Assembly (NCBI RefSeq): GCF_028751545.1
Contig: NZ_CP071867.1
Coordinates: 1,089,306 to 1,153,305 of the forward strand
Direction: 5' to 3'
DNA from: Gilliamella sp. B3022
GTDB lineage: Bacteria > Pseudomonadota > Gammaproteobacteria > Enterobacterales > Orbaceae
Length of the DNA stretch: 64,000 nt
The notes beneath the pieces are model-generated. The model saw only the letters and a list, made by a program, of their open reading frames with translations. It was not told the DNA's origin and did no database searches. A program made the translations under genes and the position numbers. Positions 1 through 64,000 of the stretch are shown in pieces (the stretch's first letter is position 1; the number at the start of each line of letters is the position of its first letter).

Positions 1-1044
1 TAAACCATTTTGAGCAGAAATCCAAACACGAATTGGAATTCCCTCTTCATTACGATCAATGCTCGGTTCTCTACCTTCGATTAAATCAATTTTATTCATT
101 ACTAATAGTGTTGGGATATCATGTGCATCAATTTCAAATAATACTTCTTCTACTGCATGTATATTCTCCAACATATTAGGATCAGCAGCATCAATAACAT
201 GTAATAATAAAGCTGCTTCTTGTGTTTCTAATAAAGTTGCTTTAAAAGCCGCAATCAGATCATGAGGTAAGTGACGAATAAAACCTACCGTATCAGCTAA
301 AACAACTTCTCCAACATCATCAACTGTAATCCGCCTTAGTGTAGGATCGAGCGTAGCAAATAACTGATCAGCTGCATAAACATCGGCATGAGTTAGAACA
401 TTAAATAGTGTTGATTTACCTGCATTGGTATATCCAACTAAAGATGCAGTGGAGAGATCTGCTTTATTTCTTGATTGCCGATTTTGGTTACGCTGTTTTT
501 CTACTTTAGCTAATCTTGATAAAATTAATTGAATTCTATGACGAATCAAACGTCTATCAGTTTCTAACTGTGTTTCCCCCGGTCCTCTTAAACCAATACC
601 ACCTTTTTGTCGTTCTAAATGTGTCCATCCACGAACCAAACGAGTAGATAAATATTGCAATTGTGCTAATTCAACTTGTAATTTACCTTCATGAGTTCTC
701 GCTCGTTGTGCAAAAATATCTAAAATTAAACCAGTTCGATCAACAACGCGACATTCACATAGTTTTTCAAGGTTACGTTCTTGAGTAGGCGTCAATGTAT
801 GATTAACTAAAATAACGGAAGCTTGTAGTTCTTTAACTTTTTCAGCAATTTCTAGGGCTTTACCTTCACCAATAAAATATTTGGCTTGAGGTGTTTTTCT
901 TGATGTTGTCACAATATCGAGAATCTCTATTTGAGCAGAAGCAACTAATACTTCAAACTCTTTTAGATCCTCGATATCGCTTTCTTGAGGAAGGAAAACA
1001 TGGACTAATAAGGCAGATTCTCCGCCTTTATATCGATCAAACAA
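1..1044 (-). CDS. hflX: GTPase HflX, C-terminus cut off by the window edge
   Basis: Ribosome-associated GTPase of the Obg-HflX superfamily, known to split stalled or heat-damaged 70S ribosomes. The 348 visible residues read without a break (E. coli HflX has 426). Visible motifs are the [15 protein letters not shown] linker, the G1 loop [10 protein letters not shown]3 DTVGF and G4 NKID. The start is a TTG at 1042-1044: it is immediately preceded in frame by a TGA, GGAG lies about 8 nt upstream, and it gives the N-terminus MFDRY that matches E. coli HflX. It begins 21 nt after the hfq stop, so hfq-hflX are probably co-transcribed as in enterics. Confidence 0.95.
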
Positions 1045-1065
1045 TCAGATTCTCCGCTGATTTAA

Positions 1066-1311
1066 TCAGTTTTCATTTTCCTCTTCTGGCTGAGATACTA
1101 ATCCAGAAATTGATCTTGATGGTACAACTGTTGAGATAGCATGTTTATAAACCATTTGGCTTACAGTATTTTTTAGTAATATAACAAATTGATCAAATGA
1201 TTCGATTTGACCTTGTAATTTAATACCATTAACCAAATAAATTGATACAGGAATATGCTCGCGACGAAGCAAATTCAAATAAGGATCTTGTAATGACTGC
1301 CCTTTTGACAT
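1066..1311 (-). CDS. hfq: RNA chaperone Hfq
   Basis: Sm-like hexameric RNA chaperone that pairs small RNAs with mRNAs. The 81-residue protein has the whole Sm fold: the N-terminal LQDPYLN helix with the proximal-face Gln, Sm1 ([18 protein letters not shown]) and Sm2 containing [12 protein letters not shown]. The disordered C-terminal tail is about 20 residues shorter than in E. coli (102 aa) but still ends in an acidic tip (EEENEN). An AAAGGAT ribosome binding site sits just upstream. It lies between miaA and hflX, the conserved enteric position. Confidence 0.98.
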
Positions 1312-1386
1312 GAGATTATCCTTTAAAATGAAATAATATGAAGATTGAAATTATATTTTCAAAAATAAATATCTATTGTAATTACA

Positions 1387-1417
1387 ATTATAGAATATTT
1401 ACGTAAGTAAATATCAA
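1387..1417 (-). promoter_or_regulatory. Candidate hfq promoter with a palindrome in the spacer
   Basis: Within the 304-bp miaA-hfq gap (1312-1615), reading minus, a perfect TATAAT (1392 to 1387) lies 19 bp from a TTGATA (1417 to 1412). A perfect 8-4-8 inverted repeat, ATATTTAC-GTAA-GTAAATAT (1395-1414), fills the spacer and overlaps the -35. The 5' leader would be about 70 nt. The spacer is longer than ideal. I see nothing else gene-like in the gap. Confidence 0.4.
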
Positions 1418-1615
1418 AATAACATAAAAAACACGGTACTTGAACCGATCAATTGCAATTTATGCACAAATAACTAAATTTTTAATAACTTTACATTAAC
1501 TAGACAAAATAATATACGAAACCGCCTCATTAATCTAAAATATTTTAACAAAACTAAATAAACTATCAATAAATAAAAAGACCAAGTAATAAGCAATGAA
1601 AATATCTATTTGAAA

Positions 1616-2527
1616 TTAAAAGAGATGATTTAAAATATTTTCCATATTATTTCTATTTAACCATGTGACAGGTTGCTTCCAACCACGAAGCCAGGTAATT
1701 TGCCGTTTTGCTAATTGACGAGTAGCACAAATACCTTTGAATACCATTTCATCATAACTGGTATCGCCACTTAAATATTCCCACATTTGGCGATAACCAA
1801 CGCAGCGAATAGAAGGTAGATTTAAATGAAGATCGGAGCGCTGCATAAGTTTTTTCACTTCATCTTCAAAACCTTGATCTAACATCTGTAAAAAACGTTG
1901 CTCAATATGCTTATGAAGTTCAGCTCTATCATCTGGCATTATAGCAAATTGCATAATATCATATGGTAAAGCTTTACCACTTTCTTGAGTTAGCTCGGTT
2001 AAACTTTTACCTGTGATAAGATAAACTTCTAAAGCACGATTTAGACGCTGTGGATCATTAGGATGAATACGCTCAGCCGATATAGGATCAATTTTTTGCA
2101 ATTCTTCATGAATCGCTTGCCACCCCATTTTATTAGCTTTTTCTTCTATTTGTTTACGTATTTCCATGTTGGCAACAGGAAGCGGAGATAGCCCTTCAAT
2201 TAGCGCTTTAAAATATAACATGGTGCCACCTACTAACAATGGAATGCGTCCTTTGTTTAGGGTTTTTTCAATTTCGACAATCGCATCATGCCGAAAATTA
2301 GCTGCTGAATAACTTTGTGCTGGATCACAAATATCAATCAATTTATGCGGATATTTATGTTGTTCTTTTTTAGTTGGTTTTGCCGTCCCAATATCCATTC
2401 CGCGATAAATTAGTGCGGAATCAACACTAATAATATCAATAGGATAACGATCATAAAGAGCCATTGCAAATGCCGTTTTACCCGATGCTGTGGGTCCCAT
2501 TAATGAAATAATTTTTGGTTTGTTCAT
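1616..2527 (-). CDS. miaA: tRNA dimethylallyltransferase MiaA
   Basis: Transfers a dimethylallyl group to N6 of A37 in tRNAs that read UNN codons; MiaB, also in this window, then methylthiolates the product. The P-loop GPTASGKT is at residues 11-18, followed by [16 protein letters not shown] and the conserved [12 protein letters not shown] segment. At 303 residues it is slightly shorter than the E. coli enzyme (316). The ATG overlaps the mutL stop in an ATGA quartet (2524-2527), which indicates translational coupling in the tsaE-amiB-mutL-miaA operon. Confidence 0.97.
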
Positions 2528-4383
2528 GATAAAATCGATTGAGTAAATAATTGTATATCAATTGGATATAAAAAAGTTTGTTGCTGTAACAAATTAATAT
2601 CTATCTGTTCTAACTGAGCCAATAACTGAATCACTTTAGCTACGCTCCAACATACTGTATGACTGTCATCATACTGATTTGCTAACCAATTAGCTATCTG
2701 TGTTGGATTTAAAACTTCCTGTTCTGATTCTGATATAAAACTAATTAATGCTGGCAAAGTTTGTTGCCAATTCATAGCCCGCAACATTTTAGGCACATTT
2801 TCTAAGTACAATTTAGCTTTATCTATATAAAAATCAAAACCTAAAAATTGTAATTGTTTTTGATAATTAGTAATCACTTGCTGTTCTTTATGATCTATTA
2901 ATATCGTTAAAGGTATCAATAATTTTTCCGATTCTTGAGATAATAATTTAATTGTGGTCACTTTTTTTTGGGCCACAGGTAATTTCATTAACATTAATTT
3001 TTGCTGATTATCTTCAAACTTTTCAAGCAACGCCATATCAGATTGAATGATAGTTAATACTCGACCAAATTGCACTAATGATGAACTATCAAGTTGCTGT
3101 TGTAATGATTGTAATGGCATATTTCGTTTAGGAAATAATGCTTCAATAACTGCTTGTTGAGGTGCAGTTATTAAACCATCATCTTCTGTTGGCTGAAATG
3201 ATTGAGGCTGAGTTTTTTCTATTTCTGTTTTTGGATTAATTTCAACTAATTGACCATAAATTGCATTTTCTTTAATGTGATTGATCGGTTTTTTAGTTAA
3301 TGAGCTCATTGTTGGATAATTTTTATGCTCAGTTTCTATTTGTTGATTAAAGATATTTTCACCGGCAGCTTGTCGATTCGGAGCCATTATCACTTTTTCT
3401 TTATATGTGTACGGTTGATTTGATTCAAGAGCCATGACAATTGCTTGATAAACAAAATCATGTACTAATCTCGCTTCATGAAAACGAACTTCGTGTTTCG
3501 CGGGATGCACATTAACATCAACTTGTTTAGGATCAATTTGTAAAAATACAACATAACTTTGTTGCTCATTAGTACGGCTATTGTATGCTTGTCGCAATGC
3601 ATGATTGAGCAATTTGTCCTTGATGACACGGCCATTAACATAAAAGTATTGCAGTTCACTGCTTTCACTGCTGGTGACCCAACCTTGAATCACTAAATCA
3701 TCGTGTTGCCAATCAAGTTTCACTGCTTTTTGCATAAATGCTCGACCGCAAACTAATTCCACTCTTTTTTTTAATTCAGATGCTCGATACTGTTTAACCA
3801 ATTTACCATTATGTTGCAAATTAAATGAGACATCAGGACGAGCCAGCGCAATGCGTCGCACAAATTCCTCAATATGCATAAATTCGGTTTTTTCCGTTTT
3901 TAAAAAACGGCGCCTTGCAGGAGTATTATAGAATAGATCAAGAACTTCAACTGTTGAACCAATAGGATGCGCAGCGGGTTTAATAGTTGGCGTCATATCT
4001 CGACCTTCTGCATAAACTTGCCATGCTTCAGTCTGTTCTACTGTTCTCGAAGTTAAAGTTAATCTTGAAACAGAACTAATACTTGCTAGTGCTTCACCAC
4101 GAAATCCGAGACTAATAATTGCATCGAGATCATCTAACGTACTGATTTTACTGGTTGCATGACGTGCTAAAGCAAGTGCTAATTCATCTTTAGTAATACC
4201 ACAACCATTATCACGAATACGAATTAATTTACAGCCGCCTTGCTCAATATCTATATCAATTTGAGTACTACCCGCATCAAGGCTATTTTCAACTAATTCT
4301 TTAATAACTGATGCAGGGCGCTCTACTACCTCACCTGCCGCAATTTGATTCGCTAATTGGGGAGATAGAATATGGATTGCCAT
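2524..4383 (-). CDS. mutL: DNA mismatch repair protein MutL
   Basis: Mismatch-repair ATPase that links MutS recognition to MutH and UvrD. The N-terminal GHKL ATPase is intact: [21 protein letters not shown], then DAGST, DNGCGI and [11 protein letters not shown] variable linker runs from about residue 335 to 430, and the C-terminal dimerisation domain begins near [11 protein letters not shown]. It lacks the DQHA-type endonuclease motif, as expected for a methyl-directed MutH system and consistent with GATC use elsewhere in the window. It is 619 residues (E. coli 615). Its ATG overlaps the amiB stop by 1 nt (TAATG). Confidence 0.97.
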
Positions 4384-5153
4384 TAATGTTGTGCTCCAAA
4401 TTTAGGATTCTGTTTTACATAGTTTTTTATACCTTGATAAATGGCTTTAGCAATCTTATCTTGATGGGCATTACTGCTTAACAGACGTTCTTCGTCTAAA
4501 TTAGAAATAAAACCAACTTCAATCAAAATCGACGGAATATCAGGTGAACGTAAAACACCTAAACTTGCATATTCTGGCTGATTTTTATGAAGCTTAGTTA
4601 CACTTTTTATTGACGTTAAAACTTGCATTGCTAATTCATAACCTACTCGCTGAGAATAAGAAAATTGTAAATCTAAGACCGCTTGACTTAAATGACGATT
4701 ATTATCTTCAGCAAGAGCATCGCCAGCTCCGCCTAATAATTGAGATTGTTTTTCATCTTGTTCAAGCCAACGACCAAGCTCAGTATCAGCCCGTTTGGTC
4801 GATAAGACCCAAATTGACGCACCTGTTGCGTTACGATTTGGGGCTGCATCAGCATGAATAGAAACTAATAAATTAGCTTTATTTTTTCGAGCGATTTCTG
4901 AACGCTGTGGAACCGAGATAAAAGTATCACTACTACGGGTTAATACCCCTTTAAAACTAGGATCTTTATTTAACAAATTAGTTAATTTTTTGGCAATTGA
5001 AAATGTAACTGTCTTTTCATATAAATTGCTTTGACCTATTGCGCCAGAATCTTTACCACCATGTCCTGCATCAACGGCAATCACTACTTTAGCTGCATAA
5101 GCTGAGTTACAAAGCAATAAAAACATTAAAAAAGTAAGTAATTTTTTCATCAT
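4383..5153 (-). CDS. amiB: Short N-acetylmuramoyl-L-alanine amidase (AmiB position)
   Basis: Periplasmic zinc amidase that cleaves the peptide from MurNAc during cell separation. A signal peptide ([20 protein letters not shown]) leads straight into an Amidase_3 domain. Zinc and catalytic motifs visible are [11 protein letters not shown], the Glu in [15 protein letters not shown] and the final Glu in LIEVGF. The helical insert that gates EnvC/NlpD-dependent amidases is present (around [14 protein letters not shown]). At 256 residues it lacks the N-terminal AMIN domain of E. coli AmiB (445 aa) and any LysM repeat. Position between tsaE and mutL identifies it as the amiB locus. The second ATG (5150) is an equally possible start. 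Confidence 0.9.
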
Positions 5154-5175
5154 CTTTTACCGTTAATGTGTATTG

Positions 5176-5661
5176 TTAAAAATTAATAATCGTTCGACCC
5201 TTTTGACTTTTTGCTTGCACGCAAGCCGTACGTTCACAGGATAAATAAGCCAAATGAATTTCAATGTCAGCACTTGGTAGTATACCTTTCGCTTGTTCAG
5301 GCCATTCAATTAAACAGATCGAACGCGAAGAAAAATATTCACGGATACCCATAAACTCAAGTTCTTCAGAATCAATTAATCTATATAAATCAAAATGATA
5401 AACAGAAAAGCCATCGAATTGATACGGTTCAACTAAAGTATATGTTGGACTTTTGACATTACCTGTATGACCTAATTGTTGTAAAAATCCACGACTAAAA
5501 GTAGTTTTACCAGCACCAAGATCACCAATTAAATAAAGAATTATCGTATCATCTTGATTCAATAAATAGTTTAAACATTGCTTAGCAAGTTTGCTACCCA
5601 ATGAAATGGTTGCGTGCTCATCGGCTAAAATAATTGGTTTCATGAGGAATTCTTTGCTCAA
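5176..5661 (-). CDS. tsaE: tRNA threonylcarbamoyladenosine ATPase TsaE
   Basis: ATPase partner of TsaD-TsaB in making t6A37 of ANN-reading tRNAs. The Walker [14 protein letters not shown], the switch [12 protein letters not shown] and the downstream HFDLYRL and LIEWPEQ motifs are all present. Start choice: TTG at 5661 has AAGGA 7 nt upstream, whereas the in-frame ATG at 5643 (giving MKPIILADE, closer to the E. coli N-terminus) has no Shine-Dalgarno sequence. I keep the TTG but the ATG cannot be excluded. It heads the operon with amiB 22 nt downstream. tsaC, for an earlier step of the same pathway, is nearby on the other strand. Confidence 0.95.
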
Positions 5662-5779
5662 TAAATAGTCCTTATTATATACTAATAACCATTAAAGATG
5701 TACCAAACAAGATTAACTTGCTTTTCTGTCAAAAAGTTTCAGGTTAACTATACGTTTAAGTATAAAAAAAGTGAGAATT

Positions 5780-6061
5780 ATGTTACATACTATTTCAACA
5801 GCCAACCAATCAACTGTAAATACACAATTCATATCACAACACGATGCCGTTTTATTCTGGCAAAATGGTGTGATTATTGCGCTAAAAAATAATCCATTAT
5901 TAGATGATATTATCGAAAAAACTGCACATTGCTACATCATCGATAATGATATTCAAGCTCGTGGATTACTCCCATTTATTGATCCAAGAGTTAAAATTAT
6001 CAATATGCAGCAAACCGTTGAATTAACGGCAATCAACTACCCACAAATGAATTGGCAATAA
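5780..6061 (+). CDS. tusB: Sulfur-relay protein TusB (DsrH family), orphan
   Basis: TusB is one subunit of the TusBCD complex that passes persulfide sulfur from TusA to TusE for 2-thiouridine in tRNA. The 93-residue product begins MLHTIS, matching the enteric start MLHTL, and shows the family pattern: hydrophobic LFWQNGVIIAL, then IIDNDIQARGLLPFI, then a C-terminal NYPQMNW resembling the enteric HPSQMAW. An in-frame GTG at 5771 would add three residues. No tusC or tusD is next to it and it is not linked to rpsL, unlike the enteric tusDCB-rpsL order. The protein is short and divergent, so the call rests mainly on the termini and length. Confidence 0.75.
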   Translation: MLHTISTANQSTVNTQFISQHDAVLFWQNGVIIALKNNPLLDDIIEKTAHCYIIDNDIQARGLLPFIDPRVKIINMQQTVELTAINYPQMNWQ

Positions 6062-6226
6062 TATGATTTTTCGTTGACATACCCAGCCTGTCAGTTTTAA
6101 TTACCTTAATCATTGTGTTTTATTATAGATAATTATGATGTTTTAAAATAATCTCAGCTAATTTGCAAATCTAACTCTCTGGGTTTAATATAATTTTCAA
6201 TCGTTTTAATGAATATTTAAATCTTA

Positions 6227-6790
6227 ATGACAAATTTATTAACAGTATCAGAATGTATTGGTCGTTTAAAAAATGGTGATGTAATTGCTTACCCTACCGA
6301 AGCCGTTTTTGGATTGGGTTGTGATCCCAACAATGAAATTGCTGTATTAAACCTGCTACAGTTAAAGCAGCGATCAATTGATAAAGGGCTAATTTTAATT
6401 GCGAGTGATTATCAGCAACTGCTTCCTTATATTGATGATTCAACTCTCAATAAAGAGCAAAAGAGGTTAGCATTTACCAGCTGGCCTGGACCTGTCACTT
6501 GGATTTTTCCTAAAAATAAAACAACTCCCTATTTTTTAACAGGCAAATTTGATTCTATTGCAGTGCGAGTCACTAATCATCCTTTAGTTTGTCAGCTTTG
6601 TGATTTATTTGGTAAACCACTCATCTCATCAAGCGCTAATCTTTCAGGTCATAATCCCTGCCGAACAATTTTTGATGTAAAACAACAGTTTGGAGAATGT
6701 TTTCCTGTTTTAAGAGGTGAAACAGGTCATCGTTTACAACCTTCTGAAATTAGAGATATAAGAACAGGTAATATCATTCGAGAAGGATAA
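6227..6790 (+). CDS. tsaC: Threonylcarbamoyl-AMP synthase TsaC
   Basis: YrdC/Sua5-type enzyme that makes threonylcarbamoyl-AMP from threonine, bicarbonate and ATP, the first step of t6A synthesis. Visible conserved blocks are [52 protein letters not shown], the SSANLSG nucleotide-binding loop and the C-terminal [10 protein letters not shown]. It is 187 residues (E. coli 190). The start ATG follows a 165-bp gap from tusB in which I see no gene. anmK begins 4 nt after its stop, so the two are probably one transcript. Confidence 0.97.
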
Positions 6791-6794
6791 CTTT

Positions 6795-7901
6795 ATGCAA
6801 AATTTGTATATTGGTGTAATGTCAGGTACCAGTATGGATGGTATTGATATTGCTTTAGTAAATATAACAGATAGAAAAATTACCTCAATCGCTAGTAATT
6901 GCTACCCAATGCCAGCCAATTTAAAACAACTTCTACTTACTCTATGCGAAACCAAACAGACCACATTACAAAATTTAGGTGAAATTGATCACAGACTTGG
7001 CCAACTTTTTGCAGATAGTATAAATCAATTTTTAAAAGATAATCAGATTGAAAAACATCAAATTACAGCGATTGGATGTCACGGACAAACCATCTATCAC
7101 GCACCAAATGGTGCTAATCCGTTCACCATGCAAATTGGAGATGCGAATATTATTGCGGCAAAAACAGGAATAACCACTATAGCAGATTTTCGACGTAAAG
7201 ATATGGCTTATGGGGGACAAGGCGCACCACTCGTGCCAGCTTTTCATAACGCGGTATTGCAAGATCCGAATATCAATCGCGTGATACTTAATATTGGCGG
7301 AATAAGTAATATTACTGTATTAATTCCTCAATACCCTATTATAGGTTATGACACTGGTCCAGGTAATGTATTATTAGATGGATGGATTAAAGAGCAGTTA
7401 GGAAAAAACTATGATCAAGATGGACTATGGGCGAAAACAGGTAGCATTAATCCAGATTTATTAAATTATCTTTATAAGGAAAATTATTTTCAAATACCTG
7501 CTCCTAAAAGTACTGGACGAGAACTATTTAATTTATCTTGGTTACATAATAAATTAGTAGGAATGCATTTATCTGCGCAAGATATCCAAGCAACATTAGT
7601 CGAGTTTACTGTTTTATCTATTTCTGAAGAAATAAAAAAATTACCGATAAATAATAGATTATCTTGTGAGCTGTTAGTTTGTGGAGGTGGTGCAAAAAAT
7701 CCTCTCATAATGGAACGATTATCAAGATTACTACCAAAATGGCAAGTTTTGATTACTGATGTGAAAGGCATAAACAGTGCTGATATGGAAGCGATTGCTT
7801 TTGCTTGGCTTGCTTATTGTAGGATGAATAATATTCCATCTAATATTCCAGAAGTAACTGGAGCAAACCAAGCAGTAAGCTTAGGGGTTATTTATCAATA
7901 A
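6795..7901 (+). CDS. anmK: Anhydro-N-acetylmuramic acid kinase
   Basis: Cleaves and phosphorylates 1,6-anhydroMurNAc recovered from cell-wall turnover, giving MurNAc-6-phosphate. The ASKHA-fold signature MSGTSMDGIDIALV opens the protein. GCHGQTIYHAP, TTIADFRRKDMAYGGQGAPL, GGISNITVL, GYDTGPGNVLLD and the C-terminal CGGGAKNPLIMERL follow in the usual order. The 368-residue length is normal. It is immediately downstream of tsaC and converges on kdgR with only 6 nt between the stop codons. Confidence 0.97.
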   Translation: MQNLYIGVMSGTSMDGIDIALVNITDRKITSIASNCYPMPANLKQLLLTLCETKQTTLQNLGEIDHRLGQLFADSINQFLKDNQIEKHQITAIGCHGQTIYHAPNGANPFTMQIGDANIIAAKTGITTIADFRRKDMAYGGQGAPLVPAFHNAVLQDPNINRVILNIGGISNITVLIPQYPIIGYDTGPGNVLLDGWIKEQLGKNYDQDGLWAKTGSINPDLLNYLYKENYFQIPAPKSTGRELFNLSWLHNKLVGMHLSAQDIQATLVEFTVLSISEEIKKLPINNRLSCELLVCGGGAKNPLIMERLSRLLPKWQVLITDVKGINSADMEAIAFAWLAYCRMNNIPSNIPEVTGANQAVSLGVIYQ

Positions 7902-7907
7902 TAACCT

Positions 7908-8702
7908 TTATTCTGACAATTTTGATTGCTTATTATAACCAATTAATTCAGATATTTTGGCGGCAGATTGGCTAATTTCACCGACAAGTTTAGCTTCATC
8001 TTCTGCTGTATTACATCTAAAGATAGAGGTTGATAAACTTAAGGCTGCAATAATATTACCTAAACGATTATAAATTGGCACTGCAAAACAACGTAAACCA
8101 AGCTCTGACTCTTCATCATCTTTGCCATAACCTAAACGTTTAACTTCATCGAGTTCAGCAAAAAATGCCTCTTTATTGGTGATTGTTTTAGGTGTGTATT
8201 GAACAAAATTAATACTATTAACTAAGCTTTTTTTACTTTCATCATCTAACCAAGCTAATAATACTTTACCTAATCCACTGGCATGCACAGTCGCTTGATT
8301 GCCTATTTTAGAAGTTAAACAAAGACTGTATTGTTCTGATGCCACTTTATTAATGTAGATAATTTGGTCACCTTCACGAACAGCTAAATGAATCGTTTCT
8401 TTAGTTTTATCCCTTAACTTTCTCATTTCCAAATCAGCAATAGCTAAAAAGTTTTGGTGATAAAGCACTCGGTTGCCTAAATCAAGTAATTTCAAATTAA
8501 GAGAATATTTATCTGAATCTTCTTCTTGATTAACATAACCTAATGATTTCATGGTTTGTAAAAAACGATAGGCTGTGCTTTTGGGCATCATTACTTTTTG
8601 CGATAATTCTGATATAGCAATGTCTTTAGATTCGGATAAAGCTTCTAAAATTCCGAAAACTTTTAAAACCGAAGCAACCGATTCTGGTGAGCTATCATTC
8701 AT
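7908..8702 (-). CDS. kdgR: IclR-family repressor of pectin catabolism, KdgR
   Basis: Transcriptional repressor released by 2-keto-3-deoxygluconate. The N-terminal winged helix (SVASVLKVFGILEALSES, ISELSQKVMMPKSTAYRFLQ) and C-terminal IclR effector domain closely follow E. coli and Dickeya KdgR. Start choice: AAGGAG is only 2 nt from the GTG at 8711 but 11 nt from the ATG at 8702, so I take the ATG (264 aa). It is the last gene of the ogl-dhuD-kdgF-kdgR series, 117 nt after kdgF. KdgR-like boxes at 11365, 19067 and 19298 are its likely targets. Confidence 0.92.
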   Translation of the reverse strand: MNDSSPESVASVLKVFGILEALSESKDIAISELSQKVMMPKSTAYRFLQTMKSLGYVNQEEDSDKYSLNLKLLDLGNRVLYHQNFLAIADLEMRKLRDKTKETIHLAVREGDQIIYINKVASEQYSLCLTSKIGNQATVHASGLGKVLLAWLDDESKKSLVNSINFVQYTPKTITNKEAFFAELDEVKRLGYGKDDEESELGLRCFAVPIYNRLGNIIAALSLSTSIFRCNTAEDEAKLVGEISQSAAKISELIGYNKQSKLSE

Positions 8703-8819
8703 TATTAGCACATCTCCTTACTAAAAATTAGTCATTATTCTATTATTAAATGATCAACTAGAACAAATCAAAACTATCGAAAGTATATCATAATTAATAA
8801 TGAGTCGTTACTAGCTATT

Positions 8820-9140
8820 TTATAAAAAATCTAATCTTTGAGGAGTAAACATATCAAGCAAAACGCCAGCTTGTTTGCAAACACAACCATGTTCAATATT
8901 GGGTTTTTTATATAATGTATCACCAGCACGAACAATCTTAGTCTCATCACCGATAGTAAATTCAAATTCACCAGACAAAACATAGGTTAGTTGTTCATGT
9001 GGATGATGATGCATCGCACCAATTGCGCCAGTTTCAAAATGAACTTCAACCGCCATCATATTACCATCATGAGCTAAAATTTTACGTTTAACCCCATTTC
9101 CTAAATCAATTAATTCAATATCTGAATTAAAACAAAACAT
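8820..9140 (-). CDS. kdgF: Cupin KdgF, unsaturated uronate linearisation
   Basis: KdgF catalyses ring opening of 4,5-unsaturated galacturonate to 4-deoxy-L-threo-5-hexosulose uronate. The 106-residue single-domain cupin carries the metal-binding motif 1 MHHHPHEQLTYVLSGEFEF and the second His in EHGCV, and it closes with the family-typical LLDMFTPQRLDFL. An ACTCCT complement (AGGAGT) ribosome binding site lies just upstream of the ATG. It sits between dhuD and kdgR, separated from dhuD by a hairpin with a T-tract, so it may be expressed at a lower level than the genes upstream. Confidence 0.93.
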   Translation of the reverse strand: MFCFNSDIELIDLGNGVKRKILAHDGNMMAVEVHFETGAIGAMHHHPHEQLTYVLSGEFEFTIGDETKIVRAGDTLYKKPNIEHGCVCKQAGVLLDMFTPQRLDFL

Positions 9141-9161
9141 GACATTACTCCTAAATTTATA

Positions 9162-9207
9162 AAAAAAACAGAGATAATAAATAACATCCTTTTATTTTAT
9201 TATCTCT
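9162..9207 (-). terminator. Hairpin plus T-tract between dhuD and kdgF
   Basis: Reading minus, AGAGATAATAA (9207 to 9197) pairs perfectly with TTATTATCTCT (9180 to 9170) around a 16-nt loop and is followed by G and eight T. The stem is AT-rich, so termination is probably partial. Confidence 0.6.
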
Positions 9208-9236
9208 TAAATTATCTAATTTTTAACCTTATTTTA

Positions 9237-10037
9237 TTAAGGTTGCTTACCAATATAAGCTAAAATACCACCATCAACATAAAGAATATGCCCGTTAACA
9301 AAATTTGAAGCTTCCGATGCTAAAAATACGGCTGCTCCAGCCAAATCATCAGGAGTCCCCCATCGCCCTGCCGGTGTTTTAGCGATAATGAACTGATCAA
9401 ATGGGTGACGAGAACCATCTGCTTGTTTTTCACGTAATGGCGCAGTTTGAGGAGTGGCAATATAACCTGGACCAATACCGTTACATTGAATATTGGCATG
9501 CCCAAATTCAGAACAGATATTTTTGGTTAACATTTTTAAGCCACCTTTAGCCGATGCATAACCAACAACTGTTTCACGACCAAGCTCGCTCATCATTGAA
9601 CAGATGTTGATGATTTTGCCACTTCCTTTTTTGATCATTGAAGGAAGGACAGCTTTTGCCATAATAAATTGACCAGTCAGGTCGATATCAATAATTTTTC
9701 GATAATCTGCCGCACTTGTTTCAAGCATCGATTTGCGCTGTATAATACCTGCATTATTAACTAAAATATCAATCACACCATGTTCTTTTTCAATTTGAGC
9801 AATCGATTTTTCAACAGCATCTTCATCTGTAATATCAAATAGATAGCCATGGGCATCAATACCAGCAGCGTTATAAGCTTCAAGTCCTTTTTGCAAGTTT
9901 TCTGGTACCACATCATTAAATACGATTTTCGCTCCCGCACCAGCCAATGATTTTGCTATTTCAAAACCGATGCCGTAAGAAGCACCCGTTACCAGCGCTA
10001 TTTTATTATTGAGTGAAAATTTATTTAAAATCGACAT
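9237..10037 (-). CDS. dhuD: SDR dehydrogenase, DhuD/KduD-type (DK-II to KDG)
   Basis: Short-chain dehydrogenase expected to reduce 2,5-diketo-3-deoxygluconate to 2-keto-3-deoxygluconate. The Rossmann motif TGASYGIG, NNAGI, the catalytic Ser in ICSMMSELGR and the YASAKGG dyad are visible. The sequence differs clearly from E. coli KduD and resembles proteins annotated as gluconate 5-dehydrogenase in Bacteroides and the streptococcal DhuD. An RpiB-type isomerase nearby (11506-12141) completes a DhuI/DhuD pair. The start is ATG 10037 (GGAG 9 nt upstream, 266 aa); the TTG at 10070 lacks a ribosome binding site. The exact substrate is inference from context. Confidence 0.85.
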   Translation of the reverse strand: MSILNKFSLNNKIALVTGASYGIGFEIAKSLAGAGAKIVFNDVVPENLQKGLEAYNAAGIDAHGYLFDITDEDAVEKSIAQIEKEHGVIDILVNNAGIIQRKSMLETSAADYRKIIDIDLTGQFIMAKAVLPSMIKKGSGKIINICSMMSELGRETVVGYASAKGGLKMLTKNICSEFGHANIQCNGIGPGYIATPQTAPLREKQADGSRHPFDQFIIAKTPAGRWGTPDDLAGAAVFLASEASNFVNGHILYVDGGILAYIGKQP

Positions 10038-10080
10038 AATTTTATTCTCCGTTATAGTTATGATAGACAAAATGGGTCTA

Positions 10081-11253
10081 TCACATTTCTTCTAATATGT
10101 TAGCGGGCACTTTAGTTAAATAAAGTGCGGGTTCATCTTGCGCATCACACGAATATAAAACGTATTTATTATCAGGTGAAAACGATGGATGGGGATGAGT
10201 AACTTGACGATCACCATCTAAAACACGCCATGTACTGTTATGCTTAACCAATTTATGTGCTGTTTTTGTTCTAGGTGCCAAAATATAAAGCCATGGATCA
10301 TTTTCAATTTTATAGCCATTTGTATCAATTACGTCAACAGGACTGCCTGTTCCATCACCAATATAAAGTGTACCATCAAAATTACTCATTAAGTGTGAGC
10401 AAGCTGGCATTGCCATAATCTCTTTATCTTCATTTGTCATCGGATTATAAAGACGGATATATCGTTCTTGCTGTCCTTTCATATAAGACACATAGGCAAG
10501 TCCTGATCCATCTGGTACCCAAAATTCATGAGTGCAACTCTCACCAGGTAAATTATCATGCGCTTTTCGTTCATTTTGACCATCACGATCAACCAACCAA
10601 ATTCTTGCATCAACTAAATCATGAGGCCCTTCATGGCAAAATGCGATAGTTTTATCATCAAAAGGTCTAAAAATTGGGTGACCTAACCATACATTCTGAT
10701 CAATAACTGTTTTGGCTACACCTGTTTTAATATCAATCTTGATTAAACGGCAGTGCGGGTTTTTATCATAAAATGCTTTAAATATTGTCCAGTCGGTAAG
10801 TGGCGTCCAATCTTTTTTATCAATTTCAATGCCTACAATTTCATTACAATCACTATTAGCAACCCATGTACCGTAACCAACCCATTCATCAGGTACTGTA
10901 TAAATATTTTTTTCTTCTAACGTTTCAAGATTAACTTGTTGCAAGTTGCGTTCATTTTTCACATAGTACAAAAATTTATCGTCTGGCGATAAAAAACCAC
11001 CAAAGGTATTATCACCAGGTCCTTCGGTAAGTTGTTTTGCTGTTTGGTTTTCAATATCAAGTAAATAATAGTTACGATGAGTATCAAATTCACCCGCAAA
11101 AAGTAGCTTTTGACCATCATTGGTAAAGCACTTTTGATAAAAATAATTACGATGGCATAAAATACCTTCTGGCGTTAACCGGATAATTTCATTTTTCGAA
11201 TCTTCATCTGTAAATGATGAATATGACAGCCTTACGATATTCCCCTTAGCCAT
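10081..11253 (-). CDS. ogl: Oligogalacturonide lyase Ogl (PL22)
   Basis: Cytoplasmic beta-propeller lyase that cleaves unsaturated digalacturonate to monomers. WD-like blades are visible (FTNDGQKLLFAGEFD, LSPDDKFLYY, FRPFDDKTIAF), with catalytic/metal His-rich motifs HEGPHDLVDARIW, ESCTHEFW and the C-terminal THPHPSFSPD (the paired His that bind Mn in PL22). The start is ATG 11253, with GGGAG 5-6 nt upstream, giving 390 residues; the ATG at 11280 lacks such a site. The first gene of the catabolic operon, it is divergent from dhuI across a control region with a CRP site and a KdgR-like box. Confidence 0.95.
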   Translation of the reverse strand: MAKGNIVRLSYSSFTDEDSKNEIIRLTPEGILCHRNYFYQKCFTNDGQKLLFAGEFDTHRNYYLLDIENQTAKQLTEGPGDNTFGGFLSPDDKFLYYVKNERNLQQVNLETLEEKNIYTVPDEWVGYGTWVANSDCNEIVGIEIDKKDWTPLTDWTIFKAFYDKNPHCRLIKIDIKTGVAKTVIDQNVWLGHPIFRPFDDKTIAFCHEGPHDLVDARIWLVDRDGQNERKAHDNLPGESCTHEFWVPDGSGLAYVSYMKGQQERYIRLYNPMTNEDKEIMAMPACSHLMSNFDGTLYIGDGTGSPVDVIDTNGYKIENDPWLYILAPRTKTAHKLVKHNSTWRVLDGDRQVTHPHPSFSPDNKYVLYSCDAQDEPALYLTKVPANILEEM

Positions 11254-11335
11254 ATAAACTCCCTGAATATGAATATACAAATGTTTAAAAGATGCTCATT
11301 TATAAAATATAGTAATATAAAAAGTGTGATGATTT

Positions 11336-11351
11336 TGTGACTTTCATCACA
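11336..11351. promoter_or_regulatory. CRP site between ogl and dhuI
   Basis: TGTGA-CTTTCA-TCACA is a perfect match to the CRP core consensus. It lies 82 bp from the ogl start and 154 bp from the dhuI start. For ogl, a TACTAT -10-like element at 11314 to 11309 would place the site near -41.5. Confidence 0.85.
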
Positions 11352-11364
11352 TTGCAATAATTTT

Positions 11365-11383
11365 ATTAAAACATCGTTTTATT
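11365..11383. promoter_or_regulatory. KdgR-like operator between ogl and dhuI
   Basis: ATTAAAACATCGTTTTATT matches the enteric KdgR consensus AATRAAAYRNYRTTTYATT (recalled from the literature) at 18 of 19 positions and is a near-palindrome. It lies 14 bp from the CRP site. The KdgR-type repressor is encoded at 7908-8702. Confidence 0.75.
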
Positions 11384-11505
11384 TTACTTAAATAAATTGA
11401 TATATTTTTTTGCGAGTTTATAATGAAAGTAAAAAGTACTTAGAACAAATTACGAAACTTTGTTATGTAACTGATTATTATTTCAATCAAAAATAGAGGG
11501 AAATC

Positions 11506-12141
11506 ATGAAAATAGCATTAATGAACGAATTTAGCCAAGCAGCTAAAAATCCGATTATTTTAAATGAATTAAAAAACGCAACAGAGAAACATGGACATAC
11601 AGTTTTTAATGTTGGTATGGATAGCGACAATGATAAAAAATTAACTTATGTTCATTTAGGTATTATTAGCGCTATTTTATTAAACAGCAAAGCCGTTGAT
11701 TTTGTTATCACAGGATGTGGTACAGGACAAGGCGCATTAATGGCATTAAATGCATTTCCTGGTGTTAATTGTGGTTATTGTATTGAACCTACGGATGCTT
11801 ATTTGTTTGCACAAGTAAATAATGGTAATGCATTATCACTCGCTTTTGCTAAAGGTTTTGGTTGGGGTGCTGAACTCAATGCTCGTTATATTTTTGAAAA
11901 AGCCTTTGATGGCGAAAAAGGATTAGGTTATCCGCCTGAACGTCGTGAATCTCAAAATGCTAATGCTGTAATTTTAAATGATATGAAAAATGCAGCAGGA
12001 AAAAGTTTAATTGAAGCATTGAAAGCAATTGATCAATCATTACTTAAAGATGCGATCAAAGGTGAACGATTCCAAAAATGTTTATTTGAAAACAGCAAAG
12101 ATCCAGACATTACCGATTATATCAGAAGTTTACTAGATTAA
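11506..12141 (+). CDS. dhuI: RpiB/LacAB-family isomerase, DhuI-type (replaces KduI)
   Basis: A 211-residue sugar-phosphate-isomerase-fold protein (MKIALMNEFSQAAKNP, DFVITGCGTGQGALMALN, CGYCIEPTDAYLF, GWGAELNARYIFE). It matches what I recall of streptococcal DhuI, the isomerase that converts 4-deoxy-5-hexosulose uronate to the diketo acid in glycosaminoglycan breakdown. That reaction is the one otherwise done by KduI, which is absent from the window. GAGGG lies 6 nt upstream of the ATG. It is divergent from ogl and shares its CRP/KdgR control region, which supports a role in the pectin pathway. Use on pectin-derived substrate is inferred. Confidence 0.82.
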   Translation: MKIALMNEFSQAAKNPIILNELKNATEKHGHTVFNVGMDSDNDKKLTYVHLGIISAILLNSKAVDFVITGCGTGQGALMALNAFPGVNCGYCIEPTDAYLFAQVNNGNALSLAFAKGFGWGAELNARYIFEKAFDGEKGLGYPPERRESQNANAVILNDMKNAAGKSLIEALKAIDQSLLKDAIKGERFQKCLFENSKDPDITDYIRSLLD

Positions 12142-12176
12142 TTTAGAATTTATTATTTACTACATCCTACAATTTT

Positions 12177-12222
12177 GTGCCATTTCAACTTAATTGATGA
12201 AATGGCACATTTCATTATTTTT
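12177..12222 (+). terminator. Terminator of dhuI
   Basis: GTGCCATTTCA (12177-12187) pairs perfectly with TGAAATGGCAC (12198-12208) around a 10-nt loop, and a T-rich tail ATTTCATTATTTTT follows. Confidence 0.85.
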
Positions 12223-12370
12223 AATCGTTTATATTTAGTGAATATCTATAACGATATAATTTAAATATAAATTTTAATTTCCAATATATTTTCTTCAAAA
12301 AATAGTTAAACGCATTTAACAACATATTAGATAATAAAAATTAAAGAATGAGATGGATAATTGCAAAGAT

Positions 12371-12404
12371 TAAAAGCGCTAAATCTTACTAGATCTAGCA
12401 CTTT
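12371..12404 (-). terminator. Terminator of the pectate lyase operon
   Basis: Reading minus, AAAGTGCTAGATCT pairs with AGATTTAGCGCTTT (14 pairs, two of them G-U wobbles) around AGTA and runs into a short T-tract. The wobbles face the right way only for the minus transcript. Between 12223 and 12370 I see only AT-rich sequence. Confidence 0.75.
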
Positions 12405-12414
12405 ATTATTTTAA

Positions 12415-14658
12415 TTATTTAGCTTTATTTTTTTCGATTAGCGTTTTTAGCTCTTTTGGTAACACTATATTACCGTTTTTATCTCGAGTGATTTTAAAGT
12501 CACTATTTCCTTTCCATAATTGATTGCTGGTTACAGATTTAAAATCTTTACTTTTAATCTGTGGTCCAAATGAATCTTTTATCGCTGATTGCCAGCTATC
12601 ACGAATAGAATAATTGTGTTCAAAAATGACCACTGGTTTTAAAAATTCATAGGGATTAGCGCGTAAAATATAATTATACCTCGCACTATTGATCGAAAGA
12701 TTATTCTTCATGATATAAGAACCAGTATTAAAATTATCAGTAAAGCCATCCATATTATTATTTAAGGAAATTGAATTGATAATTTTATGATTTACCGGTT
12801 GACCTTCTGCTCCTAATTTAAAGCCATTACCTATACTCCCTGTAGCAATATTGGGTTTTGAAAAAGGAAAACCGTTTGAATAAGTAACTGAACTGTCAAT
12901 TAATACAGGTTCATTTGGGCCATCTTCAATCTTGTTATAAAGATCGAAACCATCATCAGTATTATTATGAGCAATACACCCTCTAAATACATTCCCTTTA
13001 CCAACACCCAATTTAGCGGCAAAACCATCAGCATTTTTACCTGATTTATCCATATTATTATAAGAATCGGAGTTAAGAATTAGGTTATAAGATGGCCAAT
13101 AAATTCGATTTTGATTTTTCTTTTTAGCTGAGATTGCCAAACCGGTATCACTATTATTACGTGTAATAACTTGATCAATCACATTATGACTACCCGAAAT
13201 TCTTAAATAAGCTGGTTTATTGTCTTTATCATCAATATTTCCATCAAAGATAACCTGCTTAATAGCCCAATAGTTGCTATCTAAATTAAACGTAGTGTTA
13301 ATAAAAATCGCTTTATGCTTATTAATGGCTTGTATGGTTTTTAATTTACCGGGTAATCCACTTAATTGAGCCGGAAGAGTCATGCCGTCATAATAACCAT
13401 CCATCAAATGAATAACACCGCCCGGTTCAACGCTATTAACAGCCGTTTCGAAATCAACCGGTGATTGTTTGGTACCTTTATTATCCTTTTTACCTTCTGG
13501 CGACACAATAATATTAGATAAATTTTCAATCGATGATTTATTTAGATTAATTGTAAAAATTTGCGTATTATTTTTAGCATTATCAGTAAACTCAACAGTA
13601 AAGGTATTAGTTCCATCTTTTAGCTGAGCTGGAAACTGTAATAACTTACCAACTTCCGCATTCAACGTTTTATTAATTTCTTTAACAAATACGGTACCTG
13701 AAGTATTTGGAAAAAACTGTAGTGTATAATTTTTACTATATACATTTTGTGGTGATGATAAGATTAACGTTGGTTTAATATCAACAATTACCTCAGGTTT
13801 AGTGGGTAATTTATCATAGTCAACCATTTCATCATTAAGGGTTAATTTAGAATTTTTAAACTCAACTTTTGCGTTTCTAGAAGCAAAAAAGCCGACATAA
13901 ATATTTTTGTTATCTTGTTGATTTAAGAATCCTGAATAATCATTGGTTGCCCACTGTTTCTCTTCACCAGTCGCATTATTTTTCATCGATAAGATAAATT
14001 GATCTGCCGTTCTGGTCATTGTTAAATGCATACTTTTAACGTCAACATAATTAACATGTTCAACATAACCAACTTTCTCAATTGATATGCCTTCATTACC
14101 CCATGCTTTTTTTACACCATCACGTACTAAGCCGGTTACTTTTACTAAATTATCATTTTTTTGATTTTGAGTAATTAATGCATTCATAATTACATTTGAA
14201 GCATTTGGAAACTCCTCATAACCAGCCGGCTGAGGATCACTTCTAGCAACCCCAATAGTATCACGAGCAAATAAACCAACCGCTTCTTGAGCGGCAGGCG
14301 TTTTTCCATCCACTTCAGGTCCTATTTGCTCTAAGGTAACATCACTTTCTAAAGTAAAAGTTTGATTAACGGGTAATTGAGTATAAAAAACCACCATTCC
14401 ATCATGCGAGTTAGCAATTTTACCGCCTCGACTCTCTAAATAGAAATCTGACGGCAATTGATAAGGTTGATTTGGAACTAAATGATCTTTTTGACCAGCA
14501 ATCCAGGCATTATTGGTTCCCACTTTTTCAGGCTTGATAAGTGAGGCAAAATTTAAGTCAGTCGATTGGCCAAATGCTATCGCTTTCCACTCTTGTGCAG
14601 AAGCTGAGCTAACATAAAGCGTAGACAGACAAAGTATTGAAGTTAATATTTTTTTCAT
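12415..14658 (-). CDS. pelX: Secreted pectate lyase, PL9 family, PelX-like
   Basis: A 747-residue exported protein with signal peptide MKKILTSILCLSTLYVSSASA. The N-terminal half is a beta-sandwich-like region of the exo-pectate lyase PelX. The C-terminal half (from about residue 385) is a PL9 right-handed beta-helix, with the entry motif VNSVEPGGVIHL and the catalytic/calcium block NADGFAAKLGVGKGN followed by NTDDGFDL. Dickeya PelX releases unsaturated digalacturonate from polygalacturonate ends in the periplasm; that role is inferred here. The start is ATG 14658, with AGGA 6 nt upstream, rather than ATG 14673. Last gene of the porin operon, 35 nt after the PL1 gene. Confidence 0.88.
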   Translation of the reverse strand: MKKILTSILCLSTLYVSSASAQEWKAIAFGQSTDLNFASLIKPEKVGTNNAWIAGQKDHLVPNQPYQLPSDFYLESRGGKIANSHDGMVVFYTQLPVNQTFTLESDVTLEQIGPEVDGKTPAAQEAVGLFARDTIGVARSDPQPAGYEEFPNASNVIMNALITQNQKNDNLVKVTGLVRDGVKKAWGNEGISIEKVGYVEHVNYVDVKSMHLTMTRTADQFILSMKNNATGEEKQWATNDYSGFLNQQDNKNIYVGFFASRNAKVEFKNSKLTLNDEMVDYDKLPTKPEVIVDIKPTLILSSPQNVYSKNYTLQFFPNTSGTVFVKEINKTLNAEVGKLLQFPAQLKDGTNTFTVEFTDNAKNNTQIFTINLNKSSIENLSNIIVSPEGKKDNKGTKQSPVDFETAVNSVEPGGVIHLMDGYYDGMTLPAQLSGLPGKLKTIQAINKHKAIFINTTFNLDSNYWAIKQVIFDGNIDDKDNKPAYLRISGSHNVIDQVITRNNSDTGLAISAKKKNQNRIYWPSYNLILNSDSYNNMDKSGKNADGFAAKLGVGKGNVFRGCIAHNNTDDGFDLYNKIEDGPNEPVLIDSSVTYSNGFPFSKPNIATGSIGNGFKLGAEGQPVNHKIINSISLNNNMDGFTDNFNTGSYIMKNNLSINSARYNYILRANPYEFLKPVVIFEHNYSIRDSWQSAIKDSFGPQIKSKDFKSVTSNQLWKGNSDFKITRDKNGNIVLPKELKTLIEKNKAK

Positions 14659-14693
14659 TATGGGTCCTAACATTTTTGTTTATTTCAATAATT

Positions 14694-15860
14694 CTAAAGC
14701 TTTCCACTACCGACTAATCGATCAGAGTTTTTACTAAATTGCTTAATATCATCCACACTATATTGATAAGGCACAGACCAATACAAATTATCAACAAAAC
14801 CGCATGACGCTAATTTCAACTTAGATTGATTAAATAAAGAATTTTTATCCCGAAGGTTATCGCCTTTAAACTGTTTAGCTACTTTGCAGTTATCTTTTAA
14901 ACCATCAATCATAAAGTGATTATTTTCCGAAAGCACACTGCCTTTATAGCCTAAGCCAATAGAGTATTGATATGGGTATACAGTTTTAGATTTATTAACC
15001 GATCCTTTAAACAGGTTGTTATACATGTGGATTTTGCCGAACCTTACTCTTGGTGCGCGTTGAGTAATGTCTAAAAAAACATTATGATGAAGCGTGATAT
15101 TTAACTTATTCTCATCCTGATCAGCATTTTTATCACTATGGCCAATTAACATAGTTTTATCATGATTTTCAAATAGACAATAAGAGATAGTAATAAAATT
15201 ACTACCACGCTTAATATCCAATAAACCATCATGTTGTACATATTTCCAGCCATCTTTTTTCTGGTACATATTATCGGTAAATTTACCATCAGTTAGAGTA
15301 ACATGATCAATCCAAACATAAGTTGAGGAAATAATGTTTATTCCATCCCATTCGGCATTCCATCCATCTCCCTCTTCAAATTTTGGTGCAACATCAATTG
15401 GTGCTTCAATTTTTAAATTTCGAATAATGACATTATTTACATTAGATAAAATAATAGAACCATTAATAAAACCCGCTTCTTTACCCACACCAATTAACGT
15501 AGTATTACTAGGAATTTTGATCAGCGAACGTGACTTTTGATCATCAAAGTCTTTGTAAGGTTTGTCTTCACTAATGTCTACAATCCCAGAGATTTGTATA
15601 ATACGAGGTTCATCTTTATTTATTTTAATAGCTTCTAAAAGATCTTTCTTATTGTTAACTAAAAAGATCATTTCTTGTTTAGCTTTAGAACCTCCTGTTG
15701 TTCCAACATTTGTTACTGAATTGTATCCGCCAAAACCATTTTCAGGTGCAACATCAAGAGCCTGTTTAACTTTTATTGGCGCAGGTGATAAAGCATAACT
15801 GGTAAAACTATATGAGTTAATTGCTAATGGAATTAACACAGCTATTAGTCGTTTTTTCAT
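14694..15860 (-). CDS. Secreted pectate lyase, PL1 family
   Basis: Endo-type pectate lyase that cuts polygalacturonate by calcium-dependent beta-elimination. A signal peptide (MKKRLIAVLIPLAINSYSF and on) precedes a beta-helix with the PL1 hallmarks: GDGWNAEWDGINI, TYVWIDHVTLTDG (the WIDH motif), QHDGLLDIKRGSNFITIS, ENHDKTMLIGHSD and the catalytic RAPRVRFGKIHMYNN. The start at ATG 15860 follows the acetylesterase stop by 13 nt; the upstream-extended frame to 15914 would overlap that gene and carries no signal. At 388 residues it is a typical secreted Pel length. Confidence 0.93.
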   Translation of the reverse strand: MKKRLIAVLIPLAINSYSFTSYALSPAPIKVKQALDVAPENGFGGYNSVTNVGTTGGSKAKQEMIFLVNNKKDLLEAIKINKDEPRIIQISGIVDISEDKPYKDFDDQKSRSLIKIPSNTTLIGVGKEAGFINGSIILSNVNNVIIRNLKIEAPIDVAPKFEEGDGWNAEWDGINIISSTYVWIDHVTLTDGKFTDNMYQKKDGWKYVQHDGLLDIKRGSNFITISYCLFENHDKTMLIGHSDKNADQDENKLNITLHHNVFLDITQRAPRVRFGKIHMYNNLFKGSVNKSKTVYPYQYSIGLGYKGSVLSENNHFMIDGLKDNCKVAKQFKGDNLRDKNSLFNQSKLKLASCGFVDNLYWSVPYQYSVDDIKQFSKNSDRLVGSGKL

Positions 15861-15873
15861 TTTAATTGATACC

Positions 15874-17445
15874 CTAATTTTTTTGATTAATTTTATTAAG
15901 ATCCACAACAGCATCTTGTTTTAATAGAGGATCGTTGTTAATAGCTGTTGCAATAATCTTAGCTATTGCTTGTGCACCTTTTTCTTGAAAATGCGTAGCA
16001 TCCGGATTGTTAATCACGCCAGAAGTTTGATTTTTATAATAAGGATATTTAGGATCATTAGGATCTACAGCTAACCAGTAAGACTGCCAGTCATCCTTGT
16101 GTTGGTTGGCAAAATCAATACTGAATGACTCCAAATCAATTAAAGCTACTTGATTAACTTTAGCCGTATGTTTAATCGTATTCGAATAATCTCCCCAATA
16201 TGCAAAACCAGGTTTATTGGCGGTATAATGCATATGACTAACAGGATTGGTACTTTGATTTTGATGAGCAATGTTATTATTTTTATCTTTATAACGGGTG
16301 ACTGGTGTCATCAAAATTGGCGTCATATCCAACGCGTTTGCCACAGCGAGATAACCTTCTAAAGAGGATTGGAATGACATATTTTCTTGCGTTGATGGAT
16401 ACTGTTTTTGATTATTATCATCATTAGGATAAGTGCATAAATTAGCAACATCCACTTTACCTCGTTTCGGATTGTTGCCGTTACATTTTTCATCATTATG
16501 TCCAAAAGCGATGATCATATAATCGCCTTTTTTCATTAAAGGGATCAGTAAATCGAACCATCCTTCAGTTTTGAAACTACGGCTTGAACGGCCTGACTGT
16601 GCGCCATTGATGACAACCGTATCAGCCTTATCATCAATAAACTGATCAAAAACTTGGCCCCATCCCATTCTTGGATAAACTTTTTTATCATAGTTGGACG
16701 CAGTCGAATCACCCAAAATAAAAATACGTTGCTTAGCATTTATATTTCTTTCTTTTTGCTTAACTGCCTGATCATAATCAAAAGGTGAATCTTGGCTAAT
16801 AGGTCTTAAACGCATATCAAACAATACAGTACCACTTACTTTACCAGTAGAAGAATCGTATCCACGATTAAAGTACATTACATTAAGTAGCTTGTTAATA
16901 TCTGAATTTGCAGTAGTAAGTGGATCAAATAAATTAGCCATAATGCCTACTTGGCGTAATGCTTTATCAAACAGCAAATGATATTTTTTATAAGCATGGC
17001 TTAATGAAGCATCATCTATTGAAAAAGATAATTGATTATCAGTAAATTGTTCTGGGCCTAGAAGATTGATTTGTTTAGCTAGTTCACTAGTTAAAAAATC
17101 AGTTAATGGATTAATATTAACAGTATTTTTTTCATCTTTTTGTAAGGTATGAACGTATGAAACCAAACAATTACCGTTACACATTTGCCCTTCATCCGCT
17201 TTTCGGGCAAGTGAGTTTTCATTACTAAAAACAATTAGTGGTGGAGTCAGTTCAGAAACATCTTGTTGATAAAACCCATCGCTATTAGTCGCCGTTTTTA
17301 AAATTTTATTATTCACATCACGGACTATCACCGATGAAACAACTGGTTTATTAACATAAACATAACCTTGTATTACCGTACTTGCCAATACTTGATTGAT
17401 TGAAGTGACAACCAATAAAAATCCGAAAAAAATTTTCTTTATCAT
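15874..17445 (-). CDS. paeY: Secreted pectin acetylesterase, CE12-like (PaeY type)
   Basis: SGNH-fold esterase predicted to strip acetyl groups from pectin so that lyases can act. Signal peptide MIKKIFFGFLLVVTSINQVLA is followed by a roughly 220-residue N-terminal region. The hydrolase domain has the GDSTAS nucleophile elbow, NGAQSGRSSRSF, AFGHNDEK and the C-terminal DATHF catalytic pair. The architecture and 523-residue length resemble Dickeya PaeY. The start is ATG 17445 (GGTGA upstream). Second gene of the porin operon, 36 nt after the porin stop. Confidence 0.85.
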   Translation of the reverse strand: MIKKIFFGFLLVVTSINQVLASTVIQGYVYVNKPVVSSVIVRDVNNKILKTATNSDGFYQQDVSELTPPLIVFSNENSLARKADEGQMCNGNCLVSYVHTLQKDEKNTVNINPLTDFLTSELAKQINLLGPEQFTDNQLSFSIDDASLSHAYKKYHLLFDKALRQVGIMANLFDPLTTANSDINKLLNVMYFNRGYDSSTGKVSGTVLFDMRLRPISQDSPFDYDQAVKQKERNINAKQRIFILGDSTASNYDKKVYPRMGWGQVFDQFIDDKADTVVINGAQSGRSSRSFKTEGWFDLLIPLMKKGDYMIIAFGHNDEKCNGNNPKRGKVDVANLCTYPNDDNNQKQYPSTQENMSFQSSLEGYLAVANALDMTPILMTPVTRYKDKNNNIAHQNQSTNPVSHMHYTANKPGFAYWGDYSNTIKHTAKVNQVALIDLESFSIDFANQHKDDWQSYWLAVDPNDPKYPYYKNQTSGVINNPDATHFQEKGAQAIAKIIATAINNDPLLKQDAVVDLNKINQKN

Positions 17446-17481
17446 TTTTTCACCACTAACTGTTTTTAACACTTTTATCGA

Positions 17482-19050
17482 TTAAAATAAATAAGATAAT
17501 CCTAGTGCTAACTTAGCTTCCCTTGCGTCAGAATGAACACTTTTTGCCACATCTTCTGCAGCAAAGTTAACTTGCCAAACTTTGGTTGCTTGCCAATTTA
17601 TATCCAGTTCTTGTTGATAATCATGCTTTTTATCATTGTGTAATACATAGTTCCCTTTTAAGTATGAGAAGCGATAGCCAATGTTCCAATCAGGAGTTAG
17701 ATTAATATCAGCACCTATATCAAAACGATTGCGCGCTCGATTATCGACATAACCTTGAACACTATCTTCGCGTTTACTTCTTGAAACTTTGCGATATTCA
17801 AATCGATATTGGCCATAAAAAGATAGATCATCACTTTGTAACCAAGTCAATTTTAAAGCGGGAGAATAACGAACACCTGGGCGTTGTGAATCACTTACAT
17901 CTCCTAACTGATAATCGGGTAAGTTTTCTTTACTTTTAGCCTTATAACCACCACCTGAATAGAATCTAACTTCCATATTTGGTGTTAGTACCCAATTATC
18001 AGCCAAATAAAAATTGTAACCTCCATAAATTTGATAATGGCTAGAAACAATATCGTCAAAGAATAATCTATTTTTTAATTGGTTATAAGTATTTACACTT
18101 AGACCAACATAGCCTGTCTTATCAAAATCAGTATAAAGACCAAAACTATCGCCATGATAATGTGAAGTTAAACCATAATGATGCGTATATTTAAAATAGG
18201 ATTTATAAACAAAATCGGAATTTTTGCTATTTGATTGACCAAATGCGTAATTGAAACCAATTTTAAATTTAGCTTGTCGAGTATCGGTCGTTTTATTTTT
18301 TGATACATCAGAAATGGAAAAATAAGGACGGAACAATTTTGAATAATTATAGGTAATTTTAAATTCTTGCTCATAATCAGTTTTTTTATTGTTATAAGCT
18401 TTATATTCATTTTTAGAAAAACCGTTCTTTAAGGCTTTATAAGAATTGTTAGTATAATCACCAATATAATAGTTAAAGGTATAGGCAAAGTTAAATGCTT
18501 TTATACCCGAATACATTAATGCCCAATCTAAACGATTCCTTCCTGTATTACTACTAGCAACATATTTAACTTGTTTGCCAGCTATTTTTGCTCTTTTATA
18601 ACGTTCAGCATGAGATATTTTCTTCCATTCATAACGATAGCGCAAACTTGTTGACCAATCACTATTAATTTTATAACTATATTTCAATCCTGGTTGATAA
18701 AGAGTTGAATCTTTGTTGAAACCTAATTCAAATGATGGAATAATCGATCCCCAGCCATCATCAAGCGTAAGTATTTTTTGAATAACAACACTACCCGATC
18801 CACCTTGCATATCATCATATAAAACATCACGTTTGTTTCCACCACCTTCAGTAACACCAAATTTAAATTCATATTGCCAACTATCGTCGGTTTTATGAAT
18901 TAATTTAATAGTATCCCCATGAATCCTATCCATAGATTTCCAATTATGTTCATATTGAAAGATTGTTTGACCAGAACCAGCGAAGCTACAGATAGGAAAG
19001 GTTGATAGAAAAATTAAAAGCGGTATTTTCTTCAATTTAAAATTATTCAT
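17482..19050 (-). CDS. kdgM: Tandem-duplicated KdgM-type oligogalacturonate porin
   Basis: Outer-membrane beta-barrel with signal peptide MNNFKLKKIPLLIFLSTFPICSFA. KdgM porins are about 235 residues with 12 strands; this protein is 522 and contains two KdgM-like units, roughly residues 25-275 and 276-522. Each ends with the KdgM-style closing strand: TDTRQAKFKIGFNYAF in the first and SDAREAKLALGLSYLF in the second. Both halves also share a central block (YQPGLKYSYK.. with RNRLDW, and YSPALKLTWL.. with RNRFDIG). First gene of the operon with paeY and two lyases; AGGA lies 8 nt from the ATG and a KdgR-like box just upstream. Confidence 0.85.
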   Translation of the reverse strand: MNNFKLKKIPLLIFLSTFPICSFAGSGQTIFQYEHNWKSMDRIHGDTIKLIHKTDDSWQYEFKFGVTEGGGNKRDVLYDDMQGGSGSVVIQKILTLDDGWGSIIPSFELGFNKDSTLYQPGLKYSYKINSDWSTSLRYRYEWKKISHAERYKRAKIAGKQVKYVASSNTGRNRLDWALMYSGIKAFNFAYTFNYYIGDYTNNSYKALKNGFSKNEYKAYNNKKTDYEQEFKITYNYSKLFRPYFSISDVSKNKTTDTRQAKFKIGFNYAFGQSNSKNSDFVYKSYFKYTHHYGLTSHYHGDSFGLYTDFDKTGYVGLSVNTYNQLKNRLFFDDIVSSHYQIYGGYNFYLADNWVLTPNMEVRFYSGGGYKAKSKENLPDYQLGDVSDSQRPGVRYSPALKLTWLQSDDLSFYGQYRFEYRKVSRSKREDSVQGYVDNRARNRFDIGADINLTPDWNIGYRFSYLKGNYVLHNDKKHDYQQELDINWQATKVWQVNFAAEDVAKSVHSDAREAKLALGLSYLF

Positions 19051-19066
19051 TATTGTTTTCCTATTT

Positions 19067-19085
19067 TTTAAAATGCTGTTTTATA
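19067..19085. promoter_or_regulatory. KdgR-like operator at the porin operon
   Basis: TTTAAAATGCTGTTTTATA keeps the core RAAAYRNYRTTTYAT of the KdgR consensus (16 of 19 overall). It lies 17-35 nt upstream of the porin ATG, next to its ribosome binding site, where a bound repressor would block transcription. Confidence 0.6.
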
Positions 19086-19223
19086 TTTTTTAGTATTTTA
19101 TTAATGTTTTCTGTTAATAAGATCACAATTTAAAAAAACAGTTCAAAAAAATAATAAAAATATGAGATTTATCCTTTTTATTTTTAATACTATTCATATT
19201 TGAACTTTTCAAATTAAATAAAG

Positions 19224-19239
19224 TGTTACCAATATCACA
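19224..19239. promoter_or_regulatory. CRP-like site between porin operon and transporter gene
   Basis: TGTTA-CCAATA-TCACA matches the CRP core with one mismatch. It lies about 100 bp from the transporter ATG and 175 bp from the porin ATG in the 287-bp divergent gap, which is otherwise AT-rich. Confidence 0.6.
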
Positions 19240-19297
19240 TTTCTAAAAAAAATTTTGAAATAAACTTGTACAAATTAAATATTATTCTAATAATATT

Positions 19298-19316
19298 TTT
19301 AAAACAGTATTTCATA
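19298..19316. promoter_or_regulatory. KdgR-like operator at the transporter gene
   Basis: TTTAAAACAGTATTTCATA keeps the full core RAAAYRNYRTTTYAT of the KdgR consensus (16 of 19 overall). It follows a possible TAATAT -10 at 19291 and ends 21 bp before the transporter ATG. Confidence 0.65.
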
Positions 19317-19337
19317 ATTATTAAGGAAAATAGATTT

Positions 19338-20843
19338 ATGGCTGATAATCAGAAAAAAATAACCTTACTAACCCGATTTTCTTATGGTAGTGGTAATTTA
19401 ATAGGAAGTGGTGCGTTAGCAATCAGTGCGGCTTGGTTATTATACTTTTATACAACATTTTGTGGACTTTCAGCATTTCAAGCAACGTTAATTTTTTCAA
19501 TAGCTACCTATTTAGATGTAATTTTAAATCCACTAATGGGGTTTATTACTGATAACTTTAACCATACAAAACTTGGGCGTCGATTCGGACGTCGTCGATT
19601 CTTTATCCTATTTGCTATTCCATGTATGATTATTTACCCATTACTTTGGGTAGATGGGATGAATTTCTGGTACTACTTAACAACCTATATTTTATTTGAA
19701 TTCATCTATACCATGATTATGATTCCATACAATACTTTACCGGTAGAGATGACTAAAAACTTCGATCAAAGAACTTACCTAGCAGGCTCCAAAGCAATGT
19801 TTGGTAAAGTTGCCAACTTCTTAGCCGCTGCTATCCCTGGTGTATTTTTCTATCTATTTGATGGTAAAGACTCTCCACTACCATTCTTATTAACAGGTAT
19901 TACTTATGCATCTATTATGGCGATAGCACTAATTTTACTTTATTTTAATAGCTGGGAAAAATCAGTTGATGAAATTGAAGATGAAACAACTTCTGGCCTT
20001 TGGGAAAGTATTGTTAAATTATTTTCAGATGTTTTTTCAACTTTCCGTTTAAAAACCTTTAGAAACCATTTAGGTATGTATCTATTTGGCTTTGGTGCTG
20101 AATGGTTATTTGCGGCAACATTTACTTATTTTGTGGTATTTAACTTAGGTCAACCAAAAACCTTCGTTTCACAAATGAACAGTTTAAGCAGTATTTGTCA
20201 ACTCATTTCTACCGCCTTCTTCATGGCTTGGTGTGTAAAACGTGGATTCAAAAGACCATTTGTCATTGCAATACTAATTGTAATATCTTCAGTAATCGGT
20301 TATATCGGTGTTTACTACTTTAACATGCCTTATGTTACATGGATTGTTATTGGTATTACTATTTGGTTTGGTTTAGGAACAGGGGGGGTTTATTACATTC
20401 CATGGAGCGTATACACCTTCTTAGCTGACATTGATGAAGTATTAACAGGCAGACGCCGTGAAGGTATTTATGCAGGTGCCATGACCATGGCGGGTAAACT
20501 AATGCGCGCAACAATTGTCTTTATTTTAGGTATAGTATTGAAATATTCCGGTTTTGTATCAGGCGTAGATGCTGTTCAACCAGAGAGTGCGGTTACAGCA
20601 ATCAACTTAGTATTAGTCTTCGGTGTGTGTGGAATGGCACTATTAGGTATCTTCTTCACATATCGTATGAAATTAGATAAATCGACTCATGCACTTATTA
20701 TTCAAGAGCTTGATAGATTAAAAAACGGTGGTAAAAAACAAGATGCAACACCAGAAATAAGAAGTTTAGTTAAAGAGTTAACTGGATTTGATTATGACAA
20801 CTGTTTTGGTAATAATAATGTTGGCTTTAAACAACATCATTAA
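19338..20843 (+). CDS. togT: GPH-family sugar:cation symporter, TogT-like
   Basis: Inner-membrane transporter of the glycoside-pentoside-hexuronide family, with about 12 hydrophobic segments. The GPH pattern is visible in the first loops (DNFNHTKLGRRFGRRRFFIL, an Arg-rich cytoplasmic loop) and in IPYNTLPVEMTKNFDQRTYL. The start is ATG 19338 (501 aa), with AAGGA about 10 nt upstream; the upstream extension to 19266 is AT-rich and unlike the family. Its place opposite the porin operon with its own KdgR-like box makes oligogalacturonides or digalacturonate the likely cargo, an inference. Hexuronates are an alternative. Confidence 0.85.
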   Translation: MADNQKKITLLTRFSYGSGNLIGSGALAISAAWLLYFYTTFCGLSAFQATLIFSIATYLDVILNPLMGFITDNFNHTKLGRRFGRRRFFILFAIPCMIIYPLLWVDGMNFWYYLTTYILFEFIYTMIMIPYNTLPVEMTKNFDQRTYLAGSKAMFGKVANFLAAAIPGVFFYLFDGKDSPLPFLLTGITYASIMAIALILLYFNSWEKSVDEIEDETTSGLWESIVKLFSDVFSTFRLKTFRNHLGMYLFGFGAEWLFAATFTYFVVFNLGQPKTFVSQMNSLSSICQLISTAFFMAWCVKRGFKRPFVIAILIVISSVIGYIGVYYFNMPYVTWIVIGITIWFGLGTGGVYYIPWSVYTFLADIDEVLTGRRREGIYAGAMTMAGKLMRATIVFILGIVLKYSGFVSGVDAVQPESAVTAINLVLVFGVCGMALLGIFFTYRMKLDKSTHALIIQELDRLKNGGKKQDATPEIRSLVKELTGFDYDNCFGNNNVGFKQHH

Positions 20844-20874
20844 AAATAAGTAAAAATAATAATATCATCAATTG

Positions 20875-20909
20875 AAAATCATCTGATCTAATCCATTAGA
20901 TGATTTTTT
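20875..20909 (+). terminator. Terminator of the GPH transporter gene
   Basis: AAAATCATCT (20875-20884) pairs with AGATGATTTT (20898-20907) around a 13-nt loop; the 3' arm runs into a T6 tract. Confidence 0.8.
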
Positions 20910-20915
20910 AATATT

Positions 20916-21695
20916 TTAAATTAAGCCAAAATTATCTAGTGCTTTAGCAATACCGTCATTATCATTAGTATCTGTAACGTATTGAGCTTTGTCTTTTAGC
21001 GTCTTAACTGCATTCCCCATAGCTATTGGATGATCAACGGTTAGGAACATTTCCAAATCATTCATACCATCACCAAAGGCATATGTAGGTACGTCATTAA
21101 AACCTTTCATTTTTAATAGTTCACTGATACCTCTTCCTTTTGAACCACCATGATTAAAGACATCAACACAATAAGGAGTATTACGAATAAAAGTGAGTTC
21201 AGGAAATAGCTCACGATAAGATGATTCACCTTGCTCACAAAGCAATAACAACATTTGAATCGGTTCTTTTAAATAAATTTGATCATCAACAGAAGGAACA
21301 TCTTGTTTTAAATAATGGTAAAATTTTTGTGCAGGTTGACTATTTTCACTAATTCGCATCGTCTGATAATTATAAAAAGACAACGGAATATTCGTTTTCT
21401 CCCTAGAAAATTCATATAAACGAGTAATGACATTTTTATCAATATTATTGGTAAATACGACCTCTTTTTCATAAACAACGACTTGTCCATTCATCCCTAT
21501 AATCGAATTTATTCCCGTTTCTTTCATCAAATTAACTACTTCAAGTGGTGTTCTTCCTGTTGCTATTATAGGTATAATATTATTTTTTTTAAGTTTTTTT
21601 ATTGCATTATAAGAACTCGGCAATAGATCTATATTACTATTAAATAAAGTACCATCTAAGTCAAAAAAAACGATAGCTTCGGGTTTTTTAATCAT
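20916..21695 (-). CDS. HAD-IIB (Cof-type) sugar phosphatase
   Basis: Haloacid-dehalogenase phosphatase of the Cof/YidA type. The catalytic motif I FFDLDGTLF (nucleophile Asp plus general acid) is at residues 10-18, motif II is ATGRTP, motif III includes the Lys in GGSKGRG, and motif IV is AFGDGMNDLEMF. The C2-type cap lies between motifs II and III. Substrate cannot be read from the sequence; relatives act on phosphosugars or flavin phosphates. It starts 1 nt after the hda stop, so the two genes are probably co-transcribed. Confidence 0.88.
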   Translation of the reverse strand: MIKKPEAIVFFDLDGTLFNSNIDLLPSSYNAIKKLKKNNIIPIIATGRTPLEVVNLMKETGINSIIGMNGQVVVYEKEVVFTNNIDKNVITRLYEFSREKTNIPLSFYNYQTMRISENSQPAQKFYHYLKQDVPSVDDQIYLKEPIQMLLLLCEQGESSYRELFPELTFIRNTPYCVDVFNHGGSKGRGISELLKMKGFNDVPTYAFGDGMNDLEMFLTVDHPIAMGNAVKTLKDKAQYVTDTNDNDGIAKALDNFGLI

Positions 21696-21696
21696 A

Positions 21697-22380
21697 TTAC
21701 AAATCCAAAATATTTTTAATAAAAGGAATAGTTAACTTACGTTGTTGAGCTAATGTAGCTACTTCAAATTTTTCTAATAATGAAAATAAGGTACGCATAT
21801 CACGATTAACACGTTTTAATAAAAATAATCCAACTTCTGTTGATAATTCAAATCCACTTAATTGGGCTCTTAACTGTAAAGCTTTGAGTTTATCATCATC
21901 ACTTAATTCTTTTAATTGATAAACTTGTCCCCAAGACAATCTAGAAACCAAATCTGGTAAGATAAAAGAAATTTGTTTAGGTGGCGCACTTGCAGTAATT
22001 AATAATTTAGAAATGTTCTTTTCCGTTAATCGATTAAATAAATCAAAAATAGCCTCTTCCCAATCTCTATGACCCGCTATCGCATCAATATCATCTAAAC
22101 ACACTAAATCATAATTATCTAATCCTTGTAGAATTTCAGGAACCAAATGATAGTATTGCTTTAAAGGAATATAACTGGCTAACTTATTTTGACTTGATGC
22201 ATGTAATAAATGAGTACGACCAGAAACTGTTGCTGACCATATATAAAAGACATTAAAACTCTCTTTACCCAATAAGGTTTGTAAAGAATCAAACAATAAT
22301 TGATTATCACCTACATAAAAACTATCAAAAGTTTCATTATTAGGTAATGAAAAAGGTAAAGGTAGCTGTGAAAGAGTAAT
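21697..22380 (-). CDS. hda: DnaA regulatory inactivator Hda, apparent AUU start
   Basis: AAA+ protein that works with the DNA-loaded sliding clamp to hydrolyse ATP on DnaA after initiation. Visible are the Walker A remnant SGRTHLLHA, CLDDIDAIAG, the sensor/box region and the C-terminal RKLTIPFIKNILDL as in E. coli Hda. The clamp-binding motif QLPLPF and the conserved SLPNNETFDSF lie upstream of the first TTG (22296). The in-frame codons before them are TGA-GGT-TTT-TTT-ATT. ATT at 22380 has GTGAGG 7 nt upstream and gives MTLSQLPLPF, 227 aa, matching the E. coli N-terminus. E. coli hda itself is reported to start at CUG. Confidence 0.9.
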   Translation of the reverse strand: MTLSQLPLPFSLPNNETFDSFYVGDNQLLFDSLQTLLGKESFNVFYIWSATVSGRTHLLHASSQNKLASYIPLKQYYHLVPEILQGLDNYDLVCLDDIDAIAGHRDWEEAIFDLFNRLTEKNISKLLITASAPPKQISFILPDLVSRLSWGQVYQLKELSDDDKLKALQLRAQLSGFELSTEVGLFLLKRVNRDMRTLFSLLEKFEVATLAQQRKLTIPFIKNILDL

Positions 22381-22944
22381 AAAAAAACCTCACAATAAAA
22401 AAACGAATCGCATTAAGTATAAATTTGCTTTTACAAAAATCAATCACTTTTATAGAAAAGTAAATAAGATCCCATAAAGGCTTATTAAATATTTAATTTT
22501 AAAACAACAAAATACTTTGTAAACTTTTAAAGTTATAATATTAAATAATGATATATACAATTTGTATTGGTATAAAACTAACCATACTATTATTATTTAT
22601 TAATAATAGAATAAATGATATCTATATAAATAAAAATATTTTGCATTATTCAAATATCATTAAACAATTTTAATCACATCAATTTTATCTTCTTATTATA
22701 AATAATTTAAGCACAAATCCTCTTTTATAGTATTATAAACGAACTTTAATATAGCATAAAATCATTGAATTAACTTAAGCGATATTTTTTGATCTAAAAG
22801 TATTTTTATTAAAAGTAAAAACGAAATATCTTTTCAAAGATCTTACCTGTTAATGTGATCCTCCACTCTTTTTCAAAAAATAGATCATATAATCAAGTAT
22901 AAAATTAAATCAATAAAAGCTAAAAAATAAGCAAACAAATTTAT

Positions 22945-23250
22945 TTTCTGTGGATAACTCTGTGCTAAAACTGGATAACAAGCTGTGATAAGCATATTAA
23001 CAACCCAAAAAAATAAATTCTTTGTGGATAAGTAATCTATTTATCAACAATTTTAAACAAGAAAAGATCCGATCAATTAACAGAGTTAACTATTGTATAA
23101 GATCCTATAAAATAATTATAAATACCAGTTATCAACAGAAAAGATCCAACATAATAATAATAAAAATAAAAGATCATATAAAAGATCTTATTTAATTTAG
23201 ATCGCGATCAAAATAGATCATTTGACGTAATGAAAAAGATGAGTAAAATT
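22945..23250. other. oriC: Chromosomal replication origin oriC
   Basis: DnaA boxes: TTATCCACA on the minus strand at 22949-22957 and 23023-23031; TTATCAACA on the plus strand at 23041-23049 and 23129-23137; weaker ones at 22970-22978 (TTATCCAGT) and 22983-22991 (TTATCACAG). On the mnmG side, reading minus, are three E. coli-like AT-rich 13-mers starting GATCTTTT: 23146-23134, 23175-23163 (a full match to GATCTnTTnTTTT) and 23187-23175. I count about 15 GATC sites between 22790 and 23320. The position upstream of mnmG is the enteric one. The rest of the 950-bp gap (22394-22940) is very AT-rich with no gene I can support. Confidence 0.93.
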
Positions 23251-23330
23251 CCCTACGCTAAATAAATCCAAATCACATGATCAAAAAATATTTGATCGCC
23301 TATATATAAAATAACGTACGAGGCTTTTTT

Positions 23331-25223
23331 ATGTTTTATCCAGATCTTTTTGATGTCATCATTGTAGGTGGTGGACATGCAGGAACCGAAGCCGCTATGG
23401 CATCAGCAAGAATGGGGCGAAAAACACTACTTTTAACCCATAATATCAATACATTAGGTCAAATGTCCTGTAATCCAGCTATCGGTGGTATAGGTAAAGG
23501 TCATTTGGTTAAAGAAATTGATGCTATGGGAGGATTAATGGCTCATGCTATTGATCTGGCAGGGATCCAATTTCGAATATTAAATAGTAGTAAAGGACCC
23601 GCGGTAAGAGCAACGCGCGCTCAAGCAGATCGATCTTTATATTGCAAAGTAATAAGAACAACCCTTGAAAACCAAGAAAACTTAATGTTATTTCAACAAT
23701 CAGTTGAAGACGTGATCATCGAAAATGATCAGATCACAGGTGTTGTGACTCAAATGGGTGTTTCTTTCAAAGCAAAAGCAGTTGTATTAACCACAGGTAC
23801 ATTTTTAGATGGTAAGATCCACATAGGACTTGATAATTATAGTGGTGGACGGACAGGTGATCCTGCTGCAATTGGTTTATCTAAAGCATTACATCAATAT
23901 CCATTTAGAATGGGGCGTTTAAAAACAGGTACTCCACCAAGGATTGATGCTAGAACAATTGATTTTTCACAATTAAATACCCAATATGGTGACGATCCTA
24001 CACCAGTATTCTCATTTTTAGGTAAAGCCAGTGAACATCCTAGACAGATCCCATGCTATATTACCAGTACCAATGAAATAACACATGAGATCATTCGAAA
24101 TAGTTTGGATCGTAGTCCTATGTATACTGGTATTATTGAAGGTGTTGGACCAAGATATTGTCCATCAATAGAAGATAAAATTATGCGTTTTGCGGATCGT
24201 AATTCGCATCAGATCTATTTAGAACCAGAAGGATTAAACTGTAATGAAATCTATCCGAATGGGATCTCAACGAGTTTACCATTTGATGTTCAACTAGCCT
24301 TTGTACGGAGTATGAAAGGATTAGAGAATGCTAATATTGTCAGACCTGGCTATGCGATCGAATATGATTATTTTGATCCTCGAGATCTCAAACCAACACT
24401 TGAAAGTAAAGTGATCAAAGGTTTATTTTTAGCTGGACAGATCAATGGTACTACAGGTTATGAAGAAGCCGCTGCTCAAGGTATGCTGGCAGGATTAAAT
24501 GCAGCTCGTTTTGTTTATGATCAAGATCAATGGTATCCAACTCGTGATCAAGCTTATTTAGGAGTGTTAGTTGATGATCTTTGTACACTTGGTACCAATG
24601 AACCTTATCGCATGTTCACCTCGCGTGCTGAATATCGTTTAATGCTACGTGAAGATAATGCAGATATTCGCTTAACGGAAATTGGCCGTAAATTAGGTAT
24701 GGTGGATGATTATCGTTGGCAACGTTTTAATGAAAAATTTGAAGCTATTGAGCAAGAAAGAGCGCGTTTACGTGATATTTGGGTTCATCCTCACATTGAA
24801 AAAATTGATGAAGTTAATGCGGTATTAAGCGCTAACCTTACCAAAGAAGCCAATGGCGAAGAGTTGCTTAAACGTCCTGAAATGAGTTATAAAACACTAC
24901 AATCTTTGTCTCTATTTGCACCAGGGCTAAGTGATGATCAAGCAGCAGAACAAGTTGAAATACAAGTTAAATATGATGGTTATATAAAATTACAAATTGA
25001 AGAAATTGAACGCCAAAAACGTAATGAAGAAACTCTTATTCCAGAGCATATTGATTATGCGGAAATTTCAGGTTTATCAAATGAAGTTGTGGCTAAATTA
25101 AAGCAACATAAACCTGTGTCAATTGGACAAGCTTCACGTATATCGGGTATTACTCCGGCAGCGATTTCAATGCTATTAGTTTATTTAAAAAAGAAGAATT
25201 ATGTTAAAAAAGAAACTCATTAA
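23331..25223 (+). CDS. mnmG: tRNA uridine 5-carboxymethylaminomethyl modification enzyme MnmG
   Basis: FAD-dependent partner of MnmE that builds the cmnm5/nm5 group on U34 of tRNAs. The dinucleotide fold [13 protein letters not shown] is at the N-terminus. [29 protein letters not shown] and [16 protein letters not shown] are the GidA signatures. The catalytic Cys sits in YCPSIEDK, and the C-terminal GISPAAI-like helical region binds MnmE. It is 630 residues (E. coli 629). GAGG is 8 nt upstream of the ATG. About 27 GATC sites fall inside this gene, nearly all in its first 1.25 kb. It overlaps rsmG by 23 nt. Confidence 0.98.
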
Positions 25224-25800
25224 TCTTATTGATCAAACGGATCTATCGATCACTGATCTACAAATTGATCAGCTGGTTGATTATGTTGAAATGCTTAATA
25301 AATGGAATAAGGCTTATAATTTAACTGCGGTGCGTGATCCAAAAGAAATGCTCATTAAACATATCATGGATAGCTTAGTTGTATCCCCTTATTTAATTGG
25401 TAAGTCCTTTATAGATGTGGGTACAGGTCCTGGGCTACCAGGTATACCACTAGCTATTATTAATCCTGATAAGCAATTTGATTTAGTTGATAGTTTAGGT
25501 AAACGTATTCGTTTTTTAAAACAGGTACAATTTGAATTAAAATTAAAAAATATCAATCCTGTACAAAATCGTATTGAAGAGTATATCGATAAAAAATTTG
25601 ATGGAGTAATCAGTCGAGCCTTCGCTTCTTTGCAAGATATGCTTAGTTGGTGTAAACATCTTCCTAATCAACAAGGTGCTTTCTATGCCTTAAAAGGTAG
25701 CGATATTGATGTCATTCCTGAAGGTTTTATTCTTAAACAAAATATAAAACTGACTGTCCCAGAATTAGATGCAGAAAGAAGTTTAGTTATTATTCAATAG
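25201..25800 (+). CDS. rsmG: 16S rRNA (guanine-527-N7) methyltransferase RsmG
   Basis: SAM-dependent methylation of G527 in 16S rRNA. The class I fold shows in [16 protein letters not shown] (SAM loop), followed by [16 protein letters not shown] and [13 protein letters not shown]. The N-terminal segment [21 protein letters not shown] is characteristic. At 199 residues it is slightly shorter than E. coli (207). The ATG lies inside the 3' end of mnmG, in another frame, so translation is likely coupled. The first 140 nt hold six GATC sites. It converges on amiC with 44 nt between. Confidence 0.97.
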
Positions 25801-25844
25801 ATTATATCTTAAACATATAGTTTACCTGAAACTTCTTAGAAAAT

Positions 25845-27104
25845 TTATTTTTTACGTTTTTTCAGGTAATCTTTAATACCATTAACGATTGCGTTAGATA
25901 TTTGGATCTGGAATGCAGCTGTATTTAATTTTTGTTCTTCATTAACATTGCTAATGAAGGCTGTTTCAACTAAAACAGAAGGTATATCAGGAGCTTTTAA
26001 TACCGCAAAACCTGCTTTCTCAATTGATGGTTTACGTAATTTGTTGACGCTTTTCATGCGGTTTAAAATAGAACTGCCCAATATTACACCATTACTCAGC
26101 GTAGTTTTTTGTACTAAATCTAATATGGTATTATCTAAATATTTATCACCACTGCGACTTATACCACCAATTTGATCAGCTTCATTTTGAGTTTGTGCTA
26201 AATAGCTAGCAGCTGAACTACTTGCCCCTTTAGTTGAAAGGGCAAAAACAGATGATCCTTTTACAGATCGATCTATAAAAGCATCAGCATGAATGGAAAT
26301 AAAAAGATCAGCTTGCAAAGAACGTGCTTTTGCCACTCGTACATTTAAAGGAATAAACACATCTTCATTACGAGTCATATAGACTTTTATATTAGGCTCT
26401 TTTTTAAGTAGACTGTAAGTACGACGAGCTATTTGTAAAACAATGTCTTTTTCTCGTGTTTTTTTAAAACCAATAGCGCCAGGATCTTCACCACCATGAC
26501 CAGGATCAAGTACAACTACTACTGGTGGAGTTTGTGTGCTTTTCTTCTGTGAATTTTTCTTTTTATTGTTATCAATTTTGATTTCAGACTGTTTTTTACT
26601 AAGATCGCCTTCTTTATACTCTTCTAATAGAGCAAGTAAAGGATCATTATCTTCAGTTAAAGCTACTTTAGATGGATAAAGATCGATAACTAAACGATTT
26701 TTATATTTTCCAATTGGTGGAAGTGTAAAAGTATTTGGGTTAATATCCTGTTTTAATTCGATCATTATTCTTACTGTTTTGCTATTGAGCTGAATAACTT
26801 TCAACGATTTAATATAAGGATCACGACTTAATACTTTTGATGAAATTTTTTTTAAGGCTGTATCTAAATTAATATCATTGATATCAACAGCAAGCCTTTT
26901 TGGATTGTTTAGTAAAGAATGATTATATTTTAAACGTGTGTTTGTTTCTATTGTTATTCTTGTATAGGTTGATGAAGGCCAAATACGTACTGCAACCACT
27001 TTTGCTAATGTTGCGGCAAAACCAACACGCGTGACAGATAATAAACATGTCGCAATGATACCTTTAATTAATAGGCGCTTTGTTGGACTGAGTGTTTTGG
27101 GCAT
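25845..27104 (-). CDS. amiC: N-acetylmuramoyl-L-alanine amidase AmiC (AMIN + Amidase_3)
   Basis: Periplasmic septal amidase that splits daughter-cell wall, normally activated by NlpD. An N-terminal export signal, a peptidoglycan-targeting AMIN domain (about residues 33-145), a Lys/Ser-rich linker and a C-terminal Amidase_3 domain are visible. Zinc motifs are LDPGHGGEDPGA, the Glu in TREKDIVL, SIHADAF and LVETAF. The gating insert around SRSGDKYLDNTILDL is present. E. coli AmiC is Tat-exported; here the start has no obvious twin-Arg motif, so Sec export is more likely. It is 419 residues (E. coli 417) and is the second amidase in the window. Confidence 0.92.
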   Translation of the reverse strand: MPKTLSPTKRLLIKGIIATCLLSVTRVGFAATLAKVVAVRIWPSSTYTRITIETNTRLKYNHSLLNNPKRLAVDINDINLDTALKKISSKVLSRDPYIKSLKVIQLNSKTVRIMIELKQDINPNTFTLPPIGKYKNRLVIDLYPSKVALTEDNDPLLALLEEYKEGDLSKKQSEIKIDNNKKKNSQKKSTQTPPVVVVLDPGHGGEDPGAIGFKKTREKDIVLQIARRTYSLLKKEPNIKVYMTRNEDVFIPLNVRVAKARSLQADLFISIHADAFIDRSVKGSSVFALSTKGASSSAASYLAQTQNEADQIGGISRSGDKYLDNTILDLVQKTTLSNGVILGSSILNRMKSVNKLRKPSIEKAGFAVLKAPDIPSVLVETAFISNVNEEQKLNTAAFQIQISNAIVNGIKDYLKKRKK

Positions 27105-27333
27105 ATCTAAACTATTTATTTACTAAGAGAATTAAGCGCGAATAATAACATAAAATATTTCTTTTTTAAAAAGAATGATTATCATCTTCGCTTGCTCTTT
27201 TTAATTGAGAATTTATCCATATTTGCTATTTTAAATAAATCTTTTTTGTAAATAGCCATTTTTTATTTATCTTATTAAATTATTCTATTTTTTATATAAC
27301 TTACTCTACTTGTTAATTATCATCATGCAAGAG

Positions 27334-27677
27334 ACGGGTTTAAATCCAATTTTGAATTAATGTTAATCTCATTTATTCTGATTATTTTCAATAACACATT
27401 ATTTTAGTTATCAATATTTAATATATTGCAATAATTAAAAAGAGATTTATGTAAAATTTTATTATCAAATATAAAATAGATAATTAATCAGATATTAAGA
27501 TTTATTTCGTGATTATAGAAATTTTAAATATGGTTAATTGATGATCTTCTATATGCCAGTAAAGTTTATTAGAAAATATACAATATTACATTGCATTAAC
27601 GTTTTTTATTTTATTATAGACCCTACAATCACAAAGGATTACAATATGGGGCGCTAAAATCGCGGATTTAAACCCGT
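27334..27677. repeat. 14-bp inverted repeats framing a 344-bp AT-rich block
   Basis: ACGGGTTTAAATCC (27334-27347) recurs as its perfect reverse complement GGATTTAAACCCGT at 27664-27677. The block between them lies in the 608-bp amiC-miaB gap and holds no ORF I can support, apart from a three-codon ATG-GGG-CGC-TAA at 27646 behind AAGGA. There is no target-site duplication next to the repeats. Confidence 0.6.
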
Positions 27678-27712
27678 TTTCATTTTAACAATTAATTATA
27701 GCTGAGTTATTG

Positions 27713-29140
27713 ATGAGCAAAAAATTACATATAAAAACATGGGGATGCCAAATGAATGAGTATGACTCAACCAAAATGGCTGATCTTCTTGAATCTACCC
27801 ATGGTTTAACATTAACTGAAAATCCAGAAGAAGCAGATATTCTATTACTGAATACTTGCTCTATTCGAGAAAAAGCTCAAGAAAAAGTATTTCACCAATT
27901 AGGGCGTTGGAAAAATCTTAAACAACATAATCCTAATATTATTATAGGTGTAGGTGGTTGTGTAGCTTCTCAAGAAGGTGCGCATATTCGCAAACGTGCC
28001 CCTTTTGTTGATATCATTTTTGGACCGCAAACGTTTCACCGTCTACCTGAAATGATAGAGCAAATACGTAGTGGTAAGGGTAAACATGTGGTTGATGTCA
28101 GTTTTCCTGAAATTGAAAAATTTGACCGTTTACCAGAACCTCGTAGTGAAGGTCCAACAGCATTTGTCTCAATTATGGAAGGATGTAATAAATATTGTAC
28201 TTATTGTGTGGTACCTTATACTCGTGGTGAAGAAGTAAGTCGACCTTGTGATGATGTTATTTATGAAATAGCACAACTTGCAGAACAAGGTGTACGTGAA
28301 GTGAATTTACTGGGTCAAAATGTTAATGCTTATCGCGGACCAACCTTTGATGGTGATATTTGTTCATTTGCTGAGTTATTACGTTTAGTTGCTGCTATTG
28401 ATGGTATTGATCGTATTCGTTTTACTACTAGTCATCCAATCGAATTCACTGATGATATTATTGATGTATATCGTGATACCCCAGAACTGGTTAATTTCTT
28501 ACATTTACCTGTACAAAGTGGGTCTGATCGAGTATTAAATTTAATGAAACGAACTCATACTGCAATTGAATATAAATCCATTATTCGCAAATTACGTAAA
28601 GTGCGTCCTGATATTCAAATTAGTTCGGATTTTATTGTAGGTTTTCCTGGAGAAACACAAGAAGATTTCGAACAAACCATGAAACTTATTGCTGATGTGA
28701 ATTTTGATTTAAGTTACAGTTTTGTTTATTCCGCTCGCCCAGGTACGCCTGCTGCAGAAATGGAAGATAATGTATCAGAAGAAGAGAAAAAGCAGCGTCT
28801 GTATATTCTTCAAGAACGTATTAATCAACAAGCAATGCAATTTAGCCGTCGAATGTTAAATACGGTACAACGTATTTTAGTTGAAGGTCCGTCTAAAAAA
28901 GATTTGATGGAATTAACAGGTAGAACTGAAAACAATCGTATAGTTAATTTTGAGGGTTACCCTAATATGATTGGAAAATTTGTTGATGTTGAAATTACGG
29001 ATGTTTATCCAAATTCATTACGTGGTAAAGTAATTCGAACCGAAGATGAAATGGATTTACGAGTAAGTCAATCACCAATGTCAGTGATATCTCGAACTCG
29101 TAAAGAAAATGATTTAGGGGTGGGAATTTATCATCCATAA
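27713..29140 (+). CDS. miaB: tRNA-2-methylthio-N6-dimethylallyladenosine synthase MiaB
   Basis: Radical-SAM methylthiotransferase that finishes ms2i6A37 after MiaA. The N-terminal UPF0004 domain has its three cluster-binding Cys ([30 protein letters not shown]). The radical SAM CxxxCxxC is CNKYCTYC, followed by VVPYTRGEE, and a TRAM domain closes the protein. It is 475 residues from ATG 27713 (E. coli 474); a TTG immediately before is not needed. Only a weak GAG precedes the start. As in enterics it is followed by ybeZ, but 518 bp away rather than adjacent. Confidence 0.97.
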
Positions 29141-29211
29141 TAAAAAAGTAGATATTTAGCTGACTTATAATATTAAAATTATTATATACAATGAGATGAA
29201 AGGAAAATAAT

Positions 29212-29283
29212 ATGTTTGTCATATTGGAGACTTGTGGCGGTAAGCCAATAAACACAGTGGATAATGTCGCTATTCTCCCCTGA
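29212..29283 (+). CDS. Possible 23-codon small protein between miaB and ybeZ
   Basis: ATG at 29212 is preceded by a good ribosome binding site (AAGGA, 7-8 nt away) and a TATAAT-like hexamer at 29166. The reading frame ends in TGA at 29281-29283 and encodes a 23-residue peptide beginning MFVILETCGGKP. It is more GC-rich than its surroundings. I recognise no family. It may be a small protein, a leader peptide or the tail of a lost gene. The remaining 375 nt up to ybeZ are AT-rich with no gene I can support. Confidence 0.3.
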   Translation: MFVILETCGGKPINTVDNVAILP

Positions 29284-29658
29284 GGCAAAAAATTATTATT
29301 TATTAAAAAAAATAATAAGATAATTAAATAAAAGTCGCTAAAATTTTTACTTTTTTATCCCTATTTTTAGTAATAAAACGTTAGGGAAATATATAAAATA
29401 TCATTACTGCGATTCTGATTATAATGAAAAAGTACTAGAATATATACTGCTAACATTTGAACAACAAACATTATGTTAAAAATAATAAAAAGCGCAATGA
29501 TTTCATAAACAGTAATCTAAAAAAAGCATTTAATAATATAGTGTTATAAAATATTGTTAGCTGTAACCGTTGAAAAATGGATTTTAAAAGAGGTTGAAAA
29601 GTGCTCTTTATGTGAACAGCGTCTTAGTGATTAAATTATTATTAAGAGGGACTTAACT

Positions 29659-30675
29659 TTGGATATTATTACACACGAAACTGTACTTGAACCAGCAGAT
29701 AATAAGAGGCTTAATAGTCTTTGTGGTCCTTATGATGACAATATTAAACAACTTGAAAGTCGATTAGGCATTGAAATTAATCATCGGGGAAATCTATTTG
29801 CTATAACAGGTAATGCTGTCTGTGTTAAAGCTGCAAAGGATATTTTACAGTCTCTTTATAAACATACCAAAAATAATAATAAAATTGTAGAAATAGAATC
29901 TGAGCATGTCCACTTGACAATAAAAGAGTCAGGTGCGCTTGAAAAAATAAGTGAACACTTACCAACATATGTTCATCATCCAGCGGGAAAGTTGGTGATG
30001 ATAAAAACTAAACGTGGCGTTATAAAACCTCGAACCCCTAATCAATCACAATATATTGCGCATGTCTTGGATTATGATATCACTTTTGGTATTGGCCCTG
30101 CTGGAACCGGTAAAACTTATTTAGCCGTAGCTGCGGCTGTTGATGCATTGGAAAAACAACAAGTACGTCGAATTGTATTGACTCGTCCGGCTGTGGAAGC
30201 TGGTGAAAAACTTGGCTTTTTACCTGGCGATCTCAGTCAAAAAGTTGATCCTTACTTACGACCTCTTTATGATGCCTTGTTTGAAATGCTAGGTTTTGAA
30301 AAAGTGGAAAAACTCATTGAAAAAAGCATTATAGAAATTGCGCCACTTGCTTATATGCGTGGACGTACACTTAATGATGCTTTTATTATCCTTGATGAAA
30401 GTCAAAATACTACTATTGAGCAAATGAAGATGTTTTTAACTCGTATTGGTTTTAATTCTAAAGCGGTAATAACAGGTGATGTTACCCAAATAGATCTTCC
30501 TCGCAATCAAAAATCTGGCTTGCGTCATGCTATAGAAGTATTAAGTAAAGTTGACGAAATTAGTTTCAATTTTTTTAATAGTGATGATGTGGTTCGTCAT
30601 CCTGTCGTTGCCAGAATTGTTAATGCTTATCAAAAATGGGAAGAACAGCAGCATCATGCTGTTAAAAGTATTTAG
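29659..30675 (+). CDS. ybeZ: PhoH-like ATPase YbeZ
   Basis: PhoH-family NTPase linked to the rRNA-maturation endonuclease YbeY. An N-terminal KH-like region (LCGPYDDNIKQLESRLGIEI) precedes the PhoH domain with Walker A GPAGTGKTYLA, TRPAVEAGEKLGFLPGD, ILDESQNTT (Walker B) and TGDVTQIDLP. The start is TTG 29659 with AGGG 8 nt upstream, giving an N-terminus aligned with E. coli YbeZ. It is 338 residues and lacks the charged tail of the E. coli protein. ybeY, which normally follows, is not here; the next gene is mrdA, 12 nt away. Confidence 0.95.
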   Translation: MDIITHETVLEPADNKRLNSLCGPYDDNIKQLESRLGIEINHRGNLFAITGNAVCVKAAKDILQSLYKHTKNNNKIVEIESEHVHLTIKESGALEKISEHLPTYVHHPAGKLVMIKTKRGVIKPRTPNQSQYIAHVLDYDITFGIGPAGTGKTYLAVAAAVDALEKQQVRRIVLTRPAVEAGEKLGFLPGDLSQKVDPYLRPLYDALFEMLGFEKVEKLIEKSIIEIAPLAYMRGRTLNDAFIILDESQNTTIEQMKMFLTRIGFNSKAVITGDVTQIDLPRNQKSGLRHAIEVLSKVDEISFNFFNSDDVVRHPVVARIVNAYQKWEEQQHHAVKSI

Positions 30676-30687
30676 AGGAGTATTACT

Positions 30688-32631
30688 ATCCCTATCTTAA
30701 GTAACAAAAAGAAAAGCAATATTCGTGATCACTCTGCAGAAACCAATTTATTTTTGCGACGAGCACTATTTGCTTTTATTGTCATTATTTTATTATTATT
30801 AGTTTTACTTGTTAATTTAGCTGATCTTCAGATTGCTAATTATGGTTATTACAGCACTAAATCTAATAATAATCGTATTGAAATCATTCCCATACCGCCG
30901 AGTCGTGGTATGATCTATGATCGTAATGGTACACCATTGGCCATTAACAATATCACTTATCAACTTAATATCATTCCTGATAAAATTAAAAACCTTAATG
31001 AACAATTTAATCAGTTAAAAACTATTGTTGATTTAACTGATGAAGATATCGAGAATTTTCAAAAGGAACGCCGAAATTATAAAGCTCATCGCCCTGTTCC
31101 ATTAAAAGATAATTTAACCCAACAACAGATAGCCCGTTTTGTTGTTGACCAACATCGCTTTCCTTATGTTTCTATTGTTGGGATACAGCATCGTTATTAC
31201 CCATATGAAGCATCATTGACTCATATTATTGGCTATATTTCAAAAATTAACGGTCAAGATAAACAACGCTTAGAAGATGAAAATAAAAGTAGCAATTATG
31301 TTGCGACGTTTAATATTGGAAAAATGGGGATTGAAAAATATTATGAAGATGTATTACATGGCATCCCTGGTTATGAAAAAGTAGAAGTTAACAGTAGAGG
31401 AAGAATCGTACGTCAACTTAATCAACATCCACCTCAAGCTGGTGAGGATATCTACTTATCTATCAATCTTAAGTTACAACGTTATATAGAACAATTGTTA
31501 GCTGGTCGTAAAGCAGCTGTAGTTGCTATTGACCCTAATAATGGTGAAATTTTAGCTTTGGTTTCAAGTCCTACCTATGATTCTAATCCATTTGTAGGGG
31601 GGATATCGAATGATAAATATAAAGCATTGCTTAATGATCCGAATAAACCTCTTTATAATCGAGCATTACTTGGTTCTTATCCACCTGCTTCAACGGTCAA
31701 ACCTTATATTGCTATTGCTGCTTTAAGTGAAGGGGTTGTTACATCAAAAAGCGTCGTTAACGATCCAGGATGGTGGCAATTACCAGGAACCGAGCGACGC
31801 TATCGGGATTGGTTAAAATGGGGACATGGGCGAGTTGATGTATTAAGAGCAATAGAAGAATCTGTCGATACCTATTTTTATCAGGTTGCTTATGATATGG
31901 GCATTGATCGCTTAAAAGCATGGATGACTAAATTCGGCTTTGGTGAGAGAACAGGTATTGATATATCTTCCAATGAAGAGAGCCGTGCTGTTATGCCCAG
32001 CCGTGAATGGAAAATACAACGCCATAAAAAATCTTGGCTACAAGGAGATACGATTCCTGTTGGTATTGGACAAGGTTATTGGACGGCAACCCCAATACAA
32101 ATGGCAAAAGCATTAACTATATTAATCAACAATGGTAAAACCTATACCCCACATTTTTTATTATATAAAAAGAGCGATATTTTAAATTCTAATGAGCAAC
32201 AGCCAATAATTAATCCAGATAAATATTTGGAAAATAATAGTTTATCTGATGTTAATCCAAGTTATTGGGCGCTTGCTAAAGAAGGTATGTATCGTGTTAT
32301 GTTTGGTTCGCGAGGAACGGCACGTAAAATTTATGCTGATGCCAAATATCAAGCAGCAGGTAAATCGGGGACGGCCCAAGTTTATGGATTAAAAGTAGAT
32401 GAAGTCTACAATGCTCATAAGGTTCCTGAGCATTTACGTGATCATGCTTTGTTTGTTGCTTATGCACCTTATGATAAACCCAAAATTGCTTTAGCTATTG
32501 TTTTAGAAAATGGTGGAGGTGGAAGCTCAAACGGTGGTGCTGTAGCGCGAAAAATATTAGATTTTTACCTTCTTGGTAATAATTCAATGGAATTAAATGA
32601 ATCATCACCAAATACGGGAATTGAAGATTAA
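30688..32631 (+). CDS. mrdA: Penicillin-binding protein 2 (MrdA), apparent AUC start
   Basis: Inner-membrane transpeptidase of the rod system, working with RodA in cell elongation. The TM segment is [17 protein letters not shown], then the pedestal, then the SxxK motif in [20 protein letters not shown] (SxN-type motif) and KSGTAQVYG (KTG-type). Residues [14 protein letters not shown] before the TM match E. coli IRD-like FRDYTAESALFVRR but lie upstream of the first TTG (30754). No ATG/GTG/TTG exists between the ybeZ TAG and that point. AGAGGAG (30674-30680) is 7 nt from ATC 30688, which I take as the start (647 aa; E. coli 633). Confidence 0.9.
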
Positions 32632-32633
32632 TT

Positions 32634-33740
32634 ATGAATAATATAAAAAAATCTTTCTGGCAAAAGATACATATTGATCCACTATTTTTTCTATTTATTA
32701 CTTTATTACTTGGTTATAGTCTTTATATTCTTTGGAGTGCAACTGGCCAAGATATCGATATGATTGAAAAACGCGTCATTCAAATTATGTTAGGTTTTAT
32801 TGTGATGATTGTCTTTGCACAGTTTTCACCTAGAACATATGAAACATGGGCACCTACATTGTATATAATCTGCATTATAATATTACTATTAGTGGATATT
32901 TTTGGTTATACCAGTAAAGGTGCACAGCGTTGGCTAGATTTGGGTATTTTACGTTTTCAACCTTCTGAAATTGCCAAAATTGCAGTACCATTGATGGTAG
33001 CAAAATTTATCCATCGTGATGGCTGTCCTCCGACACTAAAAACAACGTTACAAACTTTGGCTATAATTGGTGTACCGACCTTACTTGTAGCAATGCAACC
33101 TGACTTAGGTACGGCTATTTTAATCGTTATGTCTGGCATTTTTATTATTTTTTTAGCCGGAATTGATTGGCGGTTTATTTTGATTGCTGTTGTTTTAATT
33201 GCTGCTTTTTTACCAATTATGTGGTTTTTCTTAATGCATGATTATCAGCGGCTTCGTGTTTTGATGTTATTCAATCCTGAACTCGATCCTAGTGGAGCTG
33301 GTTATCATATCATCCAATCAAAAATAGCGATTGGATCAGGTGGAATCTGGGGTAAAGGCTGGCTTAGTGGGACTCAATCACAATTAGAATTTTTACCAGA
33401 AAGGCACACCGATTTTATTTTTTCGGTTATTGCGGAAGAATTTGGTTTTGTAGGTACAATCGTTCTACTTATTCTATTTTTATGTTTAATTGTACGTGGA
33501 TTAATTATTGCTTCACAAGCTCAAACAACTTTTGGCAGAATTTTATCTGGCGGGCTAATTTTAGTCTTTTTTGTGTATGTGTTTATTAATATTGGTATGG
33601 TCAGTGGAATCTTACCAGTAGTTGGTGTACCATTACCACTAATAAGTTATGGTGGCTCTTCTTTAGTCGTTTTAATGGCAAGTTTTGGCATTATGATGTC
33701 TATTCATACACATCGATACATGTTATCTAAAAACATTTAA
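32634..33740 (+). CDS. mrdB: Peptidoglycan glycosyltransferase RodA (MrdB)
   Basis: SEDS-family glycan polymerase that partners PBP2 in lateral wall synthesis. About ten membrane segments; signature stretches are [50 protein letters not shown] and the C-terminal [13 protein letters not shown]. It is 368 residues (E. coli 370). It starts 2 nt after the mrdA stop, so mrdA-mrdB are coupled, and dacA follows within 14 nt. Confidence 0.97.
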
Positions 33741-33754
33741 CGGAATTCAAATAA

Positions 33755-34936
33755 ATGAAAAAGAAATTTAAATTATCTTTCGCGTTTTTAGCACTCGCGA
33801 TTTGTTCAACTGCGTCAGCTGAAATGGCTTTTCCTATTCCTGCTATTCCACAATTAAATGCAGAGTCATATATTTTAATTGATGCCAAATCGGGGGAAAT
33901 TTTAGCTCAATATAATGCGGAACAACAACGTGATCCGGCTAGTTTAACTAAAATGATGACTAGTTATGTTATAGGTCAAGCATTACAATCAGGCCGTATA
34001 AAAAATGATGATATGGTTGTCGTAAGTAAAGATGCTTGGGCAACTGGCAATCCTGCATTAAAAGGATCATCGCTAATGTTTTTAGAAGTGGGTAAAACAG
34101 TTTCAGTTGCTAATCTAAATAAAGGTATTATCATTCAATCTGGTAATGATGCATGTATTGCTATGGCTGAACATGTTGCTGGTAGTCAAGGTGCTTTTGT
34201 TAATTTAATGAATGAATATGCTAAAAAAATAGGTTTAGAGCATACGCATTTTGAAACTGTACACGGACTTGATGCACCAGGACAATATACAACCGCCAAA
34301 GATATGGCATTTTTAGGGCAAGCATTAATTCGTGATTTACCAAATGAATACGCAATCTATAAAGAAAAAGAATTTACTTATACCCTCTCTAAACCCCAAT
34401 TAAATCGTAACGGTCTACTTTGGGATACAACATTAAATGTTGATGGGATCAAAACAGGACATACTAATGCGGCAGGTTATAATTTAGTTGCTTCTGCTGT
34501 AGATGGAAATACGCGTTTGATTTCAGTGGTGTTAGGAGGTCGAACTTTTAAAGGTCGTGAAGAAGAAAGTAAAAAATTATTAGTATGGGGATTTCGCTTT
34601 TTCGAAACGGCAAATCCTGTTAAAGCAGAGAGTTCATTAGTGAATGAAACAATTTGGTATGGAGATCAAAATAAAGTTCCATTAGGATCGATTAATGGTG
34701 CTTTCGTTTCTGTACCAAAAGGACGTTCTGCTGATGTACAAGTACAATATATTATTGATGATTATATTTATGCGCCAATTACTAAAGGTACCAGTGTTGG
34801 TAAAATACAGTTTTTATTAGATGGAAAAGTGATTAATGAACAACCATTAGTAGCACTGCAAAATGTTGAAGAAACAGGATTATTTGGATCGATATGGGAT
34901 TGGATTTGTTTGAAGTTCAATCAAATGTTCAACTAA
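33755..34936 (+). CDS. dacA: D-alanyl-D-alanine carboxypeptidase DacA (PBP5/6 type)
   Basis: Low-molecular-mass PBP that trims the terminal D-Ala of pentapeptides. Signal peptide [22 protein letters not shown], SxxK in [13 protein letters not shown], SxN in [14 protein letters not shown] and KTG in [15 protein letters not shown]. The C-terminal beta domain (PBP5_C) is followed by an amphipathic helix ([13 protein letters not shown]) that anchors it to the inner membrane. It is 393 residues (E. coli DacA 403). rlpA, which separates mrdB and dacA in E. coli, is missing here. Confidence 0.96.
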
Positions 34937-34944
34937 ATTTTATG

Positions 34945-34984
34945 AAACCATTTGATAAGTAAAACTTATTGAATGGTTTTTTTA
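34945..34984 (+). terminator. Terminator of the ybeZ-mrdA-mrdB-dacA operon
   Basis: AAACCATT with an inner GATAAGT pairs with ACTTAT and AATGGTTT around AAA, followed by a T7 tract. It is a long, slightly interrupted stem directly after dacA. Confidence 0.9.
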
Positions 34985-35131
34985 TAGCATAAAAAACTAA
35001 ACTCATTTACTGCGCTAAAGTAACATTCTTACAACACTTTTTTACTTTGTTTGTCACACTACGATATTTATTCTAACTTGATCTATAATTATAGCTTGTT
35101 TATTACTTATGACTTTTAAAAGAATAGATGA

Positions 35132-35570
35132 TTAATATTTTACAATTATTTTTGCAAAAAAATTTTGGAATGTAAAAATATAACGATGTGGAACTGTATA
35201 AAAATTTACCTTATGTAAGACATTAGAATTTTCAAGTTGCGTAGAGACATTTAATTGTTCATACTTGTCACTTATTTTATATTAGGTGATAAAATCATTG
35301 AATCAGAAGACTCTCCAATATATATCTTATCTAAATTGATTTGTTCGGCAATCACCTCATTAGTTCCTGTTCTTTTAACTTTCTTTTGACATACATTTAA
35401 TTTTGTTAGTGATAGTATCTCTTTATCAGTTGATATTTTAATACTATTTAGAGCAGAAGCATAATTAGAAGGTTAATTAACGATTAAAAATGTAGCATTA
35501 ACAGGATCAACGTTTTTATTTCTTGATAGATAAAATACTTAGTAACTTCATAAGATTTGTTCGATTGTTA
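35132..35570 (-). pseudogene. Decayed protein gene of unknown family
   Basis: In the 928-bp dacA-rpsB gap the minus strand carries a broken coding trace of about 145 codons. Segments read in order are NKSYEVTKYF (35560-35530), a shift to YLSRNKNVDPVNATFLIVN, an in-frame TAA near 35478, then PSNYASALNSIKISTDKEI through IYIGESSDSMILSP (to about 35285), and after another shift SDKYEQLNVSTQLENSNV and YTVPHRYIFTFQNFFAKI, ending at TAA 35132. No start codon is preserved. I do not recognise the family. Codon composition looks protein-like rather than random AT-rich sequence, but this is judged by eye. Confidence 0.45.
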
Positions 35571-35647
35571 TTTTTAATGTAATTTGCTTTTTTAAAGCAC
35601 TACATTATTCTTTCTATTCTTTCTATTATTTTTATAAAAAATAACGC

Positions 35648-35676
35648 TGGCAAATTTTATCTAAATATGGTATAAA
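35648..35676 (+). promoter_or_regulatory. rpsB-tsf promoter
   Basis: Extended -10 TGGTATAAA (35668-35676) with a weak -35 (TGGCAA, 35648) at 17 bp, followed by a GC-rich discriminator CGCGCGCTGC. That discriminator is typical of stringently controlled ribosomal promoters. Confidence 0.7.
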
Positions 35677-35782
35677 ACGCGCGCTGCTTTTAACATTCAT
35701 TTTTCAAAAAATCGTTGTAAGAGTAAGCACAAATTTTAATATTTAATTAACGTTATAACACACACATATCATTACTCTTTTC

Positions 35783-35850
35783 CGGGGTGCCTTTTGTTTT
35801 TTTCAATAAGGTCGGTTAAAGCGGATATGTGGAGGCATAACCCCAACGTC
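35783..35850 (+). promoter_or_regulatory. S2 autoregulatory leader of rpsB
   Basis: GGGGTGCC (35784-35791) can pair with GGAGGCATAACCCC (35831-35844) just upstream of the rpsB ribosome binding site (GAGGA, 35856). The arrangement resembles the conserved rpsB leader of gammaproteobacteria through which S2 represses its own mRNA. The transcript leader would be about 180 nt. Confidence 0.6.
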
Positions 35851-35864
35851 AAAATGAGGAAATC

Positions 35865-36602
35865 ATGACTACAGTATCAATGCGCGATATGTTACAAGCG
35901 GGTGTACACTTTGGACACCAAACTCGTTATTGGAACCCAAAAATGAAACCATTTATTTTTGGTGCTCGTAACAAAGTTCACATCATCAATCTTGAAAAAA
36001 CAGTTCCTTTATTTAACGAAGCATTAGCTGAATTAAACAAGATTGCCGCTCGTAAAGGTAAAATTTTATTTGTTGGTACAAAGCGTGCAGCTAGCGAAGC
36101 GATTAAACAAGCGGCTGAAAGCTGTGGGCAATACTACGTAAATCACCGTTGGTTAGGTGGTATGTTGACTAACTGGAAAACAGTACGTCAATCAATCAAA
36201 CGTTTAAAAGATTTAGAAACACAAGCTAGTGATGGTACATTTGACAAATTAACCAAAAAAGAAGCATTAATGCGTGCTCGAGAAATGGCTAAATTAGAAA
36301 ATAGCTTGGGTGGAATTAAAAATATGGGTGGCTTACCCGATGTGATTTTTGTTATTGGTGCAGACCACGAACATATCGCTATCAAAGAAGCTAACAATTT
36401 AGGTATTCCAGTCATTGCTGTTGTTGATACTAATTCAGATCCGGATGGTATTGATTACGTTGTTCCTGGTAATGATGATGCGATTCGTGCTATTCAACTA
36501 TATGCAAATGCAGTAGCTGAAGCAGTACGTTCTGGTCGTGAGCAAAACCAATCTCCAGTATCTGAAGAAAGCTTCGTTGAAGAAGCTCCAGCAGCTGAGT
36601 AA
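35865..36602 (+). CDS. rpsB: 30S ribosomal protein S2
   Basis: Primary binder on the back of the 30S subunit, needed for S1 attachment. Typical motifs are [64 protein letters not shown] and [20 protein letters not shown]. It is 245 residues (E. coli 241) and ends in an acidic tail ([12 protein letters not shown]). GAGGA is upstream of the ATG. It opens the conserved rpsB-tsf-pyrH-frr block. Confidence 0.98.
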
Positions 36603-36620
36603 TAAACTCAAATATTTTCA

Positions 36621-36643
36621 AGGTCGATAATCAGTATCGACCT
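36621..36643 (+). terminator. Hairpin in the rpsB-tsf gap (attenuator-like)
   Basis: AGGTCGATA-ATCAG-TATCGACCT is a perfect 9-bp stem-loop without a T-tract. A hairpin in this interval that reduces tsf readthrough is also known in E. coli; the same role is inferred here. Confidence 0.55.
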
Positions 36644-36687
36644 ATTCTAATGACAATCATCACAATGGTTAACTAGAGGATTTAAAA

Positions 36688-37548
36688 ATGGCTGAAATTA
36701 CCGCTTCTATGGTAAAAGAACTGCGTGAAAGAACTGGCGCAGGTATGATGGAATGTAAAAAAGCATTAGTTGAAGCGAATGGCGATATCGATCTTGCTAT
36801 CGACAACATGCGTAAATCTGGTCAAGCAAAAGCTGCTAAAAAAGCAGGTCGTGTTGCTGCTGAAGGTGTAATTATCTCTAAAATTGCTGCTGATAAAAAA
36901 TCAGGTGTAATCTTAGAAATCAACTGTGAAACCGACTTTGTTGCTAAAGACGCTGGTTTCTTAGAATTTAGTGAAAAAGTTGCCACAGCCGCATTAAATG
37001 ATGGTTTAACAGATCTTGCTGCTTTACAAGCAAAATTTGAAGAAGAACGTACAGCTTTAGTTGCTAAAATCGGTGAAAACATCGGTATTCGTCGTGTTCA
37101 AGAAATTACTGGTGAAGTTGTTGGTAGTTATCAACATGGTGCACGTATTGGCGTTTTAGTTGCTGCAAACAATGGCTGTGACGAAGAATTAGTGAAACAT
37201 ATTGCTATGCACATTGCAGCAAGTAAACCAGAATATGTCAGCCCAAGTGATGTACCTGCTGATGTGGTTGAACATGAACGTAATATCCAAATTGATATCG
37301 CTATGCAATCAGGTAAACCACGTGAAATCGCTGAAAAAATGGTTGAAGGTCGTATGCGTAAATTCACTGGTGAAGTTTCTCTTACTGGTCAACCATTTGT
37401 TATGGATCCAAGTAAAACAGTAGGTGATTTATTAGCAGAGAAAAAAGCGACAGTTGCTAAATTTATCCGCTTTGAAGTGGGTGAAGGCATCGAGAAAGTC
37501 GAAGTTGATTTTGCAGCAGAAGTTGCTGCGATGTCGAAACAATCTTAA
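36688..37548 (+). CDS. tsf: Elongation factor Ts
   Basis: Guanine-nucleotide exchange factor for EF-Tu. The N-terminal UBA-like domain [20 protein letters not shown] is followed by the exchange core with [10 protein letters not shown] (the TDFV motif that opens the EF-Tu Mg site) and the dimerisation and coiled-coil modules. It is 286 residues (E. coli 283). AGAGGA lies 7-8 nt upstream of the ATG. It follows rpsB by 85 nt and is closed by a strong terminator. Confidence 0.98.
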
Positions 37549-37557
37549 TTGTTTCAT

Positions 37558-37586
37558 AAAAACCGCCGTCAAGGCGGTTTTGTTTA
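37558..37586 (+). terminator. Terminator of rpsB-tsf
   Basis: AACCGCC (37561-37567), loop GTCAA, GGCGGTT (37573-37579), then TTTGTTT. A-rich sequence precedes the stem, so it may act on both strands. Confidence 0.92.
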
Positions 37587-37670
37587 TCTACAAAATATTT
37601 TTAAATTACTGTTAACAAGTATAGCTTGTCAGGTAATTAAGTAACGAAATAACGAATAGTGAGACTTCAT

Positions 37671-38405
37671 ATGGCAACCCCTTTCTATAAACGAATTTTA
37701 CTTAAACTTAGTGGTGAAGCACTGCAAGGCGACGAAGGTTTTGGTATTGATCCAACCATTCTTGATCGTATGGCACAAGAAATTAAAGAACTGATTGAAA
37801 TGAATGTTCAAGTTGCTGTCGTTATTGGAGGGGGAAATCTATTCCGGGGTGCTGGTCTTGCTAAAGCAGGAATGAACCGTGTTGTTGGCGATCATATGGG
37901 TATGTTGGCAACGGTAATGAATGGTCTTGCTATGCGTGATGCGTTGCATCGAATTGAAGTTAATGCTCGTTTAATGTCAGCCATTCCTTTAAATGGTGTA
38001 TGTGATGATTATCGTTGGACTGAAGCGATTAGCTTGCTTCGTCATGGTAAAGTCGTTATTCTTTCTGCTGGTACAGGTAATCCATTTTTCACAACTGATT
38101 CTGCTGCATGTTTACGTGGTATTGAGATTGAAGCTGACGTAGTTTTAAAAGCAACTAAAGTTGACGGTGTTTACTCAGCTGATCCTGTTAAAGATCCAAC
38201 GGCAACATTGTATAAAACATTAAATTATGGAAAAGTATTGGATGACGAATTAAAAGTGATGGACTTAGCAGCCTTCACCTTAGCGCGTGATCATAATTTA
38301 CCTATTTGTGTATTTAATATGAACAAGCCAGGTGCGTTACGTCGGGTCATTTTAGGTGAACAAGAAGGAACATTAATTAATAATCAGGCAACAGTTAGCT
38401 GTTAG
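37671..38405 (+). CDS. pyrH: Uridylate kinase
   Basis: Hexameric UMP kinase of the amino-acid-kinase fold, GTP-activated and UTP-inhibited. Motifs: [52 protein letters not shown] and [15 protein letters not shown]. The start is ATG 37671 (244 aa), with GTGAG 7 nt upstream; the in-frame GTG at 37659 overlaps that ribosome binding site. It has its own transcription start region after the tsf terminator. Confidence 0.97.
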
Positions 38406-38435
38406 TCTTTTTTATTTCAATATAAGGTTTTTATT

Positions 38436-38993
38436 ATGTTAAATGAGATTTTAAAAGAAGCGCAAACGCGCATGGAAAAAAGTATTGATGCGTTTCAAAC
38501 TCATATTTCTAAAGTTAGAACAGGCCGTGCATCGCCAAGTTTATTAGATGGGATTATGGTTGAATATTATGGTAGCCCAACACCACTACGTCAGCTAGCT
38601 AACGTTGTCGCTGAAGATGCAAGAACTTTAGCCATTACGGTATTTGATAAATCATTAACACCAATGATTGAAAAGGCGATTTTAACCTCTGATTTAGGAC
38701 TCAATCCTGCTTCAGCAGGGACAGTTATTCGAGTACCTCTGCCACCGTTAACTGAAGAACGTCGTCGTGATTTAACTAAAATAGTCCGTAATGAAGCAGA
38801 ACAAGGTCGTGTGTCAATTCGTAATATTCGTCGTGATGCTAACGATCAAATCAAAGCTTTGTTAAAAGATAAAGAAATCTCAGAAGATGATGAACGTAAA
38901 TCACAAGATTTAATTCAAAAAGCAACAGATGCAGCTATCAAAAAATTAGATGCAGTGCTTGCAGATAAAGAAAAAGAGTTAATGGAATTTTAA
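38436..38993 (+). CDS. frr: Ribosome recycling factor
   Basis: tRNA-mimicking factor that, with EF-G, splits post-termination ribosomes. The three-helix bundle and small beta domain are intact: [40 protein letters not shown] and [14 protein letters not shown]. It is 185 residues, the same as E. coli. AAGG lies upstream of the ATG, 30 nt after pyrH. A strong terminator follows; dxr, the usual next gene, lies beyond an inserted deoC-deoR pair. Confidence 0.98.
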
Positions 38994-39004
38994 TCTCTTG
39001 TCTA

Positions 39005-39035
39005 AAAAGCCTAGTTGATAAAACTAGGTTTTTTT
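39005..39035 (+). terminator. Terminator of pyrH-frr
   Basis: CCTAGTT (39010-39016), loop GATAA, AACTAGG (39022-39028), then seven T; preceded by AAAAAG. Confidence 0.92.
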
Positions 39036-39200
39036 GATTTTTACCAATCAATTATCAATCAGTTAATTACCGCTGAAAAATACAAAATATTAGTTTTATC
39101 CGTTAGCGAATAGATCAAAAATAAAAAATCACTCGATAAACAATTATCTTTCTATCTTAAGCGATAAAGTCTAACTGAGTTTATCTATAGTTACTCAATA

Positions 39201-39262
39201 CAAATAATGCGCTTGTGCACAATTAAAGGGTAAACATTCTGTTTGTATTAGCGCATTATTTG
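39201..39262. repeat. 12-bp inverted repeat, 62-nt stem-loop element
   Basis: CAAATAATGCGC (39201-39212) and its perfect reverse complement GCGCATTATTTG (39251-39262) enclose 38 nt that start with the 10-bp palindrome TTGTGCACAA (39213-39222). It lies in the 573-bp frr-deoC gap. Downstream (39263-39430), the minus strand holds short protein-like traces such as RQLNQIEVI and EDMMRDSLNQIGNHDF in shifted frames, a possible decayed gene. Confidence 0.5.
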
Positions 39263-39456
39263 CCACTAAAGATAATCAAGTTTCTTAAAATCATGGTTTC
39301 CAATTTGATTTAGTGAATCACGCATCATATCTTCAATTAATAGGTAATGTTAAATTGCACATTGCTTAGCTTTTTCATACCAATCACTTCAATTTGATTC
39401 AATTGTCTAAGTTTAGTAAATAGTTTAGTTTTTAATTATCAAAATTTAAGTATATA

Positions 39457-39474
39457 ATGTTACGGAAATAACAT
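39457..39474. promoter_or_regulatory. DeoR operator 1 (over the deoC -10)
   Basis: ATGTTA-CGGAAA-TAACAT contains TGTTA-N6-TAACA, the architecture of the E. coli DeoR 16-bp operator. It overlaps a TATAAT at 39453-39458. Confidence 0.8.
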
Positions 39475-39487
39475 TGTATGGCTATAT

Positions 39488-39505
39488 ATGTTATTTTTAT
39501 AACAT
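39488..39505. promoter_or_regulatory. DeoR operator 2
   Basis: ATGTTA-TTTTTA-TAACAT is the second copy of the same palindrome, centred 31 bp (about three helical turns) downstream of operator 1 and 62 bp before the deoC ATG. Confidence 0.8.
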
Positions 39506-39566
39506 CATTTACTTAATACTAAAATCATTTACTAGACATTACTAACAAAAATTAAAGGACATCATT

Positions 39567-40232
39567 ATGGATTATGCAAAGTATATTGATCATACTTTAC
39601 TGGCGATGAATGCCACAGAAGATCAAATACGTAAACTTTGTGAAGAAGCAAAGCAGTATCATTTCTATTCTGTATGTGTTAATTCAGGCTATGTGCCTTT
39701 AGTCGCTAGCTTGCTTAAAGGTAGCGATGTAAAGGTTTGTTCAGTTGTTGGCTTTCCTTTAGGGGCTATGCTGACTTCTGCTAAAGCATTTGAGACTGAA
39801 ATGGCAGTCAAAGCTGGCGCAGAAGAGATCGATATGGTTATCAATGTCGGCTGGCTAAAAAGCAATGATTTAACGGCGGTTAAAGAAGATATTCAAGCGG
39901 TATTTAATGCTTGTGGTTCAGTGCCGTTAAAAGTTATTTTAGAAACTTGCTTATTAACTAAAGAAGAAATCGTTACAGTTTGTACAATTTGTAAAGAAAT
40001 TGGCGTTGCTTTTGTTAAAACTTCAACTGGTTTTAGCTTATCAGGGGCAACTGTTGAAGATGTTAAATTGATGCGCGAAACAGTCGGTGATAAAATGGGT
40101 GTCAAAGCATCAGGTGGCATTAGAGATCGTCAAACTGCTGAAAAAATGGTTCAAGCTGGTGCAACACGGTTAGGCGCTAGTGCTGGTATTGCAATTGTAT
40201 CAGGCGATAACGCATCATCTAGCGGCTATTAA
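39567..40232 (+). CDS. deoC: Deoxyribose-phosphate aldolase
   Basis: Class I aldolase that splits 2-deoxyribose-5-phosphate into glyceraldehyde-3-phosphate and acetaldehyde. The TIM barrel shows the DeoC landmarks [37 protein letters not shown], the Lys region [11 protein letters not shown], the Schiff-base Lys in FVKTSTGFS and VKASGGIRD. It is 221 residues, the size of the short bacterial type rather than E. coli DeoC (259). AAAGGA precedes the ATG. It stands under twin DeoR operators and forms an operon with deoR. Confidence 0.97.
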
Positions 40233-40245
40233 TTCATCCTTTTAT

Positions 40246-40265
40246 AAGCTACTGTATAGTAGCTT
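40246..40265 (+). terminator. Hairpin between deoC and deoR
   Basis: AAGCTACT-GTAT-AGTAGCTT is a perfect 8-bp stem-loop without a T-tract, probably lowering deoR expression relative to deoC or protecting the deoC mRNA end. Confidence 0.5.
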
Positions 40266-40286
40266 ATTGCTATTTATGGAATGGCA

Positions 40287-41048
40287 ATGGAAACGCAACC
40301 GCAAAAAAGAATTAATGCACTTATTGAGCAATTAAAAATTACCGATAAAATTCATTTAAAGCAAGCAGCGCAAATGCTTGCTGTTTCTGAAATGACAATT
40401 CGTCGAGATCTTAGTAATCAATCTTCATGTTTAGCTGTTTTAGGCGGTTATGTAGTTAACCAAGCACGCCATACCATATCGCAATATTTTGTTTCAGATC
40501 AAAAAGATAAACATGTAGATGAAAAGCGTTATATCGGCAAACTAGTTAGCCAATTTGTTGATGAGAACGATACTATTTTTTTTGATTGCGGTACAACCAT
40601 GCAATTTATCATTGATGAAATTAGTGATGATATTGCTTTTACTGCAATCTGCTATTCACTCAATGCTTTTCTAGCGTTACAAAACAAACCAAAATGTAAA
40701 ATCATTTTATGTGGTGGGCAATATCAGCTTAATAATGCAATTTTTACCGGCATTAGTTCCCATAATCCGCTCGATTTTATCTGTCCAAATAAAGCTTTTA
40801 TTTCGGCAGCGGGTATTGATCTCACTCAAGGTGCAACTTGTTACCATTTTGATGAACTAAATATGAAGCATCAGGCGATGAAAAAATCGAATCAAAATAT
40901 TTTAATTGCCGATCATACTAAGTTTAATCAAGTTAAACCGGCTTTTATTTGTAACCTTGATCAGTTTAATTTGGTGATGACCGATAGAGCACCGGATTTA
41001 AACTACGTCGCTTACTTTGAAGAAAATAACATTGGTTTAATTTATTAA
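40287..41048 (+). CDS. deoR: Deoxyribose operon repressor DeoR
   Basis: HTH repressor released by deoxyribose-5-phosphate. The N-terminal helix-turn-helix [20 protein letters not shown] and the C-terminal sensor ([57 protein letters not shown]) match E. coli DeoR closely, beyond the generic DeoR family. The start is ATG 40287 (253 aa; E. coli 252), with GGA 6 nt upstream; ATG 40281 is too close to that site. It is 54 nt downstream of deoC and ends 2 nt before dxr. Confidence 0.94.
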
Positions 41049-41050
41049 TT

Positions 41051-42235
41051 ATGAAAAATATCGCAATTTTAGGTTCAACAGGATCGATCGGCTGTAGCAC
41101 GTTAGCCGTCATTCGGCAAAATCCAACTTTATACAAAGCTTATGTGCTAGTAGGTGGCACTAATGTTGCAAAAATGACAGAGCAGTGTCAGGAGTTTAAA
41201 CCAAAATATGTTGCTATGGCGAGCAAACAAGCAGCGCAGCAGCTTAAAGCAAATTTAGCTAACCTAAAATTGAATATAGAAGTACTGAGTGGTGAGCAAG
41301 CTATGTGTGATTTAGCACAGCTCCCCGAAGTTAACCAAGTTATGGCTGCAATTGTTGGTGCAGCAGGATTAAGGCCGACTCTTGCTGCAATTAAAAAAGG
41401 TAAACGCATTTTACTCGCTAATAAAGAGTCATTAGTCACTTGTGGGCATTTATTTATGCAAGCGGTGAAGCAATATGGCGCCGAGCTACTGCCGGTCGAT
41501 AGTGAACATAATGCGATCTTTCAAAGTTTACCTACCGCAGTACAACATGATCTTGGATTTGCTAATCTGACTGATCATGGTATCGCCAAAATTGTGTTAA
41601 CCGGATCTGGCGGACCTTTTCGGGAACTACCGTTAAATCAATTAACTTCAGTCACGCCTGCGCAAGCGACTTTACATCCTAACTGGTCAATGGGTAAAAA
41701 GATTTCAGTTGATTCGGCAACGATGATGAATAAAGGCTTAGAATACATTGAAGCACGCTGGTTGTTTAATGCTAGTTCTGAACAGATGGAGATTATAGTA
41801 CATCCTCAATCGATTATTCACTCAATGGTACGTTATCTAGATGGCAGTATTATTGCAGAATTAGGCGTGCCAGATATGTGTACGCCAATTGCTTATTCAA
41901 TGTCTTATCCATTACGTATTTCATCCGGTGTTTCTGCTTTAGATTTTACTCAAATCTCATCATTAACCTTCAATCAACCTGATTTTATTCGCTATCCATG
42001 CTTAAAATTAGCCATTGAGGCTTGCGGTGACGGGCAAACGGCAACAACAGCGCTTAACGCTGCCAACGAAGTGGCAGTTGAAGCATTTTTACAGCATAAA
42101 ATTGGTTTTATGGATATTGCCAAACAAGTTGCAACCACGTTAGATCAACTTAATTTTCCGGAACCTGCCACTATTGATGATGTGTTCACTATTGATGCAT
42201 GGGCTAGAGCACAATGTAGCAAACAGATAGTTTAA
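41051..42235 (+). CDS. dxr: 1-deoxy-D-xylulose 5-phosphate reductoisomerase
   Basis: Second enzyme of the MEP isoprenoid pathway, NADPH-dependent. The nucleotide fold [22 protein letters not shown], the metal site [24 protein letters not shown], the flexible loop [20 protein letters not shown] and [11 protein letters not shown] are all present. It is 394 residues (E. coli 398). The ATG is 2 nt after the deoR stop with no clear ribosome binding site, so translation is probably coupled. It converges on maa with a 6-nt gap. uppS, its usual neighbour, is absent. Confidence 0.97.
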
Positions 42236-42241
42236 ATGGCA

Positions 42242-42793
42242 TTAAAGTGTTTTATACACTCGGCATGGTGTTCCCATGGCAACGACATTTGAAGGAATAT
42301 CTCGATCTACAATACTGCCAGCTGCAATAACCGTATTATCCCCGATAGTCACATTGGGTAGTACAATTACGTTACCCCCGATCCAAACGTTATTACCGAT
42401 CGTAATCGGTTTGGCAAACTCAAGCCCACTGTTGCGTATTTGGCTATCAAGTGGGTGACCTGAGGTATAAAAACCGCAATTGGGTGCAACAAGGACATTA
42501 TTTCCGAATGTAATTTTGGCCGCATCAAGCATGATGCAGTTAAAATTAGCAAAAAAATTCTCTCCAATTTCAATATTGTAGCCATAATCACATTGAAAAC
42601 CGGGCATAATTGTAAATTGTTGTCCTGTTTTTCCTAATAATTTTTCAAAGAGATGTTGCCGTTGATTTACGGCTAATGGTGATAATTGATTTAATTGAAA
42701 ACAAAGATCTTGCGCATAAAGTCGTTCATTAGTAAGTGAGTTGATACAAGGATCATACAACAAACCTGCTAACATTTTATCTTTTTCTGTCAT
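42242..42793 (-). CDS. maa: Maltose/galactoside-type O-acetyltransferase (Maa-like)
   Basis: Left-handed beta-helix acetyltransferase that moves acetyl from acetyl-CoA to sugars. An N-terminal Mac domain (TEKDKMLAGLLYDP) precedes hexapeptide repeats (ITIGNNVWIGGNVIVLPNVT and on), with the catalytic His in YTSGHPLD. It is 183 residues from ATG 42793, the same as E. coli Maa; the upstream-extended frame overlaps cscK. It follows cscK by 4 nt, so it belongs to the sucrose operon. The sugar acceptor cannot be read from the sequence. Confidence 0.88.
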   Translation of the reverse strand: MTEKDKMLAGLLYDPCINSLTNERLYAQDLCFQLNQLSPLAVNQRQHLFEKLLGKTGQQFTIMPGFQCDYGYNIEIGENFFANFNCIMLDAAKITFGNNVLVAPNCGFYTSGHPLDSQIRNSGLEFAKPITIGNNVWIGGNVIVLPNVTIGDNTVIAAGSIVDRDIPSNVVAMGTPCRVYKTL

Positions 42794-42797
42794 TTTA

Positions 42798-43757
42798 TTA
42801 CGCCATTTGTTTAGCGCATAAAGCAGGGTTATCACTAATAAATGATTGCAAAAATGCGCTATCGGGAAGTGCTGTTAATGCCCCTTTTTTGGTAGTTGCT
42901 AAGGCGCCACAGGCACTGGCAATGGTCATCATACTTTCTAACATTAATTTATCTTCAGGCATTCCTGACGAAGCGATACTACTAAGTAAGCCGGCAATAA
43001 ATGCATCACCAGCTCCAGTTGTATCAATGCTATTGACATGAAATGAGTCAAAAGTAAAAGTTTTACCTTGCCATAACACAATACTACCATCTCTACCTTT
43101 GGTAACTAACTTAAGTGGTGCATTATAATGTTGTTGCAATTTATCGAGTGCTACATGCCAATCTTGGCCCTCAGTTAACCAAAACAACTCTTCATCAGAG
43201 AGTTTAAGAATGTCAGCATCATGACAGAATTGAGTGATAATTGTGCGCATTTCATTTTTATCTTGCCACATTTGTTCACGTAAATTGATATCAAAACTAA
43301 TTAAACCATTTTTATCATTAAGTTTCTCAATAGCTTGTTTGAGCGTTTGTCGACAAGTTGTTCCAACTAATGCTAGAGAACAAAAATGAAGAATATCTTG
43401 ATTAAAATCAGGAAGTGCTTGTTCAGACAAAAATTGATCGGCCGAAGGTGAAACCAGAAAGGTAAAACTTCGTTCACCATTTTCACCTAAATCAACAACA
43501 ACAGTGCTTGTTCTATGCTCCTCATCCTTTTCAAGACTTTGGCAATCAACATGATGCTCACAAAAAGTCTTTTCCATGAAGTGACCAAATGGATCATTAC
43601 CAACTCTACCAATAAAACCAGAGGGCAGTCCTAACTTAGCAATACCAATAGCAACATTAGCCGGAGCACCTCCAGCGCAAGCTTGATAATTCATATCACC
43701 AAATGGCAACAAATCAATAACAGCATCCCCAAGAGACCAAATTTTTGTACTATTCAT
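42798..43757 (-). CDS. cscK: Fructokinase CscK (PfkB family)
   Basis: Phosphorylates the fructose released by sucrose hydrolysis. The PfkB ribokinase fold shows ACAGGAPANVAIGIAKLG near the N-terminus and the anion-hole/catalytic DTTGAGDAFIAG near the C-terminus, with GLISFDINLRE and ILKLSDEEL between. It is 319 residues (E. coli CscK 307). It is divergent from cscA over a 322-bp control region that carries two LacI-type operators and a CRP site. Confidence 0.93.
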   Translation of the reverse strand: MNSTKIWSLGDAVIDLLPFGDMNYQACAGGAPANVAIGIAKLGLPSGFIGRVGNDPFGHFMEKTFCEHHVDCQSLEKDEEHRTSTVVVDLGENGERSFTFLVSPSADQFLSEQALPDFNQDILHFCSLALVGTTCRQTLKQAIEKLNDKNGLISFDINLREQMWQDKNEMRTIITQFCHDADILKLSDEELFWLTEGQDWHVALDKLQQHYNAPLKLVTKGRDGSIVLWQGKTFTFDSFHVNSIDTTGAGDAFIAGLLSSIASSGMPEDKLMLESMMTIASACGALATTKKGALTALPDSAFLQSFISDNPALCAKQMA

Positions 43758-43952
43758 TTTTTTACTCGATCATAGTTAGTTACTACGGTAATTTAAGCTT
43801 AGTATAGATATTGGTTATTGCCAAATTTCGTAAAATAAGCCATTTTTATATTTTGTTAGCAAAACAGTGGATGTATAGTTTATTATTATAATTAATAAAA
43901 GTCTTTTTTTAAAATTAGTCATAGACTAAATCATTTGCCAAAAAATTCATTG

Positions 43953-43962
43953 TTAACGTTAA
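43953..43962. promoter_or_regulatory. CscR-like operator 1 (cscK-cscA)
   Basis: TTAACGTTAA, a LacI-type palindrome with a central CG, in the context TGTTAACGTTAAAA. The same core occurs at 44010 and 46758. Confidence 0.7.
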
Positions 43963-43967
43963 AAATG

Positions 43968-43983
43968 TGTGACTTCCATCACA
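43968..43983. promoter_or_regulatory. CRP site (cscK-cscA)
   Basis: TGTGA-CTTCCA-TCACA, a perfect CRP core, between the two CscR-like operators. Confidence 0.85.
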
Positions 43984-44009
43984 TATTTTATCTATTTTTT
44001 TATCAATAG

Positions 44010-44019
44010 TTAACGTTAA
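44010..44019. promoter_or_regulatory. CscR-like operator 2 (cscA proximal)
   Basis: TTAACGTTAA inside the longer palindrome GTTAACGTTAAC, centred 57 bp from operator 1 and about 65 bp before the cscA ATG. Confidence 0.72.
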
Positions 44020-44079
44020 CAGTTAATTTGGAGTAGTATGTAAATTATATATGTCATACTGGATAAAAAAGGGGTTATT

Positions 44080-45549
44080 ATGTCTACTGCTATTGATGAA
44101 GCGAATCTAGCTGTGAAAAAGCTAGAGAAAGTGATGAACAAACAATATTATCCGCATTTTCATTTAGCGCCACAGTCTGGCTGGATGAATGATCCTAATG
44201 GTTTGATCTATTTTAAAGGTCAATATCATGCTTTTTACCAGCATCATCCTTATAATGAAAATTGGGGACCAATGCATTGGGGGCATGCTGTTAGCGATGA
44301 TCTGGTAACATGGAGAAGGTTACCTATTGCTATTGCACCTGGCGATGATTACGATAAAAGTGGCTGTTTTTCTGGTTCAGCAGTCAATAATAATGGCGAG
44401 CTATGCTTAATCTATACAGGCCATATTTGGTTAGCCGGTCAAGGTAATGATGAAAAAATTTCTCAATCACAATGCTTAGCAACCAGTAAAGATGGTGTCC
44501 ATTTTAAAAAACACGGTACCATACTTGCGCCAGAAGATGGTATTATGCACTTTCGTGATCCTAAGGTTTGGCTTCAAGATGATACATGGTGGATGGTTGT
44601 TGGGCAACGTGATACTGATGATGTTGGGCAAATTTTACTTTATCATTCAAAAGATCTTAAACGTTGGACATTTGACCATGTTATTGTTAGTAATATCGAT
44701 CCTAATGTGTATATGCTAGAATGTCCGGACTTTTTCAAACTTGGTGATAAATGGATTTTAATGTTCTCGCCACAAGGTATGAAGGCTAAAGGCTATCAGT
44801 ATCGAAATCGTTTTCAATCTGGTTATATTGTTGGTGATTGGCAGCCAGGTAAAAAGTTTTCAATAATCAAATCATTTCAAGAAATGGATTTTGGCCATGA
44901 TTTTTATGCGCCACAATCGTTTCTTGCTGCTGATGGACGACGAATTGTGTTTGCTTGGATGGATATGTGGGAATCGACCATGCCAAGTAAACAAGATAAA
45001 TGGATGGGTTCTTTTACACTTCCTCGTGAATTGATATTGGATCACAATAATAATGTTCGCAATCGTCCAATTAAAGAGTTGGCTGCGCTCCGTGAACAGT
45101 CACAATCATTAAGTGAAATAATTCTTAATAGTGAACTGAAAAATACTCATATTAAATCCATTAGCTGTGAACTGAATGTTGAGTTTGATTTATCACAAAG
45201 TACTGCAGAGCGATTTGGTTTGCAGCTATCGGCAACCAAAAATGGTGAACAAGCAACATTGTTATATGTGGATTTACAATCAAAACGTATTGTTCTTGAT
45301 CGTAGTCTTTCTGGAATTGAATTAAAAGGTTATCGTAGTGTACCGCTACCAAAAACGAAAAAACTGTCGTTACATATTTATATTGATGCATCATCGGTTG
45401 AAGTATTTGTTAATGATGATTTGTATAGTCTTTCAAGTCGTATCTATCCTAAATTACCAGCAGAACGGCAGATAAATTTATTTGCTGAAAATGGTAGTGC
45501 CAAAATTATTCAGCTCGACAGTTGGCAATTAAAATCTATTTATGCTTAA
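44080..45549 (+). CDS. cscA: Sucrose hydrolase (GH32 invertase) CscA
   Basis: Beta-fructofuranosidase that cleaves sucrose in the cytoplasm. The GH32 catalytic triad is visible: the nucleophile Asp in GWMNDPNG, the transition-state Asp in HFRDPKVW and the acid/base Glu in MLECPDFF. A five-bladed propeller is followed by the C-terminal beta-sandwich. No signal peptide is visible. It is 489 residues (E. coli CscA 477). Because the partner transporter is a permease and not a PTS, free sucrose rather than sucrose-6-phosphate is the likely substrate. Confidence 0.94.
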   Translation: MSTAIDEANLAVKKLEKVMNKQYYPHFHLAPQSGWMNDPNGLIYFKGQYHAFYQHHPYNENWGPMHWGHAVSDDLVTWRRLPIAIAPGDDYDKSGCFSGSAVNNNGELCLIYTGHIWLAGQGNDEKISQSQCLATSKDGVHFKKHGTILAPEDGIMHFRDPKVWLQDDTWWMVVGQRDTDDVGQILLYHSKDLKRWTFDHVIVSNIDPNVYMLECPDFFKLGDKWILMFSPQGMKAKGYQYRNRFQSGYIVGDWQPGKKFSIIKSFQEMDFGHDFYAPQSFLAADGRRIVFAWMDMWESTMPSKQDKWMGSFTLPRELILDHNNNVRNRPIKELAALREQSQSLSEIILNSELKNTHIKSISCELNVEFDLSQSTAERFGLQLSATKNGEQATLLYVDLQSKRIVLDRSLSGIELKGYRSVPLPKTKKLSLHIYIDASSVEVFVNDDLYSLSSRIYPKLPAERQINLFAENGSAKIIQLDSWQLKSIYA

Positions 45550-45557
45550 GTTATGCT

Positions 45558-45587
45558 TGAATTGACCGCTATCAAGCGGTCAATTCA
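45558..45587. terminator. Bidirectional hairpin between cscA and cscR
   Basis: TGAATTGACCGCT (45558-45570) and its perfect complement AGCGGTCAATTCA (45575-45587) around ATCA form a 13-bp stem between convergent genes. There is no T-tract on either side. Confidence 0.65.
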
Positions 45588-45588
45588 T

Positions 45589-46593
45589 TTACAAAGAGTT
45601 TCTTTCTAAATAGGGCGAAGCCACATAGCTTATGTTTGTTTCTGTTTGACCATTGATGATATGTAACGCTGCTTGCTTGCCTATTTCATAATGCGGTAAT
45701 TGAACTGTAGTAAGCGGTGGGTAAAATAATTCGCCAGTGCCCACCATATTGTCGTAACCTAATATGGCCACATCGTTGGGTATATGAAGTCCTTGACTGA
45801 GTAAAAATTGATAGGCAACAAAAGCAATGCGATCATTACCACAAATTAATACATCAAAATCAGGAGTGTTATTACAATGTTGTTTCAATATATCAATTGT
45901 CATCATGTATTCTTGAGTAATATTGTTTTCCAATATGGACATATGATAACTAATTATTTTTCTTAAATTTTTTCCTGCATCAAGCCATGCTTGTTCGGCA
46001 CCCTTACGACGTGTTTTACCTGCCAATGTTTTTTCTGATAAATAAATGCATAGCGGTTTTTTATAGCCTTTTTGTATCACTTGTTGCATCGCTTGGTATT
46101 GACCTGTGTAGTCATCGGGAATATAGCAAGCTAGCTTTTCATTGTCAGTAACACAATTTGCCAAAACAATATTTTTGCCAAGCAGCTTTTCTGGAATATC
46201 AACTTTCCTTAGTCCCATAGTAGTGTAAATAATACCGTTAGGACGATAGGATAAAAGAGTATTAATTGCATGATCAGGATCTTTATCATCAAATAAATTA
46301 ACAATAAAGGTATTCCAACCATGAGTTTGGGCAGTTTTTTCTATAGCTTGTAATAATTCTACTGAAAATGGTGTTATTGCCGTTTCTAAAGCTAAAACAC
46401 CAATAGCACAAGGACCTGAGTTATCGCCACGAATTTTTCTGGCTGAGAGATCTGGCACATAATTGAGTTGCTCAATGGCTTGTTTTACACGTTCATATGT
46501 CTGTTTATTTAATTTTTCAGGATTATTAATTGCACGAGAAACTGTCATCAAAGACACCGATGCCAATTTTGCAACATCCTTAAGTGAAGCCAT
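45589..46593 (-). CDS. cscR: LacI-family sucrose repressor CscR
   Basis: The N-terminal LacI HTH (LKDVAKLASVSLMTVSRAINN) with hinge helix LSARKIRG precedes a periplasmic-binding-like effector domain (ILGYDNMVGTGELFYPPLTT). It is 334 residues (E. coli CscR 331). Its genome position between cscA and cscB, and the shared TTAACGTTAA palindromes upstream of both, make sucrose/fructose-type induction the likely role. It is transcribed divergently from cscB, so one of the operators may also control cscR itself. Confidence 0.9.
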   Translation of the reverse strand: MASLKDVAKLASVSLMTVSRAINNPEKLNKQTYERVKQAIEQLNYVPDLSARKIRGDNSGPCAIGVLALETAITPFSVELLQAIEKTAQTHGWNTFIVNLFDDKDPDHAINTLLSYRPNGIIYTTMGLRKVDIPEKLLGKNIVLANCVTDNEKLACYIPDDYTGQYQAMQQVIQKGYKKPLCIYLSEKTLAGKTRRKGAEQAWLDAGKNLRKIISYHMSILENNITQEYMMTIDILKQHCNNTPDFDVLICGNDRIAFVAYQFLLSQGLHIPNDVAILGYDNMVGTGELFYPPLTTVQLPHYEIGKQAALHIINGQTETNISYVASPYLERNSL

Positions 46594-46740
46594 AGTTAGA
46601 TCCTTTTACTCAATATAATAAAAATTGTTATCAATCATTGCTTATATGTGATGATACCACAAAAAGTAATGATAAAAAGTGTGAGCTAAGTAGCAATTAT
46701 GATAATCGGATGTATCTATTTCATACTAAATATGACAATA

Positions 46741-46768
46741 ATGTTAACATTAACATGTTAACGTTAAA
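46741..46768. promoter_or_regulatory. CscR-like operator upstream of cscB
   Basis: ATGTTAACATTAACAT (46741-46756, palindromic) runs into TTAACGTTAA (46758-46767), the same core as at cscA. It lies 26 bp before the cscB ATG, in the 200-bp cscR-cscB gap, which holds no other gene. Confidence 0.65.
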
Positions 46769-46793
46769 CTTCAACAATATAAGAGTAATAAAT

Positions 46794-48029
46794 ATGAATA
46801 TGATGCAAAATAGAAATTATTGGTTCTCGTCAGGTTATCTTATTACCTTTTATGCTGCTTGGTCTCTTTGGTGGTCTTTTTATGCCATTTGGTTAAAAAG
46901 TAAAATCGGCTTATCCGGTGAGCAACTTGGTATTGTTTATGCCGCTAACTCTGCTGCTGCTATGTTTTTTATGATTTTTTATGGCATCATTCAAGATAAA
47001 TTACAGATAGGCAAAGCGGTCATTACCTTTCAAAGTATCGTTATGATACTCATTGGACCGTTTTTAATTTATGTGTATGAACCGTTATTACGAAATGATT
47101 TTCTATTAGGTGTGTGTATTGGTGCGCCAGTTTTAAGTGCTGGCTTTATTTCTGGATGCGCATTGATTGATTCTTTTATTGAGCGAATTAGTCGATTGTT
47201 TGGTTTTGAATTTGGTCCTGCACGATTCTGGGGATCGTTTGGTTATGCGGCTGCAACTTTTATAGCCGGTATTTTATTTAGTATCGATCCACATATTAAT
47301 TTTTGGATGGCATCTGTTGTTTCTGCTATCTATTTTATTATTAATTTAATTTTTAATCCTAAACAAGAATTTTTTGCCAACAGTGAAACACAAGCCGTAA
47401 TACAAAAACCAACCATTCCAACCATGAGTGAAATTCTTTCATTATTTGCTATGAAAAAATTTTGGTTATTTGTCTTTTTTATAATTGGAACTAACAGCTT
47501 TTATACTATTTATGATCAACAACTTTTTCCAAATTTTTATACCAGCTTTTTTGATAAACCAGAGGATGGCTATCAAGTCTATGGTTATTTAAATTCATTC
47601 CAGGTATTTTTAGAAGCAACTTGTATGATTTTAGCACCTTTCTTTATTAATAAAATAGGAGCAAAAAAATCATTGTTAGTAGCGGCATTAGTAATGATTT
47701 GCCGGATTTCATTATCAGCAACCTTAGATAATATTTATCTGATTTCGCTAGTTAAACTATTCCATGCAATTGAAACACCACTATTCATATTAGCTGTGTT
47801 TAAATATGTGGTAAGTAATTTTGATGAAAGATTATCATCTACCTTATATTTAGTAGGCTTTAATATTTCATCTAATGTTGGTGTTATTGTTTTATCATGG
47901 TTAGTAGGTAAATTATTCGATAAAACAGGCTATTCGACAACATTTTATGTATTGGCAAGTATTGTGCTATTTATTTTGATTATTGCGATATTTACTTTAA
48001 GTGATGATAAAAAAAAGAAACAGCAATAA
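46794..48029 (+). CDS. cscB: Sucrose:proton symporter CscB
   Basis: Oligosaccharide:H+ symporter of the LacY group with twelve membrane segments. SWSLWW-like AAWSLWWSFYAIWL, FMIFYGIIQDKL, ALIDSFIERISR with GPARFWGSFGYA, FDQQLF-like YDQQLFPNFY and YLNSFQVFLEA match CscB and RafB. The long open frame reaches back to 46638, but homology starts only at NYWFSSGY, so I take ATG 46794 (411 aa, AAGAG 8 nt upstream; E. coli CscB 415). It imports sucrose for CscA. Confidence 0.93.
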   Translation: MNMMQNRNYWFSSGYLITFYAAWSLWWSFYAIWLKSKIGLSGEQLGIVYAANSAAAMFFMIFYGIIQDKLQIGKAVITFQSIVMILIGPFLIYVYEPLLRNDFLLGVCIGAPVLSAGFISGCALIDSFIERISRLFGFEFGPARFWGSFGYAAATFIAGILFSIDPHINFWMASVVSAIYFIINLIFNPKQEFFANSETQAVIQKPTIPTMSEILSLFAMKKFWLFVFFIIGTNSFYTIYDQQLFPNFYTSFFDKPEDGYQVYGYLNSFQVFLEATCMILAPFFINKIGAKKSLLVAALVMICRISLSATLDNIYLISLVKLFHAIETPLFILAVFKYVVSNFDERLSSTLYLVGFNISSNVGVIVLSWLVGKLFDKTGYSTTFYVLASIVLFILIIAIFTLSDDKKKKQQ

Positions 48030-48185
48030 TATTAAACCATACGATTTGCTGTTTTATGTAGTATCGAACTAGTTACCGTTGCTTTCCATGTTGATTTTTA
48101 AATAGGATAAATGAATACAAAACTTGCATCCTGCATAAGATTGAGAAACAATGTGAACAATACTATTTAAATATAAGGATTTATT

Positions 48186-48980
48186 GTGGAAGATGCAAAA
48201 ACAATTATTAAGCCCGATTTGTTATGGCAAACCATAAGGCAAGAAGCATCAGAATTGGTAGAAAGTGAACCAATGCTTGCTAGTTATTTCCATGCTACTT
48301 TACTAAATCATGAAAACTTAGGTAGTGCTTTAAGCTATATTTTAGCAAATAAACTTGCAACGCAAGTTATGCCGGCTATTGAAATTCGCGAAATTGCTCG
48401 GCAAGCCTATCATGCGGATGAAAATATTATTCAGTCAACAATAGGTGATATTATTGCTGTTTATATTCGTGATCCCGCTACCAACCATTATTCTACCCCA
48501 TTATTGTATTATAAAGGTTTTTTATCATTACAAGCCTATCGAATCGCACATTGGCTTTGGCGGCAAAATCGCAAGTCATTGGCAATTTTTTTACAAAGTC
48601 AGATTGCGATAGTGTTTGGTGTTGATATTCACCCAGCGGCTAAAATTGGCTGTGGGGTAATGTTTGATCATGCAACTGGTATTGTCATAGGTGAAACCGT
48701 TATTATTGAAAATGATGTTTCTATTTTACAATCAGTGACTTTAGGGGGTACAGGTAAGGAAAATGGTGATCGCCATCCTAAAATTCGTGAAGGGGTGATG
48801 ATTGGTGCTCATTCGACTATTTTAGGTAATATTGAAATTGGAAAAGGGGCTAAAATTGGCGCAGGCTCAGTCGTTTTGGAATCTGTACCAAAACATACGA
48901 CTGTAGCGGGTGTTCCTGCTAAAATTGTTGGTTGCCCTGATTGCGATAAACCAGCATTAAATATGGATCAAGATATCTAG
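48186..48980 (+). CDS. cysE: Serine acetyltransferase CysE
   Basis: First step of cysteine synthesis: acetyl-CoA plus L-serine to O-acetylserine. An N-terminal helical domain (LWQTIRQEA) precedes the hexapeptide left-handed helix with IHPAAKIGCGVMFDHATGIVIGE (broken here for length), SVTLGGTGK and the C-terminal AGVPAKIVGCP. The extreme C-terminus ends in Ile, as needed to plug the CysK active site. The start is GTG 48186 with AAGGA 6 nt upstream. It is 264 residues (E. coli 273). Confidence 0.96.
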   Translation: MEDAKTIIKPDLLWQTIRQEASELVESEPMLASYFHATLLNHENLGSALSYILANKLATQVMPAIEIREIARQAYHADENIIQSTIGDIIAVYIRDPATNHYSTPLLYYKGFLSLQAYRIAHWLWRQNRKSLAIFLQSQIAIVFGVDIHPAAKIGCGVMFDHATGIVIGETVIIENDVSILQSVTLGGTGKENGDRHPKIREGVMIGAHSTILGNIEIGKGAKIGAGSVVLESVPKHTTVAGVPAKIVGCPDCDKPALNMDQDI

Positions 48981-48995
48981 TTTTTACAAAGTGAT

Positions 48996-49029
48996 TTGCA
49001 TTCCGTTGCTGATTAACAATGGAATGCAA
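48996..49029. terminator. Hairpin between convergent cysE and mscS
   Basis: TTGCATTCC-g-TTG pairs with CAA-t-GGAATGCAA around a 8-nt loop, a 12-bp stem with one mismatch. No T-tract on either side. Confidence 0.6.
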
Positions 49030-49039
49030 TAATTGAAAA

Positions 49040-49876
49040 TTATGGTTGAGAAGTAAGATTTACATCCATAGTAGGATATGGAATATTAATACCATTTTCA
49101 TTTAATCCATTTTTAATATTTTCAAGTAATTCAGCCTTAACCGGTCCATAATTGGCATTTGATGTCCAAACTAAAACATTGAAATTCATTGATGAAGCAT
49201 CTAACTGATCCAAACGAATAGTCGGCTCTTTATTTGTTATAATATTGCTTGTTTTATCAACAGCTTGTTTTAATACTTGATAAACTTGTTGAATATCAGA
49301 ATTATATCCAACATTAACAACTAAATCTAAACGTCTTTCTGGTAATCTTGTATAGTTAATAATATTAGCACCTACTACTTGACTATTGGGTATTACCACT
49401 AATTCGTTGGTTGGCGTAACAATTGATGTTGAAAAAATTTGAATAGAATCAATAATCCCTTTTTGATTATTAATAATAACGGTTTCTCCAACTTTAAACG
49501 GGCGAAAAATAATTAAAATAACGCCAGCAGCAAAATTAGACAGTGAACCTTGTAATGCCAAGCCAACAGCTAAACCTGCTGCACCAATAATGGCAACAAT
49601 TGATGCTGTTTGAACGCCAAGTTGTCCTAAAACGGCCACCAGTGTCATTACAATTATAGCGTAATAGGATAAAGAACTTACAAATTTCACTACTGTTGGA
49701 TCAACATGACGATTCGTTAATATTTTTCTGAATTGACGAGCTACAAATTTAGCAATGGTTCGTCCAATGATAAAAATGAGAATGGCAAAGCAAAAATGAG
49801 CAATATAACTAAATACTATGCCATCATATTTTTCTATAATAAAAATAGAATTATTTATTAAATCTCTAAAATTCAT
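49040..49876 (-). CDS. mscS: Small-conductance mechanosensitive channel MscS
   Basis: Heptameric inner-membrane channel that releases solutes on hypo-osmotic shock. Three N-terminal TM helices are visible; the pore-lining TM3 is GAAGLAVGLALQGSLSNFAA, followed by the beta domain (FRPFKVGETVII, VVIPNSQVVGANIINYT) and the alpha-beta C-terminal domain. It is 278 residues (E. coli 286). It is monocistronic, facing cysE tail to tail and lying 60 nt downstream of slmA. Confidence 0.95.
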   Translation of the reverse strand: MNFRDLINNSIFIIEKYDGIVFSYIAHFCFAILIFIIGRTIAKFVARQFRKILTNRHVDPTVVKFVSSLSYYAIIVMTLVAVLGQLGVQTASIVAIIGAAGLAVGLALQGSLSNFAAGVILIIFRPFKVGETVIINNQKGIIDSIQIFSTSIVTPTNELVVIPNSQVVGANIINYTRLPERRLDLVVNVGYNSDIQQVYQVLKQAVDKTSNIITNKEPTIRLDQLDASSMNFNVLVWTSNANYGPVKAELLENIKNGLNENGINIPYPTMDVNLTSQP

Positions 49877-49936
49877 TTAATTATCCTTATTAATCGATAA
49901 TCGGCATTATATGAAAATATCTCGCTATAAGACAGA

Positions 49937-50530
49937 TCAAACGAGCTGCCTAGCTAATAATGTCCAGCGAGTATCAAAATTAGTTGTAGGTAGATATTTA
50001 AAACCTGAACGAGAATAACGAACCATCATACCCTCACAAAAAGCAAGTAATTGGCTAGCTAAAATGCGTTCATCCGTAGTAAAAGCAATACCTTCACGAA
50101 TCTTCTTTTCTCGTATAACTTGCTTTATCTGTATTTCGATTCGCTCAAAGAGTTGACTAATACGTTCTTGCAATTGTTCTTGCTCAAACATCAAAGCATG
50201 TCCTGTCATAATTCTGGTTAATCCTGGGTTTTTTTCAGAAAAACCTAAAATTAATGCTAGGATAAGTTTTAAACGAGTAAAGGTATTTTGCTCATCTTGT
50301 ATAATTATATTAATGCGTGATAATAAGATATCTTCAATATAAACAATTAAACTTTCAAACATTTTTGTTTTGCTTGGAAAATGTCTATACAGCGCCGCTT
50401 CAGAAACACCAACCGTCGCAGCTAATTTGGCGGTAGTTATTCGCTGTGTACCTTCATTGGATTCAAGCATGGTTGCTAATGCTTGTAAGATATCTTCTTT
50501 GCGATTTTTGTTTTTGTTGTTCACAATCAT
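49937..50530 (-). CDS. slmA: Nucleoid occlusion factor SlmA
   Basis: TetR-fold DNA-binding protein that blocks FtsZ rings over unsegregated DNA. The N-terminal HTH ([20 protein letters not shown], then [10 protein letters not shown]) and the C-terminal FtsZ-interacting domain ([35 protein letters not shown]) match E. coli SlmA. It is 197 residues (E. coli 198). Its ATG overlaps the dut stop in ATGA, so coaBC-dut-slmA are translationally coupled, the conserved enteric order. Confidence 0.96.
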
Positions 50531-50988
50531 TTTTTACCTGAATGCCCAAATCCACCTTCGCCACGAGCTGACTGAGTAAATTCATTAACAATATTAAATT
50601 CTGCTTGTACAACAGGTACAATAATTAATTGGGCAATACGATCGCCAGCTTCAATAACAAAAGGTGTTTGACTGCGGTTCCAAACAGGAACAAACAATTG
50701 GCCTTGATAATCCGAATCAATTAAACCAACTAGATTACCAAGTACAATACCATTTTTTGATCCCAAGCCTGAACGAGGTAGCACCAATGCTGCTAAGTTT
50801 GGATCGGCAATATGCATTGATAAACCCGTTGGAGTTAAAATGGTTTCACCTGGTTTAATTTCAGTAGTTTCATCAAACATGGCTCGTAAATCAATACCTG
50901 CAGATCCTTCAGTTGCATATGTTGGCAGTGGAAATTGATTACCTAAACGTTTGTCTAATACTTTAATATCAATTTTTCTTTTCATCAT
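50527..50988 (-). CDS. dut: dUTP diphosphatase
   Basis: Trimeric dUTPase that removes dUTP and supplies dUMP. The five motifs are present: [36 protein letters not shown] and the C-terminal GGFGHSGK (mobile P-loop-like arm). It is 153 residues (E. coli 151). Two adjacent ATGs (50988, 50985) are possible starts; only a weak GCGAG precedes them. Its 5' end overlaps the 3' end of coaBC by 20 nt. Confidence 0.97.
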
Positions 50989-52195
50989 GACTCGCTTTAT
51001 ATCGTGTTATCACTACTTCAAGTAGCTGTGATGCTAATTGTTGTTTATAGCTTAATGGTAACGTTTGCTCACCATTTTGCCAATAAAGAGTTAATGCATT
51101 TTGCTCAGAATTAAACCCGATCGTTTGATCTGAAACATCATTAGCACAGATCAAATCTAGGTTTTTGGTCGTTAATTTTTTTAGTGCATAATCTTTAATA
51201 TTATTGGTTTCAGCAGCAAATCCGACTACAAAAGGTCTGTGATTCTTTAATGCAGCGACACTTGCAACAATATCAGGATTTTTAACCAATTTTATGACTA
51301 ATTCATTATTATCATCAGTTTTTTTGATTTTTTGGGTAGCAATTGTTTTAACATGATAGTCTGCAACAGCGGCACAAGCGATAAAAATTGTTGATTTTTG
51401 GGCATGACTTAATGCTGCTTCGTACATCTGTTTAGCACTTTTCACATCGATACGATTGACATTATTGGGTGTATCTAGATGAACAGGGCCACTAATTAAG
51501 GTCACTTTTGCTCCCATTTGAGCTGCAGCCTTGGCAATAGCAAAGCCCATTTTACCCGAGCTATAGTTGCTAATATAACGTACAGGATCAATTTCTTCAA
51601 TTGTTGGACCTGCGGTAATCGTTATTGAGAAATCGGTGAGTGTTGATGTTGTGGAAAAATAATTCTTAATTTTTTCTACAATAGCTTGGGGTTCAAGCAT
51701 ACGTCCTGGACCTACATCACCACAAGCCTGAAAGCCGCTATCAGGTCCTAAAATTAAGATATTTCTTGATGTAAGAACTGATAAATTATGCTGTGTTGCT
51801 GATGCTTTATACATTTGCTGATTCATAGCTGGAGCAATAGCTATCGGGGAAGATGTTGCTAAACATACCGTTGATAATAAATCATCAGCAATACCGTTAG
51901 CCATTTTAGCGATAATATTTGCTGTAGCTGGAGCAATTAATACTAAATCAGCCCATTTTGCCAATTCAATATGACCCATAGAAAGTTCTGCTGATGGATC
52001 AAAAAGATCATTGGATACCCGATTTCCTGAAACCGCTTGGAGTGTCATTGGCGTGACAAAATGGCTTGCAGAATCAGTCAGTACCACATGTACTTGTGCC
52101 CCTGCTTTTTTTAAATGACGGACAAGATCAGGACATTTATAGGCAGCAATGCCACCAGTTATCCCTAATAAAATATGTTTACCAGATAGACTCAT
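50969..52195 (-). CDS. coaBC: Bifunctional CoaBC (phosphopantothenoylcysteine synthetase/decarboxylase)
   Basis: Two consecutive coenzyme A steps. The N-terminal flavin decarboxylase CoaC has [12 protein letters not shown], a HxxL-type [15 protein letters not shown] and the substrate-clamp [13 protein letters not shown]. The C-terminal CTP-dependent synthetase CoaB has [28 protein letters not shown] and [10 protein letters not shown]. It is 408 residues (E. coli 406). First gene of the coaBC-dut-slmA operon and only 53 nt downstream of recN, which is a non-enteric neighbour. Confidence 0.96.
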
Positions 52196-52248
52196 GATCT
52201 CGCTATTCTCCCATCTAAATTTAAAGGCATTATATTACCATAATTAAA

Positions 52249-53910
52249 TTAGATAATAAGTAACTCTTTCGCATTGGCAAGGGTTGCATCGGTAATTTTA
52301 TTTCCACCTAATAATCGAGCAAGCTCATTTAAACGACCATTTTTATCTAATCTTTGCATATCAGTTGTGGTTTGTTTCCCACTCGTCTGTTTACTAACAA
52401 AGTAATGCTGATTTGCTTGCCCAGCGACTTGTGGTAAATGTGTTACGGTAATAACTTGTGTTGATTCTCCAAGTTGCCTTAATAACTGCCCAACTTTAGC
52501 TGCAGTTGGTCCACTAATACCTACATCAATTTCATCAAAAATTAATGCTGGGGTATCCATTTTTTGCGCTGTTAGTACTTGAATTGCTAAGGCAATACGT
52601 GACAGTTCACCACCGGATGCAACTTTAGATAGCGGTTGTAAAACTTGACCTGCATTGGTGCTAACTAAAAAAGTAACTTGATCCGCCCCATTTTCACTTA
52701 GTCGATTTTCGTCAAAAGTGATATCTATACTTAATTGCCCATTTGGCATAGAAAGTTCATGCATAATTATCGTTACCTTCTTAGCTAATGTTTTGCTTAC
52801 TGTTACTCGTTTTTGGTGTAATTTAGTGGCAAGCTCTAGCGCAATTTTATGGTATTTGTTAATGTCTGCTTTTAACAGTTCTCCTTGTTCATCTTGTTGA
52901 TTAATTTTTTTAAATTCATTAAGTAAATTTTGATGTAATTCTGGTAATGTCTCTGGTGCGATATGATGTTTGCGTGCTAAAGCAATTTGTTTCGATAACC
53001 GTTGTTCAAGTTTCATGACGTGCGCTGGGTCGATCTCTAAACTCTCGCTGTAGTGACGAAGTTCATAACTGGCTTCTTTTATTTGAATTGCTGCCTCTTC
53101 AAGCATATTAAGAATATTATTTAATGTTGGATCAAGATGGGATAACAGTTGCACACTGTTTTTAACGCTGCCAAGTAAATTAGTAACATTATATTCATCA
53201 GCTTCATCTAATATCATGATTGATTGTTGGCTGAGGTTAATCAATTGTTCACTATTAGATAACCGTTTATATTCTTCATCGATTTGTTGGTATTCACCTT
53301 CAATCGGCGAAAATTCGTTTAATTCTTTTAATTGATATTGTAAAAGTTGCAGATGAGCCTCACGATCTTGTCGTGTGGTTTCATATTGCTGATAAGCTTG
53401 GCAGGCGGTTTTCCAATGCTTATGGGCTTGGTGCATTTGCGCAAGTAGAGTTGGCTCATTCATATAATCATTCAACAATAGTTGCTGGTGGTCACTGCGT
53501 AATAGCCGTTGATGTTCATGTTGTCCATGAATTTGGATTAGCATTTGTCCTATATCTTTAAGTTGAGAGATGGGTACGGCTCGACCATTGATAAATGCTT
53601 TAGAACGACCATCTTGATTAATTACACGGCGTAAGATGCATTCATTACCTTCATCAAGTTGATTTTCTATCAACCATGCATATGCACCTGGCGTATCATC
53701 AAGTATAAAACTTGCTGAAATATCTACACGATCTGCCCCATTGCGAATAGATGAGGCATCAGAACGATTTCCTAAACATAGTCCTAGAGCATCAATCGCA
53801 ATGGATTTCCCTGCTCCTGTTTCCCCCGTAATTGCAGTCATTCCTGTTGCAAAATCAACTAACAATTGATCGACAATAGCAAAATTATTAATAGTAAGTT
53901 GAGTTATCAT
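52249..53910 (-). CDS. recN: DNA repair protein RecN
   Basis: SMC-like ATPase that gathers broken DNA for recombination repair. The N-terminal half-ATPase has FAIVDQLLVDF and Walker A TGETGAGKSIAIDAL. A central coiled-coil (about residues 150-350) separates it from the C-terminal half with the signature VASGGELSRIALAIQ and Walker B LIFDEIDVGISG. It is 553 residues, the same as E. coli. A LexA box lies about 60 bp upstream, consistent with strong SOS induction. Confidence 0.97.
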   Translation of the reverse strand: MITQLTINNFAIVDQLLVDFATGMTAITGETGAGKSIAIDALGLCLGNRSDASSIRNGADRVDISASFILDDTPGAYAWLIENQLDEGNECILRRVINQDGRSKAFINGRAVPISQLKDIGQMLIQIHGQHEHQRLLRSDHQQLLLNDYMNEPTLLAQMHQAHKHWKTACQAYQQYETTRQDREAHLQLLQYQLKELNEFSPIEGEYQQIDEEYKRLSNSEQLINLSQQSIMILDEADEYNVTNLLGSVKNSVQLLSHLDPTLNNILNMLEEAAIQIKEASYELRHYSESLEIDPAHVMKLEQRLSKQIALARKHHIAPETLPELHQNLLNEFKKINQQDEQGELLKADINKYHKIALELATKLHQKRVTVSKTLAKKVTIIMHELSMPNGQLSIDITFDENRLSENGADQVTFLVSTNAGQVLQPLSKVASGGELSRIALAIQVLTAQKMDTPALIFDEIDVGISGPTAAKVGQLLRQLGESTQVITVTHLPQVAGQANQHYFVSKQTSGKQTTTDMQRLDKNGRLNELARLLGGNKITDATLANAKELLII

Positions 53911-53969
53911 AACAATTAAATAAATACATGTAGCTGATTAAAATTAAGACGAGTATATCAATAAAAACA

Positions 53970-53985
53970 CTGTAAATAAATACAG
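53970..53985 (-). promoter_or_regulatory. LexA (SOS) box upstream of recN
   Basis: CTGT-AAATAAAT-ACAG, a perfect CTGT-N8-ACAG with an all A/T centre, in the context CACTGT...ACAGTT, 60 bp before the recN ATG. I found only one such box here. Confidence 0.85.
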
Positions 53986-54135
53986 TTTTTCAAATAAAAT
54001 ATTGATTTTTTTACTGTACCAGATGGAATTGTTGTGTTATCTAGATTTTATCTATTTTCAATGCTTATTTATATTGTTGAATAAATAAGCATATAGATAA
54101 TAGTGAATGATTAATTAAAGACAAAGAAATTAAAC

Positions 54136-54166
54136 AAGCCATGTATCAGAAAAATATTAATGGCTT
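54136..54166 (-). terminator. Possible terminator of mntH
   Basis: Reading minus, AAGCCAT and ATGGCTT form a 7-bp stem with a 17-nt loop, followed by GTTTAATTT. It is weak. The rest of 53986-54135 is AT-rich and shows no gene. Confidence 0.35.
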
Positions 54167-54176
54167 TGATCGATAG

Positions 54177-55532
54177 TTAATAAAATAATGAACTAATTAT
54201 TTCATAAATTAATTGTAGATTTAAAAATACAAGAGAAATGGTTGCTATCCAACCTAACATAATGGTTATTTTACTATTGACAAATTCCTTCATGATTTTT
54301 TTATTTGAGGTGACTAAAATTAAAGGGATCATTGATATTGGTAAGGCAATACTTAAAAAGACTTGGGTATAGATTAATAAATTCTCAACAATATTTTCTT
54401 TATCTCCCCAGATATAAATACATAAAATTACAGGAGTAACCGCTAATCCCCGACTAACTATTCGTCTGGCCCAGAGAGGAATAGATAAATGAATAAATCC
54501 TTCCATGACTATTTGTCCTGTTAATGTGCCTGTGATTGTTGCATTTTGACCTGATGCAAGTAAAGCTAATGCAAATAAAGTTGCCATCATTGAGCTTGCC
54601 ACAGGACCAACCATATGAGGATCTTTCAAAGCATCATAAAGTTGGGTAAATCGACCAAGATCGTCGGGATTATTGCCATAAAAAAGGGATGCTCCAAGAA
54701 TTAATAACAGACAATTTATGATAAATGAAAATGACAATTGTATATTTGAATCAATCGTTGCATATTTAATCGCCTCTTTTAGGCTCACTCTGTTTTGTCT
54801 ATTGTATTTTCTTGTTTGAACGATAGATGAATGCAGATACAAATTATGTGGCATAACAGTTGCACCAACAATACCAAGTGCAATAACTAAGGCTGAATCA
54901 TGTCCTTTGATTGAGGCAGTAAAAATATCCCTCCTAGGGATAAATCCATTTATAATATCACTAAGTTCGGGAGAAGCTCTTAAAACTTCATAAACGAAAA
55001 TGATAAAGATTGTCGCAATTAAGCAAAAGACGATGGCTTCAATTTTCCTGAAACCAAATCTCATTAAAATTAAAAGGATAGCTACATCAAAAACCGTTAA
55101 TAACACTCCGATTAATAATGGAATATCAAATAAAAGATTTAAGGCTACTGCGCTGCCAATGACTTCGGCAATTTCTGTGGCAATGATAGCTAATTCAGTC
55201 GAAAACCATAAACACAAAGATACTTTTTTTCCAACCATTGATTTCGTTGCTTGAGCAAGATCCATGCCTGTCACCACGCCTATTTTCACACACATTGCCT
55301 GAAGAAGCATTGCAATTAAGCTAGAAATGAGTATTACAGATAGTAATAAATAGCTATAAAGCGCACCACCTTGAATTGACGTGATCCAGTTTCCTGGATC
55401 CATATAACCAACCGCAACTAAAGCACCCGGACCAGAAAAAGCCCACAGTTTTCGGAGAAAACCCGCATTAGGATTGGGGATATGAATGGTATTATTGATC
55501 TCTTCTAAACTTACTGTGGATATTTTTAACAT
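54177..55532 (-). CDS. mntH: Nramp-family Mn2+/Fe2+:H+ symporter MntH
   Basis: Proton-coupled divalent metal importer with about eleven membrane segments. The Nramp metal-binding motifs are intact: GYMDPGNW in TM1 and GATVMPHNLYLHSS in TM6, followed by the GQNATITGTLTGQ region. It is 451 residues against 412 in E. coli MntH and begins with a longer hydrophilic N-terminus; the family resemblance to long Gram-positive MntH proteins is a memory-based impression. A near-consensus Fur box lies 38-56 bp upstream of the ATG. Confidence 0.93.
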   Translation of the reverse strand: MLKISTVSLEEINNTIHIPNPNAGFLRKLWAFSGPGALVAVGYMDPGNWITSIQGGALYSYLLLSVILISSLIAMLLQAMCVKIGVVTGMDLAQATKSMVGKKVSLCLWFSTELAIIATEIAEVIGSAVALNLLFDIPLLIGVLLTVFDVAILLILMRFGFRKIEAIVFCLIATIFIIFVYEVLRASPELSDIINGFIPRRDIFTASIKGHDSALVIALGIVGATVMPHNLYLHSSIVQTRKYNRQNRVSLKEAIKYATIDSNIQLSFSFIINCLLLILGASLFYGNNPDDLGRFTQLYDALKDPHMVGPVASSMMATLFALALLASGQNATITGTLTGQIVMEGFIHLSIPLWARRIVSRGLAVTPVILCIYIWGDKENIVENLLIYTQVFLSIALPISMIPLILVTSNKKIMKEFVNSKITIMLGWIATISLVFLNLQLIYEIISSLFY

Positions 55533-55569
55533 AATTCAACCTCTAAACTAACATAGTGGCATTATATAT

Positions 55570-55588
55570 GGTAATGAGAATCATTATC
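55570..55588. promoter_or_regulatory. Fur box upstream of mntH
   Basis: GGTAATGAGAATCATTATC matches the 19-bp Fur consensus GATAATGATAATCATTATC at 17 positions. The rest of the 346-bp mntH/yagU gap is AT-rich; a TTGTACAA palindrome at about 55768 may belong to the yagU promoter. Confidence 0.85.
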
Positions 55589-55878
55589 AATTGAAAATAA
55601 TTATTTCTGTAATGTGTATTATTTAGACTTAAAATTATATATTATTTATTTTATTTGAGTTTATATTTTGGTATGGCTATACCTATTATGATTGATTAAA
55701 ATAGATACTATTTCATTTTTCAAAATTATATCAAAACAGGGTCATTTGTTTTCAACAAACAAAAAATTGTACAATGTATCCTATAGGTTTTAAGTAGAAC
55801 TTATTTTATCTAATTTATTATGTATTCTCATTTAAAATTCTATTAAATAACTATTAAATATAGTAAGGAATCGCTCAA

Positions 55879-56430
55879 ATGTTTGGAAATAAAATAAATC
55901 GTCAAATTATTGTTTGGACTACTCTGATTGGTGGATTCATTAGCGCACTGGTTAAATGGGGTTCTGAAGTTAATATGCCTCCTCGTGTTCCTGGGGAAAT
56001 TTCACCACCTGCGGCACACATTGATGCATGGCTCGGTTGGTTAGGCATTAATTCTCATTCACTTGATTATGTTTACCAAACGGCAATCGTTTCGGGCGCA
56101 GTAACACTTTATCACTGGTTGTTTAGTTTTGCCTTTGCCTTCGTTTATGTATTTATTGCCTACTTCTGGAATAATATTCGATTATGGTATGGTGCATTTT
56201 ATGGCATTATCATTACCGTTATGATGCACGGTTTTTTAATTCCGCTATTAGGTTTTCGTCATCCCGCTTATGATCCGCAAGGCACCGTTGGTTGGTTATG
56301 GAACCTAAATGGTTATGAACTTTGGAGTGAAATTTTAGGGCATATCTATTGGGGTGTATCGATCGAAATCTGTATGATCGCTGTGCTTGCTCATTTTTCA
56401 AGACCAATCCGTGGCGAATGGCGCCAGTAG
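55879..56430 (+). CDS. yagU: YagU-family (DUF1440) inner-membrane protein
   Basis: A 183-residue membrane protein of the YagU family, which has been linked to acid resistance in E. coli but has no defined biochemical activity. Four hydrophobic segments are visible. Family-typical stretches are FISALVKWGSEVNMPPR near the N-terminus and ELWSEILGHIYWGVSIEI near the C-terminus. GGAA (AAGGAATCGCTCAA) precedes the ATG. It stands alone between mntH and metE with its own terminator. Confidence 0.85.
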   Translation: MFGNKINRQIIVWTTLIGGFISALVKWGSEVNMPPRVPGEISPPAAHIDAWLGWLGINSHSLDYVYQTAIVSGAVTLYHWLFSFAFAFVYVFIAYFWNNIRLWYGAFYGIIITVMMHGFLIPLLGFRHPAYDPQGTVGWLWNLNGYELWSEILGHIYWGVSIEICMIAVLAHFSRPIRGEWRQ

Positions 56431-56456
56431 TTAGTTTATTAATTTTCATCTGTTTC

Positions 56457-56489
56457 AATCCTTCTGTTGAAAAACAGAGGGATTTTTTT
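56457..56489 (+). terminator. Terminator of the yagU-like gene
   Basis: AATCCTTCTGTT pairs with AACAGAGGGATT (one mismatch) around a GAAA loop and continues into T7. Confidence 0.9.
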
Positions 56490-56498
56490 ATACCTTTT

Positions 56499-56523
56499 GA
56501 TATAGCTAAAAACTATATCTTTT
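56499..56523. promoter_or_regulatory. Inverted repeat upstream of metE
   Basis: GATATAG-CTAAAAA-CTATATC followed by TTTT, 92 bp before the metE ATG. It could be a second weak terminator or an operator. I find no clear MetR or MetJ box in this gap. Confidence 0.35.
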
Positions 56524-56614
56524 GATAAAAAACTAGAATTATTCAATAACATTTTTTTTTGCTATCTTTTTAACCACTAAAGAAAAGTGCTAAATGCTAA
56601 ATAAGGAAAAGAAA

Positions 56615-58888
56615 ATGAATACTGCAGTTATTGGATATCCTCGTGTTGGTAAACTTCGTGAGCTTAAATTTGCAACCGAAGCTTATTTTAAAGGTAACAA
56701 AACCCAAGCTGAATTATTAAATGAAGCAAAAGCCCTACGTGCTGAACATCTACAACAACAAGCATCACATAAAATTGCTTTAATCTCATCTAATGACTTT
56801 TCATTTTATGATGCAGTATTAGATACGGCCTGTTTACTGAATGTTATCCCTAAACGTTATCAAGATTTAGGCTTACCTGAACTCGATCGTTATTTTGCCA
56901 TGGCGCGTGGTTATCAAGGTGAAAAAGGTGATGTGCGAGCGCTGGCAATGAAAAAATGGTTTAACACTAATTACCACTACTTAGTGCCAGAAATTGAAGA
57001 TTCACTACAAATAAAACTAGCCAGTACCAAACCTTTTGACGAATATCAAGAAGCCAAAGCATTAGGTATTCAAACCAAACCGGTTGTGATTGGCGCATTA
57101 ACCTTTTTCAAATTAGCACAGTATTTAGGTAATAAACAGCTAGTTGATTTTAAAGCCGATATTATTAAAGCCTATCAAGAAATTATTCAGAAATTTACTG
57201 CACTTGGTGCGCAGTGGATACAAATTGATGAGCCAATTTTAGTGACGGATTTAACTCATGAAGATATCGCTTTATTCAATGAGCTTTATCAGTCAATTTT
57301 ATCCGTTAAAGGTACAACCAAAGTGGTTTTACAAACTTACTTTGGCGATGTGCGTGATTGTTACCAACAATTAGTGGCGTTACCATTTGACGGTATCGGA
57401 CTTGATTTTGTTGAAGGTAAACAATCCTTAGCATTACTTGAAAGTCATGGTTTCCCGGCTGATAAAGTGTTATTTGCTGGTGTGGTAAATGGTAAAAATA
57501 TTTGGAAAAATAATTATAAAAAAACATTGGAATTAGTCGCAAAAATTAAGCAAAAAGCGGCAAACATTGTGATTAATACTTCCTGTTCGTTACTGCATGT
57601 ACCTTATACATTACAAAACGAAACTAAATTAACGATTCAACAACGAGCTTATTTTGCTTTTGCCCAAGAAAAACTACAAGAGTTAGCTGAACTTGGTGAA
57701 TTAGTCAAAGACTCGAATTTTGAAAATAGTCCGGCTTACAAAGCAAATCAAACCCTATTTACGCGTGAGCGTGAAGGAGCAAATCAAACGGTACGTCAAA
57801 AAGTTTCGGCTTTAAAAGCGTCTGATTTTACCCGTCTACCAGAATTTTCAGTACGTGAAGCAGCACAGAAAAAAGCCTTTAATTTGCCATTATTACCTAC
57901 AACAACGATTGGTTCATTTCCGCAAACACCTGATGTACGTTTAAACCGTGCAAAATTCAAGAAAGGTGAAATTTGTTTAAATGAATATACCGAGTTTAAC
58001 AAACAAAAAATTGCAGAATGCATCAAGCTTCAAGAACAGATTGGTATTGATGTGTTAGTTCACGGCGAATTTGAACGTAATGACATGGTTGAGTATTTTG
58101 GTGAAAGCTTAAATGGTTTTGTCTTTACTGAAAAAGCATGGGTGCAATCATATGGTACTCGTTGTGTTAAGCCACCAATTGTATGGGGTGATATTTCACG
58201 CTCTAAACCAATTACCGTTGAATATTCACAATATGCACAAAGCCTAACTGACAAACCCGTTAAAGGCATGTTAACTGGCCCTGTGACGATCCTTAACTGG
58301 TCGTTCCCTCGTGAAGATATTTCACAAAAAGAGTCAGTATTCCAAATTGGTTTAGCAATCAGTGATGAAGTGTTAGATCTTGAAGCGGCCGGCATTAAAG
58401 TCATCCAAATTGATGAAGCAGCGTTAAAAGAGAAATTACCATTACGTAAAGCTGATTGGAATAGTGAATATCTGGATTGGGCTATTCCGGCATTTAGACT
58501 AGTGCACAGCAAAGTACAAGCTGATACACAAATTCATACACATATGTGTTATAGCGAATTTGCTGACATTATTAAAGATATCGATGCCATGGATGCTGAT
58601 GTGATTTCATTTGAAGCATCACGTTCTAATCTACAATTGATTGATGTGCTTAAAGCCAATAATTTTAAAACGGAAGTTGGACCGGGTGTTTATGATATCC
58701 ATTCACCACGTGTACCACCGGTTGCTGAAATCAAAGCAACAATTGAGAAGTTACTGGCAAAAATTGACAAGCAAAAACTTTGGATTAATCCGGATTGTGG
58801 TTTAAAAACTCGTGGTGAGAAAGAAGTTGTTGCAAGTTTAGAACATTTAGTTCAAGCAACATTAGAAGTTCGAAAAACACTTAATTAA
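56615..58888 (+). CDS. metE: Cobalamin-independent methionine synthase MetE
   Basis: Transfers methyl from 5-methyl-tetrahydrofolate (polyglutamate) to homocysteine using zinc. The double-barrel architecture shows [12 protein letters not shown] at the N-terminus and [10 protein letters not shown] at the start of the second barrel. Zinc ligands are the His/Cys in HTHMCYSEF, the Glu in the IQIDEAAL region and the Cys in [10 protein letters not shown]. It is 757 residues from ATG 56615 (AAGGA 7 nt upstream; E. coli 753). metF follows in the same direction, a pairing that supplies the methyl donor. Confidence 0.97.
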
Positions 58889-58916
58889 CAGCGTTAATTA
58901 ATTTGCTTTACCTTAA

Positions 58917-58944
58917 TTTCCGCCGCCGATTTTGGCGGCGGAAA
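58917..58944 (+). terminator. GC-rich hairpin between metE and metF
   Basis: TTTCCGCCGCC-GATTTT-GGCGGCGGAAA, a perfect 11-bp stem with no T-tract, 29 nt after the metE stop. In an AT-rich genome this is the most stable hairpin I noticed. It probably limits metF readthrough or protects the metE mRNA end. Confidence 0.7.
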
Positions 58945-58986
58945 TGTCAGTAAGGATAATAGTAATCACACCAATGGATGATACAG

Positions 58987-59862
58987 ATGAAAACAAATTT
59001 ACTCTTTAATAAAAAAACCGTGTTCTCTTTTGAAGTTTTTCCCCCTAAAAAAACGTCACCTTTAGAGACAATCTATAGCACATTGCGTGAACTTGGTTAC
59101 TTCAAACCTGATTTTATCAGTGTTACTTATGGCGCAGGTGGTAGTTTGAATGGTCAAACGACAATTGATATCGCCCACGCTGTCAAACATACTTATGGCA
59201 TTGAAAGTGTTGCTCATTTGCCGGGAATTAATTTTGATAAAGCAGAAATGCAGAAAATTCTTCATGATCTTAAATGTGCCGGTATCGATAATGTGCTTGC
59301 TTTGCGTGGTGATATTAGCCCGACAGTTACACCTAAAGATGATTTTCGCTATGCCAGCGAGCTGGTTTCATTTATTAAAGAAAATGGTGATTTTAATGTG
59401 ATTGGGGCCTGTTATCCTGAAGGACATCTTGAAGCATCAACGCTAAAACAAGATTTAATACATTTAAAAGAAAAGGTGAGTGCAGGAACAGATCAACTCA
59501 TATCACAGCTATTTTTTGATAATGACTATTTTTATACTTTCTTAGACAAAGCCCGTGATATGGGAATTAATGTACCAATTGAAGCAGGGATTATGCCGGT
59601 AACGAACAAAAACCAAATTGAACGTATGGTATCGATGTGTGGCGTAAATCTACCGAAGAAATTCAAACAGATGATGGAGAAATACGAGCATCACCCTGAT
59701 GCGTTCCGTGACGCCGGTATTGCTTATGCTATCGATCAGATTGTTGATTTAGTTTCACAAAATGTTGACGGTATCCATTTGTACACCATGAATAATAGCT
59801 ATATCGCTAGAAGAATTAGTGAAGCGGTATCAACGCTACTTGCAGTACCAAAGTCAGAATAG
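58987..59862 (+). CDS. metF: 5,10-methylenetetrahydrofolate reductase MetF
   Basis: Flavoprotein that makes 5-methyl-THF for MetE. The TIM barrel has FSFEVFPPKK (catalytic Glu), ISVTYGAGGS, VLALRGD and SQLFFDNDYF. The wording of these motifs (for example FEVFPPKKTSP and MEKYEHHPDA) is closer to the Firmicutes-type MetF that I recall from streptococci than to E. coli MetF. I take ATG 58987 (291 aa), with GGA 8 nt upstream; ATG 58978 has no ribosome binding site. Confidence 0.93.
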   Translation: MKTNLLFNKKTVFSFEVFPPKKTSPLETIYSTLRELGYFKPDFISVTYGAGGSLNGQTTIDIAHAVKHTYGIESVAHLPGINFDKAEMQKILHDLKCAGIDNVLALRGDISPTVTPKDDFRYASELVSFIKENGDFNVIGACYPEGHLEASTLKQDLIHLKEKVSAGTDQLISQLFFDNDYFYTFLDKARDMGINVPIEAGIMPVTNKNQIERMVSMCGVNLPKKFKQMMEKYEHHPDAFRDAGIAYAIDQIVDLVSQNVDGIHLYTMNNSYIARRISEAVSTLLAVPKSE

Positions 59863-59900
59863 TTTTATTAAGAATAATTTAAAATAGATTTTAGAAGAAT

Positions 59901-59977
<77 letters not shown>

Positions 59978-60236
59978 TCAAAGAGGTGGCTATATTATAG
60001 TAATAAAATAATAAAGCAATACCCTTCTAGCCTAAACGGCCTATTTTTACACATTCCTTAACAAATAAGGATGATTTTTGTACGAAACGGTATACACTCC
60101 TCAATATTTTTTACATTAATTATCGTTGATTATGCTCAAACTCTCCTAATTAGATAAAATAGTTCAAAAGAAAAAGAAATATTTTTTCAGGTGAATAAGA
60201 GATCTTATTTGTACGACACCGTAAACCAGATTAGTG

Positions 60237-60261
60237 AAAAGAGACGAGCTTTACTCGTCTC
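60237..60261 (-). terminator. Terminator of carAB
   Basis: Reading minus, GAGACGAG (60261 to 60254) pairs with CTCGTCTC (60248 to 60241) around a 5-nt loop, followed by TTTT. The stem begins inside the carB stop codon. The 259 bp between here and the tRNA gene show no further gene. Confidence 0.85.
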
Positions 60262-63200
60262 TATTGATAAAGTGCCTGTAATGGTTTCACGCTATGAGCT
60301 GGATCATAATCAAGCGCCGACGTTGTGGCATAAGCCGCATTCATCGTGGTATCGTAATGAACTTTATATTGAATAGCACTACGGCGTAGGATTTTCGATG
60401 CCTCAATAGCAGCCCGTCCAGATGTGGTATTGAGAATATAGCTATATTCGCCATTTTTAATATGGTCATGAATATTGGGGCGCCCTTCGTTCTCTTTTTT
60501 TACCATTTGGCAGGGTATGCCTGCTTGTTGTAATGCCTTAGCGGTGCCAAAAGTAGCATCAATACTAAAGCCATGCGCAATTAATCGTTTAGCGATCGCT
60601 AACAAGCGAGTTTTGTCTTGATCACGAACAGATAGCAAAGCTTTTCCCGATTTTTTCATACTTGATAAGCTACCAAGTTGTGCTTTGGCAAAGGCTTCGG
60701 CAAAGGTATTACCAATTCCCATCACTTCACCGGTTGAACGCATTTCAGGCCCCAAAATTGGGTCAACGCCACTAAATTTATTAAACGGTAATACCACCTC
60801 TTTTACTGAGTAATAAGGCGGTATGACTTCTTTGGTGATATTTTGTTTAGCCAGTGATTGCCCGGTCATAACTCGTGCAGCGATTTTCGCTAATGGCAAA
60901 CCGGTAGCTTTCGACACAAATGGCACGGTGCGAGCGGCTCGAGGGTTGATTTCAATCAAATAAATTTGGTTATCTTTGACGGCAAATTGCCCATTCATAA
61001 GCCCTTTTACATTAAGTTCTAACGCTAACTGTTTAGCTTGCTTGCGCAGTTGATCTAAAATTTCCGGGCTTAAAGTATATGTTGGTAATGAACAAGCTGA
61101 GTCACCCGAGTGAATACCCGCTTGTTCAATATGCTCCATAATGCCGCCAATTACGATTTGCTCGCCGTCGGCAATCACATCAATATCAACTTCAATAGCA
61201 TCATCTAAAAAGTGATCAAGTAGTACGGGAGCATTATTCGATTCACTGACTGCGGTTTTAAAATAACGTCTTAAATCTTGCTCGTTATACACAATTTCCA
61301 TTGCTCGACCACCAAGCACATAAGACGGTCTGACCACTAATGGATAGCCAATTTGTTCTGCTTTAATCACCGCATCTTCAATATCGGTAACCGTTGCATT
61401 AACTGGCTGTTTTAACTTTAACTTATCGACAATCGACTGAAAACGTTTGCGATCTTCAGCTTGATCTATCGCATCTGGCGAGGTACCAATAATCGGTAGC
61501 CCAGCGACTTCAAGCGCTCTGGCTAATTTTAATGGTGTTTGCCCGCCGTATTGTACGATTACGCCATTTGGTTTTTCCACATGAGCAATTTCAAGCACAT
61601 CTTCCAGTGTGACTGGCTCAAAGTAGAGTCGATCTGAGGTATCATAATCGGTAGATACCGTTTCCGGATTACAGTTAACCATAATTGTTTCATAACCGTC
61701 TTCACGGAGCGCCAGCGCTGCATGTACACAACAGTAATCAAACTCAATACCTTGCCCAATCCGATTCGGTCCACCGCCTAATATCATAATCTTCGGGCGA
61801 ATGAATTGTGGTTTAGCTTCGCACTCTTGTTCATAGGTTGAGTAAAGATAAGCTGTATCGGTCGAGAACTCTGCTGCGCAGGTATCAACTCGTTTATATA
61901 CAGGATGGATATCGTATTGGTTTCGTCGATCACGAACGTCTTGTTCTTTAACATTAAGCAGTTTAGCAATACGTAAATCTGAAAAACCTTTACGCTTAAG
62001 TTGCCATAATGATTCTGAATTTAGGCTAGCGAATGATTGCGATTTTAGTTGGTTTTCAAGGCTGATAAGTTCTTCAATCTGCACTAAAAACCAGCGATCG
62101 ATATTCGTTAATGTAAAAATTTCATCTAAACTAAAGCCGGCTCGAAAAGCGTCAGCAATATACCAAATTCGTTCAGCGCCCGCTTCTTGCAGTTCATAAC
62201 GTATTTTGCTGAGATTTTTTTCATCATCATAATTGTCAATTTTCGGATCAAAACCACAAGCACCGACTTCAAGCCCTCGTAGCGCTTTTTGTAATGATTC
62301 TTGAAAAGTCCGCCCAATAGCCATCACTTCACCCACTGATTTCATTTGAGTTGTTAGACGATCATTACACCCGGCAAACTTTTCGAAATTAAAGCGGGGT
62401 ATTTTTGTCACTACATAGTCGATCGAAGGCTCAAATGACGCTGGCGTTTTACCTCCGGTAATATCATTAGATAGCTCATCAAGGGTATAGCCAACCGCAA
62501 GTTTGGCCGCAATTTTTGCGATTGGAAAACCGGTTGCTTTAGATGCTAATGCTGATGAGCGTGATACCCTTGGATTCATTTCAATCACAATTAAGCGTCC
62601 GGTTTTAGGATCAACCGAAAATTGTACATTCGAACCACCTGTTTCAACGCCAATTTCACGAAGTACCGCTATCGATGCGTTACGCATGATTTGATACTCT
62701 TTATCCGTTAGTGTTTGAGCTGGCGCAACGGTAATTGAATCCCCGGTATGAATGCCCATAGGGTCAACATTTTCAATCGAACAGACGATGATGCAGTTAT
62801 CATTTTTATCTCGTACCACTTCCATTTCATACTCTTTCCAACCAATTAATGACTCATCAATGAGGAGTTCATTGGTGGGTGACAGATCAAGTCCTCGGGT
62901 ACAAATTTCATCAAATTCTTGAGTGTTATAAGCAATCCCGCCACCGGTTCCTCCCATAGTAAAAGAAGGGCGGATAATGCAAGGAAAGCCAACTTGTTCA
63001 AGTACGGCATAAGCCTCTTTTAATGAGTGAGCAATGCCGGAACGGGCAGTATCAAGACCAATTTTTTTCATGGCTTGATCAAAACGTTTGCGATCTTCAG
63101 CTTTATCAATTGCATCAGCTGTGGCGCCGATCATCTCGACATTAAATTGTTTTAAAATGCCTCTTTTATCCAGTTCTAACGCACAATTGAGCGCTGTTTG

Positions 63201-63476
63201 TCCGCCCATGGTGGGCAAAATGGCATCGGGTCTTTCTTGTTCAATAATTTTACTCACCGTTGTCCAATCAATCGGCTCAATATAGGTGGCATCCGCCATT
63301 TCTGGATCGGTCATAATGGTGGCAGGGTTAGAATTGACTAAAATAACCCGATAACCTTCTTCACGCAGAGCCTTACAAGCTTGAGCGCCGGAATAATCAA
63401 ATTCACAGGCTTGACCAATAACAATTGGGCCGGCGCCAATAATGAGAATGCTATGAATATCTGTTCGCTTAGGCAT
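60261..63476 (-). CDS. carB: Carbamoyl-phosphate synthase large subunit CarB
   Basis: Makes carbamoyl phosphate from ammonia (supplied by CarA), bicarbonate and two ATP for arginine and pyrimidine synthesis. Two homologous ATP-grasp halves are visible, with [19 protein letters not shown] and [16 protein letters not shown] heading each, [11 protein letters not shown] and [18 protein letters not shown] in the first, and [18 protein letters not shown] in the second. A C-terminal MGS-like allosteric domain follows. It is 1071 residues (E. coli 1073). The ATG is 1 nt after the carA stop. Confidence 0.98.
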
Positions 63477-63477
63477 G

Positions 63478-64000
63478 TTATTGCTCCTGCTTATAAATTT
63501 TAATTAATTCGATAAAGTGATCAAATAGTGGGGCGGCATCGTGAGGCCCGGGACTCGCTTCGGGGTGGCCTTGAAAGCTAAAAGCCGGTTTTTGATTATG
63601 ATGAATGCCTTGTAGCGAACCGTCGAACAGTGATTTATGCGTCACACGTAAGTGAGTCGGTAAACTCATTTCATCAACGGCAAAACCATGATTTTGGGCG
63701 GTAATCATAACTCGATTATTTTCAAGATCTTTAACCGGATGATTGCCGCCATGATGTCCAAACTTCATTTTTATGGTTTTTGCACCACAAGCCAACGCTA
63801 ACAGTTGATGCCCTAAACAGATGCCAAATACTGGAATATCTGTCGTTAAAAACTGTTTTATAGCATCAATGGCATAAGTACAAGGTGCCGGATCACCTGG
63901 ACCATTTGATAGGAATATACCGTCAGGATTTAATGCTAATACCTCCTGCGCAGGGGTTTTGGCCGGAACAATGGTCAATTTACAACCCCGTTCAACTAAC
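63478..64000 (-). CDS. carA: Carbamoyl-phosphate synthase small subunit CarA, 5' part outside the window
   Basis: Glutamine amidotransferase subunit that feeds ammonia to CarB. Only the C-terminal class I GATase domain is in the window: [10 protein letters not shown], the nucleophile Cys in [24 protein letters not shown] and the His/Glu pair in [12 protein letters not shown]. The frame stays open to the window end (reading [15 protein letters not shown] at the edge), so the start and the N-terminal domain lie beyond 64000. About 174 residues are visible of roughly 380. Confidence 0.97.

Follow-up and report, generated by a model that had tools for sequence, protein, structure and literature searches.

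A GATC-dense array extends from oriC into the mnmG coding sequence of Gilliamella

Results

The window, which is the whole 64-kb stretch of DNA analysed here, covers positions 1089306–1153305 of a 2.6-Mb, one-contig Gilliamella genome; the coordinates below are counted from its first letter. It carries mnmG (gidA; 23331–25223, forward strand), which encodes a 630-aa protein matching PF01134 (GIDA, E = 3.5e-173) and contains 27 GATC sites in total. The closest named relatives of this MnmG are found in Gilliamella (94–97% identity), followed by Frischella, other Orbaceae, and Orbus (88–91%). Downstream of mnmG is rsmG (gidB; 25201–25800, forward strand, PF02527), and beyond rsmG, on the reverse strand, is a gene encoding an N-acetylmuramoyl-L-alanine amidase (AMIN/Amidase_3; 25845–27104, PF01520), referred to below as the amidase gene. 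On the opposite flank lies hda (21697–22296, reverse strand, PF22688 Hda_lid and PF00308), which contains no GATC. The intergenic region between hda and mnmG (22297–23330) contains 16 GATC sites, 15 of them in its last 540 bp. Pattern matching with the E. coli DnaA-box motif returned two copies of TTATCCACA on the reverse strand (22949–22957 and 23023–23031) and two box-like copies of TTATCAACA on the forward strand (23041–23049 and 23129–23137). These are followed, on the mnmG side, by an AT-rich run (23143–23219) with six closely spaced GATC sites (23143, 23172, 23184, 23200, 23206, and 23216), which by its position and look is probably an E. coli-type unwinding element. The cumulative GC skew of the window reaches its minimum at 20001–24000, an interval that includes the intergenic region. 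With the GATC cluster, two DnaA boxes, two near-boxes, and the skew minimum all present, the hda/mnmG intergenic region is oriC, arranged as in E. coli except that hda replaces mioC. Like oriC of E. coli, it is GATC-dense and contains DnaA boxes, and mnmG is transcribed away from it. In E. coli, too, the mnmG side of oriC bears an AT-rich stretch with GATC sites.

The hda gene encodes a regulator that inactivates DnaA, and here it adjoins oriC at the position that mioC occupies in E. coli; in five loci from three other Orbaceae genera, it lies on the mnmG side, approximately 4.5–6 kb from the mnmG start. The hda open reading frame (ORF) is 600 bp in this genome compared to 663–669 bp in some congeners. 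Its frame appears to continue upstream of the listed TTG start at 22296 (approximately 22297–22370, reverse strand), and the start codon may be unusual.

SeqA binds hemimethylated GATC clusters near oriC and thereby blocks re-initiation, and MutH acts at hemimethylated GATC sites. The presence of dam and seqA, which the first-pass annotation of this DNA had singled out as a check, was established by profile matches: Dam is encoded (TIGR00571, 276.6 bits, above the cut-off; PF02086 also matched), as is a SeqA with both its N-terminal multimerisation domain (PF17206) and its C-terminal DNA-binding domain (PF03925), both above the cut-off. MutH is encoded in the same genome.

The first-pass annotation had also described a GATC island at 23343–24583 with 26 sites, followed by a single site in the remaining 640 nt of mnmG. 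These counts are exact (the lone site is at 24936), and the coding part of the island stands (26 sites at 23343–24579, by counts and codon shuffles); its proposed start does not, as the island begins within oriC at about 22790. When the synonymous codons of mnmG were shuffled among their own positions, 13.2 ± 1.8 GATC sites were expected against the 27 observed (z 7.7), and the maximum in 5000 shuffles was 21, an excess far above chance, as had been supposed. In 400 of the 2599 kb, sampled evenly as 20-kb stretches (n = 20), the genomic background is 3.06 GATC per kb. In this 400-kb sample, the densest 1241-bp segment contained 11 sites (37520 sliding positions, steps of 10), compared to 28 in the densest segment at the locus, which starts at 23031 and is hence partly intergenic. 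No unrelated gene of equal density emerged among 281 other sampled ORFs, whose z averaged −0.04 and peaked at 3.67. A whole-genome search for three GATC sites within 72 bp gave 98 forward matches, of which 16 fall in 3.4 kb at this locus (22839–26273). Among the 256 tetramers, GATC ranked first in mnmG (z 7.7), and the runner-up reached z 3.9.

The excess is built into codon choice. As had been noted for isoleucine, in the first 1245 nt of mnmG, Ile codons preceded by a G are ATC in 11 of 12 cases, compared to 200/1144 in the genome sample. The preceding codon is also involved: where a codon before Ile is able to end in G, it does so in 12/26 cases, compared to 17/250 elsewhere in the same 1245 nt. 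NNG-ATC is realised at 11/26 possible sites in this part of the gene versus 200/5960 in the genome sample. The excess might simply follow from codon usage, composition, or the level of expression, with ATC being preferred for Ile in highly expressed genes, and the ATC share of all Ile codons in the first 1245 nt (16/34, versus 1559/8597 in the genome sample) goes in that direction. However, ATC is concentrated after G and appears at only 5/22 of the other Ile codons in the stretch, the shuffle that retains every mnmG codon still gives z 7.7, no other tetramer of the gene is so enriched, and orthologues from genomes lacking SeqA, including five very AT-rich reduced genomes, have no such excess (see below); a codon by-product is thus hardly credible. 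In the last third of mnmG, the use of NNG-ATC falls from 11/26 to 0/12 possible sites (Fisher p 0.008), and the drop in GATC after 24583 is due in part to fewer sites being possible given the amino-acid sequence and in part to lower usage. The spacing of sites shows no adjustment for SeqA pairing: 12 pairs lie 5–34 bp apart, and 11.5 are expected when NNG-ATC is permuted among the possible positions.

We then compared mnmG among 30 Gilliamella genomes, in which the gene has equal length and a median pairwise identity of 85%. Retention was scored where the amino acids were unchanged. With the gene in the window as reference, NNG-ATC was retained in the 29 congeners at a rate of 0.85 (11 sites) versus 0.37 for other pre-Ile junctions (35), and GAT-C at 0.99 (14 sites) versus 0.78 for other Asp codons (19), the control junctions being comparable rather than perfectly matched. 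The same held when each of the 30 genomes served as reference, with no overlap between sites and controls for either NNG-ATC (0.65–0.90 versus 0.29–0.44) or GAT-C (0.99–1.0 versus 0.68–0.86). The 30 genes together have 49 distinct GATC sites, with a mean of 27.4 per gene and 10 sites common to all. The array is therefore conserved in two ways: some positions are fixed, and elsewhere some density is maintained with turnover of sites.

The reach of the island was profiled in 12 Orbaceae (the window and 11 relatives; four further loci were dropped because their orientation pattern failed). On average, 10.9 GATC sites lie in the 500 bp of intergenic sequence next to mnmG, and then 8.3, 7.7, 7.0, 4.8, 2.5, 2.6, and 5.8 in successive 500-bp segments from the mnmG start; from +3.5 kb to +8 kb and upstream of −500, the means are at most 2.2 and 2.3 per 500 bp, respectively. 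Gene by gene, the median own-codon z at the named Gilliamella loci, which overlap the other Orbaceae genome set and are not independent samples, is −0.85 for hda (n = 24), 7.6 for mnmG (n = 25), 3.5 for rsmG (n = 25), 2.2 for the amidase gene (n = 25), and 0.5 for miaB (n = 23). In the genome studied here, rsmG reaches a z of only 1.0, though its first 140 nt contain six GATC sites; the amidase gene, with 13 GATC versus 8.3 expected (z 3.0), is a weaker outer part of the island. The hda side is not enriched (z −0.6), so an excess in both genes flanking oriC, which is a published average and not a requirement, is absent here. Thus, the island starts in oriC and extends in one direction only, towards the AT-rich run and through mnmG, continuing weakly to approximately +3.5 kb.

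The mnmG comparison was extended across the order and the class, using 127 of 128 mnmG loci (L108 was dropped as partial) and calling SeqA by PF03925. In the order, SeqA was searched in 73 of 119 genomes, the 73 being chosen for spread, and in two Orbaceae. The sets scored were 38 of 43 Orbaceae genomes with a match (SeqA checked in eight of the 38), 34 of 37 other SeqA-positive genomes of the order (G272, G360, and G379 left out), 25 of 30 SeqA-negative genomes of the order (G273, G277, G302, G349, and G367 left out), and 29 of the 36 SeqA-negative genomes among those searched in the class. In statistics that ignore kinship, with relatives that are not independent samples, the median mnmG own-codon z is 7.6 in Orbaceae (range 1.7–9.5; 30 of the 38 are Gilliamella), 2.75 in the other SeqA-positive genomes (−0.1 to 6.9), 0.0 in the SeqA-negative genomes of the order (−2.3 to 3.0; 1/25 at or above 2), and −0.1 in those of the class (−1.9 to 2.8; 3/29 at or above 2). 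The eight Orbaceae outside Gilliamella gave z values of 8.7, 6.1, 3.2 (L057), 1.7 (L112, genome G271), 4.0, 6.6, 9.5, and 7.5, and two Orbaceae genes outside the 38 gave 2.9 (L166, G268) and 0.8 (L167, G267). Hence, strong enrichment is a property of Gilliamella and several other Orbaceae and not of every member of the family. Outside the Orbaceae, one mnmG of the order (L148, G282) has 29 GATC sites and z 6.9, and strong enrichment therefore occurs beyond this family.

The SeqA-negative genomes also bear on mismatch repair, for which a high GATC density near the origin might serve MutH; MutH is encoded in the Gilliamella genome and acts at such sites when hemimethylated. In 18 of the 21 genomes of the order that have Dam and MutH but lack SeqA (with weak Dam matches, possibly other methylases, in G289 and G313), the median mnmG z is 0.2 (−1.4 to 3.0), which argues against mismatch repair and for SeqA; mnmG lies beside DnaA boxes in only three of the 17 with full upstream sequence. 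Mismatch repair also gives no reason for a one-sided patch anchored at oriC, and we consider it very improbable. Within one family, two SeqA-positive genomes have z 3.1 and 3.3 (L118 and L119), whereas a SeqA-negative relative with Dam and MutH has −1.3 (L120), with four DnaA-box matches still upstream of mnmG. Position and SeqA are nevertheless hard to separate. A DnaA-box cluster adjoins mnmG in 32/34 and 32/32 genomes of two SeqA-positive sets, while at least two matches are present in only 3/24 (order) and 1/27 (class) of the SeqA-negative genomes with a full 800-bp upstream region, the three from the order all belonging to the Dam- and MutH-positive set. None of these four SeqA-negative genomes, a small number, is enriched (z 0.3, −1.3, 1.0, and −0.9). 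The loss of SeqA and the departure of mnmG from oriC are thus largely confounded. An oriC away from mnmG was not found among the Orbaceae examined, so that the comparison with relatives whose oriC lies elsewhere is possible only in SeqA-negative genomes, where it is subject to this confounding.

Several genomes depart from the general pattern. Among SeqA-positive genomes outside the Orbaceae, 10/34 have z < 2 although their upstream regions are rich in GATC (e.g., L121, −0.1; L073, 0.0), indicating that extension of GATC sites into mnmG is not needed everywhere; the number of upstream sites and the mnmG z are, if anything, negatively related (Spearman −0.31, n = 66). The three SeqA-negative genomes of the class with z of at least 2 comprise one with Dam and MutH (L097, G066; 2.8) and two with no Dam above the cut-off (2.7 and 2.3). 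The one such genome of the order (G319, L141), which has Dam and MutH, has z 3.0 and 21 GATC sites in the 800 bp upstream of mnmG. Nineteen of its sites lie 130–521 bp upstream, several of them inside TGATCAG. This array without a detected SeqA may reflect a SeqA that has diverged or a different system that binds GATC.

In the Orbaceae genome G271, an 11-GATC cluster at 1.31 Mb together with the weak enrichment of mnmG suggested that the origin had been relocated. This reading was discarded, because mnmG has two DnaA-box matches immediately upstream, and the distant cluster has none. The sampled skew is negative at 20–40 kb and 330–349 kb and positive from 600–620 kb onwards, in the stretches sampled up to 1.3 Mb. 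This agrees with an origin close to mnmG (342 kb), although the 19-kb stretch itself shows no sharp switch. The cluster itself (L152, 9143–9436) places 11 GATC sites in approximately 300 bp upstream of zapC, with repeats resembling unwinding-element 13-mers, and possibly reflects Dam/SeqA control of this cell-division gene.

Taken together, across the order, mnmG enrichment accompanies SeqA and is mostly absent from Dam- and MutH-positive genomes that lack it, subject to the confounding with the position of mnmG. The proposal of the first-pass annotation that selection acts on GATC through synonymous codons is supported by the codon shuffle, the specificity for this tetramer, its conservation in congeners, and its near-absence in SeqA-negative genomes.

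Discussion

GATC enrichment in coding sequence linked to oriC was already published in 2016. The DistAMo study (Front Microbiol 2016, PMC4786541) reports that both genes flanking oriC are GATC-rich after codon correction in Dam-positive, but not Dam-negative, gammaproteobacteria, with mean z of 3.3 and 1.8, and explains this by stronger binding of SeqA to the origin. The locus described here is like that class in having a codon-corrected excess in the gene beside oriC (mnmG z 7.7). It is unlike the DistAMo average in that the Gilliamella island is one-sided, with none on the hda side, and reaches rsmG and the amidase gene. The median own-codon z of Gilliamella and other Orbaceae is about 2.8 times that of other SeqA-positive genomes of the order, the z of DistAMo being on a different scale. 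The words Gilliamella, gidA, mnmG, and Orbales are absent from the main text of that study (PMC4786541). Among the matches listed in the open-licence PubMed Central literature, judged partly by title and the start of the abstract, we found none on GATC enrichment by oriC in Gilliamella or Orbaceae. What is new is therefore the strength of the enrichment in Gilliamella and several Orbaceae, its one-sided reach to approximately 3.5 kb, and its conservation at the level of sites with turnover; new too is the contrast with Dam- and MutH-positive, SeqA-negative genomes, with its confounding by the separation of mnmG from oriC.

By the same measure, mnmG of E. coli is only mildly enriched (21 GATC versus 15.4 expected, z 2.3, in one strain), and its counts per 500 bp from −500 are 18, 8, 6, 3, and 4, near background approximately 1 kb into the gene (same strain). 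In E. coli, SeqA keeps both oriC and the promoter of gidA in an inactive state for approximately one-third of the cell cycle (PMC5145175, PMC4446571). The first of these reports also describes the GATC-dense dnaA promoter as a second long-sequestered locus that SeqA keeps hemimethylated (PMC5145175); that locus is a promoter region, unlike an array that runs through the gene beside oriC.

The main rival to a role at the origin is that the array serves mainly in the cell-cycle control of transcription of mnmG (and rsmG), the intergenic GATC sites being sufficient for origin sequestration: SeqA bound to promoter-proximal coding sequence would block or slow RNA polymerase until remethylation. In E. 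coli, sequestration blocks the transcription of gidA (PMC4446571), and mnmG is the one gene near the examined high-density Dam clusters whose RNA changes significantly in a dam mutant (PMC12369378). The island also lies on one side only, that of mnmG, which is transcribed away from oriC. However, blocking a promoter would not require 1.2 kb of coding sites, and mild enrichment extends to the amidase gene, on the opposite strand 2.5–3.8 kb from the start of mnmG. We regard transcription control as the main purpose as unlikely; it is compatible with sequestration and may be part of the same event. Less probable still is a site at which SeqA is loaded onto the new fork or holds sister origins together, rather than one that blocks re-initiation. 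E. coli SeqA binds behind forks and is tied to segregation (as cited in PMC4786541), and a one-sided reach could bias one replichore; yet the present observations fit sequestration as well, and loading at forks would be expected on both sides of oriC.

Weighing these readings, we consider it likely that the Dam sites of the island form an array maintained by selection and extend the oriC platform for SeqA sequestration into coding DNA, on the AT-rich (probable unwinding) side. After passage of the fork, the GATC sites in oriC and throughout the first two thirds of mnmG would be left hemimethylated, and we infer that SeqA binds them cooperatively and delays their remethylation. The SeqA-bound array would then stop DnaA from re-opening the origin, with the mnmG promoter presumably kept off, as in E. 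coli. Being contiguous with oriC, the coding part of the array would enlarge and stabilise the SeqA complex. It is built from synonymous choices because the DNA must still encode MnmG, chiefly through NNG-ATC at Ile and, in addition, through GAT rather than GAC for Asp before C.

A further-reaching reading, which we offer only tentatively, is that coding DNA has taken over much of the sequestration load from the intergenic oriC in Gilliamella and several other Orbaceae, giving a one-sided platform of approximately 3.5 kb that is anchored at the unwinding element, runs through mnmG, rsmG, and (in Gilliamella) the amidase gene, and is kept by selection on density with turnover of sites.

The mnmG gene is a clean case of a coding gene with a second, DNA-level code under measurable selection. 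With a z near 8 and sites resolved in 30 congeners, it offers a sharper system than E. coli for asking how far the SeqA zone must reach, and whether initiation once per cycle depends on GATC sites in coding DNA, as distinct from those of oriC itself. If the further-reaching reading given above is true, mnmG would be in these bacteria the blueprint of an enzyme and a replication timer at once.
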